Shown here piece after piece: positions 1 through 64,000 of a stretch of 64,000 nucleotides of DNA. A program made the position numbers and the translations under genes. Positions within the stretch are counted from its first letter, which is position 1. Each line of letters opens with the position of its first letter. This stretch comes from Ignavibacteriaceae bacterium (GTDB taxonomy: Bacteria; Bacteroidota; Ignavibacteria; Ignavibacteriales; Ignavibacteriaceae): contig JADLAF010000221.1 in the NCBI GenBank assembly GCA_020848375.1, positions 1-64,000 on the forward strand, written 5' to 3'. Under the pieces are notes generated by a model that ran no database searches, was not told the origin of the DNA, and worked only from the letters and a program-made list of their open reading frames with translations.

Positions 1-508
1 GCTTTGTATTTTCCTTGTTCAGGTCATCAAAAAGTCCGGTCAGCCATTTATGCTTAGCCGGTTCAGAGGGGAAATAGGTGGCATGTCCAAAATCATCAAT
101 GGTAAATCCATGTTTTTTCTTTGCCTGCACCTGATTTGCCAAAGCAATGGCTATGGGGTCTTTGTCAAGGTTAAAGAGAAAATCGTAGCGGATATTCTTA
201 ATAAGTTCGATATTTTCAACAGTTACCGGTAAAATACGGGTTACTGAATCCGTATCCAGTATTTCAGGTGAGTAGGTGAGCCAATAAACGGCAAAATCAG
301 GGTACTCCCTGGCAATTTTGTGAATTAACGGTGTGGTTCTGATAACGTCACCAATAGCCCCGAGCTTAATTATGAGGATTTTTCCCTGAGTCTGCACGTA
401 TTCCGGGCAATTTTGGCAATGAAAGCCGAATTTTTTGTGCGGGAGGCAGGGTAAATCCCCCCGGAATTTTAAGCAATCTGTTTTAACGTAAGCAATCGAA
501 TTGTTCAT
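1..508 (-). CDS. Glycosyltransferase family 9 (heptosyltransferase-like), 3' end outside window
   Basis: Minus-strand frame open from an ATG at 508-506 to the window edge (169 codons seen). Residues about 43-58 read KILIIKLGAIGDVIRTTPLI, the N-terminal signature of ADP-heptose:LPS heptosyltransferases (GT9), which add sugars to LPS core or other surface glycans in the cytoplasm. Ahead of this domain is a leader with four cysteines (C12, C21, C31 and C34, the last two as CxxC), which could bind metal; this is inference. The gene diverges from the GT4 gene starting at 583, so the 74 bp between them should hold promoters for both. The C-terminal half, where the sugar-nucleotide site lies, is not in the window. 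The family call is firm; the sugar and acceptor are unknown. Confidence 0.85.
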   Translation of the reverse strand, partial: MNNSIAYVKTDCLKFRGDLPCLPHKKFGFHCQNCPEYVQTQGKILIIKLGAIGDVIRTTPLIHKIAREYPDFAVYWLTYSPEILDTDSVTRILPVTVENIELIKNIRYDFLFNLDKDPIAIALANQVQAKKKHGFTIDDFGHATYFPSEPAKHKWLTGLFDDLNKENTK

Positions 509-582
509 AAGATGCGGTTTTGGCCTGTCAATCTAAATCTTATTTATTATTTTACTCAATTTATTAAAAATAATTCTGAAAT

Positions 583-1812
583 TTGAAGATTCTTATTGTT
601 ACCCCGCGGATTCCTTATCCCCCGTACCGCGGAGACAAACTTAAAATTTTCAATCTTATCAAATATCTCTCTAAAAATCACTCCGTTTCACTGCTGACCT
701 TTTATGAAAATGAGGAGCAGCTCAACGGTGATTTTAGAGAAGTTGAGAAGATTACAACCTCCGCTTTTGCTGTCCGCCGCACCTGGGTTGAGTCATTGCT
801 AAGTGTCGGGAAAGGTATATTCTCAAAGCTGCCCTTCCAGGTACTGTTTTATCAGTCTGCCGCCTTCGGAGAAAAACTAAGAGAAATCACCCGTGATGAC
901 TCCTATGATGTTATCTATTTCCACCTCATCCGTACTACTCAATATCTTAAATATGTTGAGGGAACCTCCGCGATTAAAGTGCAGGATTTCACGGATGCAG
1001 TTTCAATGTATTTGAGCCGATACCTGGTGGCAGAGAAAAATCCCATAAAAAAATTGGGAATTGGTGAAGAAGCAAAACGGATTGAGGTTTACGAAAAGGA
1101 AGCTCAGCCCTTTGATGCAATATATGTTTGCAGCGAAAAAGACAGTGATTATCTGAGTGCGAGATATAATGGAAAAAAAATAAGTCTTCTCATGAATGGT
1201 GTAAATCTTGAAACATTTACCCCGATTGACATTCTGTATGAAGCAAACAGAATAATTTTTACCGGCAATATGCCTTACTTTGCAAACTCAGATGCAGCGG
1301 TTCATTTTGCGAATGAAATTTTTCCTCTGGTGTGCAATGAAATTCCGGATGCAAAATTTTATATAGTCGGGCAGAAACCTCCTCAGCAGGTAAAAGCTCT
1401 GGCATCATCAAATGTTATAGTTACCGGATTTGTTGAGGATATACGCGCTGAGTATTGCAAGAGCGCGGTGAATATCGCGCCGATCCGGTTTGGCGCAGGT
1501 ACACTTAATAAAGTAATAGAATCTTTGGCGCTCGGTATTCCGGTTGTTTCTACCTCAATGGCTATATCCGGACTTCCGGCTGAGATTAAAAGTAAAATAC
1601 CCTCTGCTGACACACCCTCTGAATTTGCAAAACTGGTTATTGATGTTTTGAGAAACAGGGAGCGGTATGCAAAGGAATCAGAAGTGCTCTCTTCGATCAT
1701 CAGAGATAAACTTTCATGGGATACTATCCTCAGCGGTTTTGAAAAGGAACTTGAATCACTTATCTCATCAAAAAGAGGTAAATCCTCTCCCATTAAGGAA
1801 AAGGCAGTCTGA
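583..1812 (+). CDS. Glycosyltransferase family 4, sugar transferase of the Stp1/PEP-CTERM-associated type
   Basis: 409 residues. It starts with MKILIVTPRIPYPPYRGDK, the usual N-terminus of GT4 (GT-B fold) enzymes, so the TTG at 583 is taken as the start; no ATG lies nearby in frame. The C-terminal half holds the donor-binding Rossmann domain, with IIFTGNMPYFANSDAAVHFA near residue 225 and the loop PIRFGAGTLNKVIESLALGIPVVSTS near residues 300-325, where the Glu of GT4 enzymes contacts the nucleotide sugar. It probably adds a sugar to a lipid-linked surface polysaccharide intermediate at the inner membrane. It overlaps the next gene by one base (TGATG), implying translational coupling with the initiating transferase. 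Donor and acceptor cannot be read from sequence. Confidence 0.85.
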   Translation: MKILIVTPRIPYPPYRGDKLKIFNLIKYLSKNHSVSLLTFYENEEQLNGDFREVEKITTSAFAVRRTWVESLLSVGKGIFSKLPFQVLFYQSAAFGEKLREITRDDSYDVIYFHLIRTTQYLKYVEGTSAIKVQDFTDAVSMYLSRYLVAEKNPIKKLGIGEEAKRIEVYEKEAQPFDAIYVCSEKDSDYLSARYNGKKISLLMNGVNLETFTPIDILYEANRIIFTGNMPYFANSDAAVHFANEIFPLVCNEIPDAKFYIVGQKPPQQVKALASSNVIVTGFVEDIRAEYCKSAVNIAPIRFGAGTLNKVIESLALGIPVVSTSMAISGLPAEIKSKIPSADTPSEFAKLVIDVLRNRERYAKESEVLSSIIRDKLSWDTILSGFEKELESLISSKRGKSSPIKEKAV

Positions 1813-3218
1813 TGAAGGGAAGGAAGGTGCTCCGCCTCACTATATTTGCCGCTGATTTTATCTTCCTGATGCTTGGTTATATATTCTTTTTTTACTTCAG
1901 AGTTACTACCGGCTGGTTTGATCTTATCATGCAACCGGACTTTGTACTGCCAATGCTGGTTGTAAATTTTTACTGGCTGTTCATTTTTAACTTTGTCGGG
2001 ATGTATAAACATGTGTTTGCCCCTTCACGGTTTGATGAACTTTCAGAACTGTTCAAAGTTACTTTTGTCGGAATTTTTATTTTATTCTTTCTGATATTTT
2101 TTGATGATTACTCACACGGGGTTGAATCAACTTCGCGGGTAATTATCTTTTACTACTGGGCGTTTCTTCTCGCATTTGTGGGCGCAGGGCGGCTTATTGT
2201 CCGCAGCATGCAAAGAAACCTTCTGATTAAAGGTGTCGGCACCAAAAAGGGAATTATTATTGGCAGTACGCAGAAAGCGGTTGATGTATATAAGGATATC
2301 AGCGCACATCCGGCACTGGGTGTCCGGATAGCCGGATTTATTGATATTGAAAATCAGACCGCAGGAAATTCACTTGAAGGTATTCCGGTTCTCGGAAGTG
2401 TTCGGGAGATTGAACAGGTTATACATGAGAATTCCATCGAAGAAGTGATCATAGCGCTTGAGCAGCATCATGATTCGGTGATTGTTGATATCATCGGAAG
2501 ATGTGAAACGTATGATGTCGGTATGAAGATGGTGCCTGAAATGTATGAAATCCTGAGCGGACAGGCACGTACATCACAACTGTATGGTATTCCGCTTATA
2601 GATATCAATCCTGAGCCGATGAAGGATTGGGAGAAAAATACTAAACGGCTGATGGATATTGTGTTCTCGTTTCTCATGTTAGTTCTTTCATTGCCAATAG
2701 TTTTGCTGACAGCAATTGCGATAAAGTTTGACAGCAAAGGCCCGGTTTTCTTTACTCAGGAAAGAGTGGGGCTCAAGGGGAAGATATTCAGAATAGTTAA
2801 GTTCAGATCAATGTACATTGACGCTGAAGCAAATACCGGACCTGTCTGGTCAACTAAAGATGATCCAAGGGTCACCCGCGTGGGACGTTTTATCCGCAAG
2901 GTGCGCATTGATGAAATCCCTCAGGTGTTTAATGTATTGAGAGGTGAGATGAGTCTTATTGGACCCCGGCCGGAGCGCCCCTATTTTGTTGAATTACTCT
3001 CACAGGAAATTCCATACTACAAACGCCGTCTGAGAGTAAGACCCGGCATAACCGGATGGGCTCAGGTGCGTCATAAGTATGATGAAACTCTTGATGATGT
3101 TAAAGGAAAGATCAGATATGATTTATTTTATATTGAGAATATGTCTTTAAGGATGGATTTTAAGATTTTATTACGTACCGTATTTGTAGTTTCACTGGGC
3201 AAGGGGCATTTTGAATAA
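1812..3218 (+). CDS. Undecaprenyl-phosphate hexose-1-phosphate transferase (WcaJ/WbaP type)
   Basis: 468 residues with the full polyisoprenylphosphate hexose-1-phosphotransferase layout. Hydrophobic membrane segments lie in the first about 120 residues. A Rossmann-like CoA_binding_3 domain starts near residue 145 (KKGIIIGST). A further membrane helix near 280 precedes the catalytic bacterial sugar transferase domain. Key motifs are FFTQERVG and VKFRSM at about 313-335, SLIGPRPE near 380 and RPGITGWAQV near 410. The enzyme moves hexose-1-phosphate from a nucleotide sugar to undecaprenyl phosphate, the first step of an exopolysaccharide or O-antigen. It is coupled to the GT4 gene before it and followed by a Dpm1-like gene. 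Which hexose is used is not predictable here. Confidence 0.93.
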   Translation: MKGRKVLRLTIFAADFIFLMLGYIFFFYFRVTTGWFDLIMQPDFVLPMLVVNFYWLFIFNFVGMYKHVFAPSRFDELSELFKVTFVGIFILFFLIFFDDYSHGVESTSRVIIFYYWAFLLAFVGAGRLIVRSMQRNLLIKGVGTKKGIIIGSTQKAVDVYKDISAHPALGVRIAGFIDIENQTAGNSLEGIPVLGSVREIEQVIHENSIEEVIIALEQHHDSVIVDIIGRCETYDVGMKMVPEMYEILSGQARTSQLYGIPLIDINPEPMKDWEKNTKRLMDIVFSFLMLVLSLPIVLLTAIAIKFDSKGPVFFTQERVGLKGKIFRIVKFRSMYIDAEANTGPVWSTKDDPRVTRVGRFIRKVRIDEIPQVFNVLRGEMSLIGPRPERPYFVELLSQEIPYYKRRLRVRPGITGWAQVRHKYDETLDDVKGKIRYDLFYIENMSLRMDFKILLRTVFVVSLGKGHFE

Positions 3219-3241
3219 CAAGCAGGAGCAGAAAAAGAGCA

Positions 3242-3967
3242 ATGCCAGGTAAAGCACTAATCATTATCCCGACATATAATGAGATGGAAAATATTACCCG
3301 TCTCATCCCTGCGGTATATCAATATACTGACAGCAATGTTCATCTTCTGATTGTTGATGATAACTCACCTGACGGGACGGGTGCATATATAAAAGACCTT
3401 TCAGAGAAGGACGAAAGGATTCATCTGCTCAGCCGTCCTAAAAAAATGGGGCTCGGGACTGCCTACACTGACGGATTCAGGTATGCAATTGAGTACCGTT
3501 ATGATTATATCTTTGAAATGGATGCGGATTTTTCTCACGACCCAAAAGAGCTTCCCGTTTTCTTAAGAGGAATTGAAAACGCTGATCTTGTTCTGGGCAG
3601 CCGTTATCTGACAGGTGTGAATGTAATAAACTGGCCTATGCAGCGGCTCCTGCTGAGTTGGTTTGCCAACCAGTACACTAAATGTATAACCGGAATGCCG
3701 GTGCATGACTCAACCGGCGGGTATAAATGCTTCAGACGCGAAGTTCTTGAAAGCATTGATCTGACAAAAATTAAATCAAACGGATATGCCTTCCAGATAG
3801 AAATGAACTTTAAGACCTGGAAGAAGGGATTCCGCATTAAAGAAATCCCGATAATCTTTGTTGACCGGTATATGGGCAAAAGTAAAATGTCCAGGAAGAT
3901 TGTCCGAGAAGCAGTAACCCTGGTTTGGAAGCTCCGGATACTGGGCATGTTTGGAAAAATCAGATAA
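3242..3967 (+). CDS. Polyprenol monophosphomannose synthase (Dpm1-like GT2)
   Basis: 241 residues, GT-A fold, family 2. It opens with ALIIIPTYNEMENI, followed by the nucleotide-binding VDDNSPDGTG near residue 40 and EMDADFSHDPKELP near 95, the DxD-type metal site of dolichol/polyprenol-phosphate mannose synthases. The protein is the short soluble form without C-terminal membrane domain. It should move mannose (or another hexose) from a GDP/UDP sugar to polyprenyl phosphate on the cytoplasmic face, giving a lipid-linked donor for periplasmic glycosyltransferases. It lies 23 bp after the WcaJ-type gene in the same direction, so it probably belongs to the same polysaccharide or protein-glycosylation run. 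Confidence 0.9.
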   Translation: MPGKALIIIPTYNEMENITRLIPAVYQYTDSNVHLLIVDDNSPDGTGAYIKDLSEKDERIHLLSRPKKMGLGTAYTDGFRYAIEYRYDYIFEMDADFSHDPKELPVFLRGIENADLVLGSRYLTGVNVINWPMQRLLLSWFANQYTKCITGMPVHDSTGGYKCFRREVLESIDLTKIKSNGYAFQIEMNFKTWKKGFRIKEIPIIFVDRYMGKSKMSRKIVREAVTLVWKLRILGMFGKIR

Positions 3968-4019
3968 GCAGGTCACTTATCCGATAATGAACAATTCTTT
4001 ATATACTTAAGAAACCGTT

Positions 4020-5987
4020 TTGCAGCTATCAATAATTATTGTTAATTATAATGTGAGGGAGTTCCTCGCCAATCTCTTTGATACTCTCTATAAGGCAATA
4101 GAGGGAATCGAAGCAGAGATTATTGTAGTTGATAATGCATCAGCAGATGGAAGTCAGGAGTATATAAAGCAAAACCATCCCGGGGTCATCCTGATTGAAA
4201 ACCAGGTTAATGCCGGTTTCAGCAAGGCAAACAATTTAGGGCTTAAAAGAGCGAAGGGAAAATTTCTGCTGCTGCTTAACCCCGATACCCTTGTGCGTGA
4301 AGATACATTCCGTGTAATGATGGAGTATATGGAAAGTGATTCATCCATCGGAATGGCGGGATGTAAAATACTTAATCCGGATGGCACTCTGCAGCTTGCA
4401 TGCCGGAGGAGTTTCCCCAGTCCGTGGGTATCATTCTGCCGTATTACCGGGCTGAGCTCTATTTTTCCGAAGAGCCCACTTTTCGCAAGATATAATCTTA
4501 CGTATCTTGATGAAAATCAATCCTATGAAGTGGATGCTATCTCCGGTTCGTTTATGATGGTGAAAAGGGAAGTTTATGAAAAAATGGGGGGACTGGATGA
4601 AAGTTATTTTATGTATGGTGAAGACCTTGACTGGTGCCTCAGGGTTCAGAAAACAGGATATAAGGTTCACTATGTTCACTCAACACAGATTATCCATTAT
4701 AAGGGTGAAAGTACCAAGCGCAGCAGTATAGATGAAACAAGGCATTTTTACAATGCAATGCATCTTTTTGTTAAAAAGAATCTTTCCGGTTCTTTTCTGG
4801 TAAAACTGATGCTCAGATTTGCCATAGGGCTCAGGGAGAGCATGGCTTATGCTTCCGCGAGAAAAACCATTATACTTTCGGTAATCCTTGATACCGTATT
4901 TTATAATCTCTCACTGTATCTGGCTGAGCATACGTATATTTTATCCGAGCGGTTCAGAGGATTCCCCGATTTCGCCCTTCCTGTTGTATATACTATTCCG
5001 GTAATTATTCATCTGCTCACTTCGTCAGTGATGCGAGTTTACCGGCGGGACAGAATTTCAGTGCTACCGGTTCTGGCAGCAACAGTTTTCAGTTTTGTTT
5101 TTCTTTCGGCCACAACATTTTTCTTCAAGGATTTTGCATACAGTCGTGGTGTGCTCATTCAGGCGTATCTGTATATTTTTATTCTTCTCATTTTCTGGCG
5201 GGCGGCTATAAAGCTGTTTGCCGGGTTCGGTAATGAGACTCTCCGTCCGCGCATCAGGACTCTAATCATCGGTGAAAAGCCGGAAGCAGAAAAACTTGTT
5301 GCCCGCCTCTCAGGTAAATTTCCATTGTACCACACTCTGGTGGGTATCTCAACCCCTCTCCTGAGCGAAACCGGGGAAAAGGTAAACGGAGTACCCGTCA
5401 TCGGGCATATCTCCAATATCCCCAAAATTGTAAAAGAATACAGAATTTCAGAGATAATATTCTGCCCTCCGGGGCTTTCTTATAACCGGATTATGGGAAT
5501 TATTTCTGAGAACAGTGGAAGCAACATTGAATTTCGAATTGCAGGGGGGCAGAACGATTTTCTGGTCGGTAAGCACTCTGTCACCCTGACAGAAGATGTT
5601 CCGCTTATTGAGATTTCCTACAACATATCCCTTCCCGCCAATAAGGTAATTAAATTTGTTTTTGATTATACTCTTGCATCAATTATTTTTCTTCTGGTTC
5701 TGCCCCTTACTTTTACCCTGGGGCTTTTCCGGAGCAATAAAGGGGAGCTTTACAGGATACTGATGCAGGTTCCGGAGGTTTTGCGGGGCAAGAAAAGTTT
5801 TGTAGGACCATCTGAAAATGATTATCTTGAAGGACTTTACGTTGGTAAACCCGGCATAACAGGTCTCTGGTTTTTGGAGGGAAAAGAGGATGAGCAAAAG
5901 TTGAATTTATATTATGCAAAAAATCAGAATGTCTGGCTTGATCTGGATATTCTTGGGAAAACAGTATTAAAAACACAAAAGCACTGA
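4020..5987 (+). CDS. GT2 glycosyltransferase fused to a degenerate sugar-phosphate transferase-like membrane module
   Basis: 655 residues. Residues 1-290 are a rhamnosyltransferase-like GT2 domain: LSIIIVNYNV at the start, VVDNASADGS near 40, LLLNPDTL near 87 and YGEDLDWCLRV near 205. Hydrophobic segments follow at about 300-400. Then comes a Rossmann-like domain (RIRTLIIGEKPEAEKL near 410), a further helix near 545, and a short tail with SFVGPSENDY near 592 and KPGITGLW near 610. The tail keeps the two C-terminal signatures of WcaJ-type transferases, but the catalytic core with KFRSM is absent. The GT2 half probably builds surface glycan; the second half may be structural or membrane-anchoring. 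The start is TTG at 4020, fixed by the GT2 N-terminus. Confidence 0.82.
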   Translation: MQLSIIIVNYNVREFLANLFDTLYKAIEGIEAEIIVVDNASADGSQEYIKQNHPGVILIENQVNAGFSKANNLGLKRAKGKFLLLLNPDTLVREDTFRVMMEYMESDSSIGMAGCKILNPDGTLQLACRRSFPSPWVSFCRITGLSSIFPKSPLFARYNLTYLDENQSYEVDAISGSFMMVKREVYEKMGGLDESYFMYGEDLDWCLRVQKTGYKVHYVHSTQIIHYKGESTKRSSIDETRHFYNAMHLFVKKNLSGSFLVKLMLRFAIGLRESMAYASARKTIILSVILDTVFYNLSLYLAEHTYILSERFRGFPDFALPVVYTIPVIIHLLTSSVMRVYRRDRISVLPVLAATVFSFVFLSATTFFFKDFAYSRGVLIQAYLYIFILLIFWRAAIKLFAGFGNETLRPRIRTLIIGEKPEAEKLVARLSGKFPLYHTLVGISTPLLSETGEKVNGVPVIGHISNIPKIVKEYRISEIIFCPPGLSYNRIMGIISENSGSNIEFRIAGGQNDFLVGKHSVTLTEDVPLIEISYNISLPANKVIKFVFDYTLASIIFLLVLPLTFTLGLFRSNKGELYRILMQVPEVLRGKKSFVGPSENDYLEGLYVGKPGITGLWFLEGKEDEQKLNLYYAKNQNVWLDLDILGKTVLKTQKH

Positions 5988-5990
5988 TAG

Positions 5991-6941
5991 ATGGCAAAAA
6001 ATTATTTAGAATTTGAAAAACCAATTGTAGAATTGGAAGAAAAGCTGGCAGAAATGAAAAAGATGTCGGATACACTTGAAATAGAAGGTGAAATTCTTCA
6101 GATTGAGAAGAAGGTCAACGAACTCAAGGAAAGTATATATAAGGGTCTGACCCGCTGGCAGAGAGTGCAGCTTGCGCGACACCCTGAGCGACCCTACACA
6201 CTGGATTATATATATCTTATGACTGAGCATTTTGTTGAGCTTCACGGTGACCGCTATTTTAAAGATGACAAAGCCATTGTCGGCGGATTTGCCCAGCTTG
6301 GTGAACATAAAGTTATGATGATCGGCCACCAGAAGGGGAGAGATACAAAGTCAAATCTTTACCGCAACTTTGGTATGCCGAATCCGGAAGGATACCGCAA
6401 AGCACTTCGTCTGATGAAACTTGCCGAGAAATTTAATAAACCGGTTATTACCATGCTTGACACCCCCGGTGCTTTCCCAGGACTTGAAGCTGAGGAACGC
6501 GGGCAGGCGGAGGCAATTGCACGCAACCTCTTCGAGATGGCACGGCTTAAAGTTCCCATTATTGTGGTAATCATTGGTGAAGGAGCCAGCGGAGGAGCAC
6601 TTGGTATTGGTGTGGGTGACAGAATCCTGATGCTTGAAAATTGCTGGTATTCGGTAATCAGTCCGGAATCATGCTCCTCGATTCTCTGGAGAAGCTGGGA
6701 TTTTAAGGAACAGGCAGCAGAAGCTCTTAAACTCACAGCACCTGACCTGATTGAGCAGAAAGTTGTTGATCGCATCGTGCCTGAACCTCTTGGCGGTGCG
6801 CATAAAAATCATGAAGAAGCTGCTGCAACGTTAAAGAAAGTGCTTATTGAAGAACTTAACCAGCTTATAAAAATTAAACCTGACCGCTTAGTAGAAAACC
6901 GCATCGAAAAATTTGCGAATATGGGAGCATATCAAGAGTAG
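5991..6941 (+). CDS. accA: Acetyl-CoA carboxylase carboxyltransferase subunit alpha
   Basis: 316 residues, the usual length. It transfers the carboxyl group from carboxybiotin on AccB to acetyl-CoA, giving malonyl-CoA for fatty acid synthesis, as a heterotetramer with AccD. Visible family signatures are the helical N-terminus ([15 protein letters not shown]), [51 protein letters not shown] and the oxyanion-hole region [17 protein letters not shown]. It starts three bases after the GT2 fusion gene ends, so it is probably co-transcribed with the end of the EPS run. accB and accC lie at 23039-24876 and accD is not in the window. Confidence 0.97.
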
Positions 6942-6990
6942 GAGCAGTATCGAAAAGTGATGTTAAGTGATTGAAAGGATCTCAGACGAA

Positions 6991-7458
6991 ATGAGGTATG
7001 CGAAGTTTCTTGAGGTTCTAAAGGCGCTCGAAGATAAGCAAGTGGATTATGTCCTAGTTGGAGGATACGCCGTTATTCTTCATGGTTCTCAGCGTACAAC
7101 GACAGATCTGGATATATTTATAAGGACTACGGATGAAAACCTGCATAGGTTCAGAGAGGCACTTAAAAGTGTTTTCAATGAACAGTCTATTGAGGAAATA
7201 ACCGTATCAGAACTTAAAGAGTATTCGGTGTTGCGTTTCATTTCACAAGAGGAAATTACTATTGATATTATTAGTAATTTAGGAGAAATGTTCTCAATTG
7301 ACGATTTAGTTTTTGAGGATATTCTGGTTGATGGAAATATGATAAGAGTTGCTTCTCTGGAAACACTTTACAAACTAAAGCAAAATACCTATCGGCCAAT
7401 TGACCAGGAAGATTCCTTGTTTATCAGTGAAATGCTTAAGAAAAAATTAAAAAAGTAA
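6991..7458 (+). CDS. Nucleotidyltransferase (AbiEii/MNT/DUF6036-like)
   Basis: About 155 residues from the ATG at 6991; a GTG at 6967 would add eight residues. I prefer the ATG because AAAGGA lies about 12 bases upstream and family members start close to the LVGGYAV motif. Near the N-terminus are VLVGGYAVILHG and TTDLDIFI, the GG...DxD signature of minimal nucleotidyltransferases of the DNA polymerase beta fold. Such proteins move a nucleotide to a protein or RNA target, and many are one half of toxin-antitoxin or abortive-infection pairs. The next gene overlaps by one base (TAATG). The pair sits between accA and yicC and is related to neither, so it may be an inserted module. The fold is well supported; the target is unknown. 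Confidence 0.75.
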   Translation: MRYAKFLEVLKALEDKQVDYVLVGGYAVILHGSQRTTTDLDIFIRTTDENLHRFREALKSVFNEQSIEEITVSELKEYSVLRFISQEEITIDIISNLGEMFSIDDLVFEDILVDGNMIRVASLETLYKLKQNTYRPIDQEDSLFISEMLKKKLKK

Positions 7459-7685
7459 TGCTTAAAAAATTCAAAACCTTTGAAGAAGCCCGGCGAGACC
7501 TTTGGGTTGAAAATCCTGACCAGGAGTACTTTGACCGGCTCAGGAAATTTTTTAGTTTTACTGAAAAACTGATAGATTTCAGAACGGGTTACAAACCCGG
7601 GGTGTATAAATTCAAAACAATTCAAGAAGCAGACAAAGACCGGCGGGAAAAACGGATGGCTGTGCTACTAATTGATAAAAAATAA
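7458..7685 (+). CDS. Small basic protein, partner of the preceding nucleotidyltransferase
   Basis: 75 residues, rich in Lys, Arg, Phe and Glu. It opens MLKKFKTFEEARRDLW, and a similar segment (VYKFKTIQEADKDRREK) appears near the C-terminus. It overlaps the stop of the nucleotidyltransferase gene by one base, so the two are likely co-translated. Small proteins with 'F+TFEEAR+DLW ... PGVYKF+(T/S)xEEA' wording are, from memory, neighbours of nucleotidyltransferase genes and could be their antitoxin or regulator; this is inference. No catalytic motif, signal peptide or membrane segment is seen. Confidence 0.65.
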   Translation: MLKKFKTFEEARRDLWVENPDQEYFDRLRKFFSFTEKLIDFRTGYKPGVYKFKTIQEADKDRREKRMAVLLIDKK

Positions 7686-7897
7686 GGGTATTTGTCCGGT
7701 TTTTTGTCTGAAAAGGTGTCCAATGAGGTTTGCTTTGCCCGGTGTAATCTTCGGTACCTTTTTTATGGGATATTAGAGCGTTTCTGATCAAATTGAAAAT
7801 TCCCCCGTTACAACTATTCATTTCATAATTCACAAATCGTACTTCATAATTCTTAAAAAATTCCCTATCTTTAAGGTCTTTTTATCCCGGATTTTGC

Positions 7898-8773
7898 ATG
7901 ATTTACAGTATGACCGGATTTGGCAAGGCCTCAGGGTCTTCCAACGGTCTTTTCTTTGAAGTTGAGATCAAAAGCGTCAATAGCCGCTTTTTAGAGGTTG
8001 GTATGCGTCTTCCTGCTTCCCTGCAGAGCCGTGAGTTTGAAATTCGCGAATTCCTTCGAGAAAAGATAAAAAGGGGGAAAATCTCCCTCTATATTTCGCA
8101 GAGATCGGAATCCGGCACCGTGAACTCTGACACCATTGACAAAGAGAAATTTTCTGAAATCATCAGTCTGTTAAGAACTGTTAAGGAAGAATTTGGTCTG
8201 AAGGAGGATGTAGGTCTGAGTCATCTGACCGCCTTCAAAGAATTATTTGTTATCGAATCTGAAGGCGTGGATGATGAGTCTTTTGAAGGGGTAAAAAAAG
8301 TCCTCGGGGCTGCCGTTGAGAATCTGAGCAGTATGCGGGGTAAGGAAGGGGATCACCTGAAAGATGACCTGCTTTCACGGCTTAAACTGATTGACGAGGC
8401 ATTGGAGCGGATTATGGCTGCTTTCAAATCTACTCTCAAAGAGCATTTTGAGAAGCAGAAAGAACGCGCCCGTGAGCTGGTGGCTGAATCAAATTCCTTT
8501 AATGAGCGGCTTGAGCTTGAACTTGCGCTACTGACTGATAAAGCTGACATCACTGAAGAATGCACCCGGCTGAAGAGCCACATAAAAGTTTTTACAAACA
8601 CACTTAACTCCGGCGGAGAAGTTGGCCGTAAGCTGAATTTCCTCTGTCAGGAACTCCACCGCGAAAGCAATACAATCTCTGCCAAATCAATAGCGGCTGA
8701 GATAATCCATGAGACCCTGCTCATTAAAGAAGAGATAGAAAAAATTAAAGAGCAGGTTCAGAATATTGAGTAA
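7898..8773 (+). CDS. yicC: YicC/YloC family endoribonuclease
   Basis: 291 residues, full length. The N-terminus IYSMTGFGKASG, the segment VEIKSVNSRFLEVGMRLP, and the C-terminal DUF1732 part (NTLNSGGEVGRKLNFLCQEL, then HRESNTISAKS and EEIEKIKEQVQNIE) are the family's signatures. Members are reported as manganese-dependent endoribonucleases that act on RNA in the cytoplasm. It heads the run yicC-gmk-rpoZ-coaBC; its last eight bases overlap the start of gmk, a widely conserved pairing. A 212-bp AT-rich gap precedes it. Confidence 0.95.
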   Translation: MIYSMTGFGKASGSSNGLFFEVEIKSVNSRFLEVGMRLPASLQSREFEIREFLREKIKRGKISLYISQRSESGTVNSDTIDKEKFSEIISLLRTVKEEFGLKEDVGLSHLTAFKELFVIESEGVDDESFEGVKKVLGAAVENLSSMRGKEGDHLKDDLLSRLKLIDEALERIMAAFKSTLKEHFEKQKERARELVAESNSFNERLELELALLTDKADITEECTRLKSHIKVFTNTLNSGGEVGRKLNFLCQELHRESNTISAKSIAAEIIHETLLIKEEIEKIKEQVQNIE

Positions 8774-9356
8774 CCCCGCTGCTCAGCCGAAGGGCAAGAT
8801 TTTGGTCATCGCTGCCCCGAGCGGAACGGGCAAAACTACTATTCTGAAACAGGTTTTGCAAAAACATCCGGATATTGTATTTTCCGTTTCTGCAACTACA
8901 AGAAAAAAGCGGGAGGCGGAAGTTCACGGTAAAGATTATTATTTTATTTCCCGTGAAGAGTTTGAGCAGAAAATTGCAGAGGAAAAGTTTGCTGAGTGGG
9001 AAAGAGTGTATGACTACTATTATGGCACTCTGAAAGAGTTTATTAGCTCGACCATAGACCAGGGCAAACATATACTTCTTGAACTTGACGTAAAGGGAGC
9101 GCTTTCAATTAAGAAAAGCTATCCCGGCGCTGCATTAATTTTTATAGAACCCCCTTCGCTTGAAGTGCTGAGGGAAAGGTTGACAAAAAGAAAGACCGAA
9201 ACAGAAGAAGACCTGGCAAAACGCCTGAACAGGGCAGAAATGGAAATAAGCCAGAAAGCGCATTTTGAGTATCATCTGGTGAACTCAGATATTCAGAAAG
9301 CTGTCTCCGAACTTGACAGTCTTATTTCAGAGATTAAACAAAAAGGAAATGAATAG
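8766..9356 (+). CDS. gmk: Guanylate kinase
   Basis: 196 residues. It phosphorylates GMP to GDP with ATP, between GMP synthesis (guaA at 25332) and GTP. The P-loop APSGTGKTT lies at about residues 16-24. The GMP-binding part holds SATTRKKREAEVHGKDYYFIS, with the conserved Arg residues and Tyr, followed by ELDVKGA and the lid TKRKTETEEDLAKRL. The TTG at 8766 is the only plausible start ahead of the P-loop and lies inside the last codons of yicC. The gene stops one base before rpoZ begins. Confidence 0.96.
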   Translation: MSNPAAQPKGKILVIAAPSGTGKTTILKQVLQKHPDIVFSVSATTRKKREAEVHGKDYYFISREEFEQKIAEEKFAEWERVYDYYYGTLKEFISSTIDQGKHILLELDVKGALSIKKSYPGAALIFIEPPSLEVLRERLTKRKTETEEDLAKRLNRAEMEISQKAHFEYHLVNSDIQKAVSELDSLISEIKQKGNE

Positions 9357-9656
9357 ATGCCGTTAGAACCAATTGATCTGCGCGAAATAGACAAAAGAGC
9401 CGCTAATATATACGAGGCGATTGTTGTAGCCGGACGCAAAGCCCGCGATCTGAATGATGAAGTAAAACTCGAGTTTGAAAACCGTTTGAAGGATGTTGTC
9501 GGGACCGTAGTTGATGACGATGCAGAGGATTTTAACAATCCGCAGCAGAGAAGTCTTTCAGCAGAGTTTGAAAAAAGAGACAAACCACATATCCATGCTT
9601 TAAAGCAGTTCCTTAATGACGAAATAGATTTCGGCTATAAAGGAAAGGAAAAGTAA
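9357..9656 (+). CDS. rpoZ: RNA polymerase omega subunit
   Basis: 99 residues. Omega helps fold and assemble the beta-prime subunit in the core polymerase. The stretch NIYEAIVVAGRKARDLNDEV (about residues 17-36) is the conserved helix of omega/RPB6/RpoK proteins, normally written NRYEAVLVAAKRARQLN. An acidic region and a tail about 60 residues long follow. It sits between gmk and coaBC, as is common in many bacteria, which supports the call. It has a one-base gap to coaBC. Confidence 0.88.
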   Translation: MPLEPIDLREIDKRAANIYEAIVVAGRKARDLNDEVKLEFENRLKDVVGTVVDDDAEDFNNPQQRSLSAEFEKRDKPHIHALKQFLNDEIDFGYKGKEK

Positions 9657-9657
9657 C

Positions 9658-10887
9658 ATGCTCCCGGAAGTTTTCTCCGGGAAAAAAATTCTTCTTGGTG
9701 TAACCGGAGGAATTGCTGCCTATAAGGCATGTCTGCTTGTCAGAGAGTTGAAAAAAAGCGGTGCGGAGGTTCATGTTATCATGACCTCCTCTGCTGCTGA
9801 ATTTGTTGCCCCCCTTACTTTTTCTGCACTATCCGGTAATCCGGTAATCATAAATATCTTTCCTGAAAATCAGAAATCCGGTTCCTCTCTTGGCACTTGG
9901 CATATTGATCTTGCTCTGGAGGCGGATCTTATGATTATTGCGCCTGCCACAGTTAACACCATAGCAAAAATTACTTACGGAATAGCTGATAATGCTCTGA
10001 CGGTGCTTTTCTCAGCCATGCGGTCGCCGGTACTGATCTGCCCTGCTGCTGATATGGATATGTATAACAGTCCGGCATCAACTGAAAATCTTGATACGCT
10101 TGAGCGCAGGGGCTATTATATACTCCCCGCGGAAGCAGGTGAACTTGCATCCGGACTTAAAGGCGTTGGAAGACTTCCCGAAACTGAAAAGATACTGGAA
10201 GCTGCCGCATCCGTTCTGATGGGATATAAAAAAGACCTGACTGGTACGAAGTTAACCATAACTGCAGGTCCCTCGTACGAAGATATTGATCCAGTGCGTT
10301 TTATTGGCAACCGCTCTACCGGGCTGATGGGTTACTCTATTGCAAAAGCTGCCTGGCTGCGCGGTGCAGAAGTTGAGTTGATTTCAGGACCTTCTGTATA
10401 TACTCCTTATCCAGAATTGAAATTTACTAAAGTGCGTTCGGCCCTTGAAATGCAGAAGGCATTGATTGAGTCATCCGGAAGAACAGAAATAACCATAATG
10501 GCGGCAGCCGTGGCTGATTTTCGTCCGGCAGTCGTATCTGATAAAAAGATAAAAAAGGAATCATCCGCCGGTTCAATCGCACTGACTGAAAATCCCGATC
10601 TTATTGCATCAATTCAGAAACAGGGAAAAACCATTGTTGGCTTTGCCCTGGAAACTGATAACGAAGAGGCAAACGCTCTGAAGAAATTGAGCAAGAAGGG
10701 ACTTGATATGATTGTATTGAATTCGTTGAATGATGCTGGCTCAGGTTTTGAGGTGCCGACTAATGCAGTGACGGTCTTTACCTCAGATGGTGGTAAAAAA
10801 GAGATTGGCAGGACTTCAAAATTCGAAGTAGCGAACAGACTGCTGGATCAAATCATGGACTACAGAAAGTCTTATGGAAAGAGCTGA
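9658..10887 (+). CDS. coaBC: Bifunctional phosphopantothenoylcysteine decarboxylase/phosphopantothenate-cysteine ligase
   Basis: 409 residues, the normal fused form. Residues 1-190 are the FMN-dependent decarboxylase CoaC: LLGVTGGIAAYKACLLVREL, the conserved His in TWHIDLAL, and PAADMDMYNSPA. The C-terminal half is the ligase CoaB: AGPSYEDIDPVRFIGNRSTG, AAAVADFRP and the Lys pair after SDKKIKK. Together they convert 4'-phosphopantothenate and cysteine to 4'-phosphopantetheine on the way to coenzyme A. It overlaps the following uracil-DNA glycosylase gene by 14 bases. Confidence 0.97.
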   Translation: MLPEVFSGKKILLGVTGGIAAYKACLLVRELKKSGAEVHVIMTSSAAEFVAPLTFSALSGNPVIINIFPENQKSGSSLGTWHIDLALEADLMIIAPATVNTIAKITYGIADNALTVLFSAMRSPVLICPAADMDMYNSPASTENLDTLERRGYYILPAEAGELASGLKGVGRLPETEKILEAAASVLMGYKKDLTGTKLTITAGPSYEDIDPVRFIGNRSTGLMGYSIAKAAWLRGAEVELISGPSVYTPYPELKFTKVRSALEMQKALIESSGRTEITIMAAAVADFRPAVVSDKKIKKESSAGSIALTENPDLIASIQKQGKTIVGFALETDNEEANALKKLSKKGLDMIVLNSLNDAGSGFEVPTNAVTVFTSDGGKKEIGRTSKFEVANRLLDQIMDYRKSYGKS

Positions 10888-11623
10888 ACTGATTGACCTG
10901 CTTAAAAAACAGCAGGAGATCTTTGGTGACCTACTGTATGAAAACGTGAAGGTGAAAATTACCGACATTCCCGCTGTTAAAGCGCCGGCTCTTGTTAAAA
11001 AGCAAGAGGTATCCTCAAATACAGAACGTATTATACCTTCCGGTGTTCCTCAGGTTTTTAATCATTTCACCACACTGTATGAGTTTGAACAGAAGATATA
11101 TCACTGTCAGAAGTGTGATCTTGCCAAAGGACGCAATAAGTTTGTATTTGGCAGTGGCAATCCTAACGCGAAGGTGATGCTCATAGGAGAGGGGCCAGGG
11201 GCTGAAGAGGACAAGAAAGGGGAACCGTTTGTAGGACAGGCGGGGCAGCTTCTTACCGATATTCTTAAAGCCATTAATTTCACGCGGGAGGAAATATATA
11301 TTGCAAACATTGTTAAATGCCGACCTCCGGCTAACCGTACACCATTCCCGGCAGAAATTGAAGCATGTATGCCTTATCTGCATAAACAGATATCACTTGT
11401 GGAACCGAGTCTGATTCTGCTGCTTGGTGCAACGGCAGTTTTAGGACTTCTTGGAAAAAAATCGACTCTTTCATCAATGCGCGGAAAGGTATTTACTTAT
11501 GGTGCTGCTCAGGTAATGGTAACATATCATCCCGCAGCATTACTCAGAAATCCTGCACTTAAACGCGATACCTGGGCTGATGTGCAGCAGTTCAGAAAAC
11601 TTTACGATGAACTTCCGGCTTAA
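10874..11623 (+). CDS. Family 4 uracil-DNA glycosylase (iron-sulfur)
   Basis: 249 residues. It removes uracil from DNA in base excision repair. The Fe-S ligands are visible as CQKC near residue 78 and as a second pair, in VKCRPPANRTP and EIEACMPYL. The active-site motif is GEGPGAEEDKKGEPFVGQAG near 100-118, and YHPAALLRNP near 218 carries the catalytic His-Pro loop. An N-terminal extension of about 70 residues lacks clear motifs. It is co-directional and overlapping with coaBC and followed 13 bases later by dnaB. Confidence 0.93.
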   Translation: MERAELIDLLKKQQEIFGDLLYENVKVKITDIPAVKAPALVKKQEVSSNTERIIPSGVPQVFNHFTTLYEFEQKIYHCQKCDLAKGRNKFVFGSGNPNAKVMLIGEGPGAEEDKKGEPFVGQAGQLLTDILKAINFTREEIYIANIVKCRPPANRTPFPAEIEACMPYLHKQISLVEPSLILLLGATAVLGLLGKKSTLSSMRGKVFTYGAAQVMVTYHPAALLRNPALKRDTWADVQQFRKLYDELPA

Positions 11624-11636
11624 GTAACGAGTATAT

Positions 11637-13091
11637 ATGGAAAGATATCAGAAGAAGAAAAGACAGAGAGAACCGGAGGCAATTGACGGGGTATTGGTAA
11701 CTCCTTCAGCAGTGGATGTTGAACAGAAAGTTCTCGGCGCCCTTTTACTTGATCAGCAGGCAGTGCCAAAAGTGCTTGGAATACTTACTTCTGAGTCATT
11801 TTATTCAGAAGCGAACCGGTTAATTTATGAAGCCGTGTACGAACTTTTCAGCCAGACACAGCCGGTTGACGGCGTAATGGTGATTGAGCAGTTAAAAAAG
11901 GGGGGGAAACTTGATCAGGCAGGCGGGGTGGCTTATATTGCTCAATTAACCCAGAATGTAACTTCCGCGGCTAACGTTGAGTATTATGCCAGAGTTCTGC
12001 AGGAAAAGAATATCCTCCGTCAGCTAATCTCAGTCTCTAATGAAACAGCACATGCAGCGTACCTGGGCGAAGATGACGCATTTCAGATTCTTGATCACGC
12101 GAACAGCAAATTGATGCAGATTTCTCAGGAACAAACCCGCAAAGGTTTTGTAAAGATGTCAAACGCTGCAATGGAGGCACTTGAATATATAGAACATTTG
12201 CTTGACAGGGATACCGACAAATACGCGGTTAAATCCGGTTATTATGATCTTGATAATATACTGAACGGATTTCAGAAATCCGATTTAATTATCCTTGCTG
12301 CCCGTCCTGCAATGGGTAAAACTGCACTTGCACTTTCCTTAATGCGCAATGTTGCAGTGCTGAGTAACGCCCCGGTTGCCATTTTTTCTCTTGAAATGAG
12401 CCGTATTCAGCTTATGATGAGATTAATAGCGGCAGAAGCACGGATGGACTCAAACCGGCTGCGCAAAGGAAATTTTTCTCACGACGATTTCAGAAAACTC
12501 GCAACAGCAACTTCCAAGCTGAGGAATTCACCAATTTTTCTTGATGATGGAGCCGGTCAGACGATTATGGATATACGTGCAAAATCAAGGCGGCTGGTGT
12601 ATGAGCATAATGTGCAGTTTATCATAGTTGACTATTTGCAGCTTATCCGTGCACCGGAGGTATCAGAAAGCCGTGAGCGCGAAATTGCATATATATCAAT
12701 GTCACTCAAAGCAATGGCTAAGGATCTTAATATCCCGGTCATGGCACTTTCGCAGCTTAATCGTGAAGTTGAAAACCAGAAGGATAACCGTCCGCAGCTT
12801 TCAAATCTTCGTGAGTCAGGAGCTATTGAGCAGGATGCGGATGTGGTGATGTTTATCCACCGTCCGGAGTATTATATGCAGAAGAATAATCCGGAAAAGG
12901 AAGCCAAGAAAGGTCTGGCAGAAATTATCATAGCCAAGCACCGTAACGGTCCCACAGGTGAAATTAATCTTAATTTTATCGGAGAATACTCCAGATTTGA
13001 AAGTTTTGCCGGCGAAAGTTATCAGATACCTGAAAGTGTTGAAGCCGGATTAAAAAAATATAAAGATGAGGATGACGATGGTCCGTTCTGA
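11637..13091 (+). CDS. dnaB: Replicative DNA helicase DnaB
   Basis: 484 residues. It is the hexameric 5'-3' helicase that unwinds DNA at the replication fork. The N-terminal DnaB domain opens with PSAVDVEQKVLGALLLDQQAV. The RecA-like C-terminal domain has Walker A ARPAMGKTALAL near residue 221, FSLEMSRIQLMMRL, Walker B IIVDYLQLI near 325, SQLNREVE, and the Arg-finger region SNLRESGAIEQDADVV. No intein is present. The end overlaps the following exported-protein gene by a few codons. Length and motifs are standard. Confidence 0.97.
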   Translation: MERYQKKKRQREPEAIDGVLVTPSAVDVEQKVLGALLLDQQAVPKVLGILTSESFYSEANRLIYEAVYELFSQTQPVDGVMVIEQLKKGGKLDQAGGVAYIAQLTQNVTSAANVEYYARVLQEKNILRQLISVSNETAHAAYLGEDDAFQILDHANSKLMQISQEQTRKGFVKMSNAAMEALEYIEHLLDRDTDKYAVKSGYYDLDNILNGFQKSDLIILAARPAMGKTALALSLMRNVAVLSNAPVAIFSLEMSRIQLMMRLIAAEARMDSNRLRKGNFSHDDFRKLATATSKLRNSPIFLDDGAGQTIMDIRAKSRRLVYEHNVQFIIVDYLQLIRAPEVSESREREIAYISMSLKAMAKDLNIPVMALSQLNREVENQKDNRPQLSNLRESGAIEQDADVVMFIHRPEYYMQKNNPEKEAKKGLAEIIIAKHRNGPTGEINLNFIGEYSRFESFAGESYQIPESVEAGLKKYKDEDDDGPF

Positions 13092-13932
13092 CCTAAAATA
13101 TATATTTCTGTTATTACTCACTCCGTTTTTACTCCTTGCAGGGGATCATGATAAGAAGGATATTGAAATTTGTAAATCAAAATTCAATCTTGCTCTCAGT
13201 AAAAATCTGACCGAGCTTCCTGTAGGTGATGTTGTTACAGAGGTTGGCAAGTCTTTTCTTGGGGTAAATTATGAACCATTTACTCTTGAGAAGCCGGGGG
13301 ATGAATCGCTTGTAGTTAATCTTCGCGGACTTGACTGCACTACTTTTCTTGAAAACTGTGTTGTATTTACCCGCCTTATAAAGCAGGGAAAGTCAGACTT
13401 TAGCGAATATCTGACAGAACTTCAGTATATACGGTACCGCGGAGGCAGAATTGATGGGTACCCTTCGCGTCTCCACTATTTTACCGACTGGATTCACGAT
13501 AATCAGAGCAAGGGAATAGTGAAGGATGTGACTAAGGAAATCGGGGGAGTGCCTTATATCAAAAAGGTTTCTTTCATGACTGAAAACCAGAACCTCTACA
13601 GGCAGATTAAAGGGAATCCGGAAAATCTGAAGGCAATTAAAGAAACGGAAGAGGAAATTAACAGCCGGCAGTATTTTTATATCCCTAAAAAGGATGTTTC
13701 CGGCGTTGAAAAGAAAATTAAAAACGGAGATCTGATTGCCATAACTTCAAGCGTAAACGGTCTCGATATTAATCATGTAGGGATTGCAATTGAGGTTGAA
13801 GGGCGAATCCATTTTATGCACGCACCTCAGGTCGGTTTTAAAGTGCAGATAACCGATGTCCCCCTTGAAAAATACCTGGCCGGAATAAAAAAACACACCG
13901 GGATCATGGTGCTTAGGCCGACAGAACTTTAA
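13078..13932 (+). CDS. DUF1460 exported amidase-like protein
   Basis: About 284 residues from the ATG at 13078 (GAGGA about seven bases upstream); an in-frame ATG at 13066 would add four residues. The N-terminus VRSDLKYIFLLLLTPFLLLAG is a signal peptide. DUF1460 proteins have a papain-like NlpC/P60-related fold and act on peptidoglycan peptides or N-acetylmuramoyl amides in the periplasm. The likely nucleophile is Cys in LRGLDCTTFLENCV (about residue 82), with the catalytic His in DINHVGIAIE near 225. It overlaps the dnaB end, which is probably fortuitous packing. The substrate is inferred from the family only. Confidence 0.85.
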   Translation: MVRSDLKYIFLLLLTPFLLLAGDHDKKDIEICKSKFNLALSKNLTELPVGDVVTEVGKSFLGVNYEPFTLEKPGDESLVVNLRGLDCTTFLENCVVFTRLIKQGKSDFSEYLTELQYIRYRGGRIDGYPSRLHYFTDWIHDNQSKGIVKDVTKEIGGVPYIKKVSFMTENQNLYRQIKGNPENLKAIKETEEEINSRQYFYIPKKDVSGVEKKIKNGDLIAITSSVNGLDINHVGIAIEVEGRIHFMHAPQVGFKVQITDVPLEKYLAGIKKHTGIMVLRPTEL

Positions 13933-13951
13933 CCTGACTTTTCGGCTGGGG

Positions 13952-13994
13952 AAAGTATGTAAATTTGTAAATGAATTGCAAAATTACATACTTT
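13952..13994. repeat. Imperfect palindrome, upstream copy
   Basis: The 18-base arms AAAGTATGTAAATTTGTA and TGCAAAATTACATACTTT pair at 16 of 18 positions around a 7-base centre (AATGAAT). It contains TAAATTTG at 13960-13967 but no TTG at the matching upstream position. A near copy lies 207 bp downstream over the start of the AAA ATPase gene. It is probably a regulator-binding site, or a remnant of duplication of the promoter region. Confidence 0.7.
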
Positions 13995-14142
13995 TTTTAT
14001 GGTCTAACCGTTTTATTTCCAGTTTTTGGTGGTTCTTCTGTACTAAAACCACCTCAAAATCTACTTTTTCAGCAATTTGGGGGCATTTTCATCAATTTTG
14101 AAGAATTTTTAATGTTTTATTTTCTGGAAGGATAGGCCAGAA

Positions 14143-14174
14143 TTTGACATATTCTAAATAAGTATGTAAATTTG
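14143..14174 (+). promoter_or_regulatory. Bacteroidota-type promoter of the DUF4143 ATPase gene
   Basis: TTTG at 14143-14146, 20 bases, then TAAATTTG at 14167-14174, a full match to TTTG-N19/20-TAnnTTTG. Transcription would be expected to begin a few bases downstream, at or next to the ATG at 14179, so the message may be leaderless. The -7 element lies inside the left arm of the palindrome at 14160-14200. Confidence 0.7.
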
Positions 14175-14200
14175 CAATATGAATGCAATTTTACATACTT
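14160..14200. promoter_or_regulatory. Palindromic operator over promoter and start codon of the ATPase gene
   Basis: The arms AGTATGTAAATTTGCA (14161-14176) and TGCAATTTTACATACT (14184-14199) pair at 15 of 16 positions, with one further A-T pair outside. They are separated by a 7-base centre (ATATGAA) that holds the ATG at 14179. The same arm sequence and centre length occur in the copy at 13952-13994. A protein bound here would block both the -7 element and the start. Confidence 0.65.
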
Positions 14201-15402
14201 TTATTTTCAAAAGAGCCCTGACTTCTCATCTCCAAAAGATGATTGAGCAATTTCCCATACTTTCGGTGACAGGTCCAAGGCAATCAGGGAAAACCACAAC
14301 ATTAAAACAGAATTTTCCGGATTTTAAGTATTTTAATCTTGAGCGCCCTGACATAAGATTGCTCATTCAATCGGATCCGTTGGGATTTCTAAATCAGCAG
14401 GGACCGGGTCTTATTCTGGATGAGATTCAGAATATTCCGGAATTGTTCAGCTTTATCCAGGCAATATCAGATGAACGCAGAACGCCCGGGCAGTATATTC
14501 TATCTGGGTCTCAAAGTTTTTTGTTGAACGAGCAAATATCGCAATCACTAGCAGGCAGAGTAAATGTCAATCATCTTCTCCCTTTTGAATTAAGTGAACT
14601 GCCAGAAAACAAAACCAATAATTATATCACAACCATGTTGTCAGGGTTTTACCCCAGAATGTGGCAGAAGGATATTTCCGCAGATGATTTTTTCCCGTCT
14701 TATATACAAACGTATGTTGAGCGTGATGTCCGGTCGCTGAGAGCTGTGGGTGATATGGATTCGTTTACCCGATTTGTAAGTCTTTGTGCCGGAAGGGCTG
14801 GACAAGTTCTTAATATTAGTTCACTGGCAAATGATGCTGGTATTAGTGTGAATACTGCAAAAGCGTGGATATCCGTTCTTGAGAGCAGTTATATCATCTT
14901 TCTCCTGAGACCATATTTCAATAATTTTAGTAAACGTCTCATAAAATCGCCAAAAATATATTTTTACGACACAGGGCTTCTTAGTCATCTGTTAAGGATA
15001 ACCACACCCCAAGATCTCAAAACACACTATATGTATGGTTCAATATTTGAGAATCTTATCATTGCTGATCTGATGAAACAGTTTTTTCATTCCGGCAAAA
15101 GACCAGCTATTTATTACTGGAGAGAGAGCAACGGAAGCGAAATTGACTGCCTGATCGAACTAAATAGTCAGAATCTTCTGGCTATCGAGATCAAAGGGGG
15201 AGAGACATTCACAAAAGACTACCTGAAAGTGCTCAGGCGATTTACATCCTCAAATGAAAATCTGTCAATGAAGAAGATACTTGTACACCCCGGAGCAGTG
15301 GATACTGTTATTGAGGATATACAACTGGTTGACTGGAATAAAATATCAGGAATGCTGAAAGAATACATTGATTACATGCCGGGAAAAGATCAAATTAAGT
15401 GA
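14179..15402 (+). CDS. AAA_14/DUF4143 ATP-binding protein
   Basis: 407 residues. Walker A is TGPRQSGKTTTLKQ near residue 31, Walker B is LILDEIQNIPELF near 80, and sensor LSGSQSFLLNEQISQSLAGR near 110 follows. The DUF4143 part starts near 190 with FTRFVSLCAGRAGQVLNISSLANDAGISVNTAKAWISVLESSYIIFLLRP, a winged-helix-like segment. The end (YYWRESNGSEIDCLIE, then IEIKGGETF) has the E-D-(E)xK pattern of a PD-(D/E)XK nuclease-like fold. Proteins of this type are common, mobile in distribution and uncharacterised; nuclease activity is inference. It stands alone between DUF1460 and the TonB operon, under its own promoter within a palindrome. Confidence 0.9.
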   Translation: MNAILHTFIFKRALTSHLQKMIEQFPILSVTGPRQSGKTTTLKQNFPDFKYFNLERPDIRLLIQSDPLGFLNQQGPGLILDEIQNIPELFSFIQAISDERRTPGQYILSGSQSFLLNEQISQSLAGRVNVNHLLPFELSELPENKTNNYITTMLSGFYPRMWQKDISADDFFPSYIQTYVERDVRSLRAVGDMDSFTRFVSLCAGRAGQVLNISSLANDAGISVNTAKAWISVLESSYIIFLLRPYFNNFSKRLIKSPKIYFYDTGLLSHLLRITTPQDLKTHYMYGSIFENLIIADLMKQFFHSGKRPAIYYWRESNGSEIDCLIELNSQNLLAIEIKGGETFTKDYLKVLRRFTSSNENLSMKKILVHPGAVDTVIEDIQLVDWNKISGMLKEYIDYMPGKDQIK

Positions 15403-15419
15403 GCCGGACTGTCAAATTG

Positions 15420-15451
15420 TTTGGTCAAAACCCAGGGCTTACTTATTTTTA
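15420..15451 (+). promoter_or_regulatory. Promoter of the TonB receptor operon
   Basis: TTTG at 15420-15423, 20 bases, then TATTTTTA at 15444-15451, which differs from TAnnTTTG only in the last base. It lies about 80 bases before the TonB receptor start at 15531, and AACAGGAG precedes that ATG as a ribosome binding site. Confidence 0.5.
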
Positions 15452-15530
15452 GGTTTTGCATCTCAGGGCATTTTTCTATGACCTGCTCGATCTCTGATGC
15501 GTCCCTCTTCAACAACAGGAGTCGAAATAA

Positions 15531-18287
15531 ATGAAAAAAGTACTAATGCTGTGCTTGCTTTCAGTTCAGCTTTTGCTCGCCGGAACCACAGGAAAACTTT
15601 CCGGCAGGGTAAAAGACGAGTCAACCGGTGAGGCACTCTACGGAGTGAATATCATCCTCGAAGGCACCGGCTACGGCGCCGCAACCGACCTGAATGGTAA
15701 CTACACCATTAATAACATACCACCGGGAGAATATACGGTAATTTTCTCAGCGGTTGGTTACCAGTCTAAGAAATTCATTAATGTTAAAATTAACGTTGAC
15801 TTCACAACCCGCCAGGATGTAATGCTCAGCTCCGAAGATGTTCTGCTTGATGCAGTTGTTGTTGAAGCAAAAGCGCCCCTCGTCCGCAAAGACCTGACCT
15901 CCTCTCAGTCAACTATTGACGCACAGCAGATTAAAACTCTCCCGGTTGAAAGCATTTCACAGCTTTTAACACTTCAGGCGGGTGTTACTCAGGGTGTTGA
16001 CGGAAGTATTCATATCCGCGGAGGTCGTTCAAGTGAGATTCAATATACTATTAACGGTATTCCGGTCTCAAATCCTTTTGATAACAGTGCCACAGTTCAG
16101 CTTGCTACCAATGCTATTCAGGAGCTTTCCGTCATCAGCGGTACTTTTAATGCTGAATACGGCAATGCTATGAGCGGAATTGTAAACAGTATTACCAAAG
16201 AGGGGGGAGAAAAATATACAGGTCAGTTTTCATTTTATACCGGAGATCACTATAGTAATGAAACCTCGCGGTTCCCGAACATTGACGATCTGAATGTTCT
16301 CAGTAATTATGTTTCAGAATTCACCCTCGGCGGCCCAATACCGGGTCTTGAAAAGATGCTTGGTTTCTTTTTTTCAGGGCGTTACGATAATGATGACGGC
16401 TGGCTTTACGGCATCAGGGAACATAATACATCTGATTCTGCGTATGTGAATCCAATGAATCCTAACGACATTCGTATTGCTCTTACCGGTGACAATGCAA
16501 TAGTACCAATGAGCTGGAATGAAACGTATTCTGCAACCTTTAAACTGACGCTGAAACCCTGGACCGCTGTTAAAATAAATTACGATTTGATACTTTCTGG
16601 TTCCACGGGCAAAGGTTACGACCATAACTTTAAGTATAATCCGGACGGCACAAGAACCTATTATGATAATGGAATGTTAAACTCCATCGAAGTTCGTCAG
16701 GCAATTAGTGATAAAACTTTCTATACGCTCCGCGGCTCACATAATTACAATAAGTCTTCTGCCTACCTGTTTCCGCTTCTTGATGCTTCAGGCAGTGAGG
16801 TGGATTTTGAACCCGGGATGTCACTGGCTGGTCTCCGCCCTGACCCGCGTCATCAGCCGGAAGAAAAGCTCACAACTCCGGCTCCCTATATGTTTTATTT
16901 TGGCGGAACGCAAAACAATCATAACTATGAGAAATCACAGACGCTGCTCGCCAAATTTGACATCGTCTCTCAGATTGATTTGAATCATGAAATTAAAACC
17001 GGATTTGAAGTTAAGTCTCACCAGATGGATTATCAGAACTTCACCGTCAGACGTGATACTTCACTTTTTCTTGAACCCACTATACTGCCGGTAACCACTG
17101 CTTTTCATGATTATTATGTAAAAAAACCGTTTGAGTTCTCAGCGTATGTACAGGATAAGATGGAATATGACAATATCATTGTGAATCTTGGTATTCGTTA
17201 TGATATGTTTAATCCAAAATCCCAGGCATCGGTAAATATCTTTTACCCCACCCCGAATGATCCCGAAATACCACCGTATATAAACAAGGATGAGCTCCTT
17301 AAGGACGCAGATATTAAGCATCAGATTTCACCCCGGCTTGGTATTTCATTCCCGATTACTGACAGAGGCATTATTCATTTTTCGTACGGACATTTCTTCC
17401 AGATACCTCCGTTCCAGTACCTATACTCGAACTCTGACTTTAAGTTCAGTTATTCTGTCGGGCAACCGCTCTACGGCAATGCAAACCTGAATCCGGAGAA
17501 AACTGTTACCTATGAACTGGGACTTCAGCAGCAATTAACCGAAGATATCGCGTTTAATGTGACCGGATTCTTTAAGGATGTCCGGGATCTGCTTGCCACT
17601 CAGGTTGTACGCGTGGCAGGAGATAAAACCTATCTGAAATATGTAAATAAAGACTACGGCGGAATTAAAGGATTCACCTTCTCATTAACAAAAAGAAGAA
17701 CCAAGAGCGACTGGCTCGGTGTTACGCTTGACTATACACTTCAGATTGCCGAAGGAAATGATACCGATGCAGACGCATTCTTTCTTGATCTCTCATCCGG
17801 TCGGCAAAGTGAAAAAGTTGTTGTATATCTTCCCTGGGATCAGACCCATACCCTCAATACCACCGTTAGTGTGGGAGAGGCAGGAAGCTGGAATGTAAGC
17901 GTAATAGGGCGGCTCGGTACAGGTCTTCCTTATACACCACAGATTACCCAGACTCAGCTTTACGCTAAATCGAACAGTGGGCGAAGACCTTCAAACGCCA
18001 GAGTTGATCTGCTCGCTGAAAAAACGATTTCTCTCTTTGATGTTCGGCTGAATCTTTTCCTTAAGATATTTAATCTGTTTGATACGCTGAACGAGCGAGT
18101 AGTTTATTTTGATACCGGACGTGCTACGTATTCGCTTTTCCAGAACTCAGGCGGTACAAAGACTACCCAGGAACTTTCCGAAAAAGTACCGGGAATTCAT
18201 TCTCCGCAGGAATTTTTCCAGAGACCAAATTATTTCTTTCCCCCCAGAGAAGTTCGTGTCGGAGTATCCTTCGAGTTTAATTTATGA
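15531..18287 (+). CDS. TonB-dependent receptor with CarboxypepD_reg-like N-terminus
   Basis: 918 residues. A signal peptide (MKKVLMLCLLSVQLLLAGTT) is followed by a carboxypeptidase regulatory-like beta-sandwich at about 20-105 (LSGRVKDESTGEALYGVNIILEGT). Next come the plug (IRGGRSSEIQYTINGIPVSNPFD near 160-180) and a long beta-barrel to the C-terminus. It is an outer-membrane transporter or assembly platform energised by TonB-ExbBD; the substrate is unknown. ATGA overlap with the next gene and the PorV-like gene behind it suggest one operon: receptor, large secreted protein and PorV homologue. This arrangement is seen in FCB-group genomes and may serve secretion or display of the middle protein. 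Confidence 0.93.
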   Translation: MKKVLMLCLLSVQLLLAGTTGKLSGRVKDESTGEALYGVNIILEGTGYGAATDLNGNYTINNIPPGEYTVIFSAVGYQSKKFINVKINVDFTTRQDVMLSSEDVLLDAVVVEAKAPLVRKDLTSSQSTIDAQQIKTLPVESISQLLTLQAGVTQGVDGSIHIRGGRSSEIQYTINGIPVSNPFDNSATVQLATNAIQELSVISGTFNAEYGNAMSGIVNSITKEGGEKYTGQFSFYTGDHYSNETSRFPNIDDLNVLSNYVSEFTLGGPIPGLEKMLGFFFSGRYDNDDGWLYGIREHNTSDSAYVNPMNPNDIRIALTGDNAIVPMSWNETYSATFKLTLKPWTAVKINYDLILSGSTGKGYDHNFKYNPDGTRTYYDNGMLNSIEVRQAISDKTFYTLRGSHNYNKSSAYLFPLLDASGSEVDFEPGMSLAGLRPDPRHQPEEKLTTPAPYMFYFGGTQNNHNYEKSQTLLAKFDIVSQIDLNHEIKTGFEVKSHQMDYQNFTVRRDTSLFLEPTILPVTTAFHDYYVKKPFEFSAYVQDKMEYDNIIVNLGIRYDMFNPKSQASVNIFYPTPNDPEIPPYINKDELLKDADIKHQISPRLGISFPITDRGIIHFSYGHFFQIPPFQYLYSNSDFKFSYSVGQPLYGNANLNPEKTVTYELGLQQQLTEDIAFNVTGFFKDVRDLLATQVVRVAGDKTYLKYVNKDYGGIKGFTFSLTKRRTKSDWLGVTLDYTLQIAEGNDTDADAFFLDLSSGRQSEKVVVYLPWDQTHTLNTTVSVGEAGSWNVSVIGRLGTGLPYTPQITQTQLYAKSNSGRRPSNARVDLLAEKTISLFDVRLNLFLKIFNLFDTLNERVVYFDTGRATYSLFQNSGGTKTTQELSEKVPGIHSPQEFFQRPNYFFPPREVRVGVSFEFNL

Positions 18288-21200
18288 AAACATATTCTTC
18301 ATCCAGATTTATGATTATCCGTTCTTTATTAAAAACCATATTTCCGGTATATCTGCTTGTTTTTGGGCTGCTTACCCCTCTTAAGGCACAGCAGTCAGCC
18401 GACCAGAAACGAAATGCAGAACATAATGCAGTTAAATCATTTATAGACAGAACCTTCGGGCTCCAGCAGGTAAGTTCAACCCCTCAGCAGGGGAAGAGCT
18501 ACAACGGCAGTGAGATATATAAGGAGGGGAGCAGTCAGGCACATGAGAGAAGAAAAAGTTACTTCATGAATGGTAATAAAGTGCAGACTGATGTTTATAA
18601 TTACGGAGCTATTGCACCCGGATATGACCTGCTCAGAGGAGTGAATAATGGTGTCTGGCGCGGGTCTTCGTATATATTCCAATTCTGCCCTCTTTTTGCG
18701 GCTTCAGTTCCGAACCAGAACAATCCGCTTGACTTTATTCATGTGGTTTCGGATGGTTTATGGGATTACCCGAACCTTCGCGAAGTTTCGCCGACAGGTG
18801 AGCGGTGGATGTTTGAGCCGATACCGGGTTACAGTGATCCTAATTCAAATTTTATGGCTTCCAATCCGGCTGTTGATGCGGATAATGACGGAAAGCCGGA
18901 TTCATGGCCGCGGGAATGGTACAATCCCATCCTCGGTAAATATGTATGGCCCGGTTATCTTGAGTTAGATGCCACCAATGCTGATCTGGAAGTTTTCTGG
19001 GCAATGGATGACCGCCATAACGCGGAGTTCCCTTATTATCCCTATCCCACAGATACACTCCTGCGCGGACTTGGTGTGCAGGTTGACGGAAGAGCGCTGC
19101 AGTGGAGCAACACACTCGCTGAAAACAGTATCTTCTTTGTATATACGGTAACCAATGTAAGTCAGAAAGATCTTGATTCGGTTTACTTCGGTATATACGG
19201 AGACTGCGATGTCGGGGGCGGCTCACCTGAGAACACAGATGATAACGGACTTTTTGTGCCTCCTTATGACTATGACGGTAATCATAGTGTCGAGAATATC
19301 CCTGTTTACTCAAGAAGCATGGTTTATTTCTTTGACCCTGACGGAAAAGGTGACCGGGGTGTAAAAGTAGGATATGTTGCTTCCAAGTTCCTTGAAAGTC
19401 CGGGTAATCCGATTGACGGTATTGACAACGACGGTGATGGCATGACAGATGAGTCACAGTCAGACGGTATTGACAACGACGGTGACTGGAATCCGATAAC
19501 TGACGATGTTGGTATTGACGGAATTATGAATACCGGTGATTTTGGCGAAGGGGACGGTCTGGCTACAGCCGGGGCAATTCTCACAAACGGAACACTTGAT
19601 CCTCTCAGACCGGGTGAACCGAATTTTGAATATACTGACCTTGATGAAGCTGACCAGATAGGGCTTACCAGCTTTAACAGTTGGAGCTGGAATCAGGATA
19701 AAGTTTCCAATGATGAGTCCATGTGGAACCGAATCCGCGCCGGTAACTTCGGTGATATCATCCAGAATACTGATATCGTCTTTATTTTTGGTTCTGGCGT
19801 CATTAAACTGAAAAAGCAGGAAATAAGACGCATCTCTATGTCACTCTTGTTTGGTGAAACACTTGATGATCTGCTTATCTCGGCAGAAACAGTTCAGCGT
19901 ATATATAACGCGAATTACCGTTTCTTCAAACCGCCGAAAACTCCAAAGATTTCAGCCATTGCGGATGATAAAAAAGTCACCCTCTACTGGGATTCGGAAT
20001 CGGAATTAAGCCGTGACCCGCTCACCGGCAGTGATTTTGAAGGTTACGTTCTATACAGAAGCACAGATTATGCTTTTAGTGATATTCAAACCGTAACTGA
20101 CGGAAAAGGCAACGCTTTCTTTTCAACCCCGCTTAAGGACATTGACGGTACCGAAGCTAAGTGGGATGTTGACAGAAGAGATGAACCCTTCACCGACCTG
20201 AACGGAAATAAAAAATATGATGCGGGTGAACCATTTATTGACATAAATACCAACGGAAGCTGGTCAGCCAATATAGCTGACTGGTGGAAAGGTTATCATC
20301 CGGTAAGTTTCCTCGGCAGAGGTATTCAGTATTTTCTCGGAAGCAACCTGGGTCTGGTGCACAGTTATGTTGATTCAAATAATGTCATTAACGGTCAGAC
20401 ATATTTTTATGCGCTGGTTGCTTATGATCATGGTGACTCTGTTGGTATTCCACCAACTGAGACTACAAGGAAGATAACCCTTAATCCGATAACCGGGCAA
20501 TATGAGTTTGATGATAATACACTCATGATCATCCCGGGTCCGCGGACGCAAGGATATACGCCGCCGGTGGTTTCAGATGTACCGTTGAATCATGAAGCAG
20601 GCATTGGTAATGGTCCGATTAAACTTTCACTTATAGATGATCTGCAGGTACCGGAAAACGGAAATTTCCGTGTTACTTTTTCGGATCAGCTTTATTCGCC
20701 GTTTGACACGCTGCCGTTTAAGAATTATTCGGTGCTTGACATGTCTGACCATACAGATAATGTTGTCTTTTTTGACACAAATTTTACTAAGCTGTCCAAA
20801 CTTGCCATTGATAAAGCATCTGGCTTTGTAGTTAAAGGACCTGACGGTGCTATATATACCGAGGGTTCCGACTATGAAGTTGATTATCTCAGAGGAATTG
20901 TCAGAAGGACCGGTACTTCAACAATGCCGCTGAGCGCGACATACAGTGTAACGTATAAACATTACGCTGTTTTTCAGAGTACGCTCCTGAAAGCAGAAGA
21001 TGGCAATCCGATTTTCAGCGGAATGAATATCAAAATCAATGATTATCCGGTTATTGATTACGATTCAATTTCTTCCGGCTGGGTTGCGGGTAATACAAAT
21101 TTCAGGTACCTCGTCCGTCTTTCAAATCTGCCGCTGCGTAAAGATAAATTTCCTGCGGACTATGAAATAACATTTTCTTCGACACCTGTTGATTCGGCCA

Positions 21201-21880
21201 AATTTCTTGGTTCCAATAACCGTCTGATGTCTGCCCCCGTTAACTTTACGGTGAAGGATATCACAACCTCAGTACCGCAACGTGTATGGGCTTATGTTTA
21301 TGAAGCCGTGCCGCCGCGCAATCAGAGATGGGATCCAGGAGAAGAAATAGTGCTCTTTAAAACAGGAGTTAACGGAACTGAGACCGATACTGTTGGATGG
21401 GGTGTTGTACTTCAACCGCCGGTTGATACCACTGCCGGTGTTAAAGCTCCGTCTGATGGTGATAAGTTCTACCTCAGAACTTTCCGCCCCTACAGGAGTA
21501 ATGACCAGCTTTCATTCACTGTTAAAGGGGGGATGTATTCTCAGCCGAATGGTCAGGCAGCTCTTGATAATATCTATGTGGTTCCTAACCCTTATGTCGG
21601 GTTCAATGAACTTGAACCGACAAACGCCCTGCCTGGCAAGACCAGAGGTGAGCGAAGAATATACTTTGAGAATCTGCCTCTGCGCTGTACGATCAGGATA
21701 TATACTCTCGCGGGTGAACTGGTGAAAAAGATAGATCACGAGGGAACAACTGAACGCGCCCAGGAATTCTGGAATCTTCTTAACGAAGACGGTTTCAGTG
21801 TTTCTTACGGAGTCTATTTTGCTCACATTGATGCCCCTGGCATTGGTGAGAAAATTGTAAAATTTGCACTTATCAAGTAG
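18284..21880 (+). CDS. Large exported protein with Asp-rich calcium-binding-like repeats and FlgD-like C-terminal domain
   Basis: 1198 residues, starting at the ATG that overlaps the receptor stop (ATGA). A signal peptide ends near LLTPLKAQQ (residue 36). Residues about 375-430 are Asp/Gly-rich, with IDNDGDGMTDES and IDNDGDWNPITDD, like the Ca-binding loops of thrombospondin type 3 or dockerin repeats. A fibronectin-like part follows near 545 (PKTPKISAIADDKKVTLYWDS). The C-terminus, from LDNIYVVPNPYVGFNE near 1094, ends as a FlgD/T9SS-type Ig domain (CTIRIYTLAGELVKKIDHEG ... GVYFAHIDAP). It is probably secreted or surface-attached. I do not recognise a specific function. Confidence 0.82.
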   Translation: MKTYSSSRFMIIRSLLKTIFPVYLLVFGLLTPLKAQQSADQKRNAEHNAVKSFIDRTFGLQQVSSTPQQGKSYNGSEIYKEGSSQAHERRKSYFMNGNKVQTDVYNYGAIAPGYDLLRGVNNGVWRGSSYIFQFCPLFAASVPNQNNPLDFIHVVSDGLWDYPNLREVSPTGERWMFEPIPGYSDPNSNFMASNPAVDADNDGKPDSWPREWYNPILGKYVWPGYLELDATNADLEVFWAMDDRHNAEFPYYPYPTDTLLRGLGVQVDGRALQWSNTLAENSIFFVYTVTNVSQKDLDSVYFGIYGDCDVGGGSPENTDDNGLFVPPYDYDGNHSVENIPVYSRSMVYFFDPDGKGDRGVKVGYVASKFLESPGNPIDGIDNDGDGMTDESQSDGIDNDGDWNPITDDVGIDGIMNTGDFGEGDGLATAGAILTNGTLDPLRPGEPNFEYTDLDEADQIGLTSFNSWSWNQDKVSNDESMWNRIRAGNFGDIIQNTDIVFIFGSGVIKLKKQEIRRISMSLLFGETLDDLLISAETVQRIYNANYRFFKPPKTPKISAIADDKKVTLYWDSESELSRDPLTGSDFEGYVLYRSTDYAFSDIQTVTDGKGNAFFSTPLKDIDGTEAKWDVDRRDEPFTDLNGNKKYDAGEPFIDINTNGSWSANIADWWKGYHPVSFLGRGIQYFLGSNLGLVHSYVDSNNVINGQTYFYALVAYDHGDSVGIPPTETTRKITLNPITGQYEFDDNTLMIIPGPRTQGYTPPVVSDVPLNHEAGIGNGPIKLSLIDDLQVPENGNFRVTFSDQLYSPFDTLPFKNYSVLDMSDHTDNVVFFDTNFTKLSKLAIDKASGFVVKGPDGAIYTEGSDYEVDYLRGIVRRTGTSTMPLSATYSVTYKHYAVFQSTLLKAEDGNPIFSGMNIKINDYPVIDYDSISSGWVAGNTNFRYLVRLSNLPLRKDKFPADYEITFSSTPVDSAKFLGSNNRLMSAPVNFTVKDITTSVPQRVWAYVYEAVPPRNQRWDPGEEIVLFKTGVNGTETDTVGWGVVLQPPVDTTAGVKAPSDGDKFYLRTFRPYRSNDQLSFTVKGGMYSQPNGQAALDNIYVVPNPYVGFNELEPTNALPGKTRGERRIYFENLPLRCTIRIYTLAGELVKKIDHEGTTERAQEFWNLLNEDGFSVSYGVYFAHIDAPGIGEKIVKFALIK

Positions 21881-21885
21881 GAGGA

Positions 21886-22905
21886 ATGAATATGAAAACT
21901 ATAGGAAAGACTCTCATTCTTCTTTTAATGACCGTATCAGCAGTTTTTGCACAGTCAGGGACCAATAAAACGGGCACAACAGCCGCGCAGTTTCTTAAGA
22001 TAGGCGTTGGCTCCCGCGCGCTCGGTCTCGGCGGTGCATTCACAACTTTCAAAGGTGATCTTAATTCCATGTACTGGAATCCGGCCGGTATTGCTCATAT
22101 ATACTCACGTGAGGCGAACTTCAATCATATTGACTGGATTGCTGATGTGAATTATGATTATGCATCTTTTGCCACGGGAATTCCGGAGCTTGGAACGGTT
22201 GGTGTATTTGTTTCTGTCCTTTCAATGGGAGAAATGAAGGTGCGTACTATTGATCAGCCGGAAGGTACAGGTGAGTTCTTTAATTACGGTACCCTGATGG
22301 TTGGTATAAGTTATGCAAGGGCTCTTACTGATAATTTTTCCATTGGCTTTAACGGAAAGTATATAAGAGAAAAGCTCTATAATGAAACCGCATCGGCTCT
22401 GGCTTTAGATATCGGTACTCTTTATACCATCCCTTTGCTGAATGAATTCCGGATTGGTGCATCTATATCCAACTTTGGTCCTAAAATGAAGATGGAAGGC
22501 AGAGACCTCTACCGGATAGTTCACGTGGGAGGTGGTATCGGAAATCAGATTAATACTTTAGTGGAACTAGAGGAGTTTGAACTCCCGCTGACCTTCAGAG
22601 TGGGAATTGCTGCAGACTTTTTAAAAACTCAGGATCAGAGAGTTACTGCTGCAATTGATGCTGTTCACCCTAATGATAACACCGAGGTGGTAAATAGCGG
22701 CGTGGAATATGCCTGGAATGAAACAGTGTTTTTCAGAGCCGGTATGAAGTCCCTTTTTGAAGAAGGTGGAGAACAGGGGTTAACCTTCGGTTTTGGCTTT
22801 AATACCCGGTTGTTTAATGCGGCACTTCTCTATCTGGACTACGCATACCAGGATTTTGGGCGGCTTCAGAATGCACAGCATATTTCAGTAAGTATCAAAT
22901 TTTGA
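21886..22905 (+). CDS. PorV/PorQ family outer-membrane protein
   Basis: 339 residues, or 337 from the second ATG at 21892. A signal peptide (MKTIGKTLILLLMTVSAVFAQ) is followed by AQFLKIGVGSRALGLGGAFTTFKGDLNSMYWNPAG, the hallmark N-terminal strand region of PorV/PorQ-type proteins (FadL-like barrels), and a C-terminus ending in a barrel strand (HISVSIKF). PorV acts in the type IX secretion attachment complex, carrying cargo from the Sov channel to the surface. Its place behind the receptor and the large secreted protein implies that it serves that protein or its release. Specific assignment as PorV itself is not certain because Ignavibacteria encode many paralogues. Confidence 0.87.
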   Translation: MNMKTIGKTLILLLMTVSAVFAQSGTNKTGTTAAQFLKIGVGSRALGLGGAFTTFKGDLNSMYWNPAGIAHIYSREANFNHIDWIADVNYDYASFATGIPELGTVGVFVSVLSMGEMKVRTIDQPEGTGEFFNYGTLMVGISYARALTDNFSIGFNGKYIREKLYNETASALALDIGTLYTIPLLNEFRIGASISNFGPKMKMEGRDLYRIVHVGGGIGNQINTLVELEEFELPLTFRVGIAADFLKTQDQRVTAAIDAVHPNDNTEVVNSGVEYAWNETVFFRAGMKSLFEEGGEQGLTFGFGFNTRLFNAALLYLDYAYQDFGRLQNAQHISVSIKF

Positions 22906-22971
22906 CGATTTTTACGAAAAATCGCAATTTTTTGTTACTTTTGTACCTGTTTTATTAAAAAAATGAGAAAA

Positions 22972-22996
22972 ATGGCAAAATTGTGTATTTTGCCAT
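22972..22996. promoter_or_regulatory. Perfect dyad upstream of accB
   Basis: ATGGCAAAAT (22972-22981) and its exact complement ATTTTGCCAT (22987-22996) flank TGTGT, with partial pairing continuing outside (GAGAA/TTCTC). TACTTTTG, matching the TAnnTTTG element, lies 28 bases upstream at 22936-22943, but no TTG sits at the matching distance. It may be an operator or hairpin in the accB leader, or a terminator of the PorV gene; a weak T-rich tail follows. Confidence 0.5.
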
Positions 22997-23038
22997 TTCT
23001 CTTGTTTCATGTTTAAATATTATTAGCAGGGCATCAAC

Positions 23039-23521
23039 ATGGATATTAATCTCCTGAAAAAAATTGTAAAAATTGTTGAAGACAGTAGTATAACTGAGCT
23101 GGAAATTGAGGAGGAAAACACCCGGATAAAGGTCTCCAAAAATACCGGTGCGGTTCATTACGCTGCCACCCAGCATCCGGCACCTCCTTTCCCTGTGCCT
23201 GTTGCGTCACAGCATGCCCATCTAAGACCAGCCGATGAGGCGGCGGCAGCGATTGCTAAAGCCAAAGATGACTTGCCCGGAAATCTCCATGAAGTTAAAT
23301 CCCCGATCGTAGGCACTTTTTATCGCGCTCCTGCACCCGATGCAGATTCTTATGCTAAGGTAGGTGACGAGATTTCAGTAGGACAGGTGCTCTGCATTGT
23401 TGAAGCGATGAAGCTGATGAATGAAATCGAATCTGACGTCTCTGGCAAAATTGTTAAAATTCTGGTTGAAAACGGCAAGCCGGTTGAATATAATCAGCCG
23501 CTTTTCCTGATTGAGATCTGA
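23039..23521 (+). CDS. accB: Biotin carboxyl carrier protein of acetyl-CoA carboxylase
   Basis: 160 residues. The N-terminal domain ([26 protein letters not shown]) is followed by an Ala/Pro-rich linker near residues 45-80 and the biotinyl domain. The biotinylated Lys is in [11 protein letters not shown] near residue 128. The protein carries CO2 on biotin from AccC to AccA-AccD for malonyl-CoA. It begins an accB-accC-gcvH run. AccA is encoded 17 kb away, so the complex is split over two loci. Confidence 0.97.
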
Positions 23522-23529
23522 GTAAGAGG

Positions 23530-24876
23530 ATGTTTAAAAAAATTCTGATTGCCAACAGAGGTGAGATTGCCCTCCGCGTTATAAGAACCTGCAAAGAGTT
23601 AGGCATCAAAACCGTGGCCGTCTATTCAGAAGCTGACCGGAACTCTCTCCATGTTACCTTCGCTGATGAGGCAGTCTGCATTGGTCCCCCTCAGAGTAAG
23701 GAAAGTTACCTTAAAATACCTCTGCTTATTTCTGCTGCTCAGATAACCGGTGCTGACGCAATACACCCCGGTTATGGATTCCTTTCTGAAAATGCCAACT
23801 TTTCTGAAATTTGCACTGATTCAGGAATTAAATTTATCGGTCCATCACCCCACATGATTAATATGATGGGGGACAAAGCTATGGCAAAAGATACCATGAA
23901 AAAAAATGGTGTGCCGGTTATTCCGGGGAGTGACGGTGTAGTTCCCGATCTTTCGACAGCTAAAAGGATTGCGCAGGAAATGGGGCTTCCGGTAATCATC
24001 AAAGCAGTTGCAGGAGGCGGAGGAAAAGGGATGCGTGTGGTTCTGGAAGAGGGTGAACTTGAAAATGCTTATCAGATGGCCAGAACCGAGGCAGAAGCAG
24101 CTTTTGGCAACCCGGATATATATATTGAAAAATACATTGAAGAGCCACGACATATTGAAATTCAGATTATGGGGGACTCTTTCGGAAATGTATATCATTA
24201 CGGTGAACGCGACTGTTCCGTACAGAGAAGGCATCAGAAACTGATTGAAGAAGCACCCTCTCCTATTGTTGACCCGGACCTCAGAAGAAGAATGGGTGAG
24301 GCAGCAGTGCTCGGTGCAAAAGCAGTCAACTATGAAGGGGCAGGAACCATTGAGTTCCTCCTTGACAAGCACAAGAATTTTTACTTTATGGAAATGAATA
24401 CCCGTATTCAGGTTGAACACCCTGTTACGGAAATGATCTATGATGTTGACCTTATCAGAGAGCAGATACTTGTCGCAATGGGGGAACCACTGCAATCGGC
24501 TCCCGGTGAACCGAAGGGTCATGCTATTGAATTCAGAATAAACGCCGAGGATCCGGATCATAATTTCCGTCCTTCACCGGGCAAGATTGATTCGCTCCAC
24601 TTCCCCGGAGGCATGGGGGTCAGGATTGACTCTCATATATATCAGTCCTATGTCATTCCTCCATATTATGATTCAATGGTTGCAAAACTGATTGTCTGGG
24701 GCAAAGACCGTCAGCGTGCCATCGCCAAAGCAAGACGTGCCCTGGAAGAATTCACTGTGGAAGATATTAAGACAACTATACCTTTCCACCTTGAAGTTCT
24801 GCAGGATGAACGCTTTCTTTCAGGCAACTTTGATACTTCATTTATAGATAAATTTCTCAAGAACAAATCGAATTAA
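23530..24876 (+). CDS. accC: Acetyl-CoA carboxylase biotin carboxylase subunit
   Basis: 448 residues, ATP-grasp enzyme that carboxylates AccB biotin. The N-terminal biotin carboxylase fold reads [23 protein letters not shown]. The ATP-grasp glycine loop is [13 protein letters not shown] near 160. Conserved metal and substrate residues lie in [42 protein letters not shown] and [17 protein letters not shown]. It follows accB after eight bases. Length and motifs are standard. Confidence 0.97.
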
Positions 24877-24886
24877 CGGAGCAATT

Positions 24887-25267
24887 ATGGACTTCCCAGC
24901 CGAATTAAAATATACAAAAGATCACGAATGGATTAGAATAGAAGGTAACACCGGTGTTATCGGCATAACCGAATATGCTCAGGGTGAGCTTGGAGACGTT
25001 GTGTTTGTTGACATCAATCCTTCACTTTCCGAACTTAAATCAGGAGAAATTTTTGGTTCGATCGAAGCTGTAAAAACAGTTTCTGATCTCTATGCACCAT
25101 GTTCCGGCAAAGTGCTGGAAATAAATCAGAACCTCAATGGCAGCCCTGATAAAGTTAACACTGACCCTTATGGCGAGGGCTGGATGATAAAGATTGAGAT
25201 TACCAGTCCTTCTGATCTGGAGGGTTTACTTGACAGCGGCACCTACGCAGCACTGACAGGCAACTGA
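24887..25267 (+). CDS. gcvH: Glycine cleavage system H protein
   Basis: 126 residues, a lipoyl-bearing shuttle. It carries aminomethyl groups between GcvP and GcvT; in some bacteria it also passes lipoate to other enzymes. The lipoylated Lys is in SIEAVKTVSDLYAP near residue 64, and EWIRIEGNTGVIGITEYAQGELGDVVFV is the conserved first half. No gcvT or gcvP lies in the window. Co-direction with accB-accC, 10 bases away, and a good terminator after it suggest it closes that transcript. Confidence 0.96.
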   Translation: MDFPAELKYTKDHEWIRIEGNTGVIGITEYAQGELGDVVFVDINPSLSELKSGEIFGSIEAVKTVSDLYAPCSGKVLEINQNLNGSPDKVNTDPYGEGWMIKIEITSPSDLEGLLDSGTYAALTGN

Positions 25268-25273
25268 ATTGAA

Positions 25274-25307
25274 AGACTGCCGGGCTGATTAAGTCCGGCA
25301 GTTTTGT
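25274..25307 (+). terminator. Rho-independent terminator after gcvH
   Basis: The GC-rich arms ACTGCCGG and CCGGCAGT, separated by an 11-base loop, are followed by a T tract (TTTTGTTT). It ends the accB-accC-gcvH run ahead of guaA. Confidence 0.8.
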
Positions 25308-25331
25308 TTATATACATTACTTACCTTGATC

Positions 25332-26870
25332 ATGAGTTCCAAAAAGATACTAATTATAGATTTTGGCTCTCAGTTCACTCAGCTTATTACCAGGCGGATT
25401 CGTGAACTGAAAGTATTTTCGGAAATTGTTCCCGCGACAATGCCGTATGAGAAACTTTCGTTGAAGGATTCGGCAGGGATAATATTATCCGGCGGTCCGG
25501 TGAGTGTATATGACCAGGGGTCACCTCTTATTGACCAGAGAATTTTTCAGGAAGGCATTCCCGTACTTGGCATTTGTTACGGACTTCAGCTTATCTGTTA
25601 TCTAAAGGGCGGAGTGGTTGAAAATGACGGAGCACGGGAGTATGGCAAAGCTGTTCTGACAAAAGAAAAAGATCACCCGCTGCTTCATTCTGTCGGTCAT
25701 CATTCAACCGTATGGATGAGCCACGGGGATAAAGTAACAGCTATTCCGGCTGGCTTCAGCAATATAGCTTCAACTGATAACACGTCATTTTGTGTAATTG
25801 CCAATGACGCGGAGCGTATATATGGTGTGCAGTTCCATCCTGAGGTTCATCATACAGCCGCGGGGATGCAGATAATTAGCAATTTTTTGTTTGGCATCTG
25901 CAACGCGCTGCCCGATTGGACTCCGGGTAACTTTATATCTCACGCAATTGAATCAATCCGTAAGCAGACGGAGGGGAAAAAAGTGGTACTTGCGCTCAGC
26001 GGCGGGGTTGACTCTACCGTTGCTGCGGTGCTGATGAAAAGAGCCATCGGAGAAAATCTCCTTTGCTTTCATATAGATACCGGTCTCATGCGTAAAGATG
26101 AAAGCAGTCAGATTCTCAAACTGTTTAACGAACAGCTTGATCTTCATGTTTCATTCGTGCATGCCGCCGATATCTTCCTCAGCCGGCTGGCCAAAGTGAC
26201 TGATCCTGAAAAGAAAAGGAAAATTATCGGTAATGCCTTTATTGAGATATTTGAAGAAGAAGCAAAAAAGGCGGGTGAAATTGAGTTTTTAGTGCAGGGC
26301 ACACTTTATCCCGATGTGATTGAATCAGTTTCATTGAGGGGTACTTCTCACAAAATTAAAACACATCATAACGTGGGCGGTCTTCCTGAAAAAATGAATT
26401 TAAAGTTGATTGAGCCCTTCAGAGAACTGTTTAAGGATGAAGTCCGCTTGATCGGTGCTGAACTTGGTATCCCGGCTGATTTTCTTGAACGGCATCCATT
26501 TCCCGGACCCGGGCTTGCAGTGAGAATACTTGGTGACATCACTGCTGAAAAACTGGATGTTCTGAGGGAAGCAGATGATATATATACTTCTGCTCTGAAA
26601 AAGTCAGGACTGTACAACAAAATCTGGCAGGCATTTGCAGTTCTGTTGCCTGTGCAGTCAGTCGGCGTAATGGGTGATGCGCGTACTTATGAAAATGTAC
26701 TTGCCTTGCGTGCTGTAACCTCACAGGATGGTATGACGGCGGACTGGTACCGCTTTGACGGTGAGTTCCTCGCTGATGTATCAAATCAGATAATTAATTC
26801 AGTCAAGGGGATAAACCGTGTTGTCTATGATATCAGTTCTAAACCACCGGCTACTATTGAATGGGAATAA
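25332..26870 (+). CDS. guaA: GMP synthase (glutamine-hydrolysing)
   Basis: About 512 residues from the ATG at 25332; a TTG two codons earlier is also possible. It converts XMP to GMP with ATP and glutamine. The class I glutamine amidotransferase domain has GICYGLQLI with the nucleophile Cys and FHPEVHHT with the catalytic His. The ATP pyrophosphatase loop is ALSGGVDSTVAA near residue 223. The C-terminal dimerisation domain ends VVYDISSKPPATIEWE, the family's standard end. Its last codons overlap the TPR gene by 10 bases. Confidence 0.97.
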   Translation: MSSKKILIIDFGSQFTQLITRRIRELKVFSEIVPATMPYEKLSLKDSAGIILSGGPVSVYDQGSPLIDQRIFQEGIPVLGICYGLQLICYLKGGVVENDGAREYGKAVLTKEKDHPLLHSVGHHSTVWMSHGDKVTAIPAGFSNIASTDNTSFCVIANDAERIYGVQFHPEVHHTAAGMQIISNFLFGICNALPDWTPGNFISHAIESIRKQTEGKKVVLALSGGVDSTVAAVLMKRAIGENLLCFHIDTGLMRKDESSQILKLFNEQLDLHVSFVHAADIFLSRLAKVTDPEKKRKIIGNAFIEIFEEEAKKAGEIEFLVQGTLYPDVIESVSLRGTSHKIKTHHNVGGLPEKMNLKLIEPFRELFKDEVRLIGAELGIPADFLERHPFPGPGLAVRILGDITAEKLDVLREADDIYTSALKKSGLYNKIWQAFAVLLPVQSVGVMGDARTYENVLALRAVTSQDGMTADWYRFDGEFLADVSNQIINSVKGINRVVYDISSKPPATIEWE

Positions 26871-27769
26871 TACGCTTAAAACCAGCTCCCAATTACAAAC
26901 TTGATCATCAGGTAAAGAAGATCCGGGCATTTCTGGACTCCGGTGATCTTCTTCATGCTTTTCAGCTTCTGCAGGGTGCTCAAGCCGAATTTTCAGGAGA
27001 GTTTCGTATAACCGAACTCCTGATTGAGTGCTATATACAGCAGGGAAAAAATCGCCTTGCTCACGAAGCATATCTGCAGTATCTTGATGCAAACCCGGAT
27101 GATGAATGGGTGGTTCTGGCTTACGGCAGATTTTTATTTCACCAAAAGAAATGGAACAAAGCTCTTAAGGTATTCCGTTCGCTCGAGGTTTCAAGATATC
27201 CCAATTTGGCGCTTCTGAGCGGTTATTGTTCGTTCCGGTCAGGTAATCTTAAGGCGGCAAAAAGATATTTTGAGTACTACATCAGGCGAAATGAAGAAAA
27301 GGGGATTCATTCAGTTTCGTACTATTATCTTTCTTTAGTTTATGCGAAAACCGGAATGCACCATGAGGCGGTACCGCTTATTGAGAGTCTGGCTGATTTA
27401 TTTTCAGACAATCCGCGTGTTGCCCGGCTTCTCACGTATGTTTATATGAAATGTGACATGACCGAACATGCACTGCGCTCATCTGTTAAAGCTCTCGCCC
27501 TGCTGCCTGAAAATAAAAAAATGCTTGCTCTGGCAATCACCGTTATGCTTCACAGCAAAGAAGGAGCTACTGCACTAAAGGCAATTGAAAAATATGAAGC
27601 CCTTGCAGCTCCGGCAGAAAAACGTAAAATCAGTTTCTGGAAGGCGGATGCTTATCTTTATGAAAAAAAGTATGCTTATGCCCGGCGAAAATATCTTGAG
27701 ATACTGGACTCTGACCCTGAAAATAGTAAAGCAAAACACGCACTGGAAATAATAGCGAAAAAATATTAA
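26861..27769 (+). CDS. Tetratricopeptide repeat protein
   Basis: 302 residues made almost wholly of helical hairpins with TPR-like spacing, for example YFEYYIRRNEEKGIHSVSYYYLSLVYAKTGMHHEAVPLIESLADLF as overlapping helices and KYLEILDSDPENSKAKHALEI near the end. No signal peptide is seen, so it is likely cytoplasmic. It overlaps guaA by 10 bases and the following periplasmic-protein gene by one base (TAATG). This points to co-transcription, and perhaps a scaffold role with the next gene product. No enzymatic motif is seen. Confidence 0.8.
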   Translation: MGIIRLKPAPNYKLDHQVKKIRAFLDSGDLLHAFQLLQGAQAEFSGEFRITELLIECYIQQGKNRLAHEAYLQYLDANPDDEWVVLAYGRFLFHQKKWNKALKVFRSLEVSRYPNLALLSGYCSFRSGNLKAAKRYFEYYIRRNEEKGIHSVSYYYLSLVYAKTGMHHEAVPLIESLADLFSDNPRVARLLTYVYMKCDMTEHALRSSVKALALLPENKKMLALAITVMLHSKEGATALKAIEKYEALAAPAEKRKISFWKADAYLYEKKYAYARRKYLEILDSDPENSKAKHALEIIAKKY

Positions 27770-29514
27770 TGAGAATACTTAATGTCTTCCTGTTACTTGT
27801 TTTTCAAACTGCAGTGGTATTATCCAGCCAGACTGCTCAGATTGATTCTCTGAATGCGGTAAAACTGCTCCAGGCATCCCGTTATCTCAGTGAGGCGAGA
27901 TATGCTGAAGCACTGCCAATCCTTGAATTTCTCAAAAAATCTGAAGTCCGTGAAGCAGCATCCTCCGCTGCTCTGCTTTTAACAAGGTATAATCTGTTAA
28001 CTGGAAAAACCTCTGAAGCAAACAAAATTCTTTCTGAAGTTGACACTACCGGACTGGATATCAATCTTCGAAAGGAATTTGTATTTCTGCGCAGTGAGAT
28101 TTCTTATAACCTCACAGAGTTCAATCAGTCGTTTGAGTATCTTCTCCAGACATTTCCGTTCCTGAGCGGTCGTGAAGACACGGTAAGTTTTTTTACAAAT
28201 CTTGAAAATCTTGCGATTTACTTTATTGATGAGCAATACTTAAAAAGAAAAATTGATCTCTTAAAAGGAAGTCAGGAAGTCCAGTTTCTGACTCTTGCAC
28301 TTGCAGAGAAACTGATTCAGACCGGAAAAGCTGAGCAGGCACACAAGCTGCTTCTTGAAATACTTCAGATTTCACCCGGTTCACTGGTTCACGAAAAAAC
28401 CTCAGAACTGCTGCTAACATTTAAGGAAATTTTCGGGGGGGATGCTGATCAGCGGATTGGAGTAGTTGCGGTTGTCCTGCCCCTGACCATTGGTGAAACC
28501 GGTGAAACAAACACCGCAGGTACACAGGTTCTCAGCGGAATTCAGTTCGCTGTTGATGAGTTCAACCGTGAGAATACATCCAATGTTGGCATTGTTATCT
28601 ACGATACCAGAGGAGAGAACTCTGAACTGATTCGTATCGCCTCAGAAATAAAACAGATCGAGGGACTAAAAGCGGTTGTCGGTTCTCTTTTCAGCAGCGA
28701 GACTAACACGCTCTGTTACCTGCTGCACGATCTTGATGTACCGGTTATTTCTCCCACTGCAACTGATGACAGTCTTACCATATCGCATCAGCGGTTTTTT
28801 CAGGCAAACCCTTCATTTTCGATCAGAGGGGAATCGATGGCGCAGTACCTTATATATACTGAGGGGAAAAGAAGAATTGCCGTTATCTATCAGGATCAGA
28901 CTTATGCCTCGCTGGTCGCTTTTTCTTTCAGGAAGGAATTTGAGAGACTCGGAGGTAAGGTTACTCTCTTCGAGCCGGTTTCCTCAAGCGGGAGCGAAAT
29001 TCAGTCAATAACTGCAAATCTTGCTGTCCAAATTTCAGCCGGAACGGAAGGATTGTTCTTTCCGTTCGCTGATAAAAAATTTATTTCCGTGATGAATAAC
29101 TCCTTCAGCAGGGCAAACCTGAAAACAAATCTCTACGGAAATCAGGACTGGTTCTCGATTAAAGAACTGGCGCTTAATCAGTCTCTGGTCGAAAATCTTG
29201 TGATTTCATCAGACTATTTTGTAGAGTATGCATCACCTGCTTACCTGGAATTTGCCAAACAGTTTTACGAACTTACCGGTGAGGAGCCGCTAAGAAATCA
29301 CTTTTATGGCTATGACCTTTTAGCCGGATTGCTTCCGCTCATCGAAAAAAACAAGGATGCAAACCTGACCGATGTCCTTAAGAAAGAGACAAATTTTGAC
29401 GGATTCCATAATTCCCTCAACTTTGGAGACGGCAGAACCAACCGATATATGATTTTTTTCAAATATAAAAATGACGGTTTTGAACTGATTGACCGTTTCA
29501 GGGTGAGCCGATGA
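27769..29514 (+). CDS. Periplasmic ligand-binding protein with N-terminal TPR-like region (LpoA/LivJ fold)
   Basis: 581 residues. A signal peptide (MRILNVFLLLVFQTAVVLSSQ) is followed by about 200 residues of helical repeats. Then comes a Peripla_BP_6-type domain starting IGVVAVVLPLTIGETGETNTAG near 225, with GIQFAVDEFN and PVISPTATDDSLT near 325. This order, TPR-like then LivJ-like, is that of LpoA-type penicillin-binding-protein activators and of some amino-acid ABC binding proteins. No permease or ATPase gene is adjacent, which favours a non-transport role. It overlaps radC by four bases. Confidence 0.8.
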   Translation: MRILNVFLLLVFQTAVVLSSQTAQIDSLNAVKLLQASRYLSEARYAEALPILEFLKKSEVREAASSAALLLTRYNLLTGKTSEANKILSEVDTTGLDINLRKEFVFLRSEISYNLTEFNQSFEYLLQTFPFLSGREDTVSFFTNLENLAIYFIDEQYLKRKIDLLKGSQEVQFLTLALAEKLIQTGKAEQAHKLLLEILQISPGSLVHEKTSELLLTFKEIFGGDADQRIGVVAVVLPLTIGETGETNTAGTQVLSGIQFAVDEFNRENTSNVGIVIYDTRGENSELIRIASEIKQIEGLKAVVGSLFSSETNTLCYLLHDLDVPVISPTATDDSLTISHQRFFQANPSFSIRGESMAQYLIYTEGKRRIAVIYQDQTYASLVAFSFRKEFERLGGKVTLFEPVSSSGSEIQSITANLAVQISAGTEGLFFPFADKKFISVMNNSFSRANLKTNLYGNQDWFSIKELALNQSLVENLVISSDYFVEYASPAYLEFAKQFYELTGEEPLRNHFYGYDLLAGLLPLIEKNKDANLTDVLKKETNFDGFHNSLNFGDGRTNRYMIFFKYKNDGFELIDRFRVSR

Positions 29515-30245
29515 GCGAAAATGAAGAGCCGCTTAAGTTCAGAGATTTCCCGGCTGATGACAAACCCCGGGAAAAACTGCTTAAATACGGGGCTGACAAA
29601 CTCTCAGAATCAGAGTTACTTGCTATTCTGATCAGGACAGGGACAAAAAACAAGTCAGTCCTTGATTTGGCGAGGGGTCTGATTCTTGAGCATAAGAACC
29701 TGACGATTCTTTCCCAGGTGAGATCTGCCCAGAAGCTGAGAGAACACAAGGGAATTGGAGCTGATAAGGCAGCCACACTTCTGGCCGCTTTTGAGATTGC
29801 GCGCCGTGTCAAGCCGGACGACCGGTATGAAGATCCGAATGTTCGGGTTACCTCCCCTGAGTATATCGTTAATAAATTCAGCTCAGAATTAAAGACTGAA
29901 ATGGTTGAAAAGTTTTATGTAATAGCGCTCAATGCCGCGAACAGCATAATTTCCACAAAGCTCATTTCCTCCGGTCATTTAGATGCCAGTGTGGTGCATC
30001 CGCGTGAGATATTTAAGTTCGCCATTGAGTGCAGCGCCAAATCCATCATTCTGCTCCACAACCACCCAAGCGGAAACACCGAGCCGAGTAAGGCAGACAT
30101 AAGCATTACCGACAGGATTGTAAAAGGGGGGCATATCTTTTCGATCAAGGTTTTGGACCATATTATAATCGCCGGAAACGGTTTCTCCAGCTTTGTTGAG
30201 AGAGGGCTGATAGCCGATACTCAGGAGTATCTCTCAAATGGCTGA
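29511..30245 (+). CDS. radC: RadC family JAB-domain protein
   Basis: 244 residues, the normal length. The N-terminal helix-hairpin-helix-like region has REKLLKYGADKLSESELLAILIRTGTKNKSVLDLA. The C-terminal JAB1/MPN domain holds the metal-binding signature ILLHNHPSGNTEPSKADISIT, a HxHP...SxxD motif. Despite the name, a repair role is not established; the domain resembles metal-dependent isopeptidases. It follows the LpoA-like gene with a four-base overlap (ATGA). Confidence 0.95.
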   Translation: MSENEEPLKFRDFPADDKPREKLLKYGADKLSESELLAILIRTGTKNKSVLDLARGLILEHKNLTILSQVRSAQKLREHKGIGADKAATLLAAFEIARRVKPDDRYEDPNVRVTSPEYIVNKFSSELKTEMVEKFYVIALNAANSIISTKLISSGHLDASVVHPREIFKFAIECSAKSIILLHNHPSGNTEPSKADISITDRIVKGGHIFSIKVLDHIIIAGNGFSSFVERGLIADTQEYLSNG

Positions 30246-30351
30246 GTTGATGGCTTAATTCCCTTAAAATTCGGAGAAATTGACTATTTTTGCCTCTGAA
30301 AGTCGAAAAATGGCAAATTATGTGATTTCGTTGCAGTGAAGTTCGATTTAA

Positions 30352-30383
30352 ATTGACTCTACGGGAAAGTCCGCTTATATTTG
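30352..30383 (+). promoter_or_regulatory. Promoter of the coiled-coil lipoprotein/LysM operon
   Basis: ATTG at 30352-30355, 20 bases, then TATATTTG at 30376-30383 (TAnnTTTG). The start codon at 30489 is about 105 bases downstream, leaving a leader with GGAGGAAT near its end. A second TAnnTTTG element (TATTTTTG) lies at 30285-30292 without a matching upstream TTG. Confidence 0.65.
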
Positions 30384-30488
30384 TATATCTATTTATAGAT
30401 TTTAACGATTTTAATGCGGGCAAAGACCCGGTCAAAAGCATAGAATTTAGTTAAGTATATTAATCAACATAAACGGAGGAATCCAACG

Positions 30489-30755
30489 ATGAGAAAATCT
30501 CTGAGAACGATCGCGATGATAGGTGTTTTCGGAATTTCTTCCTTCTTTGCCGGTTGCGGCGGAGTTACTGAAGAGCAGTTAGCTCAGTTACAGTCACTCA
30601 AAAATGAAGTCAGCTCACTTGAAAAGCAGGTTAATGGTCTGAAAGAACAGAGAGCACGGCTGGAGAAAGAAATCTCTGATAAAAACAAAAAGCTTGAAGA
30701 GTGCGCTAAGATTAAGCAGGAAACTCAGGCTAATTTACAGAAACTGAATAAATAA
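30489..30755 (+). CDS. Small coiled-coil lipoprotein (Lpp-like)
   Basis: 88 residues. The signal sequence ends at a lipobox FAGC, with Cys near residue 22, so the mature protein should be lipid-anchored. The remainder is a continuous heptad-like coiled coil (LAQLQSLKNEVSSLEKQVNG ... KKLEECAKIKQETQ), much like Braun lipoprotein in size and style. It lacks the C-terminal Lys arrangement needed to be certain of covalent peptidoglycan attachment, although it does end in LNK. A strong ribosome binding site (GGAGGAAT) precedes it. It is followed 18 bases later by the LysM gene, so the pair may tether outer membrane and cell wall. Confidence 0.8.
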   Translation: MRKSLRTIAMIGVFGISSFFAGCGGVTEEQLAQLQSLKNEVSSLEKQVNGLKEQRARLEKEISDKNKKLEECAKIKQETQANLQKLNK

Positions 30756-30773
30756 GGAAAGTGAGGAAAAAAC

Positions 30774-31466
30774 ATGAAATTCAATAGAATGTTCGCATTT
30801 GTTTTCGTTCTCGCTTTAAGCCTGAATCTCTATGCTCAGAATCAAGAGATGACAGTTGAAGAGTGGCAGAATGAAATGGACAAAAACAGAGCAAAAGTAA
30901 CCTCACTCCAGAAAGAGATTGAGACTCTTAACTCTGATATCAGCAACCTCAACAATCAGCTTTCAAAGATGCAGTCCTACGAAGATTGTATGGATGATGC
31001 TTATGCAATGGTTGGTGCAAAAAAAGCTGAAGTAGATAATTTCCGTAAAGCAGTTAACGAGCTTGAAGGAAAGATCAGAAGAAAAGAAGGCCCGAAGGCA
31101 GACAGACAGAAAGATCTTGACGCTCTGAAAGCAAACAAAATAAGTGCTCTTCCTGAATTCTATGACAGAGTACACAATCAGATGCAGAAAATGCTTAATG
31201 ACTGGGTAGAAGAAACTGCAAAAGTTGAATCAGATAACAACTACACGGTTGTAAAAGGCGACTGCCTCTGGTATATCGCACGCAGAAAAGAATTCTATGG
31301 CAACGGTTTTGCATGGCCTAAAATTTATCAGGCAAACAGAAACCAGATCAAGAATCCTGATCTCATTTATCCTCAGCAGGTTTTCACCATTCCGGCTCTG
31401 ACCGCTGACGAAAAAGAAAAGTACGACAAACTGAGAAGCAACTACAAACCTGCACCAGTGCAGTAA
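30774..31466 (+). CDS. LysM domain protein with coiled-coil N-terminus
   Basis: 230 residues. A signal peptide (FNRMFAFVFVLALSLNLYAQ) is followed by a coiled coil at about 30-110 (QNEMDKNRAKVTSLQKEIET ...). A LysM peptidoglycan-binding domain lies near 155-205 (NYTVVKGDCLWYIARRKEFYG ... RNQIKNPDLIYPQQVFTIP). It probably binds peptidoglycan in the periplasm and, with the preceding lipoprotein, may link envelope layers. A terminator follows at 31498. Confidence 0.88.
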   Translation: MKFNRMFAFVFVLALSLNLYAQNQEMTVEEWQNEMDKNRAKVTSLQKEIETLNSDISNLNNQLSKMQSYEDCMDDAYAMVGAKKAEVDNFRKAVNELEGKIRRKEGPKADRQKDLDALKANKISALPEFYDRVHNQMQKMLNDWVEETAKVESDNNYTVVKGDCLWYIARRKEFYGNGFAWPKIYQANRNQIKNPDLIYPQQVFTIPALTADEKEKYDKLRSNYKPAPVQ

Positions 31467-31497
31467 TTTGTCTTCGCTGTTAAGATAATTGTATTTA

Positions 31498-31539
31498 TGC
31501 CTTGGCTGCCTTTTAGGGCAGCCGGGGCATTTTAATTTT
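31498..31539 (+). terminator. Rho-independent terminator after the LysM gene
   Basis: A 13-base-pair stem is built from TGCCTTGGCTGCC and GGCAGCCGGGGCA (two G-T pairs) with a 6-base loop. It is followed by TTTTAATTTT. Confidence 0.8.
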
Positions 31540-31549
31540 AAAGGTATAT

Positions 31550-32515
31550 ATGGCTGAGTTTGAAAAACGTTTCTCGCTTGAGGGAATTAACCTTCTTACC
31601 TTTTTTGGGTTTAATGACAACAACCTGCGGCTCCTCGAAAACAGATATAACACAACCCTGATTGCACGCGGTGAGTCACTCCTTATCCGGGGTGTTCAGC
31701 AGGAAGTTGAAATTGTTGAAAAGCTGCTCAAGGAGATGGCTTTTGTACTGAACACAAAAGGGGAACTTTCAGAACGCGATGTAGCAATGATCGTTGAACT
31801 GGTTGGCAAGGGGAAGGAGATGGTTAATGACAAGGACTTTGATTCCATTATTCTATATACAAAAAATGATGTTATCAAAGCCAAAACGGCAGGTCAGGTC
31901 GCCTATCTTCAGATAGCCCGTAAAAACGATATTTGTTTTGCAATCGGACCGGCGGGCACCGGTAAAACTTATCTTGCTGTGGCATTTGCCGTGAGTGCAT
32001 TAAAGAATGGATTTGTAAAAAAAATCGTCCTTGCACGGCCGGCAGTTGAAGCTGGTGAAAGTCTGGGATTCCTTCCAGGCGATTTCAGAGAAAAGATTGA
32101 CCCTTATCTTCGTCCTCTGTATGATGCGCTCGATGATATGCTCCCTACAGAAAAACTTAAGTCTTATATAGAGAAAGGTATTGTAGAAATAGTACCTCTG
32201 GCATATATGCGAGGCAGAACTCTGAATAATGCGTTTGTGATTCTGGATGAGGCACAGAACTCAACTGATACTCAGATGAAAATGTTTTTAACGCGTCTTG
32301 GTGCAAATTCCCGTTCGATCATAACAGGTGACATCACTCAGATTGATTTGCCTTCAAAAACAGCAAGCGGTCTTATAAAAGCAAAGGAAATTTTGCAGGG
32401 TATTGAAGGTGTTGGATTTATTTACTTCGAAAAATCTGATGTTGTCCGCCATAAATTAGTGAAGGATATAATTGATGCTTATGAAAGATATCAGGATAAA
32501 ACTTCCTTAAAGTGA
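31550..32515 (+). CDS. phoH: PhoH family ATPase
   Basis: 321 residues. The N-terminal KH-like region (LLENRYNTTLIARGESLLIRG) is followed by the PhoH P-loop domain: Walker A GPAGTGKTYLA near residue 138, AVEAGESLGFLPGDFREKIDPYLRP, and Walker B FVILDEAQNST near 230 with TGDITQIDLP. PhoH/YbeZ proteins are linked to RNA handling together with YbeY. Regulation by phosphate is known in some bacteria, but no Pho box was seen here. Its end overlaps the end of the opposing mazG gene by a few bases. Confidence 0.95.
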   Translation: MAEFEKRFSLEGINLLTFFGFNDNNLRLLENRYNTTLIARGESLLIRGVQQEVEIVEKLLKEMAFVLNTKGELSERDVAMIVELVGKGKEMVNDKDFDSIILYTKNDVIKAKTAGQVAYLQIARKNDICFAIGPAGTGKTYLAVAFAVSALKNGFVKKIVLARPAVEAGESLGFLPGDFREKIDPYLRPLYDALDDMLPTEKLKSYIEKGIVEIVPLAYMRGRTLNNAFVILDEAQNSTDTQMKMFLTRLGANSRSIITGDITQIDLPSKTASGLIKAKEILQGIEGVGFIYFEKSDVVRHKLVKDIIDAYERYQDKTSLK

Positions 32516-33274
32516 TTCTTTAGTTTTACTTTCTTCCCATAACTCATCCATCAGTTTAAGTCCGGCTTCGGCAAGAGGGATTTCTTTTTTTCTGAGTTCT
32601 TCCTCTATATATCTGAAGCGCTTCATAAATTTTGTTGTTGCCTTCCTGAGTGCGTCCTCCGGATTGACCTGAATGAATCTTGAGTAATTTGACAGAGCAA
32701 ACAGCAGATCCCCAAACTCTTCCTCAGTTTTTTGTTTGTCACCTCCTGCCTCAGCTTCTCTGAACTCGTTAAGTTCTTCAGCTACTTTCTTCCAGACCTC
32801 ATCTTTATGGCTCCAGTCAAACCCGACTTTTGAAGCTTTCTCCTGAATGCGATGCGCCTTTAGTAGGGCTGGCAGGTCAGAAGGAATTCCCTCAAGTAGT
32901 GATTTTCTTCCCTCAGAAAGCTTTATGGTCTCCCAGTTCTTTTTCACTTCGGTTGAATCTGCAACTTCGGTTTCAGCAAAAACGTGAGGGTGTCGTCTTA
33001 TTAGTTTTTCGGTAATCGAGTCTATTACATCGTTCACCGTGAATTCTTGCTTTTCCTCCGCCATTATAGTATGGAATACCACATGCAGGAGCAGGTCTCC
33101 CAGCTCCATTTTGAGCTCATTATAGTCACCCTCGTCAATAGCGTGGACAACTTCAAACGCTTCTTCCAGGGTGTTTGCTTTTATGGAATCGTTGGTTTGC
33201 TCTCTGTCCCACGGACATTCTTTACGGAGTCGTTTCACGATAGCGATAAATTCGTTAAATTTAATTTCAGACAT
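32507..33274 (-). CDS. mazG: Nucleoside triphosphate pyrophosphohydrolase MazG
   Basis: 255 residues on the minus strand. It hydrolyses NTPs and dNTPs to monophosphates, removing non-canonical nucleotides. The entry motif is LRKECPWDREQTNDSI near residue 15. The metal-binding EExxE...ExxD patterns are LEEAFEVVHAIDEGDYNELKMELGDLLLHVVFH near 32-65 and a second repeat EEFGDLLFALSNYSRF near 185, typical of the duplicated MazG form. It converges on phoH and diverges from ridA with 69 bp between start codons. Confidence 0.95.
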   Translation of the reverse strand: MSEIKFNEFIAIVKRLRKECPWDREQTNDSIKANTLEEAFEVVHAIDEGDYNELKMELGDLLLHVVFHTIMAEEKQEFTVNDVIDSITEKLIRRHPHVFAETEVADSTEVKKNWETIKLSEGRKSLLEGIPSDLPALLKAHRIQEKASKVGFDWSHKDEVWKKVAEELNEFREAEAGGDKQKTEEEFGDLLFALSNYSRFIQVNPEDALRKATTKFMKRFRYIEEELRKKEIPLAEAGLKLMDELWEESKTKESL

Positions 33275-33343
33275 TCAAAATATACTGCGGGATGTTCACT
33301 GAATTATCTTCAAAACAGCTTTAAAGATAGGAAAAGAAGACAG

Positions 33344-33811
33344 ATGTTAATAGAAGAAAAAATTAAATCCCTTGGGCTTAGCATTCCCGCGCCCGCAAAA
33401 CCATTAGCTGCATACATTCCTGCCATACAGACAGGTGATTTGGTTTTCACCTCTGGTCAGGTACCGCTTCAGGATGGTGTAATTCTTTATACAGGACAGG
33501 TCCCAACAGAACTAAGCGCGGAAGATGCAAGAAAAGCCGCTGAAATATGCTGTCTGAACTGCCTTGCGGCAGTAAAAGGAGTGGCTGGCTCACTTGATGC
33601 AATAGACCGGATAATAAAACTCACCGTTTTTGTTAATTCGGCGGCTGGATTCGGCGATCAGCCGGCTGTGGCAAACGGCGCGTCCGAACTGCTCGAGAAA
33701 ATTTTTGGTGACAAAGGCAAACACGCCCGTTCAGCGGTAGGTGCAGCCGGTCTTCCAAAAAACTCGGCTGTTGAAATTGAGATGATTGTTAAGCTGAAAC
33801 CGCTTAACTAA
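33344..33811 (+). CDS. RidA/YjgF family protein
   Basis: 155 residues from the ATG at 33344; upstream codons in frame belong to the mazG region. RidA proteins hydrolyse reactive enamine/imine intermediates. This is the longer subgroup: EEKIKSLGLSIPAPAKPLAAYIPAIQTGDLVFTSGQVP, then CLNCLAAVKGVAGSLD and a C-terminal HARSAVGAAGLPKNSAVEIEMIVKL with the conserved Arg. It is divergent from mazG, so two metabolite damage-control genes share a regulatory region. The next gene follows after 11 bases. The exact substrate is unknown. Confidence 0.92.
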   Translation: MLIEEKIKSLGLSIPAPAKPLAAYIPAIQTGDLVFTSGQVPLQDGVILYTGQVPTELSAEDARKAAEICCLNCLAAVKGVAGSLDAIDRIIKLTVFVNSAAGFGDQPAVANGASELLEKIFGDKGKHARSAVGAAGLPKNSAVEIEMIVKLKPLN

Positions 33812-33822
33812 CCAAGAGCCGG

Positions 33823-34920
33823 ATGACTCAGACAGCCAAAAGAAACAGGGTCATTTTCCTGGATTTGATACGGGCATTTGCGGTCCTGAATATGGTGCAG
33901 GGTCATACTATTGATGTCCTGCTGGGTAAGGAGTACCGGCTTCTGGACTCATTTGTTTTCAGCATCTGGAATTTTAACCGGGGTATGACCGCCCCCTTGT
34001 TTATGTTTACGGCAGGTACAACCTTTACCTATCTTTTTAGATTGCAGTCAGCCGGGTTTGCGGATAATCCCCGATTCTATAAGGGGTTCAAGCGCGCTCT
34101 GCTCCTGCTGTTTATCGGCTATCTTTTAAAACTGCCGACTGGTAATCCGCTTTACCTGTTTTCATTGCCGGGTCAGATGTGGAAGCTTTTCCTGGCAGCA
34201 GATGTTCTGCAAATTATTGCTTTTGGTCTTTTGTTTCTACTGCTGCATCTTTATCTGGCTGAAAAGTTTAAAATCAAAGATATATATATGTTAGGTGCCG
34301 GGCTTCTTATTACAGTTTTCAGCGCTCCGTATGTGCTTAATGTGAACTGGTCAGAATATATGCATGTTTCGTTTGCAAATTATCTGGACATGAATCATGG
34401 TTCTCTGTTTACCATTTTCCCCTGGCTGGCATATATATATGCTGGCGGAATTCTTGGCAGTTTTCTTGCAAAAGCAGGACGTATTCATGAAGAAAGAAAA
34501 CTTGGCGTTATAGTTGCAATTTCAGGAGTGATGCTTCTTGCGGCAGCATTTGCTTCTGATTTGCTCGAAGTCGCCAGTACTGGTAAATCAACTTTCTGGA
34601 TGCATAGCCCTGCACTGGTCTTTTTAAGATTGGGGTTAGTCCTCATTGTAACTTCGCTTTTTATTCTGGCTTCAATCAGAGTACGGGATATACCAAAAAC
34701 AGTAGTTCTCTTAGGTAGAAATACTCTGCTTATTTATGTTGTTCACCTGGTAATACTTTACGGAAGTCCGTGGAGTGTTGGTATCAACAAGTTTATAGGA
34801 GGTGCTTTTACTCCGATTGAAACGGTAATCTCAGCCCTCATCATGATAGTTCTGATGATAGCCATGGTAATTATCTTTAATAAACTGAATTTCAAAAACA
34901 GACAACTTGTAACTTCGTAA
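33823..34920 (+). CDS. DUF1624/HGSNAT-like multi-pass acyltransferase-related membrane protein
   Basis: 365 residues with about ten hydrophobic segments. The N-terminus [27 protein letters not shown], then [20 protein letters not shown], matches the heparan-alpha-glucosaminide N-acetyltransferase catalytic (DUF1624) and acyltransferase_3 style, where the first-helix Arg/Asp and the His of QGH are conserved. Members probably acylate sugars or lipids at the inner membrane. It lies between ridA and ruvB, and no obvious functional link is seen. The substrate is unknown. Confidence 0.78.
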
Positions 34921-34927
34921 AAGTTTT

Positions 34928-35959
34928 GTGAGCAGAAAATCAAAAAATACAACTCCTGATCCGCTTGCCGAAGATGTGCAGGTAGATTCAGCACTTCGCC
35001 CTTCGCGATTGAATGAATTTAAGGGACAGGAAAAAATTGTCAATAATCTGAAGGTATTTATTGGCGCTGCCCGTAAGCGGGGAGAAGCGCTTGATCATAT
35101 ACTTCTGACTGGTCCTCCGGGATTAGGAAAAACCACCCTTGCCAACATAGTTGCGCACGAAATGGATAAACCCATTAAAGTAACATCTGGCCCCGTGCTT
35201 GAAAAGCCGGGGGACTTAGCAGGTGTTCTTACCAATCTGGAAGAAGGAGCAGTGCTTTTTATTGATGAAATTCACCGTCTCAGCCCGGTTGTTGAAGAGT
35301 TTCTTTACTCAGCGATGGAAGACTTCCGGATAGATATTATGATTGATTCTGGTCCAAATGCCCGCAGCGTGCAAATTACTCTTCCGAAATATACATTGGT
35401 TGGCGCAACAACCAGAGCGGGGATGCTTACATCGCCGTTACGCGACAGGTTCGGAATCAAATTTCGGCTTGATTATTATGATGCTGCACTGTTACAGACA
35501 ATAGTCCTCCGTTCTGCCGGACTGCTTCAGGTCAAAATAGAAGAATCGGCGGCACTTGAAATTGCAAAACGATCACGCGGAACCCCGCGTATAGCAAACC
35601 GGCTGCTTAGAAGAACAAGGGATTTTGCTGATTATGATAATTTAGATACTATAAATCCTGCAATAGCAAAAATTGCTTTAGATGCTCTTGAAGTTGATGA
35701 GTTTGGTCTTGATGAAATGGATAAAGATATCCTTATGACCATCATTGAAAAATTCAGCGGTGGACCAGTGGGGCTTAATGCTCTTTCTGTTGCCGTGAAT
35801 GAAGATGCCGGAACGATTGAAGAAGTCTATGAACCGTTTCTTATTCAGCAGGGATTTCTTAACCGTACTCCGCGTGGACGTGAAGTAACCCCACTCGGAT
35901 ATAAGCGATTAGGCAAACAAAAACCACTTGCAACAGGCGGATTATTTGAAAGTTTATAA
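34928..35959 (+). CDS. ruvB: Holliday junction branch migration ATPase RuvB
   Basis: 343 residues, GTG start at 34928. It drives branch migration with RuvA. Walker A is [15 protein letters not shown] near residue 60, Walker B is [11 protein letters not shown] near 113, sensor 1 GATTRAG near 160 and the Arg finger in SPLRDRFGI near 172. The C-terminal winged helix has [24 protein letters not shown], which is standard. It overlaps kdsA by one base (TAATG). ruvA and ruvC are not in the window. Confidence 0.97.
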
Positions 35960-36768
35960 TGATGGATATTAAAAAAATAACAAAGGGAAACAGTTTTTTC
36001 CTGATAGCCGGACCATGTGTTGTTGAGTCACGAGATTTACTTTTCGCGGTTGCTGATTACGCAAAAGAAATAACCGCACGGTTGGGAATACCGTATATAT
36101 TCAAAGCCAGTTATAAAAAAGCGAACCGCACCAGTCTGGACTCTTTCACAGGAATAGGCGATCTTGAAGCACTTGAATTCCTGAGGGAAGTTAAAGAGAA
36201 GTTCAAACTTCCGGTACTGACTGATGTACATACAGCAGAGGAAGCAGTATTAGCCGCTGCGTATGTTGATGTGCTGCAGATACCTGCCTTTCTGTGCAGG
36301 CAGACGGATTTGCTGCTTGCTGCAGGTAAAACAGGCCGTGTGGTGAATATAAAAAAGGGGCAGTTTCTTGCTCCGTGGGATATGAAATTTGCGGCAGAAA
36401 AGGCATCATCTACGGGCAATAAAAATGTCTGGCTGACAGAACGGGGGACAACATTCGGCTACGGAAATCTTGTGGTTGATATGCGCTCGTTTGTGATAAT
36501 GAGAAAACTCGGCTATCCGGTTGTTATGGATGCAACACATTCAGTGCAGCTCCCCGGTGCGGGAGGTAAAACCTCAGGGCAGCCCGAATATATTAAAACT
36601 CTTGCGAGTTCTGCTATGGCCGCAGGTATTGACGGTCTCTTTCTCGAAGTGCATCCTGATCCTCCAAATGCAATGAGTGATTCTGACAGTCAGCTTAAGC
36701 TTACCTCGCTTGAGGAATTGCTTTTACCATTAAAAGATATTGACTCTGTTATCAGGAAATATGCCTGA
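35959..36768 (+). CDS. kdsA: 3-deoxy-8-phosphooctulonate synthase
   Basis: 269 residues. It condenses arabinose-5-phosphate and phosphoenolpyruvate to Kdo-8-phosphate. The conserved motifs are FLIAGPCVVESRDLLF, FKASYKKANRTSLDSFTG, VLTDVHTAEEA, CRQTDLL, MDATHSVQLPG and LEVHPDPPNAMSDSDSQL. The Cys of IAGPCVVES and the Cys of FLCRQTDL suggest the metal-dependent class, although this needs structural comparison. It heads a run with kdsD and lptC-lptA-lptB, where Kdo synthesis and LPS export are encoded together. Confidence 0.97.
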   Translation: MMDIKKITKGNSFFLIAGPCVVESRDLLFAVADYAKEITARLGIPYIFKASYKKANRTSLDSFTGIGDLEALEFLREVKEKFKLPVLTDVHTAEEAVLAAAYVDVLQIPAFLCRQTDLLLAAGKTGRVVNIKKGQFLAPWDMKFAAEKASSTGNKNVWLTERGTTFGYGNLVVDMRSFVIMRKLGYPVVMDATHSVQLPGAGGKTSGQPEYIKTLASSAMAAGIDGLFLEVHPDPPNAMSDSDSQLKLTSLEELLLPLKDIDSVIRKYA

Positions 36769-37489
36769 CCCATTGCAAATATATCCGCGCCGTCTGTCTG
36801 AAATCGAACTGAAGTATCTCAGGTATATTCTACCTGACTCTGTGGCGGTATATAATGAGTATTTTACTCAGCTTGCCGCTCTGTGGGTAATCGGTCACGG
36901 AAGATTTGGTCACGAAAATCTGGTCATCGGAGAGGAAAACACAGTCAATACACATCACTCAGGGCTGGGTAGTATTTTTTCGGCAGGGGTATATATTGAG
37001 AACGGCACACGCACCGAACTTCTTCTTCATTCCATGGTTGAGGGTCAGGCAGAGTTTGACATCATGAATCAGCCCGAAGCAAAGGGGGATGCAGCATATA
37101 CACTTTCTCTCTGGAGACCGGGCGTTCAACTGCCAGGCAGCGCGGAAAAAGTAAGAGAGATACCACTTATGCGCGATAAACTGCTGCTGGCTTGCGATCG
37201 GGAAAAACGACAGTTCTGGATTTTTGAGTATGAAACGCAGTTTAACCGTATCATTCCGGCGACAAACCTGCTTAATGAAATACGTTTTGTTGCTGGTCTT
37301 AAAGGAGAACTAAAGCCGAAAGAAATCTTTACTCAGCTTGATACGGTGAGTGATGAAAAGATTGTTAAAGCATTTATAAAATACAACAAGCTGTTTAATA
37401 AGATTGAACATCTTCAGATTACTCCGCCTGCACCGCAGAAACAAAAAACAGGTTTTTTTGACAGAATATTCAAAGGTAATAAGCATTGA
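36761..37489 (+). CDS. Uncharacterised protein between kdsA and kdsD
   Basis: 242 residues from the ATG at 36761, which overlaps the kdsA stop; a TTG at 36740 would add seven residues. I do not recognise it. It has no signal peptide and no long hydrophobic segment, so it is probably cytoplasmic. The middle is GHGRFGHENLVIGEENTVNTHHSGLGSIFSAGVYIENGTRTELLLHSMVEGQAE, with four His. It ends KTGFFDRIFKG after a Pro/Gln-rich linker. It lacks the HAD motif DxDxT expected of KdsC, the Kdo-8-phosphate phosphatase commonly encoded in this place. Overlaps with both neighbours show it belongs to the Kdo/LPS operon. Confidence 0.75.
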   Translation: MPDPLQIYPRRLSEIELKYLRYILPDSVAVYNEYFTQLAALWVIGHGRFGHENLVIGEENTVNTHHSGLGSIFSAGVYIENGTRTELLLHSMVEGQAEFDIMNQPEAKGDAAYTLSLWRPGVQLPGSAEKVREIPLMRDKLLLACDREKRQFWIFEYETQFNRIIPATNLLNEIRFVAGLKGELKPKEIFTQLDTVSDEKIVKAFIKYNKLFNKIEHLQITPPAPQKQKTGFFDRIFKGNKH

Positions 37490-38463
37490 CTGAACGTCAG
37501 ATAATAAAACGAGGAAAAGAAGTAATCCGTATAGAATCCGAACAGATTTCTCGGCTTCTTAGCAGCATTAACAGCGATTTTGTGAAAGCAGCTCAGTATA
37601 TATATGAATGCAAGGGAAGAGTTGTCCTGACGGGAATGGGTAAATCCGGTCTTATTGCCCGCAAGATAGTTGCCACCATGAACTCAACGGGTACTCCGGC
37701 AATATATCTTCATCCGGCTGATGCTTTTCATGGTGATCTTGGCATGGTTCGTAAAGAGGATGTTGTTATCCTCCTTTCAAAAAGTGGTGAAACCGAAGAC
37801 CTTCTTCATCTTGTACCGCTGCTGAAACGGCTGGGTATTAAGCTGATAAGCATGACCAGTAATAAGGATTCAAAGATGGCGCGTGAGTCAGACATCAACC
37901 TATTTATTGATGTGACTGAGGAGGCCTGTCCGCTTGATTTGGCTCCAACATCGTCAACTACCGCCACACTCGCCATGGGGGATGCTCTATCCGTAGTATT
38001 GCTTGAGATGCGCGGGTTTACCGAGCAGGATTTTGCTTCACTTCATCCGGGCGGCTCTCTCGGCAAGCGGCTCTCACTTCGACTGGAGGAGATTATGGCA
38101 AAGGGGAGACAAATTCCTGTTGTGCGCGAATCTGCTTCACTTAAAGATGCTATCTATGAAATATCAAGCAAGCGCTACGGTACCACAGCGGTAGTGGATG
38201 ACAGCGGAAAACTTTCAGGTATCATAACTGATGGTGATCTCAGGCGGCTACTTGAAAAAACCATGGAGATAACGCATCTTCAGGCAAAGGATATTATGAA
38301 CAGGTCTCCGAAAACGATCACACGGGAAGTGCTCGCTTCGCGTGCACTTCAGTTGATGGAAAATTTCAAGATTACATCGCTCATTGTTGTTGATGAAAAT
38401 AAAGGACCTGAAGGTATCATACACCTCCATGACCTGGTAAATCTCGGGTTAAAAATACGATGA
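37486..38463 (+). CDS. kdsD: Arabinose-5-phosphate isomerase (KdsD/KpsF family)
   Basis: 325 residues, TTG start at 37486 overlapping the previous stop. It isomerises ribulose-5-phosphate to arabinose-5-phosphate, the substrate of KdsA. The SIS domain has VLTGMGKSGLIARKIVATMNSTGTPAIYLHPADAFHGDLGM near 45-85 and SKSGETEDLLHLVP near 98. LHPGGSLGKRLSLRLEEIM precedes two CBS domains (PVVRESASLKDAIYEISSKRYGTTAVVDD; ITREVLASRALQLMENFKITSLIVVDE). All family parts are present and it overlaps lptC by four bases. Confidence 0.96.
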   Translation: MTERQIIKRGKEVIRIESEQISRLLSSINSDFVKAAQYIYECKGRVVLTGMGKSGLIARKIVATMNSTGTPAIYLHPADAFHGDLGMVRKEDVVILLSKSGETEDLLHLVPLLKRLGIKLISMTSNKDSKMARESDINLFIDVTEEACPLDLAPTSSTTATLAMGDALSVVLLEMRGFTEQDFASLHPGGSLGKRLSLRLEEIMAKGRQIPVVRESASLKDAIYEISSKRYGTTAVVDDSGKLSGIITDGDLRRLLEKTMEITHLQAKDIMNRSPKTITREVLASRALQLMENFKITSLIVVDENKGPEGIIHLHDLVNLGLKIR

Positions 38464-38990
38464 GATTGCTTCTCCCGGCGTTTCTTTTATTTATTCTTCT
38501 GACCGGCTGCGATCAGGAGAAAATTAAGCCAGAGGTTAACACCAACCTCAAACCCATAGATTTGCCTGATCAGGAAAGCTGGGACAGTGAGGTGCTTCTC
38601 ATTGACAGTAGCGGACTCCGTGCGGTGATTACTTCCGGTCACATCCGTGTTTTTTATAAAAACAAAGAAACTTTTTTCGAAAAAAGTCTGAAGGTGGATT
38701 TTTATAATGAACAAAGCATTAAAACAACAACGCTGACTGCTGACCGAGGCAGGATTGATGATGAGACAAAAGACCTCTATGCTTACGGTAATGTGGTTGC
38801 GGTTAATGACAGCGGGGTTGTTCTTAAGAGCGATGAACTCATCTGGCGGAACGGTGAGCAGAAAATACGAACCGATAAGTTTGTAACTATTACAACCAGA
38901 TACGAAAGTATTCAAGGGTACGGTTTTGAATCAGATCAGTACCTCAGAAATTATGTAATATATAAAATAAATTATATAACAACATTTTGA
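38460..38990 (+). CDS. lptC: LPS export ABC transporter periplasmic protein LptC
   Basis: 176 residues. It begins with a short hydrophobic segment ending in a lipobox-like LTGC (MRLLLPAFLLFILLTGCDQE), so it looks like a lipoprotein, whereas Escherichia coli LptC has an uncleaved helix. A beta-jellyroll of the OstA/LptC kind follows, with VDFYNEQSIKTTTLTADRGRIDDETKDLYAYGNVVAVNDSGVVLKSDELIW. It passes LPS from LptBFG to LptA. Genes on both sides overlap it by four bases. Confidence 0.9.
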   Translation: MRLLLPAFLLFILLTGCDQEKIKPEVNTNLKPIDLPDQESWDSEVLLIDSSGLRAVITSGHIRVFYKNKETFFEKSLKVDFYNEQSIKTTTLTADRGRIDDETKDLYAYGNVVAVNDSGVVLKSDELIWRNGEQKIRTDKFVTITTRYESIQGYGFESDQYLRNYVIYKINYITTF

Positions 38991-40375
38991 ACACAGTTTT
39001 CAGATTTTTCATTTTATACATCTTTCTTGCTTATTTGACGCCTGTATATACCCAGTCCGGCGGTCCGATCAGCGTAACGGGAGACCAGCTAACCGGTCGG
39101 CTTGAAAACGGACTTTCCGTCCGCGAAGTTACCGGCAATGTTGTTCTCACTCAGGGGAATGTAGTAATTACCTGCGAAAGGGCAATCCAGTATCTGGCAG
39201 CAAATAACGCCCGTCTGATGGGTAATGTGGTCGTCAGGCAGAATAATTTGACTATTAAAACTCCGGAGGGTTATTATTACGGTAATGACCGCCGGGCTTA
39301 CTCAGAACGCGGTGTTACTCTTGATGATGGCAAAGTAATACTCTCCGCAAGGATTGGCGAATACTTCTTTAAGGAAAATAAAGCAGACTTCCGGAGTAAC
39401 GTAGTACTCTCGGATAGTCTTTCTACTATGACGGCTGAGGAACTTGTCTATTTTCGTGATAATGAATTTGCTGTTGCTCAGTATAATGTTGTTCTCGAAG
39501 ATAGTGTTAACCGCATTCGTACGGATAGTCTGACTCACGACCGCAGGACTCAGGTTACCCATTGCTTCGGGAATGTTCAGCTTGTTAACCGTTCTGACAA
39601 TACTGTAATCAATGGTGATTATATGGAAGATTATCGGCTGCGGAAATATAGCATGGTCAGAGGCAATGCACTTTTGATCCAGATTGACAGTGTTTATTCT
39701 TCTGAAGCTGATACACTTCTTTCTGTTGATACCCTGATCATTAAATCCTTTACAATGGAGTCGGACCGTGATACCGTTTCACTCTTTACGGCCAGGGATT
39801 CCGTTAGGATATTGCGAGGCAGCTTTGCCTCCGTGAATGACCTTACCCGCTATGATAAAACCGCAGAAATTATAACCACATTTAAAACGCATGAAAAAGG
39901 TGAGGTGCCGGTTCTCTGGTATGATAACTCACAGCTTACCGGTGATTCAGTATATATTTTTATGGCGGAGAATACGATTAATCGGATTGATATTAAAGCA
40001 AACGCGTTTTTAGTTTCACGAAATGAGTTTTATCCGTTCCGATTCGACCAGATTTTGGGGAAAAGAATCAGTATGCACTTTGTCGAAAATCAGCTTTCCT
40101 ATACTGAAATTTTTGAAAACGTTCTGGGTATATATTATGTTTATGAAGATAATGCGGGTAACGGCGTTATAAAGGCAAGCGGTCTTAACGCATGGATAGG
40201 TTTTAAGGAAAAAAAAGTGGAAACAGTAAAATTCCTCGGTGAGCCAAACAGTGAGTATCATCCGGAATCACTTCTTGAGGGAAACGAGAAATCATTCACC
40301 CTGCCCGGGTTCATCCTTCATGAAGGGAGACCACATAAAAGTGATTTGCTTCATCAGCCGGGTAAAAAAGATTAA
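38987..40375 (+). CDS. lptA: OstA/LptA-like LPS transport protein, long form
   Basis: 462 residues, much longer than the about 180 of Escherichia coli LptA and like the OstA-like proteins of Bacteroidota. A TTG start at 38987 gives a clear signal peptide ([19 protein letters not shown]). The beta-jellyroll repeats run [49 protein letters not shown] and continue for most of the protein. It should form the periplasmic bridge for LPS towards the outer membrane. It overlaps lptC and is followed by lptB after 11 bases. Symbol assigned by position and fold; long-form specifics are inference. Confidence 0.87.
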
Positions 40376-40386
40376 TATGGTGTATC

Positions 40387-41124
40387 ATGCAGTATAATGA
40401 GTTCAGATCTGAAGATTTAGTAAAGATTTATAAAAAGCGTACCGTTGTAAACAAATCAACAGTCTCGGTAAAACGCGGTGAAATTGTGGGACTTCTCGGA
40501 CCAAACGGCGCGGGCAAGACCACCACATTCTATATGATGGTCGGGATGGTCAGCCCGAACGCAGGCAAAATCTACATTGATGACATTGACGTTACCAATG
40601 TACCCATGTATAAGCGTGCCCGGATGGGAATAGGGTATCTGCCTCAGGAAGCTTCCGTATTCAGGACAATGTCCGTTGAGCAGAACATAATGGCGGTACT
40701 AGAGACAACAAATCTTTCAAAACAAGAACGAAACGATCGGTGTGAGAAACTGATTGACGAGCTGAATATAGGCAAAATCAGGAAAAATTTGGGTTTCCAA
40801 TTAAGTGGAGGCGAGCGCCGGAGGACTGAAATAGCCCGGACTCTGGCCACAAGTCCATCCTTCATCCTCCTGGATGAGCCGTTCGCCGGTGTTGACCCGA
40901 TCGCGGTTGAGGACATTATGAACATAGTAGCTGGTCTGAAAAACCGGGGGATTGGCGTACTAATTACTGATCATAACGTCCACGAGACACTCAGTATTGT
41001 TGATAAAGGTTACATCCTTATCAACGGCAAGATTTTTAAGTCAGGCAGGGCAGAAGAATTGGCGGAGGACGAAGAGGTCAGGCGGCTCTATCTGGGCGAA
41101 AAGTTCAAACTTGACCGCTACTAA
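40387..41124 (+). CDS. lptB: LPS export ABC transporter ATP-binding protein
   Basis: 245 residues. It is the ATPase that powers extraction of LPS from the inner membrane with LptFG. Walker A is [20 protein letters not shown] near residues 35-54, signature [16 protein letters not shown] near 140, Walker [20 protein letters not shown] near 158 and the switch His in [11 protein letters not shown] near 195; all are typical of LptB. It closes the run kdsA-(unknown)-kdsD-lptC-lptA-lptB. lptF and lptG are not in the window. Confidence 0.97.
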
Positions 41125-41131
41125 AGCTCTG

Positions 41132-41148
41132 TTAACAATTTCTTAACA
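41132..41148 (+). promoter_or_regulatory. Pho box upstream of the phosphate/phosphonate uptake run
   Basis: TTAACA-ATTTC-TTAACA: two exact TTAACA copies 11 bases apart, the direct-repeat geometry recognised by PhoB/PhoP-type regulators. It sits 18 bases upstream of the promoter ATTG at 41167 and before eight phosphate-uptake genes. Confidence 0.75.
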
Positions 41149-41166
41149 TAAGCGCAGCCCTGCCGG

Positions 41167-41198
41167 ATTGGTTAAAAGGGCTGTGATTCGCATATTTG
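41167..41198 (+). promoter_or_regulatory. Promoter of the phn-pst run
   Basis: ATTG at 41167-41170, 20 bases, then CATATTTG at 41191-41198, one base off TAnnTTTG. It supports the ATG at 41219 as the start of the first gene, not the upstream TTG at 41168, which would lie in the promoter. Confidence 0.5.
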
Positions 41199-41218
41199 AA
41201 ATCTACCTAAAAAAATTT

Positions 41219-42148
41219 ATGAAACTACTCAAATACATCCTTCTCTCGGCACCTTTTTTGATTTTTGTGATTCACACGACTGTCAAAGAGATTCAAAGAA
41301 AAGAACTGGGCAGTATTAGTAACCCGATCAGGATCTATTTTACCCCCTCTGTAGATTCCAAAAAGATTACCTCAAATGCTCGTACCTTGCTGGAATTTCT
41401 TGAAAAGGAGACAGGATACCACTTCGTGACTGCTGTGCCAAGCAGTTTTGTGGCGGTGGTTGAGGCCTTTGGCAGTAAAAAGGCAGATATTGCCTCAATT
41501 AACACCTTTTCATATCTCATGGCAAATGAGCGCTATGGCGCTGAGGCGGCCCTGAGAATTGTTCGTGATAACGGAGAAATCTCTTACCGCGGGCAGATTG
41601 TTGTAAGGACTGATTCCGGAATTGACTCAATTGGTCAGCTAAACGGCAAAACTATTGCCTACACAGATGCTGCTTCAACTTCAGGTTACATTCTCCCCAA
41701 ATCTCTTCTTGAAAAGAATAAGATTAAACCCTCCGAAACCGTTTTTGCAATCAAGCATGATAACGTAATCACTATGGTTTATCAGCGCCAGGTTGATGCC
41801 GGGGCTACCTATTATGCTCCGCCAGACCCCAAGACCGGTGCAATCCTGGATGCAAGGATGAGGGTGCTCACTCAGTTCCCGGATGTCGGGGAAGTTATTA
41901 AAATTATTGCTCTGACTGATGAAATTCCGAATGATCCTATCGTTTTCAGAAAAGGTCTTCCTGAGGAGATGAAGCAGAAGGTGAAAGCTGCACTGCTTAA
42001 ATTTGTTTCGACACCAGAAGGGCAGCATGCGCTTTACGAAATTTATGACGTCAGAGGATTTATCGAAACTAATGATGCAGACTACGACGTGCTAAGAAAT
42101 ATGTTGAAAAAACTTGGTGTCTCATTGCAGGGACTGGTGAAAAAATGA
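41219..42148 (+). CDS. phnD: Phosphate/phosphite/phosphonate ABC transporter substrate-binding protein (PhnD-like)
   Basis: 309 residues from the ATG at 41219. The N-terminal hydrophobic segment (LLKYILLSAPFLIFVIHTTV) lacks a lipobox, so it may be a membrane-anchored or Sec-cleaved form. The fold is periplasmic binding type 2: PIRIYFTPSVDSKKITSNARTLLEFLEKETGYHFV near 40-75, then SINTFSYLMA near 95, ASTSGYILP near 150 and GATYYAPPD near 200. It should capture phosphonate, phosphite or phosphate in the periplasm. It overlaps phnC by four bases. phnE follows, but no phosphonate-degrading C-P lyase genes are present, which leaves the ligand open. Confidence 0.88.
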   Translation: MKLLKYILLSAPFLIFVIHTTVKEIQRKELGSISNPIRIYFTPSVDSKKITSNARTLLEFLEKETGYHFVTAVPSSFVAVVEAFGSKKADIASINTFSYLMANERYGAEAALRIVRDNGEISYRGQIVVRTDSGIDSIGQLNGKTIAYTDAASTSGYILPKSLLEKNKIKPSETVFAIKHDNVITMVYQRQVDAGATYYAPPDPKTGAILDARMRVLTQFPDVGEVIKIIALTDEIPNDPIVFRKGLPEEMKQKVKAALLKFVSTPEGQHALYEIYDVRGFIETNDADYDVLRNMLKKLGVSLQGLVKK

Positions 42149-42906
42149 TACTGAACATTGAGAACCTCCATAAAATATATGACAATGGCACACACGCCTT
42201 GCAGGGTATAGATCTTTCAGTAAACGAAGGCGAGTTCCTGGTTATCATCGGTCTGAGCGGCTCTGGAAAGTCAACCCTGCTCAGATGTATCAATCATTTG
42301 GTTGAGCCGACATCAGGTAAAATTGAATTTCTGGGGAAAGATATAACTCACGTAAGGGGACAAGAGCTGCGTGAGGTTAAGAAACAAATCGGGATGGTTT
42401 TTCAGCAGTTCAATCTTATCAAAAGAAGATCTGTGCTGACAAATGTGCTGACGGGAAAACTTGGTTATCTTCCAACCTGGAACACCCTTATTGAAAAATT
42501 TTCGCCAGAAATAATTGCCGAAGCGATGCAGAATCTTGAGACGGTTGGTATCACAGAAAAAGCTCACATCAGAGCCGACAATTTATCTGGCGGACAGCAG
42601 CAAAGAGTAGCAATTGCTCGCAGCTTAATGCAAAAACCAAAGCTGCTCCTGGCTGATGAACCGGTTGCTTCGCTCGACCCTGCTACTTCAAATTCGGTTA
42701 TGCAATATTTTGAAAAAGTGAATAAAGAGTTTGGCACAACAGTTATCTGTAATCTTCATTTTTTAAGTCTGGTCCGCCGGTATGCAACAAGAGTGGTTGC
42801 TTTAAAGGCAGGTTCAATTATTTACGAAGGACTTCCTTCAGATATTGATGACAACTGGTTCCGAACAATCTACGGGGAAGAAGCAGAGGAGGTGGAAATC
42901 AGATGA
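42145..42906 (+). CDS. phnC: Phosphonate-type ABC transporter ATP-binding protein
   Basis: 253 residues. Walker A is IIGLSGSGKSTLLRCINHLVEP near residues 33-54, the Q-loop is VFQQFNLIKRRSVLTNVLTG near 92, signature [17 protein letters not shown] near 147, and Walker B LLLADEPVASLDPATS near 167. The text RRSVLTNVL...GRL/YLPTW is typical of PhnC. It couples ATP hydrolysis to uptake by PhnDE. Four-base overlaps with both neighbours indicate tight coupling. Confidence 0.95.
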   Translation: MILNIENLHKIYDNGTHALQGIDLSVNEGEFLVIIGLSGSGKSTLLRCINHLVEPTSGKIEFLGKDITHVRGQELREVKKQIGMVFQQFNLIKRRSVLTNVLTGKLGYLPTWNTLIEKFSPEIIAEAMQNLETVGITEKAHIRADNLSGGQQQRVAIARSLMQKPKLLLADEPVASLDPATSNSVMQYFEKVNKEFGTTVICNLHFLSLVRRYATRVVALKAGSIIYEGLPSDIDDNWFRTIYGEEAEEVEIR

Positions 42907-43967
42907 GTTCACATGAATTACCCCATGCAATAATAGGCGCTAAAAAGGAGCGGGAAGCCAGGATTAGCCTTACCAAGGCAATCCTCCTTGATATCTTTTT
43001 CGTGTTTTATTCCATAATCGTCCTCCAGCGTGCTGTATATTATAAACTGATACTTGACCTGCGCGAAATGCCGTTTGCGTGGAGTGAAATTGGTTTTATT
43101 TTTATTGCAAGTGTGATTCTAGGAGCACTCTGGGCAAGCAGCCGGACTTCACTTTCGGCAAAGCTTTTTGGAGTCGCCAGGGAATCTAAAGTTACCGACC
43201 TCACAACAGAATTGTTCGGCTGGTTCCTTTTTAATATCACTTTCATTTCCGGCTGGATAATAACCAAGATTTCCATTGTGGATATATTCTCTCCTGACGG
43301 AATTGACGGTGCACAGAGAATCTTCGGGTCACTTTTTACTCCTGAGTTCAACATTTTTGATGATGCTCTGTTTGCGATCATAGAGACTATATATATAGCA
43401 CTTATTGCAACGCTCATTTCAATTCCCCCGACCCTTGTGCTCAGTTTCCTGACCGCCCGCAACTTGATGAAAGACTCAAAAACTGCATTTGCCAGTTATT
43501 ATGTTCTGCGTGTTTTTCTGAATTTTGTCAGATCGATAGAACCCCTCATCTGGGCAATTATCTTCTCGGTCTGGGTCGGTATTGGACCCTATGCCGGCAT
43601 GATCGCGCTTCTTGTTCACACTATTGCTTCAAATGCAAAATTGTATTCTGAAGCTATAGAAGGAATTGAAGAAGGTCCGATCGAAGCTATCGCTGCAACC
43701 GGAGCAAACAAGCTGCAGATTATCTGGTATGCAGTGGTTCCGCAGATTGTATTACCATTCCTTTCCTTTACCATCTACAGATGGGACATCAACGTAAGAA
43801 TGGCAACCATCATCGGTCTGGTTGGCGGCGGCGGTATTGGAACCATGCTTATGCAATATCAGGGACTGGCTCTTTGGAAAGAAGTTGGGCTTATTGTAAT
43901 CATGATTGCGGTTGTAGTTTGGATCATGGATTATATCAGTGCAAAAATTCGTGAATCAATTAAATAA
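42903..43967 (+). CDS. phnE: Phosphonate-type ABC transporter permease
   Basis: 354 residues, longer than the usual about 260-290 because of an N-terminal region with two hydrophobic segments (ILLDIFFVFYSIIVLQRAVYY, then IGFIFIASVILGALWA). The transport domain has six or so helices, with YIALIATLISIPPTLVLSFLTARNLM near 165 and the EAA cytoplasmic loop EGIEEGPIEAIAATGANKLQIIWYAVVPQIVLPF near 257-290. It forms the membrane channel for PhnD ligand with PhnC. The pstS gene follows after 10 bases. Confidence 0.94.
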   Translation: MSSHELPHAIIGAKKEREARISLTKAILLDIFFVFYSIIVLQRAVYYKLILDLREMPFAWSEIGFIFIASVILGALWASSRTSLSAKLFGVARESKVTDLTTELFGWFLFNITFISGWIITKISIVDIFSPDGIDGAQRIFGSLFTPEFNIFDDALFAIIETIYIALIATLISIPPTLVLSFLTARNLMKDSKTAFASYYVLRVFLNFVRSIEPLIWAIIFSVWVGIGPYAGMIALLVHTIASNAKLYSEAIEGIEEGPIEAIAATGANKLQIIWYAVVPQIVLPFLSFTIYRWDINVRMATIIGLVGGGGIGTMLMQYQGLALWKEVGLIVIMIAVVVWIMDYISAKIRESIK

Positions 43968-43977
43968 AGTGAAGTAT

Positions 43978-44874
43978 ATGAAAAAGACAATTTTGTTCCA
44001 TCTGGTTATTCTGCTTTCATCGGTTTTCCTCTTCCAGGCATGCAAAAAGAGAGAAGAAGTAAAGAAAGAAGTAATTAGTGTAAAAGGTTCTGATACTATG
44101 GTAAACCTCGCTCAAAAATGGGCTGAGGTTTTTATGAATCAGAATGCAAACGTTTCAGTTCAGGTGACCGGAGGCGGCTCTGGTACAGGTGTTGCAGCAC
44201 TGCTTAACGGTACTACCGATATTGCTGCATCAAGCCGTGAATTGAAATCAAAAGAAAAGGAGCAGGCCGCGTCAAAGAACATTAATTACGAAGAATTTAA
44301 GGTTGCCCTTGATGGTATTGCTGTTATTGTTCATCCTGAAAATCCTCTAAATGAACTTACAATGGATCAGATCAGAGATATCTTCAGCGGAAAGATTAAA
44401 AACTATTCAGAAGTAAAATCCGGCAATGGCAAGATCACCCTCTACGGTCGTGAAAACTCAAGTGGTACGTATGAATTTTTCCGTGAACATGTTCTTGGGA
44501 AAGATAAAAACGGTAATGAAATTGACTATGCGACCAACACTCAGGTTCTTCAGGGTACTGCTGCATTAGCTGAAGCCGTTGCACGTGACAAAAACGCGAT
44601 CGCCTACGGCGGAGTTGGTTACTTTGCAATGAGAACCGATGTCAAAATACTCGGTGTAAAAAAGGATGCTGACTCTCCGGCAATTTATCCTTCAAAAGAC
44701 GGCAAGGTAAATTTTGACGATATCTGGAGCGGTGCATACTCAATTTCTCGTTATCTCTTTATGTTTACTTCAGCAAAACCGGTCGGCGGAGTGGATGCTT
44801 ATATGAAATTTGTCCTTTCACCTGAAGGTCAGAAAATTGTTGAAACAATGGAATATATACCGCTTCCTCGCTAA
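43978..44874 (+). CDS. pstS: Phosphate ABC transporter substrate-binding protein
   Basis: 298 residues from the ATG at 43978; the frame is open further upstream inside phnE, but the signal sequence decides the start. It is a lipoprotein: ILFHLVILLSSVFLFQAC gives a lipobox with Cys near residue 22. Phosphate-binding residues lie in ISVKGSDTMVNLAQKWAEVFM, GGGSGTGVAALLNGTTDIAASSREL and YGRENSSGTYEFFREHVLG. It captures orthophosphate for PstCAB. It lies downstream of phnE in the same run, so both binding proteins are likely expressed together. Confidence 0.96.
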   Translation: MKKTILFHLVILLSSVFLFQACKKREEVKKEVISVKGSDTMVNLAQKWAEVFMNQNANVSVQVTGGGSGTGVAALLNGTTDIAASSRELKSKEKEQAASKNINYEEFKVALDGIAVIVHPENPLNELTMDQIRDIFSGKIKNYSEVKSGNGKITLYGRENSSGTYEFFREHVLGKDKNGNEIDYATNTQVLQGTAALAEAVARDKNAIAYGGVGYFAMRTDVKILGVKKDADSPAIYPSKDGKVNFDDIWSGAYSISRYLFMFTSAKPVGGVDAYMKFVLSPEGQKIVETMEYIPLPR

Positions 44875-44898
44875 GGAAGAAGGCGGTAACCCTGGCTT

Positions 44899-45873
44899 AT
44901 GAGCAGTGAAGAACTGAACGGAACTGCGGTTTCACCCTATTCCAAGAAGATTAAGAAAGAGACGCGGATAAAGGAGAGCATTATCCGTGCCTTCTTTCTT
45001 CTGAACGGGCTTACTGCTCTTGTGTTCATTATTCTTATCTTCATTTTTCTTTTCAAAGAAGGAATTAATGCATTTAACCACATAAGTCCATCTGATTTCA
45101 TTTCTTCAGGTAAGCCAGATGAAGAAGGAGTCATGCAGACAGTATATGAATGGTTCCCCACGGCTGGAAATGCCCGTCATTCTTTGATTCCATTGATACT
45201 TGGTACTCTTCTGGCGGCCATTCCCGCAACCATTTTTTCAACTATCCTCGGCGTTGGCGCCGGTATATATCTTAGTGAAATTGCCAATCCAAAAATTAAA
45301 GAATTTCTGAAACCGGTTATTGAACTTTTTGCAGCTATCCCGACTGTGGTTCTCGGTTTTTTCATGCTGGTTGTTGGAGCTTCGTTTTTCAGCGATATCT
45401 TTCACCCGACAAACCGGCTCAACGCATTCGTCGCGGCAGTTGGGTTGTCAATGGTTATCATTCCAATAATTGCATCGCTGACAGAAGATGCACTCAGGTC
45501 TATTCCAATGGAACTGCGCATGGCAAGTTACGGGCTTGGGGCTACAAAATGGCAGACGATTTCCAGAGTAATCCTCCCGGCGGCTTTCAGTGGAGTATCA
45601 GCCAGCATCATTCTGGGCTTCGGCAGGGCTATTGGTGAAACAATGATTGTGCTCATGGCCTCAGGTAATGCCTCCAATATCACGGCAAATATCTTTATGA
45701 GTGTAAGAACCATGACCGCAACAATTGCTGCGGAAATGGGAGAGGTTTCACAGGGAAGTGATCATTATTATGCGCTCTTTTTTATAGGGGTAATTCTATT
45801 TATTATCACATTTGTTTTGAATCTGATAGCAGAGGTCATCATCAGCAAAATGAGAAAGAGGAATACTTTCTGA
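44899..45873 (+). CDS. pstC: Phosphate ABC transporter permease PstC
   Basis: 324 residues. Six or so membrane helices, starting with a long hydrophilic N-terminus. The permease signature is [47 protein letters not shown] near 200-245, preceded by IPTVVLGFFMLVVGA. It pairs with PstA to form the channel for phosphate. It is one base from pstA and 24 bases after pstS. Confidence 0.96.
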   Translation: MSSEELNGTAVSPYSKKIKKETRIKESIIRAFFLLNGLTALVFIILIFIFLFKEGINAFNHISPSDFISSGKPDEEGVMQTVYEWFPTAGNARHSLIPLILGTLLAAIPATIFSTILGVGAGIYLSEIANPKIKEFLKPVIELFAAIPTVVLGFFMLVVGASFFSDIFHPTNRLNAFVAAVGLSMVIIPIIASLTEDALRSIPMELRMASYGLGATKWQTISRVILPAAFSGVSASIILGFGRAIGETMIVLMASGNASNITANIFMSVRTMTATIAAEMGEVSQGSDHYYALFFIGVILFIITFVLNLIAEVIISKMRKRNTF

Positions 45874-45874
45874 T

Positions 45875-46828
45875 ATGACAAACGGATTTGGTACGAAACG
45901 GCGAGATTTCATCGGGTCACTCAGTATTGGGGTGGTAACAGCTATTTTCATCTTTATTGTTCTGCTGCTCTTCGTGGTGATTGGTAATATTCTTATCAAC
46001 GGCGCGGGCGTACTTTCGTTTGAATTTCTGTTTGATGAACCGCGGAACAACATGACAGAAGGTGGTATCTGGCCGGCTATTTTTGGCACTCTCGCAGTTA
46101 CGCTGTTTATGATTCTGCTGGCGTTGCCGGTTGGTGTTTCCTCTGCTATTTATCTGAGCGAATACGCAAAAGATTCGATATATACCAAAATCATCAGAAC
46201 CTCCATTAACAATCTGGCTGGCGTTCCTTCAATAGTTTTTGGACTTTTCGGACTAGGTTTTTTCATCCTTTTTATCGGGAAAAATATTGATGAGGTTCTG
46301 GGCACCGGTTTAGTGTTCGGACAGCCGGCTATGCTCTGGGCCGCGGCTACACTTGCGGTACTGGTACTGCCAATAATAATTGTTTCAACACTTGAAGCGC
46401 TTAATTCGGTACCCAAAAGTCACCGGGATGCTTCCTATGGTCTTGGTGCAACAAAGTGGCAAACCATAAGCAATGTTGTTCTGCCTCAGGCGCGTCCGGG
46501 CATCCTCACCGGAGTTATCCTCGCGATCAGCCGGGGTGTTGGTGAAACAGCCCCTATTTTGTTTCTTGGCTGTGCATTCTTTTTGCCGAACCTTCCGGTT
46601 GCAGATTTATGTATTGGCGGTTATTGTATTCCTATGATTAACCCGACTGAACAGTTTATGTATCTGGCGTATCATATTTTTATACTCTCTACGCAGTCCG
46701 CAAACCCGACTAAAACACTTCCTCTGCAGTATGGCTCTACTCTTGTGCTGATAGGGCTGACAATACTTCTTAATCTGACTGCAATAATTTTCCGCTATCG
46801 TTTCAGAAAGGCACTGGGAAGGATTTAA
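45875..46828 (+). CDS. pstA: Phosphate ABC transporter permease PstA
   Basis: 317 residues, partner of PstC. It contains [35 protein letters not shown] and the EAA loop [48 protein letters not shown] near 185-230, nearly the same wording as in PstC. Most of its length is hydrophobic segments. It is followed by pstB after two bases. Confidence 0.96.
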
Positions 46829-46830
46829 GA

Positions 46831-47589
46831 ATGAAAGAAATAAAAATAGCTGTTGATAATCTCTCGTTATCCTACGGAAAGAACCGTGCGCTCAAGGATA
46901 TCACAATGAATATCCGTGACAAGCGGGTTATTGCCTTCATCGGTCCCTCCGGCTGCGGTAAATCAACATTCCTGAGAACCCTCAACAGAATGAATGATCT
47001 TATTGATAACGTAAGAATTGAAGGAAAAGTATATATTGAGGATGTTGATATCTACGAGCCGTCAATTGATGTAGTTAATCTGAGAAAAAAGGTGGGGATG
47101 GTTTTTCAGAAGTCAAATCTCTTTCCGAAATCAATTTTTGATAATATCGCTTTCGGTCCGAAACTGAACGGAATTAATGATAAAAACGTTCTGATGGAAA
47201 CGGTGGAGCGCACCTGTCAGCAGTCTGCGATTTGGGATGAAGTGAAAGACCGGCTGCACGAACCCGCGCTAAGTCTTTCAGGCGGTCAGCAGCAACGGCT
47301 CTGCATTGCCCGTGCCCTCGCGGTCGAGCCGGAAATTATTCTCATGGATGAACCCGCAAGTGCGCTTGATCCCCTTTCAACGGCAAAAGTTGAAGAATTG
47401 ATTCATGAATTAAAGCAGAACTACACAATCGTTATCGTAACTCACAATATGCAGCAGGCAGCGCGTGTGAGTGATTTTACAGCTTTTTTCTATATGGGGG
47501 AACTGATTGAATACGATAAAACAACTAAGATATTTACCAATCCCGCCAACAAACAAACGGAAGATTACGTTACAGGAAGATTCGGTTAA
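46831..47589 (+). CDS. pstB: Phosphate ABC transporter ATP-binding protein
   Basis: 252 residues. Walker A and its PstB-specific extension read [22 protein letters not shown] near residues 35-56. The Q-loop is [25 protein letters not shown], the signature [18 protein letters not shown] near 147, and Walker [16 protein letters not shown] near 168. [20 protein letters not shown] is typical near the end. It powers phosphate uptake and, with PhoU, signals phosphate status. Confidence 0.97.
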
Positions 47590-47600
47590 GGAAGAACACC

Positions 47601-48296
47601 ATGGAAAGACATTTTGAGCATCAGATTGAAAAACTGAAAACCAGAGTCATTAAAATGTGCAGTCTGGTTGACGAACAGGTTGAGTTTGCTCTCAGGGCAG
47701 TTGATGAAGAAAATATGGAGCTTGCGTCTCTGGTAAAAGAACGCGACAACAAAGTTGATAAATATGATGTTAAGATTGATAAAATCTGTCAGAAGATTTT
47801 TGCGCTTAATCAACCGGTTGCAATGGATTTGCGCCTGATCATGTCATCGCTCACTATTAATTCAAATCTTGAGAGAATAGGTGACATAGCGGTTAATCTG
47901 GCTGAAGGTGCTATGCTGCTTAAACAAAAACCGTCTTTTTGGGGAAGAACGCATATAAAAGAAATGTCCGTTCTCGCTAAAGAAATGATTAAGAACTCCA
48001 TTGATGCTTTTATTGAGGGGAACGCAAAACTTGCAGAAAAGGTGGTACAGAGTGATGACCGGCTTGACTCGCTGAATGCAGAGAATCACAAAATTCTCAT
48101 TGAGATAATGAAAGAAACTCCGGAAAATATTGAACCGGCCGTTCATCTACTGGTAATGTCACGCCAGTTAGAACGCCTGGGCGATCACGCAACCAATATT
48201 TCAGAAGACGTTTATTTTATCGTTGAAGCTGAAATGATAAAACACAACTACGAAAAATATTTGTTCGGTGAAGACGAAGAGGATGATCAGGATTAA
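47601..48296 (+). CDS. phoU: Phosphate signalling regulator PhoU
   Basis: 231 residues with the two three-helix PhoU repeats: KLKTRVIKMCSLVDEQVEFALRAV with VKERDNKVDKYDVKID, and a second set with MIKNSIDAFIEGN and VVQSDDRLDSLNAENHKILIEIM. The metal-binding-type stretches ERIGDIAVNLAEGAM and ERLGDHATNISEDVYF are present. It links Pst transporter state to the PhoR kinase. phoR and phoB are not in the window. It ends the run and a terminator follows. Confidence 0.96.
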   Translation: MERHFEHQIEKLKTRVIKMCSLVDEQVEFALRAVDEENMELASLVKERDNKVDKYDVKIDKICQKIFALNQPVAMDLRLIMSSLTINSNLERIGDIAVNLAEGAMLLKQKPSFWGRTHIKEMSVLAKEMIKNSIDAFIEGNAKLAEKVVQSDDRLDSLNAENHKILIEIMKETPENIEPAVHLLVMSRQLERLGDHATNISEDVYFIVEAEMIKHNYEKYLFGEDEEDDQD

Positions 48297-48312
48297 TCAT
48301 TACGCTTTAGTC

Positions 48313-48356
48313 AAAAAGCGAAATGAAAGATACTCATTCGCTTTTCGATTTTATTT
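48313..48356. terminator. Terminator between phoU and the opposing T9SS cargo gene
   Basis: AAAAGCGAAATGA and TCATTCGCTTTT form a stem with one bulged A, followed by T-rich sequence (TTTTCGATTTTATTTT). A-rich sequence on the other side lets it serve both convergent genes. Confidence 0.65.
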
Positions 48357-48361
48357 TATCA

Positions 48362-49705
48362 TCATTTTAAAAGTGTCATCTTCTTTTTAATGACCATCCC
48401 CTTTCCATCGCTCAGTCTATAAATATATACTCCGCTGGCATGGCTTTCACCATCAAATTGGACTGTGTGTTTCCCTGCCGGATAAGCACTGAAAGCAAGT
48501 ATATCAATTTCTCTGCCCAGCATATCATATACGGTTAAGCTGATATCACTCTGCTCGGGAAGAAAAAACTCTATCCTGGTAACAGGATTGAAAGGATTGG
48601 GGTAGTTTTGAGAGAGTGAAAAACTGCTCACACTGTTAACCTCATTTTCAATTGAAGTGATCACCACACTGTCCTGGTTATAAAAGATAAGACCAAAGTC
48701 CTGACCCGGTTGACTGAATGATTCAAGGATGTATATTTTATTGTTTTTAGAATCTGAAATTCCTTTCCTAAACCAGTTCCCTGGTATCGGCGAATTTGAA
48801 GTATCCAGAAGTGACCAGGTTGTATCATTATAAATAAGCAGTCCGTCTGTTGTCCCGAAGTATTTTATATTGTTCTTGTCAATAGCTATTCCGTTATAAG
48901 AAAGCATCTTAACCGGCAACCCGATTACGGTGCTGTCATAGTAAAGCCAGGTAGAATCATCTTCTGAGTATCCAATTTTCCATCCGCCGCCGTTCAGGTT
49001 TATGGTGCACCACTTCCGGCTCTGAAAATCAACGGCTAAATCTGTTATCATATTATTCTCTCCTCCTCCGCCAAACATTCCTTTAATTCTCCTACTCCAA
49101 TTATTGCCGTCAAAACTATATAAACCAAAATAATCTGTTCCAATCCAGATGGTATTTGCGCTGTCGGATTTAATAAAATTAAAATCACCTATTCCATTAA
49201 ATGCAGAGTTATCGTTATAAAAAATCCAGTTTGAATTATCGTAAACAGCAAATCCATAATTCGGGATTCCCAGCCAATACCGGTTGAGATGGTCAACCAC
49301 TACTCTGAAAACAAAATTTTCGGGCAGGGGGGAGTTGTTTGAGTTTAAGCTATCCCAAAACATACCATTCTTAATATAGAGCCCGTTATTGCCCGTCCCA
49401 AATAGCAGTTTCCCATCCTTTGCTTGTGTGATATCAGAAATAGAAATTGATTTATTCAAAGGCGAGTTTGACGAATCATAACTATTCCAAATACCTTCAT
49501 AATAGGTGTGAAGATAGCTTCGAAACGATTCGTTTAGTGAACTTATCCAATATCCACCGTTATTACCCTCATAAATTGCCGAAATAGTATTAGATACAAT
49601 TGCTGAATTATCTTTATTCAGAATCATCCAGTGTTTGTTCAGATTTGTCTGTGGGAAAATCTGGAACGAAAATATAATAAATACGAACAGTAATTTGGAT
49701 ATCAC
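48362..49705 (-). CDS. Secreted propeller-like protein with type IX secretion C-terminal domain
   Basis: 447 residues from a GTG at 49705, chosen because AGGAG lies about five bases before it and a signal peptide (ISKLLFVFIIFSFQIFPQ) begins there; upstream in-frame codons extend to 49762. The body has recurring short units with GTxxGLYxY/F and W (for example GNNGLYIKNGMFWDSLNSNNSPLP, then IWIGTDYFGLYSFDGNNWS), like the two-component regulator propeller repeats of a beta-propeller. The end, from FSLSQNYPNPFNPVTRIEFFLPEQ, is a T9SS sorting domain, so the protein is likely exported and anchored at the surface. The function is unknown. Confidence 0.85.
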   Translation of the reverse strand: MISKLLFVFIIFSFQIFPQTNLNKHWMILNKDNSAIVSNTISAIYEGNNGGYWISSLNESFRSYLHTYYEGIWNSYDSSNSPLNKSISISDITQAKDGKLLFGTGNNGLYIKNGMFWDSLNSNNSPLPENFVFRVVVDHLNRYWLGIPNYGFAVYDNSNWIFYNDNSAFNGIGDFNFIKSDSANTIWIGTDYFGLYSFDGNNWSRRIKGMFGGGGENNMITDLAVDFQSRKWCTINLNGGGWKIGYSEDDSTWLYYDSTVIGLPVKMLSYNGIAIDKNNIKYFGTTDGLLIYNDTTWSLLDTSNSPIPGNWFRKGISDSKNNKIYILESFSQPGQDFGLIFYNQDSVVITSIENEVNSVSSFSLSQNYPNPFNPVTRIEFFLPEQSDISLTVYDMLGREIDILAFSAYPAGKHTVQFDGESHASGVYIYRLSDGKGMVIKKKMTLLK

Positions 49706-49893
49706 GTTCACTCCTGAATTAAAAACTTGGCAATTGATCAGTGCAAGATTGATGGGTTTCATTATATAGAGGATCAGTTTTGCAGAATTTTAAGTTTGTA
49801 GAAACAGTATCACTGTTAAATATATACGGTATTTCTTCCATGCGGGCTTATGAATCACCTGGTACAAACTCGGGTTAAAAATTGCCTCTGCTT

Positions 49894-50826
49894 CTAACCG
49901 TGTGCAATGATCCATGAATCTACGGTCGCAAGTAATTCATCAGACTTGCTTCTGAATTGCTCATGAATGAAAATTTTCCCTTCCTGTATAAGTTTTAGTG
50001 ATTTCTCATCTACTCTTGTCTCAACAGATATAATTTTCAGTCCGGCAGACTCAAATATCTCCATAACTTCATCATGCCGGAGCCGGTTCATATACATATA
50101 TCTGTTCCCCGCATAACCATGCCATTCTTGTTCGGAATACTGAAGAAAGTTGATTGGGTTTATGCTGCTGTCTGTATGAGAGAAATGATCAGAGTAGTCC
50201 ACGCAATGAATTAACGCACCGGTCTTATTTGTAATCCTAATGCCTTCTTTAAGGATGGTTATTAAAATATCAGCCGGTATATGTTCAAATACCGTAAATG
50301 AAGTGTGAAAATCAATACTGCCGGTTTCTAATCCGGAGTTTGCTGCATCACCCGGAGCGATATATCTGATATTACAAAGCTGAAGAAAATCTTTAAGAGT
50401 AAACGAAGGGCGATTTTGAAGTGCCATCAGTTCATCAAACCGGTCCTGTTGCAGAAGACTGCCATAAAGCGACTTAATTTCCTGCTGATGTTCCGAAATG
50501 TACTGAAGGTCCTCTTTTACCAGTTCTTCTTTAAGATAGGGGTTCAGGTCTATGGTAGTGACTGCCTTTGCTCCCATTAACCAGTATGATAAAGGAACGT
50601 TCAGAACTCTTCCAGTCCCTACTTCAAAAAAAACTTTGTCTGCGGGCTGAAAACCTGATTCAAGAAGTTTCTTCCATGTGGTAACACCTGCATTGAGTCT
50701 TATGACAGGTCCAAAATTTTTGAGTCTTCCTAATCTCCTCTGCACCTGATAATAGACTTCATACGATAAATCAGAGGGGAGAAGTGAAATCAGGTTTTGA
50801 ATTTTAGCTTTTGTTTTCCAGTGCAA
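49894..50826 (-). CDS. SAM-dependent methyltransferase-like protein
   Basis: 310 residues on the minus strand. The start is TTG at 50826, with AAGGA eight bases upstream and no ATG nearby. The SAM-binding loop is KVFFEVGTGRVLNVPLSYWLMGAKAVTTIDLNPYLKEEL near residues 65-103, with the acidic residue in TIDLN. The motif IV-like position is SIDFHTSFTVFEHIP near 175-190. HCVDYSDHFSHTDS near 215 is His-rich. Such enzymes modify glycans or lipids in surface loci. It is flanked by the T9SS cargo gene and by a 365-bp non-coding gap before the TetR gene. The substrate is unknown. Confidence 0.78.
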   Translation of the reverse strand: MHWKTKAKIQNLISLLPSDLSYEVYYQVQRRLGRLKNFGPVIRLNAGVTTWKKLLESGFQPADKVFFEVGTGRVLNVPLSYWLMGAKAVTTIDLNPYLKEELVKEDLQYISEHQQEIKSLYGSLLQQDRFDELMALQNRPSFTLKDFLQLCNIRYIAPGDAANSGLETGSIDFHTSFTVFEHIPADILITILKEGIRITNKTGALIHCVDYSDHFSHTDSSINPINFLQYSEQEWHGYAGNRYMYMNRLRHDEVMEIFESAGLKIISVETRVDEKSLKLIQEGKIFIHEQFRSKSDELLATVDSWIIAHG

Positions 50827-51191
50827 GATTTGATTCCTTAATTCTGCTATATGTCCGGATGTGTGGTTTGCTCAAAACAAGCGCAACAAATAATGTTTAA
50901 TTTGTATCTGAATTGAACAGAAGTGCTGATTGTGTATGATCCAGATGTTTAAAAATCTCACTATTTTACTATTCAGTAAGATAAAATTACTTAAATCTCT
51001 CAAAAAGACCAAAATCTGATCAAAACTATTTATGGCGGGCAATGCTGCTCTTTATTCCTTATCAGTCTGAGGTTTATGTTGAACGAGGATTGGTTCATTA
51101 CCTGAGCGGGGTATCTATTCCCGCTTAAAAAGTTACAGTAAGTAAACTTAAGGAATTCTCTTTCCTCAATGCGGGAGAAGGCGACTGATGC
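50827..51191. other. Non-coding gap between methyltransferase and TetR genes
   Basis: 365 bases, AT-rich, without a supported gene on either strand. It should hold the promoter of the minus-strand methyltransferase; none matches the TTG-N20-TAnnTTTG form convincingly. A weak stem AGCGGG/CCCGCT at 51105-51126 lacks a T tract on the side that would terminate tetR. Confidence 0.5.
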
Positions 51192-51782
51192 CTATGCCTG
51201 AGGGATGTTGAAAAGCTTCAACAGGGCTTTGGTAATCAGGGTTGAATCGGGGTCGTGTTCACCTTCTTCTTTAAGGTCACGGGAGACTAAGGAGATATTA
51301 AGGTAGAGAAATAGGGAAAGAGGGAAGAACCTCAAGGGGAGGGAAGATGAGAACTCAGGAGAGGTGCTTTTTATTGCACTAACCACTAATTGCAGGATAT
51401 GCTCCTCCCTCGCTAGCATTCCCCGGATGATGTCTTTCAAATAGATAGGGTTGCTTTTCCTCATAAAATCGGACAGACTTTGGGCCAGGACAGGGAAATG
51501 CTCTGTCAGGGTCTCTTTTAAAGTAAGGTACTGCCTGAGACGTGCCTCCAGGGGGTGTGACTCGTCATTGAATATTTGCTCAATCCGGGCTATGTAGTGC
51601 TCAATTTCATCTTCCACAGCACATTTATAAATATCCTCTTTTGACTCGAAGTAATGATAAAGGGTGGATTTTCCGATATTCAGGTGTGAGGAGATATCCG
51701 GCAAGACGGTATCCTTATAGCCCTTCCTTGCGAAAAGCTCTTTAGCGGTCTGAAGTATTTTTTGTTGTAAGTCTTTTGTCAC
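51192..51782 (-). CDS. TetR family transcriptional regulator
   Basis: 196 residues, GTG start at 51782. The N-terminal helix-turn-helix is ILQTAKELFARKGYKDTVLPDISSHLNIGKSTLYHYFESKEDIYKCAV (residues 9-56), the standard TetR_N domain. The C-terminal ligand-binding half has no known family feature; it has FFPLSLFLYLNISLVSRDL near 160. It diverges from the PpiD/SurA-like gene over 165 bp that carries that gene's promoter, so it may regulate itself and possibly the foldase. No clear operator palindrome was found between them. The ligand is unknown. Confidence 0.92.
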   Translation of the reverse strand: MTKDLQQKILQTAKELFARKGYKDTVLPDISSHLNIGKSTLYHYFESKEDIYKCAVEDEIEHYIARIEQIFNDESHPLEARLRQYLTLKETLTEHFPVLAQSLSDFMRKSNPIYLKDIIRGMLAREEHILQLVVSAIKSTSPEFSSSLPLRFFPLSLFLYLNISLVSRDLKEEGEHDPDSTLITKALLKLFNIPQA

Positions 51783-51873
51783 AAAACCCTCTATCCGGTC
51801 AAAATATGATTCAATGAAGAGGGTAAAATAACAAGGGGAGAGTGCTCAAACAACCCGGGGATCTAATAATTTC

Positions 51874-51905
51874 TTTGATTTTTCGGGGGTGGTTGGCTAA
51901 CTTTG
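51874..51905 (+). promoter_or_regulatory. Promoter of the PpiD/SurA-like foldase gene
   Basis: TTTG at 51874-51877, 20 bases, then TAACTTTG at 51898-51905, a full match to TTTG-N20-TAnnTTTG. The start codon at 51948 is about 40 bases downstream, with ACGGAG at 51931 as ribosome binding site. Confidence 0.75.
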
Positions 51906-51947
51906 TAGTCTTGTATTTTCTTTAAAATTTACGGAGTTATCAGACTT

Positions 51948-54032
51948 ATGCCTATGATGGCTAAAATGAGGGATCTCGCACCGGCTTTTATCATTACAGT
52001 CGGTGTCCTCTTTGTATTGTTTATGGTGATCTCTGACTCGAATGTTCTTGAGGCACTGGGAGCCCGCAGTAACAATGTCGGATCAATTAATGGAAGAGAC
52101 ATTACCATTACTGAATTCGATGAATTTGTTAACCAGGCACGCGAAAATCAGCGTAACCAGACCGGACAGGATATCGAAGAAGATCAGATGTCACAGTTCC
52201 GTGACCAGGTCTGGGATGCTCTTGTTACTCAGATATTAACCGAACAGCAGATTGAAAAATACGGTATCAAAGTTACCGATGATGAAATCAAAGACGCTAT
52301 TCTCGGTGCTAATCCTCCTGAATTCCTCAAGCAGAATTTTATGGACTCCGTTGGTAACTTTAACCGCGAGGCGTATCTCACGGCAATCAAGGATACCAGA
52401 AACAAAAGCATCATGGTTCAGGCAGAGGATTTTGTCCGTCAGCAGTTAATAAGCGATAAACTTTCCAGCATGCTTTTCAGCACGGTAAATGTTTCAGAGG
52501 GTGAGCTCAGAAGAAAGTTTGTTGATCGAAATATCAAAATGGATGCTGAGTTTGCTCTGGTGGAAACCAACTCATTCCCCGACACACTTTTTGATCCGAC
52601 TGAGGCAGACTTAAAAACCTACTATAACGAAAACCCAGAGTTATATAAAGTTGACGAACAGAGAAAACTGCTTTATGTATCCTTCCAGGTTCGTGCCTCC
52701 AGAGCTGATACAGTCCGTGTAATCGAAACACTCACCTCAGTTCTTGCAAAAACCCAGAAAGATACCGGTGAATTTAAGAGTTACGTGGATATCTATTCTG
52801 AAGTTCCGTACAAGAAAGATACACTCGATATTTCCGCTCTCCCGGCCGAGGTATCAGGTATTGTTGCATCAGCATCAGTCAATGCAGTCATCGGACCAGT
52901 TGTAACTGCTGAAGGCGGTGTATTATTTAAACTTTCTGAAGTACTGCCCGGTGCCAATCCGTTTGTCCGCGCGCAGCATATTCTCATCTCCTCCACAGGT
53001 GATGATGCAAAAGACCTTGCAGAAGCAAATCGTATATACGATGCAGCAATCAAAGGAGCAAATTTTAATGAGCTGGCTGCTCAGTTTTCGGCAGACAAAT
53101 CAAACGCATCAAACGGCGGTGATCTTGGCTGGTTTGGCAAAGGTGCAATGGTAAAACCTTTTGAAGATGCGTGTTTCAGTGCTCCGGTCGGGGTTGTTCA
53201 GAAACCGGTTAAAACTTCTTACGGTTATCACATAATTAAAGTTAACGGGAAAAGCAGCAGCCGTTATGTAACCGAAAAAATTGTTCTGGCTATTAAGCCG
53301 TCTCCTGCAACTATGGATAAAATTCAGACTGAAGCCACCGATTTTTCTTTCCTCGCGGAGAAAAACGGCTTTGAGAAAACAGCATCTGAAATGAAATATA
53401 CTCCGCTTGAAACCACTCCTTTTACCCAGGATGTTTTTTACGTCCCAGGTATTGGCTATAACAAGAGCATCATTCATTATGCGTTTGATAACAGTGTAAG
53501 TACTGTCAGCCCTGTATTTAATGTTCAGGGTTCTTATGTTGTCTTTAAGATCTCCGATGTTATTAAAGCAGGTGTTAAAAAGTTTGATGATGTTAAAACG
53601 GAAATCCGTTCAGCAGTTATTACTGAGATGAAGTTCAAAAAAGCAAAAGAGATTGCTGAAAACATTAAATCAAAAATTAGTACTGACCTGAGTGCGGCTG
53701 CCTCTGTATTCCCGCAGGTTAAGCTGAACACTGCAGTCCAGTTTACTACCGCCGGGAGCATCCCCAATGTGGGCACGGATTACGCGTTCAGCGGTGCTGC
53801 CTTTCAGCTTCCGCTCAACAAAGTATCAGACCCTCTCAAAGGGAACAGAGGATATTATATCCTGAAGGTAACTTCACGATCAAACTTTGATGAGACTGCT
53901 TATGCGGCCGAAAAGCCCTCAATCCGCAGTGAGATTTATAATGAAAAGAAATCAAGTCTCTACAATCAGTGGCTGAATAATCTGAAGGATAAAGCAGATA
54001 TTCAGGACCAGCGTTATCTTTTTTACAGATAA
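51948..54032 (+). CDS. Peptidylprolyl isomerase of the PpiD/SurA type
   Basis: 694 residues. A single N-terminal transmembrane segment (APAFIITVGVLFVLFMVIS) anchors it in the inner membrane, facing the periplasm. A SurA_N/PpiD-like chaperone region follows (SINGRDITITEFDEFVNQARENQ ...). The parvulin domain is near residues 340-430: VRAQHILIS, ANFNELAAQFSADKSNASNGGDLGWFGKGAMVKPFEDA and TSYGYHIIKV. It should fold outer-membrane or secreted proteins. It stands alone after its own promoter and has a strong terminator. It is one of the larger PpiD forms. Confidence 0.92.
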   Translation: MPMMAKMRDLAPAFIITVGVLFVLFMVISDSNVLEALGARSNNVGSINGRDITITEFDEFVNQARENQRNQTGQDIEEDQMSQFRDQVWDALVTQILTEQQIEKYGIKVTDDEIKDAILGANPPEFLKQNFMDSVGNFNREAYLTAIKDTRNKSIMVQAEDFVRQQLISDKLSSMLFSTVNVSEGELRRKFVDRNIKMDAEFALVETNSFPDTLFDPTEADLKTYYNENPELYKVDEQRKLLYVSFQVRASRADTVRVIETLTSVLAKTQKDTGEFKSYVDIYSEVPYKKDTLDISALPAEVSGIVASASVNAVIGPVVTAEGGVLFKLSEVLPGANPFVRAQHILISSTGDDAKDLAEANRIYDAAIKGANFNELAAQFSADKSNASNGGDLGWFGKGAMVKPFEDACFSAPVGVVQKPVKTSYGYHIIKVNGKSSSRYVTEKIVLAIKPSPATMDKIQTEATDFSFLAEKNGFEKTASEMKYTPLETTPFTQDVFYVPGIGYNKSIIHYAFDNSVSTVSPVFNVQGSYVVFKISDVIKAGVKKFDDVKTEIRSAVITEMKFKKAKEIAENIKSKISTDLSAAASVFPQVKLNTAVQFTTAGSIPNVGTDYAFSGAAFQLPLNKVSDPLKGNRGYYILKVTSRSNFDETAYAAEKPSIRSEIYNEKKSSLYNQWLNNLKDKADIQDQRYLFYR

Positions 54033-54048
54033 ACCGGTGAATTTCAAG

Positions 54049-54090
54049 AAAGCCATTCGTACAGAATCTCTGACGGATGGCTTTTTTTTT
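54049..54090 (+). terminator. Rho-independent terminator after the foldase gene
   Basis: AAGCCATTCGT and ACGGATGGCTT pair over 11 bases (one G-T) with a 12-base loop, followed by ten T residues. Confidence 0.9.
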
Positions 54091-54132
54091 GAACACATTT
54101 TTCGATAAATTTAAATTTTATCCGGAGAAAAG

Positions 54133-54849
54133 TTGCGTAGTCTGACAGCTCTCTGTTTGATTCTTTTAACGGGGGTACAACTCGCTCAGGAGGTGAGGTT
54201 CGGGATTAGTGTGTCGGGTAACTACACAACCTCTTCAAAGGTATATCCCAACCCTTACTCCTCTGATCTTTCGCTGCGTAACGGGTTTTATCCGCTCGAT
54301 GACTTCTATAATCCCGCCACTGAGCTTTTCTGGAAAATCAGTGACAATCTTGAATTGGGGTTCTCACTAGAGTATATGAGAGTAACAGCAGACAACCGAT
54401 TTGTAACCGTTTTCGATGGGCTGGTCACACGCAGTCTCAGAGTCACAGACGGGTTTGAACTTTATCCAATAGAGTTGAACCTCTATTATAAACTTCCATT
54501 CTCAATGCCGGACTGGGGTTTTTATATATATGGCGGGGCAAGTATCTATCCCGGAAATTTCGTACGGGAAATGGGAGATGCAGAACTCCGGACGGTTGAG
54601 CAGCAGTCAGGTTATGGCATTCAGGTAGGAGTAGGTGGCGATTACAACGCATATAAGGATATTCTTATAACATACGGAATGAAATTCCGGGACCCACAGG
54701 TTCTAATAAAGAGTCAATACAAGAATGAGGATTTTACCTATAATAATAAAAAGTATAAAGCAGGGCAGCCGGAATTTGATTCCAAAATAAATGTGGACGG
54801 TGTGGTGTTTATGATGGGTGTTCGGTATAACTTTAGAATAAATCTCTGA
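54133..54849 (+). CDS. Outer-membrane beta-barrel protein, uncharacterised
   Basis: 238 residues. The TTG at 54133, with GGAGA eight bases upstream, gives a signal peptide (RSLTALCLILLTGVQLAQE). The rest is a series of amphipathic strands with aromatic girdles (FWKISDNLELGFSLEYMRVTADNRFVTVFDG; DWGFYIYGGASIYPG; YGIQVGVGGDYNAYKDILITYGMKFRDP), ending VVFMMGVRYNFRINL, as expected for a small outer-membrane barrel of OmpA/OmpW-like size. I recognise no specific family. It is separated by non-coding repeats from aroK. Confidence 0.75.
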   Translation: MRSLTALCLILLTGVQLAQEVRFGISVSGNYTTSSKVYPNPYSSDLSLRNGFYPLDDFYNPATELFWKISDNLELGFSLEYMRVTADNRFVTVFDGLVTRSLRVTDGFELYPIELNLYYKLPFSMPDWGFYIYGGASIYPGNFVREMGDAELRTVEQQSGYGIQVGVGGDYNAYKDILITYGMKFRDPQVLIKSQYKNEDFTYNNKKYKAGQPEFDSKINVDGVVFMMGVRYNFRINL

Positions 54850-54925
54850 TAAGTCATGACGCATAAATATAGCTACATGCGGAGGCGATGAAGATTGACG
54901 GCAATTATTAACCGGTTGCTTCTAC

Positions 54926-54951
54926 TAATAGGTCACCGCTACGCGGTTCAG
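54926..54951 (+). repeat. Intergenic repeat, copy 1
   Basis: A 26-base unit beginning TAATAGGTCAC and ending GGTTCAG, containing a small hairpin ACCGC-TAC-GCGGT. It matches the unit at 55010-55035 at 21 of 26 positions. AATAGGTCA also occurs inverted at 54965-54973. Confidence 0.6.
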
Positions 54952-55009
54952 AAGGATTCAGTTATGACCTATTTGGGCGATTTTCAAAATTATTTTGGTG
55001 CTCGCATAT

Positions 55010-55035
55010 TAATAGGTCACTGGCATGTGGTTCAG
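55010..55035 (+). repeat. Intergenic repeat, copy 2
   Basis: The second copy of the 26-base unit, beginning TAATAGGTCAC and ending GGTTCAG, 84 bp after the first. It lacks the perfect hairpin of copy 1. Confidence 0.6.
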
Positions 55036-55093
55036 GAAACCGGTTACAATTTAAACAATATTCGTGTCTGGTAAAGAAATTCCAAAATGCTTT

Positions 55094-55636
55094 ATGTCAT
55101 TTAAATCAAAAATCATCTACCTCACTGGCTTTATGGGATCGGGCAAGACTACTATTGGTCAAATACTCGCCAACAAAATCGGATGGGATTTTCTTGACCT
55201 CGATCGGCTTATTGAAGCAGAGACCGGCAGGAAAATCAGCGGAATTTTTGAGGAAATGGGGGAGGCCTATTTCAGGCAGCTTGAAACAGAATACCTGAAT
55301 AAAGTGAGCGTGTATCAGGACCACATCATTTCGCTTGGCGGCGGTACCATTGCCTTCAAAGATAATCTGAATATACTAAAAAACAGCGGTCGGATTGTGT
55401 ATCTCAAAACTTCTCCTGAAAACGTATATCTACGCCTCAGATTCAAAACTGACCGGCCTGTTCTTAAAATGCAGGAAGAACAGGAAGAAAGAGCTACAGT
55501 GATTGCACATATAACCACATTAATGGAAAATCGGGAAGTATTTTACTCACAGGCAGATGTTATTTTCCGCACTGATAATTTACCCATGGGCAAGGCAGTT
55601 GACCTGCTCGCAAAACAGATTGACAGATATATATGA
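55094..55636 (+). CDS. aroK: Shikimate kinase
   Basis: 180 residues from the ATG at 55094; a GTG at 55064 would add ten residues with no motif. It phosphorylates shikimate in the chorismate pathway. The P-loop GFMGSGKTTIGQILA starts near residue 12. The substrate region is FLDLDRLIEAETGRKISGIFEEMGEAYFRQLETEYL near 32-70, LGGGTIAF near 85, and the lid has RLRFKTDRPVLKM near 118. It overlaps aroB by four bases (ATGA), a common pairing. Confidence 0.96.
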   Translation: MSFKSKIIYLTGFMGSGKTTIGQILANKIGWDFLDLDRLIEAETGRKISGIFEEMGEAYFRQLETEYLNKVSVYQDHIISLGGGTIAFKDNLNILKNSGRIVYLKTSPENVYLRLRFKTDRPVLKMQEEQEERATVIAHITTLMENREVFYSQADVIFRTDNLPMGKAVDLLAKQIDRYI

Positions 55637-56724
55637 ACATGATTACTATACCGGTTGAAACTCCCTCAGCTTCGTACAAGGTAAACCTCTACGACGGAGC
55701 ATTTGAACCGCTGCTGGAATACCTCGCCGAAAAAAGATTCAAAACCTATTTTCTGGTTGATGCTAATGTGTATAGGCATCATTCAAATGCTATACATGAA
55801 TTATCGGGATTTTCACGGGGAGAGTTTAGAACTCTCATCATGAAGCCATCAGAAAGTATGAAGAATCTTAAATCAGTGGAAAGGGTACTCTCGTTTCTTC
55901 AGGGGCACGGTGCAGACCGGAAATCAGTTTTGGTGATTATTGGCGGAGGTATTCTTGGAGACATTGGTGCATTCGCGGCTTCAATATATATGAGGGGAAT
56001 CAGATTTATTCAGGTGCCTACAACACTGCTTTCTATTATTGACAGCTCAGTCGGTGGTAAAACCGGTGTCAATTTTGGTGACAGGAAAAACTTTATCGGT
56101 ACTTTCGCTCAGCCGGAGTCTGTATGGTCAGGGCTCAAACTTCTCAAAACTCTTCCACGCAATGAATTGAAAGCTGGCTGGGGAGAGATGGTAAAGTACG
56201 CTTTTCTTTACGACCGGGAATTTTTCTGGAGAATTAATGAATTTAGTCAGATGAGCCACCGGCAGGAAGAACTTCATCAGAATGAAATTATGGCAGAGTG
56301 CATTGCCATAAAAGCGAGAATTGTAGCCGCTGATGAAAAAGAATCGGGACCACGGAAAATGCTTAATCTCGGACACACTTTTGCTCACGCCATTGAGTCA
56401 CTTAGTCATTACAAAATAAAACACGGTTACGCAGTGGGAGCGGGGCTGCTTTATGCGAACATTATATCCTGTGAGCTGGGGTTGATAAGCAGTATAACCA
56501 GGGATGAAAATCAGGACTTAATTAGAACTATTGACTTCCCCCCATTGCTGGGTGGGCTTGATGCTGCAAAACTCTGGGAACTTATGAAATCCGACAAAAA
56601 AAGTGATAAGGGTCAGGTAAGATTAGTCCTGATGAAGGAAAATTCTCCCCCGGTGTATGATATTCCTGTTAATGAGAATTTAATTACCCGGGTAATTGAA
56701 TATTGTGCTGGTAAATACTATTAA
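55633..56724 (+). CDS. aroB: 3-dehydroquinate synthase
   Basis: 363 residues. It makes 3-dehydroquinate from DAHP with NAD and a divalent metal. The NAD/substrate motif is IGGGILGDIGAFAASIYMRGIRFIQVPTTLLSIIDSSVGGKTGVNF near residues 98-142, FIGTFAQPESVW near 152, GWGEMVKYA near 178, and the metal-ligand region NLGHTFAHAIESL near 243 with KIKHGYAVGAGL. It follows aroK directly, so both shikimate steps share a transcript. Confidence 0.97.
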   Translation: MNMITIPVETPSASYKVNLYDGAFEPLLEYLAEKRFKTYFLVDANVYRHHSNAIHELSGFSRGEFRTLIMKPSESMKNLKSVERVLSFLQGHGADRKSVLVIIGGGILGDIGAFAASIYMRGIRFIQVPTTLLSIIDSSVGGKTGVNFGDRKNFIGTFAQPESVWSGLKLLKTLPRNELKAGWGEMVKYAFLYDREFFWRINEFSQMSHRQEELHQNEIMAECIAIKARIVAADEKESGPRKMLNLGHTFAHAIESLSHYKIKHGYAVGAGLLYANIISCELGLISSITRDENQDLIRTIDFPPLLGGLDAAKLWELMKSDKKSDKGQVRLVLMKENSPPVYDIPVNENLITRVIEYCAGKYY

Positions 56725-56796
56725 ATAGCGTCCATTTTAGTGACCCCGGTCGGCACAGAATTTGCATGATTGAGAGTGTAAAGAATAGGACTTCCC

Positions 56797-57198
56797 ATGA
56801 TTAAGAAAATATTATTAGTTGACGAGGACCCTGATAATCTTGAGCTTCTGGCCGGAGCACTCGAAGCTGACGGATTTACAGTTCTTAAAGCTGAAAAAAG
56901 CGAGGAAGGGCTAAAACTCTTCCGTGAACAGAAACCTGATGCAGTTGCGGTTGACCTTATGATGGAGCGTTATGACTCAGGTTTTGTTTTTGCCTATCAC
57001 GTAAAAAAAGACCCGCATGGTCAGAAAATTCCCGTTGCCATTTTAACCTCGGCTACCTACCATACCGGAATTAAGTTTAACGCCTCAACTCCTGAGGAAA
57101 AGGAGTGGCTGAAATGCGATTTCATGATGGATAAACCGATTGATCCTGAAGAATTACTCAGAAAATTTGAGCAGTTTTATGAGCTTCAGGAGGTCTGA
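56797..57198 (+). CDS. Single-domain response regulator
   Basis: 133 residues, one receiver (CheY-like) domain. The acidic pocket is LVDEDPDN (D at about 9-10), the phosphorylated Asp is in AVDLMMERYDSGF near residue 53, the Thr/Ser switch is AILTSATYH near 88 and the conserved Lys is MMDKPIDPEE near 112. There is no output domain, so it probably acts by protein-protein contact or in a phosphorelay. No histidine kinase is adjacent. The gene sits 72 bp after aroB, and a terminator follows it. Confidence 0.93.
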   Translation: MIKKILLVDEDPDNLELLAGALEADGFTVLKAEKSEEGLKLFREQKPDAVAVDLMMERYDSGFVFAYHVKKDPHGQKIPVAILTSATYHTGIKFNASTPEEKEWLKCDFMMDKPIDPEELLRKFEQFYELQEV

Positions 57199-57224
57199 AC
57201 CGGCAACATAAAATCCACTTTTTC

Positions 57225-57262
57225 TGCCCGTTCCTGTGAATGTTTGGGAACGGGCATTTATT
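57225..57262 (+). terminator. Rho-independent terminator after the response regulator
   Basis: TGCCCGTTCC and GGAACGGGCA pair perfectly over ten bases with a 12-base loop, followed by TTTATTC. It rules out the longer upstream start (57236) for the next gene. Confidence 0.75.
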
Positions 57263-57343
57263 CCCCCCGCGTTCAAAATCACTTCCCAAAGGGGGAGTGG
57301 TTTCTTATATTTAGTCACATCTTTCAAAAATTTCCCAGGTTTG

Positions 57344-59086
57344 ATGAAAAAATCTCTGCTGTTTTTACTCCTCATTATGAATGGTCTAATCTTTCCCCAG
57401 CCGAAAGAAGAAGTACGTGCCGTTTGGGTCACCACTGTTTTTAATCTTGACTGGCCCCGCACCTCCGGTGCAAACACGCAGCGGACTGAAATGATCAATC
57501 TGCTGGACAAACTGAAAGCAGCCAATTTTAACACTATTATGCTTCAAATCAGGGGACGAGGCGATCTGCTTTATGGTTCTGCTTATGAACCCTGGGCACG
57601 CGCAATGACCGGCTCACTCGGAGGCAACCCTGGCTTCGACCCTGTTCAGTTTACACTGGATGAGGCACATAAGAGAGGTATGGAAGTGCATGCCTGGTGG
57701 AATGTTTATAAAGTTTACGGAACCGGTACGCCGCCAAGTACCAACCCTCAGCATGTAGTCCTCAGACACCCTGAGCTGGTTAAGCTCTATGCGGGTGAGT
57801 GGTGGATGGACCCGGGTGAACCCGGAACAAAAACCTATCTGCTTAATCTTGCAATGGAAATGGTAAGAAAATATCCGTTAGACGGAATCCATTTTGATTT
57901 TATCCGTTATCCGGGCACTGACTTTAGTGATTCAGCTTCTTATGCAAACTACGGTGGAGGTGTAAATAAGAGTGACTGGCGAAGATCAAATATTAACAAT
58001 TTCGTCTCTGCTCTTTATGATTCGGTTCAGGCAGTCCGCCCTGTTATGAAGGTGGGAAGTGCCCCTATTGGCATATATAAAGACCTTAGCACCTGTAACT
58101 CCGGCTGGGATGCATATACACAGGTATTTCAGGACTCCCGCCGATGGATACTTGCGCGCAAACATGATTATCTTTCGCCTCAGGTGTATTGGGACATAAG
58201 CACCTGCCCTCGTTTTGACTCGCTCGCTATTGACTGGATAAGCGGAAGGGGAGGACGGCATATATATATGGGCATTGCTGCCTACCGAATGGCATCAGCA
58301 GACGGCAACTGGCCTGCCGCTGAAATACTTGCACAGGTTGATACTTCGCGCAAGTTCGGTGCTCAGGGTCAGACTTTCTTCCGTACGGCAAGTTTTATTG
58401 ATAATCAGAAGAATCTTTATAACCTGATTAAAACAAATCAATACCTCTATCCGGCTAACATTCCGGCAATGCTGTGGAAGGATAATGTTAAGCCGCTTGC
58501 TCCTCAGAATCTGACCATCACAACGCAGGACTCACTTTCTTTCACTCTTCAATGGACAAAACCGTTCACGGCATCTGACGGTGATACGGCAAAGTACTTT
58601 AACATTTATATGGATACTCAGCTCCCTATTGATACATCTGATATTAAAAAAGTGGTTTCTTTCGGCAGGATGGATTCAGTCTATACCATGGTTTTCGGTG
58701 CTAAGCCGTCACAAAACTACTACTTCACTGTAACAGCTTATGATAAGGGCTACAACGAAAGTGAACCGTCAAACACGACAGGCATTATTGTAACGGATGT
58801 TAATGAAGAAATTCACTCCCCTGATGATTTTGCCCTCTTCCAGAATTACCCTAACCCGTTTAACCCGGAGACGGTAATCGGGTTCACCCTCCCAGTGGCG
58901 GGTGAAGTGAATCTGACAATTTATTCAGCATTGGGCAGTGAAATTGCAGTTTTATATTCGGGTTTTGCTGAAAAGGGAAGTCACAGAGTAAACTTCCTGG
59001 CAGAGAATCTTTCAAGCGGTACATATTATGCAACAATGAGCTATGACGGCCGGGTGAAGTCAGTAAAAATGATGTTTTTGAAGTAA
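57344..59086 (+). CDS. GHL10 family glycoside hydrolase-like protein with fibronectin and T9SS C-terminal domains
   Basis: 580 residues from the ATG at 57344 (MKKSLLFLLLIMNGLIFPQ, signal peptide); the frame runs on upstream to 57236 through the terminator, so those codons are excluded. The (DUF187) GHL10 domain starts REEVRAVWVTTVFNLDWPRTS-like at KEEVRAVWVTTVFNLDWP, with LDGIHFDFIRYPG and DYLSPQVYWDIS carrying likely acidic residues of the TIM barrel. A fibronectin III-like domain lies at about 425-510 (PLAPQNLTITTQDSLSFTLQW). The tail FALFQNYPNPFNPETVIGFTLPV is a T9SS sorting domain. It is probably a secreted polysaccharide- or peptidoglycan-acting enzyme; the substrate is not known. Confidence 0.87.
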   Translation: MKKSLLFLLLIMNGLIFPQPKEEVRAVWVTTVFNLDWPRTSGANTQRTEMINLLDKLKAANFNTIMLQIRGRGDLLYGSAYEPWARAMTGSLGGNPGFDPVQFTLDEAHKRGMEVHAWWNVYKVYGTGTPPSTNPQHVVLRHPELVKLYAGEWWMDPGEPGTKTYLLNLAMEMVRKYPLDGIHFDFIRYPGTDFSDSASYANYGGGVNKSDWRRSNINNFVSALYDSVQAVRPVMKVGSAPIGIYKDLSTCNSGWDAYTQVFQDSRRWILARKHDYLSPQVYWDISTCPRFDSLAIDWISGRGGRHIYMGIAAYRMASADGNWPAAEILAQVDTSRKFGAQGQTFFRTASFIDNQKNLYNLIKTNQYLYPANIPAMLWKDNVKPLAPQNLTITTQDSLSFTLQWTKPFTASDGDTAKYFNIYMDTQLPIDTSDIKKVVSFGRMDSVYTMVFGAKPSQNYYFTVTAYDKGYNESEPSNTTGIIVTDVNEEIHSPDDFALFQNYPNPFNPETVIGFTLPVAGEVNLTIYSALGSEIAVLYSGFAEKGSHRVNFLAENLSSGTYYATMSYDGRVKSVKMMFLK

Positions 59087-59169
59087 TTTTGCGGGGTGGG
59101 TTTAAAATAAACACTGCCGTGGAAGAGGGCAAACCACGGCAGTCGTGTGTATATAGAAGGAAGGTACTA

Positions 59170-59268
59170 ATGAAGAAGTCTTCTTTCTTTGCTTCAAATA
59201 AGGTTATGCAACTCCTGTGCCAATCAGGATTGTTCAAAATTTGCGTGAATTGCAGTAAAACCCTTTGA
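59170..59268 (+). CDS. Possible small protein of 32 residues upstream of nadA
   Basis: An ATG at 59170 preceded by AGAAGGAAGG gives a short frame with a good ribosome binding site. The product is basic and holds three Cys, including CVNC. A perfect hairpin ACTGCCGTGG/CCACGGCAGT at 59112-59143 lies just before it. It could be a leader peptide or chance. Support is weak. Confidence 0.25.
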   Translation: MKKSSFFASNKVMQLLCQSGLFKICVNCSKTL

Positions 59269-59322
59269 TCGGGTTTTCCATTATTGGGAAACTCTTTTCA
59301 TTAACGGGAAGTGAGAAAATAT

Positions 59323-60264
59323 ATGAATGAAAAAAGTGTTGAAAATATCAACAGAATTAAGGAAATACAGCGGCTAAAAGAAGAAAAGAACGCTGTTATC
59401 CTGGCTCATTATTATCAGGAAAGTGAAATACAGGATGTAGCCGATTTCATCGGTGACAGTTTGGAACTTTCCCGCAGAGCCAAAGAGACTGAAGCTGATA
59501 TCATCCTCTTTGCCGGTGTTCATTTTATGGCAGAAACGGCAAAAATCCTTAACCCGAACAAGAAGGTTCTGATACCCGATCTTAACGCCGGATGCAGTCT
59601 GTCTGATGCAACTCCGCCTCCGCTATTTAAGAAGTTCAGGGAGGAGCATCCCGATCATCTGGCAATAACTTACATTAACTGCTCAGCCGGGGTTAAAGCG
59701 TTAAGTGACATTATTTGCACCTCCAGTAATTCGGTGAAGATCGTGAGTCAGATTCCCAAAGAGCAGAAAATACTCTTCTCACCCGACCGGAACCTCGGAA
59801 GGTTTGTAATGAAGCAGACCGGTCGTGATATGCTGCTCTGGGACGGAAGCTGCATTGTTCACGAGACATTCAGCCGTGAAAAAATGCTGCGGCTCAAAGG
59901 TGAATTCCAGGGGGCAAAAATCATTGCTCATCCGGAATGTGAAGTGGGTATCCTTAAGGAGGCAGATTTTATTGGCTCAACCAGTGCTCTGCTTAATTTT
60001 GTAAAAACAGACCCAGGCACAGAATATCTGATTGCCACGGAGCCGGGCATTATTCATCAGATGGAAAAACAAGCACCAGGTAAAAGATATATTCCTGTTC
60101 CACCAGAGCAGGAGTGCCCCTGTAATAAGTGCCCCCACATGGCACTGAACACAATGGAGAAAGTCTATCTCTCGCTCCTTAACGAGCAACCGGAAATTCT
60201 TCTGGATGAAGAAATCATCCGTAAAGCCCTCATCCCCATTGAGCGGATGCTCGAAATGAGTTGA
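59323..60264 (+). CDS. nadA: Quinolinate synthase
   Basis: 313 residues from the ATG at 59323; a GTG at 59311 is also in frame. It condenses iminoaspartate with dihydroxyacetone phosphate in NAD biosynthesis, using a [4Fe-4S] cluster. The likely Fe-S cysteines lie in [11 protein letters not shown] near 93, [11 protein letters not shown] near 118 and HPECEVGIL near 205, and an extra [21 protein letters not shown] near 268 forms the late Cys cluster. [27 protein letters not shown] is the standard N-terminus. nadB and nadC are not in the window. Confidence 0.97.
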
Positions 60265-60404
60265 AAAGGAAAGCATTGTTAAAAAGGTACAGCTTGCTGT
60301 GCCGCTGCTGAAAAGGTATTTATCACTAAGTGGCAATTTTACTGATATAAATTTACTCTTTAATCACTATTTTTTTAAATCATTCTCAAATTACTTAGGA
60401 CTTA

Positions 60405-61439
60405 ATGAGGGCATCTGATTTTTTCCCTGACTCTGCTAACTGGCGCGCATTGGTTGCAAATTATCAAAAGGCAAAGACCAGCAGTAGTATCTGGCAGTAC
60501 TCATCTACTTTTTTTCTGTTTCTGGTATCTTGGACTCTGATGTACCTTAGTCTCGATATCAGTTACTGGCTTACACTTCTTCTGGCGGTTCCAACCGCGG
60601 GTTTTGTTGTGCGTATATTTATCTTCCAACATGACTGTGGACATGGTTCCTTTTTTAAGAGCAGAAAAGCTAATGACTGGGCTGGCAGGGTATGCAGCAT
60701 CTTCACTTTGACTCCCTATAAATACTGGAGGCAGAGCCATAATATTCACCATGCTGGCAGCGGAAATCTTGACGAAAGAGGTATCGGTGATATTTATACA
60801 ATGACGGTCGAAGAGTACATGAAAGCATCCAAATGGGAGCGCTTTAAGTACCGCATTTATCGTAATCCCATTGTGCTTTTCGGAATAGTACCTACTCTTC
60901 TTTTTATAGTGCTCTATCGCTTTCCCATTGCGCGTTCAAAGTCGCTTGCTCCTACCTATCCAAGTATATACTGGCTTAATTTCTTTATACTGATTTTTTA
61001 CGGTACGCTTGGATATTTTATCGGGTATATCAATCTGATACTTATTCAACTACCTGTTACTTTTGTCGCTTCCACCTTAGGCATCTGGCTTTTTTATGTG
61101 CAGCATCAGTTTGAGGATGCATACTGGTCAAAGGATGATTCGTGGGATTTTTCAACGGCCGGCTTAAAAGGAAGTTCTTATTTCCATTTACCCAAGGTGC
61201 TGCAGTGGTTTACCGGTAATATCGGTTTCCACCATATTCATCATCTCAGCCCGAAGATCCCAAACTACCTGCTGGAAAAGTGTCACAAGGAAAATCCATT
61301 CTTTCAGAATGCTTATATTATAACCATTAAGTCCAGTTTTAGGAGTCTTTTGCTGACCCTATGGGATGAAAAGGAGAAGAAATTAGTAAGTTTCAGAAAC
61401 ATCCGTACCATGTTACGGGGCGATCAGCATTTCGCGTAA
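60405..61439 (+). CDS. Fatty acid desaturase (membrane di-iron)
   Basis: 344 residues with several membrane helices. The three His boxes are complete: HDCGHGSFF near residue 78, HNIHHAGSG near 115 and HHIHHLSPKIPNYL near 281. They should bind the two irons that insert a double bond into an acyl chain in the inner membrane. The style of the first and last box fits the omega-6/delta-12-type desaturase branch of DesA/FAD2-like enzymes. It is monocistronic, followed by a strong bidirectional terminator. Regiospecificity is not predictable. Confidence 0.94.
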   Translation: MRASDFFPDSANWRALVANYQKAKTSSSIWQYSSTFFLFLVSWTLMYLSLDISYWLTLLLAVPTAGFVVRIFIFQHDCGHGSFFKSRKANDWAGRVCSIFTLTPYKYWRQSHNIHHAGSGNLDERGIGDIYTMTVEEYMKASKWERFKYRIYRNPIVLFGIVPTLLFIVLYRFPIARSKSLAPTYPSIYWLNFFILIFYGTLGYFIGYINLILIQLPVTFVASTLGIWLFYVQHQFEDAYWSKDDSWDFSTAGLKGSSYFHLPKVLQWFTGNIGFHHIHHLSPKIPNYLLEKCHKENPFFQNAYIITIKSSFRSLLLTLWDEKEKKLVSFRNIRTMLRGDQHFA

Positions 61440-61459
61440 AATATATTTCCCTTTATACG

Positions 61460-61497
61460 AAAAAAGGCGGCAAACCTTAAAGTTTTGCCGCCTTTTT
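61460..61497. terminator. Bidirectional terminator between desaturase and porQ
   Basis: AAAAAAGGCGGCAAA and TTTTGCCGCCTTTTT pair with a short loop. The T tract on one side and A tract on the other fit both converging genes. Confidence 0.9.
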
Positions 61498-61509
61498 AAT
61501 GTATATATA

Positions 61510-62439
61510 TTAAAGATTGGTTGAAACACCAAACCGGTGCAGAGCGCCTATTTCACCAAACGATGAATAAGCGTAGCTGACATGATATTCTTTTATGTTA
61601 ATACCAAGCCCGACGTTAAAACCGGCCAGTCCTGCAAAAGAACCAACCTTCAACTCGCGGCGCTTTTCCGCATCAAAACCAATACGCAGTTTAACAACTT
61701 TACTCAGCGTGAACTCCCCTCCGAACGTAAATGACTTAAACCGCTCAAGAAACGAGTCCTGTTCCTCGTTCAGCTTCCTGAAATCAACGAATAATCTGAG
61801 AGGCAGATACTGAAGGCGTTTGGAGATCCCGACAGCCATTTCAAAAGGAAGATTTTCCTTTGTTTCGATATATGAACTTAACTGCGTCCCGAAGTTTCTG
61901 AAGGCAACTGCAAAAATCCAGTTCTCCTCAGGAATCAGGTATTGCAGCCCCAAATCTCCGGCAAGTGCGGTTGAGGTGTAGTCAGCAATGCCGCTGTAAA
62001 TGAACTTCAGATTAACTCCGTAGTGGAAGTTTTTATCAATTTCATTAGCGTATCCGGTAACGAGCATAATATCAGCAGCGCCATATTCTGAGAACTGGTT
62101 TCCGTACTCATCGGCCTCGGTAAAGCTGCCAAAGTTTGCGTACTTGACTCCTGCTGAGAGCCGACCAAAATCCTTCAATTCGTAAGAGCCGGAAAGTGAG
62201 GCAAAGTTAAAATCTAAAACATGCTTGAGGTACGAGAAAGAAACCGGAGTTCCCTGCATACCGTAAAGTCCGGCCGGGTTTGAGAAAATTATATCCGGGT
62301 CATCATTCGCAGCGGTAAAACTTCCCGCAAGCGCGCCTGATCTGGGGCTCATTTCCAGATTAAGGAATTCAAATACTCCCTGAGCTGGCAATTGAACTGC
62401 CAGAAGGGTAAATAGAACTACAAGAGAGTGTTTTTTCAT
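61510..62439 (-). CDS. porQ: Type IX secretion system protein PorQ
   Basis: 309 residues on the minus strand from the ATG at 62439, chosen because the signal peptide KKHSLVVLFTLLAVQLPAQ begins there; the frame extends further upstream. PorQ-type text: VFEFLNLEMSPRSGALAGSFTAANDDPDIIFSNPAGLYG, SFSYLKHVLDFNFASLSGSYELKDFG, and a terminal strand HRFGVSTNL. PorQ is an outer-membrane FadL-like barrel that works with PorZ in supplying A-LPS to the T9SS attachment complex in Porphyromonas. It is distinct from the PorV-like gene at 21886. Convergent with the desaturase gene. Confidence 0.9.
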   Translation of the reverse strand: MKKHSLVVLFTLLAVQLPAQGVFEFLNLEMSPRSGALAGSFTAANDDPDIIFSNPAGLYGMQGTPVSFSYLKHVLDFNFASLSGSYELKDFGRLSAGVKYANFGSFTEADEYGNQFSEYGAADIMLVTGYANEIDKNFHYGVNLKFIYSGIADYTSTALAGDLGLQYLIPEENWIFAVAFRNFGTQLSSYIETKENLPFEMAVGISKRLQYLPLRLFVDFRKLNEEQDSFLERFKSFTFGGEFTLSKVVKLRIGFDAEKRRELKVGSFAGLAGFNVGLGINIKEYHVSYAYSSFGEIGALHRFGVSTNL

Positions 62440-62692
62440 ATTGTCCTGAATTATCTTTGCATATTTATTGAATATGAGGGAAATAGACAAGTGAAAACTG
62501 GATGCTTATTTTTATGCCCGGAGATGTTGGTGCGAGGAGACACTGGCGTAATAAATACGGGTTTCGGGATTGTCTTATATTTAGAAAAAAACGGTTGTCT
62601 GGGGTGCTCCCAAGATAAATTACTAACAGATTTACCTGACTCCTGACGGAAATTTCTTATATTTTGGGACATTATCAAACACGGTTTAGGTC

Positions 62693-64000
62693 ATGAAAAA
62701 ATTAGTCATCGCTTTATTAATAATTCCGTTCATTCAGATATTTTCTCAGCCCGCTAAAAACCCTGTTGCGGTCACCTCTGCCGAAGCCCGTTTAGAATCT
62801 TTCAGTAAACGGAGAGAACTTCAGGAGAAGTCCCTGTTCAAAAACCTGCCGGCTGTCTCGATTGGTCCAACTATTATGAGCGCAAGGATTGTGGATGTGG
62901 ATGTTAACCCGGCTAACCCCACTGAGTTTTATGTTGCATACGCCTCCGGCGGGCTCTGGAGAACCAGTAATAATGGCACTACCTTTACATCGGTGTTTGA
63001 GGATCAGCCCACAATTATAATGGGCGATATTGCGGTAAACTGGAAGAAACATATCATCTACGCGGGTACCGGGGAGAAGAATAGCAGCCGCTCTTCCTAC
63101 AGCGGAACCGGAAGCTATATGAGCAGAGATACCGGGCGCACCTGGCAGACTCTGGGGCTTGCAGAAACCCACCGCATAGGCAGAATAATCATTGACAGAG
63201 AGAATCCGGATAATCTCATTGTGGCGGCTCTCGGTCATCTCTATTCTCCCAACAAAGAGCGGGGGATATATAAATCCTCAGATAATGGTATTACCTGGAG
63301 ACAGACTCTGGCCATTGATGAGAATACCGGTGCAATTGATGTAATTCAGCATCCGGAGAGGCCGGAAGTCCTTTTTGCGGCATTGTGGTACCGCACCCGC
63401 CGCGCGTGGGACTTCGAAGAAGCAGGAAAAACCTCGGGTATATATAAAAGCACCGACCACGGAGAAACATGGAGTAAAATATCTGGCGGTAACAGTGGGT
63501 TCCCAGACGGTGAAGGGGTCGGCAGAATAGGTTTCAGCATGACCGGTGGTGCTGAAAGCCGTATATATGCAGTGGTTGACAATCAGGAACGCAGAGACGA
63601 GGCAAAACCTGTTCCGCTTACCCTGACAAAAGATATACTCCGTGCTATGAAACCGGATGAATTTATTGCACTTTCAAATATTGATATAAACGCTTATCTG
63701 GACTACTACAGTTTTCCGGAAAAGTATAATGCAATTCAGATTAAAAAGGATGTACAAGACGGGAAGCTGAAACCTATTCACCTTGTTAACTTTATTGAAG
63801 ACGGAAACAGTCAGCTTTTTGACACACCGGTTAAAGGTGCCGAAATATATATGAGCAGGGACGAAGGTACAACCTGGACGAAAACACATGATAAACCTAT
63901 TGAAGACCTGGTTTACTCCTACGGTTATTATTTCGGAGAGGTGAATGCTGCTCCTTCAAATCCGGATATTGTTTACGTACTCGGTGTTCCCTTAATTAAA
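62693..64000 (+). CDS. Exported Asp-box (VPS10/BNR/sortilin-like) propeller protein, 3' end outside window
   Basis: 436 codons seen, open to the window edge, starting at the ATG 62693 with a signal peptide (MKKLVIALLIIPFIQIFSQ). At least five Asp-box repeats S-x-(D/N)-x-G-x-T-(W/F) occur near residues 90, 143, 195, 252 and 386 (for example SRDTGRTW, SSDNGITW and STDHGETW), as in sialidase-like and VPS10/Ycf48-like beta-propellers. It begins PAVSIGPTIMSARIVDVDVNPANPTEFYVAYASGGLWRT. Proteins with this text form large (about 1000-residue) secreted families in Bacteroidota and Ignavibacteria; function not established. The C-terminal end, where a T9SS domain might be, is missing. Confidence 0.85.
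   Translation, partial: MKKLVIALLIIPFIQIFSQPAKNPVAVTSAEARLESFSKRRELQEKSLFKNLPAVSIGPTIMSARIVDVDVNPANPTEFYVAYASGGLWRTSNNGTTFTSVFEDQPTIIMGDIAVNWKKHIIYAGTGEKNSSRSSYSGTGSYMSRDTGRTWQTLGLAETHRIGRIIIDRENPDNLIVAALGHLYSPNKERGIYKSSDNGITWRQTLAIDENTGAIDVIQHPERPEVLFAALWYRTRRAWDFEEAGKTSGIYKSTDHGETWSKISGGNSGFPDGEGVGRIGFSMTGGAESRIYAVVDNQERRDEAKPVPLTLTKDILRAMKPDEFIALSNIDINAYLDYYSFPEKYNAIQIKKDVQDGKLKPIHLVNFIEDGNSQLFDTPVKGAEIYMSRDEGTTWTKTHDKPIEDLVYSYGYYFGEVNAAPSNPDIVYVLGVPLIK

Follow-up and report, generated by a model that had tools for sequence, protein, structure and literature searches.

Start-site palindromes and three-turn arrays at DUF4143 ATPase genes as candidate autoregulatory operators

An ATPase gene and two palindromes at one locus

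We analysed a 64,000-nucleotide stretch of DNA from an Ignavibacteriaceae bacterium (the window), in which an AAA_14-DUF4143 ATPase gene is associated with two similar palindromes. The features of the locus are as follows.

13952..13994, no strand: upstream palindrome AAAGTATGTAAATTTGTAAATGAATTGCAAAATTACATACTTT, starting about 20 nt past the stop codon of an AmiA-like gene
13995..14159, no strand: spacer between the palindromes, 165 bp, without a convincing copy elsewhere
14144..14149, + strand: -35-like TTGACA, overlapping the TTTG at 14143-14146
14160..14200, no strand: promoter-proximal palindrome AAGTATGTAAATTTGCAATATGAATGCAATTTTACATACTT, the proposed operator; relatives have equivalent start dyads
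14167..14174, + strand: TAAATTTG, the -10/-7 element, separated from TTGACA by 17 bp and lying in the left arm of the palindrome
14179..15402, + strand: AAA_14-DUF4143 ATPase gene, PDC-S01 family, 407 aa; first canonical start ATG 14179
14272..14295, + strand: Walker A GPRQSGKT, residues 32-39, invariant columns in alignment A1
14758..14949, + strand: winged-helix segment, residues 194-257, pLDDT 92 in the AlphaFold2 model
15139..15195, + strand: PD-(D/E)XK-like active-site motif E321-x-D323...E337-x-K339, conserved columns

The window protein exceeds the family cut-offs for both domains (AAA_14, 92.7 bits against 27; DUF4143, 166.1 bits against 28.1) and is matched by the PADLOC profile PDLC04790 (PDC-S01) at 2e-97. 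Its Walker B residues are D81-E82, and across 60 relatives the Walker A, Walker B and PD-(D/E)XK residues are invariant or near-invariant, E321 and D323 being invariant and E337 and K339 conserved in at least 90% of the aligned proteins. The AlphaFold2 model (mean pLDDT 92.4, pTM 0.92) shows a helical segment at 194-257, the predicted DNA-binding domain, and the equivalent segment of a relative matches HTH_11. No solved homologues were found by sequence; a fold search of the PDB returned the archaeal Walker ATPase 2qen as the best match, followed by RuvB, ORC/DnaA and STAND proteins, with modest TM-scores.

PDC-S01 is an ATPase fused to a PD-(D/E)XK domain (Pfam AAA_14 plus DUF4143, 'ATP-binding protein'), an architecture that the window protein shares; a paper on archaeal defence lists it as a candidate for phage defence and places it fourth in frequency among the defence systems of prokaryotes, with experimental validation still pending for most such candidates, PDC-S01 included (PMC12988326). 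The passages describing PDC-S01 there mention no operators, repeats or regulation (PMC12988326). Relatives of the window protein occur on 373 plasmid records, and a genome of the same genus (G001) has the same AmiA and TonB-receptor neighbours with the ATPase gene absent. The original prediction of a defence-like or acquired module fits both the PDC-S01 candidacy and this absence from the same locus.

The palindromes, described earlier as a near-matching pair 207 bp apart, were both located. In a repeat search, the upstream copy had 19-nt arms with 89% complementarity and the promoter-proximal copy 17-nt arms with 94% complementarity; the two share 80% identity over 46 bp, and their starts are 207 bp apart. 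A degenerate two-arm pattern matched two sites in the 3.46-Mb assembly (about 89% complete), with no third copy, and a reversed, non-complemented control pattern gave 0 matches there. With just two copies in the genome, a dispersed or REP-like repeat was ruled out, and the spacer was rejected as mobile or shared sequence, the matches to it in other genomes being weak, short and AT-rich. About 1.2% of control genes and 0.3% of shuffles have an upstream palindrome that scores as high as the downstream copy, whose score is 14.

As originally claimed, the downstream palindrome holds the -7 element and the ATG (14179-14181), and exactly 20 bases separate the TTTG at 14143-14146 from TAAATTTG at 14167-14174. 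The same stretch can be read as sigma-70-like, TTGACA (14144-14149)-N17-TAAATT, and the exact form TTGACA-N17-TAAATTTG occurs once in the window. Because TTGACA with a 17-bp spacer is a good promoter match, the left arm would be the -10 region, with transcription predicted to start near 14179. The dyad at 14160-14200 thus overlaps the predicted promoter, the -10 inside its left arm and the -35 17 bp upstream, an overlap read in the window and a few relatives. The upstream palindrome carries TAAATTTG with no -35 element, in agreement with the earlier remark that the TTTG is missing there. The proposal of a leaderless message found no support. The closest relatives (about 54-61% identity) begin at a codon that aligns with window residue 8 (14200-14202), immediately 3' of their palindrome, so that a start codon within the dyad is peculiar to the window gene and not conserved; as the window has TTT for codon 8 and ATT for codon 9 (14203), ATG 14179 is the sole canonical upstream start of this gene.

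Start-site palindromes and tandem arrays across the family

Test genes were picked by protein similarity alone, and the controls were other genes of the same loci with an upstream gap of at least 100 bp, identical start rules being applied to both. A strong palindrome (score of at least 11 within -180 to +60 of the start) was found near the start of 73 of 194 DUF4143 genes (38%) compared with 18 of 321 controls (5.6%; Fisher 6e-20), and 1.3% of dinucleotide shuffles reached that score. Palindrome centres fell within -40 to +20 at 41 DUF4143 genes versus 0 controls. When each of the 57 clusters at 50% identity was represented by a single gene, palindromes were present in 37% (p 1e-9). The recurrence at the starts of related DUF4143 genes that the original prediction anticipated is thus strongly evident; of the conserved operator it envisaged, the recurring palindrome stands, whereas the sequence differs, one per subfamily. 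The relatives concerned come from Bacteroidota, Dependentiae, Patescibacteria, Proteobacteria and methanogens, and such palindromes also occur on named plasmids, e.g., of Runella rosea, Mesorhizobium japonicum (pMLa) and Thermus thermophilus; in the Thermus thermophilus, Mesorhizobium japonicum and Runella plasmid copies, the dyad ends about 2 nt or less from the start codon.

Many relatives also carry tandem units upstream of the gene. Unit copies at a lag of 31-33 bp with at least 18/24 identity were detected for 70 of 190 DUF4143 genes compared with 4 of 303 controls, and each of the four controls that scored positive is a divergently oriented neighbour whose upstream region is also that of a DUF4143 gene, so the true control count is zero. 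Off-period lags were at background (26-28 bp, 1 DUF4143 gene versus 3 controls; 37-39 bp, 0 versus 1), the multiples 64-66 and 99 bp were also present, and the 32-33 bp unit spacing corresponds to three turns of DNA. Laid out by period, the arrays hold as many as six units; they lie mostly upstream, reaching -200, and consist of direct repeats, palindromic or not. Arrays were found in 23% of the 57 clusters, each represented by one gene (p 2e-8), and in 5 of 25 members of an archaeal set selected purely by Pfam family. About half of the 57 protein clusters have neither palindrome nor array at the thresholds used, and the window gene has no array.

In one DUF4143 clade (alignment A1 rows L170, L111 and L112), the PD-(D/E)XK lysine is lost (E-x-S) and the ExD is kept; some members of this clade retain operator arrays, a hint that regulation may not need nuclease activity.

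Single genes of the ATPase_2 family (PF01637) sampled from the same genomes likewise show a strong palindrome near the start in 6 of 29 cases but, unlike DUF4143 genes, have 32-33 bp arrays in 0 of 29. Start-site dyads may be common to related ATPase families, and three-turn arrays look particular to DUF4143 genes. Start-site palindromes were seen at the ATPase_2 loci L269, L271, L274, L277, L279, L287, L289 and L296, several with a CGTTACG half-site.

Operator-protein coupling and proposed autoregulation

The unit sequences are gene-specific: paralogues within one genome differ, and similar proteins of different genomes share units. Upstream similarity climbs with protein identity, the share of pairs over threshold being 1.6% at 25-30% identity and 44% at 50-60%, and at equal protein identity the operators of same-genome paralogues are no more alike than those of different-genome pairs. 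Whole-genome scans with three operator sequences gave matches mostly at DUF4143 genes, with a few strays. Coupling was measured as the partial correlation with operator similarity, whole-protein identity being controlled for. It peaks at the winged helix, residues 194-257 (HTH 0.219; gene bootstrap 0.137-0.305), is -0.08 for the AAA core and is weak for the nuclease part (0.147), although the difference between the last and the HTH is not firm (bootstrap of HTH minus nuclease, -0.025 to 0.179). Genome scans, pairwise comparison and partial correlation agree that the sites are specific to their gene and vary with its protein.

As operator similarity follows the winged helix best, we infer that self-recognition through this segment is favoured, with a contribution of shared descent: some of the coupling is plain descent, operators and genes being inherited together. 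The same co-variation speaks for the original suggestion that the ATPase itself may bind via its winged-helix-like segment, and the gene of each ATPase copy is probably recognised and controlled by its product.

We therefore consider it fairly likely that the second palindrome in the window is an operator at the gene's own promoter, that a dimer or oligomer of the ATPase binds it via the winged helix and autorepresses, and that the arrays and co-varying operators of the family belong to the same arrangement. The DUF4143 protein would sit on the palindrome as a symmetric dimer or larger oligomer, making contact through the winged helix, and would cover the -10 element and the start site, repressing its own transcription; the operator sequence would be particular to each gene lineage and change together with the winged helix. 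With sites three helical turns apart in many relatives, oligomers could be bound next to each other along a single face of the double helix. The computational support consists of the recurrence, the 32-33 bp spacing, the gene specificity, the gene-by-gene coupling and the promoter overlap in the window; binding, repression and the oligomeric state are what we infer from it. The original reading of the sites as operators fits these family-wide data.

Toxin-antitoxin systems and the C proteins of restriction-modification systems are autorepressors with palindromes in their own promoters. The DUF4143 genes resemble them in having a gene-specific dyad over the promoter, with self-recognition putative here, and differ in that the ATPase-nuclease would be its own repressor, encoded by a unit of one gene that in many members has three-turn arrays. 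Another likeness is to plasmid iterons, whose period is about 20-22 bp, as they too are direct repeats with whole-turn spacing beside the gene of a winged-helix DNA-binding protein (the rep gene). However, the DUF4143 period is 32-33 bp, most of the genes lie on chromosomes and nothing points to a role in replication; an iteron system was rejected, the relatives having 32-33 bp repeats (70/190) rather than tandem repeats of about 20-22 bp and the window gene no array at all.

Autoregulatory palindromes are a known kind of element. Searchable open papers appear to contain no account of gene-matched operators with three-turn arrays in a candidate defence family that is dominant and unexplained: no earlier description of DUF4143 operators was found in the open literature, and the titles and abstracts on DUF4143 or COG1373 contain no operator work. 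Because the DNA ligand is legible in the sequence of each copy, it provides a direct handle by which binding, specificity swaps and regulation are testable, tractable hosts included. The sharp three-turn spacing yields a prediction of how the protein is seated on DNA, and the operators may aid in recognising family members and correcting start codons.

Solo sites, mobility and other explanations

The palindromes might instead mark the termini of a mobile element with a single gene, or serve as its landing sites, and be recognised by the ATPase or a partner, an explanation that we regard as unlikely. The operator and gene could insert as a unit beside a resident site or be removed when flanking copies recombine, leaving solo sites, a scheme compatible with autoregulation. 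An operator copy (score of at least 20) lies within 250 bp past the stop codon of 11 of 181 genes (about 6%), compared with 0 shuffles and 1 of 163 far-upstream controls, and these post-stop repeats are 47-76 bp long and end before the start codon. In genome G009 the second copy lies 48 bp after the DUF4143 stop, and in G034 it lies 4.4 kb away, beyond three more genes. Also consistent with mobility are stray sites, among them a perfect solo palindrome in the gene-less G001 at the position of the window's upstream copy, and the relatives on the 373 plasmid records. However, most genes lack the 3' copy, the solo site of G001 has no clean insertion boundary (about 110 bp are unrelated), neither target-site duplications nor a transposase fold were seen, and ordinary recombination or duplication can yield flanking copies. 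Remnants of tandem genes were rejected as the source of the 3' copies in the cases inspected, where the repeats end before the start codon and mostly no second start is present.

The copies in G009:C1 (L190 2926-2980 and 4175-4229) bracket the DUF4143 gene alone; those in its sister genome G034:C5 (L196 7761-7794 and about 12164-12191) bracket 4.4 kb that include GmrSD_N, AAA_15/21 and YoeB-like genes. A doubtful extension is that DUF4143 ATPases in general form self-marking units of one gene each, in which arrays matched to the winged helix would be both autoregulatory and attachment or recombination sites, the gene being gained or lost at solo sites and the nuclease acting there. If so, neighbouring defence genes would sometimes be gained or lost along with the DUF4143 gene.

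REP-RAYT systems (REPtrons) combine an HUH transposase with hundreds of dispersed palindromes. Some DUF4143 genes are likewise bracketed by gene-specific palindromes, and solo palindromes occur as well, but the DUF4143 protein has no HUH nuclease and the tested sequences have 1-3 sites per genome. Membership was rejected, as domains and fold differ and the window's genome holds two palindrome copies.

Since the window's upstream copy lies where the gene-less G001 has its solo palindrome, it may be a landing site or what is left of a gene that once resided there. The idea that the palindrome has long belonged to the AmiA locus was rejected, as eight other family members have none scoring at least 13 there. 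The 207-bp pair had been proposed as a looping device, which the family does not support, most relatives having one site or a spacing of 32-33 bp. No counterpart of the 207-bp second site was found in close relatives, nor was a second site at a conserved phased distance; larger offsets that fall outside the 33-bp series (106, 126, 207 and 222) are uncommon and scattered. A looping role of the upstream window copy is possible but unsupported.

It is quite improbable that the dyads work in RNA, as a 5' leader hairpin governing translation or message stability. Although 50 of 117 dyads have their end no more than about 25 nt from the start codon and G.T mismatches modestly outnumber A.C mismatches (38 versus 23 overall; 20 versus 9 near the start, p 0.06), A.C mismatches are likewise tolerated, the arrays are for the most part upstream, as far as -200, and consist of direct repeats without obligatory palindromy, and operator coupling is with the DNA-binding segment. 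The predicted -10 element of the window occupies the left arm, which would therefore escape transcription; together with the arrays, this position argues for action at the DNA level.

Binding by a host transcription factor rather than the ATPase is very improbable. Palindromic operators are typical of many regulators, but the operators of paralogues that share a genome are unrelated, pairs from one genome show no greater operator similarity than pairs from two genomes when protein identity is equal, and the three-operator genome scans found no sites at other genes beyond strays. Chance is negligible as an explanation: short palindromes do arise in AT-rich intergenic DNA, but dinucleotide shuffles (1.3%) and same-locus controls (5.6%) stay well below the 38% of DUF4143 genes, and the sharp 32-33 bp lag is missing from true controls.

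Autoregulation by the ATPase remains our preferred reading, and several further sites were recorded. Another DUF4143 gene of the window's genome is accompanied by a palindrome of its own, which is unrelated and present three times (L116 119-158, 341-380 and 1996-2035; G000:C179), an upstream pair 222 bp apart and a third copy downstream of the gene. A solo operator of DUF4143 type occurs in L243 (G003:C30:368), the DUF4143 gene being absent from the examined stretch. In the men cluster of G041 (ends of L152 and L151; contigs C324 and C302, which overlap by 95 bp at the men-cluster palindrome), a palindrome is followed by ATGATTAAGCGAAAATTAA (MIKRKL, a truncated ATPase-like start) and then by unrelated sequence. 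The solo palindrome of G001 and the truncated start of G041 suggest that operators outlive or precede their genes.
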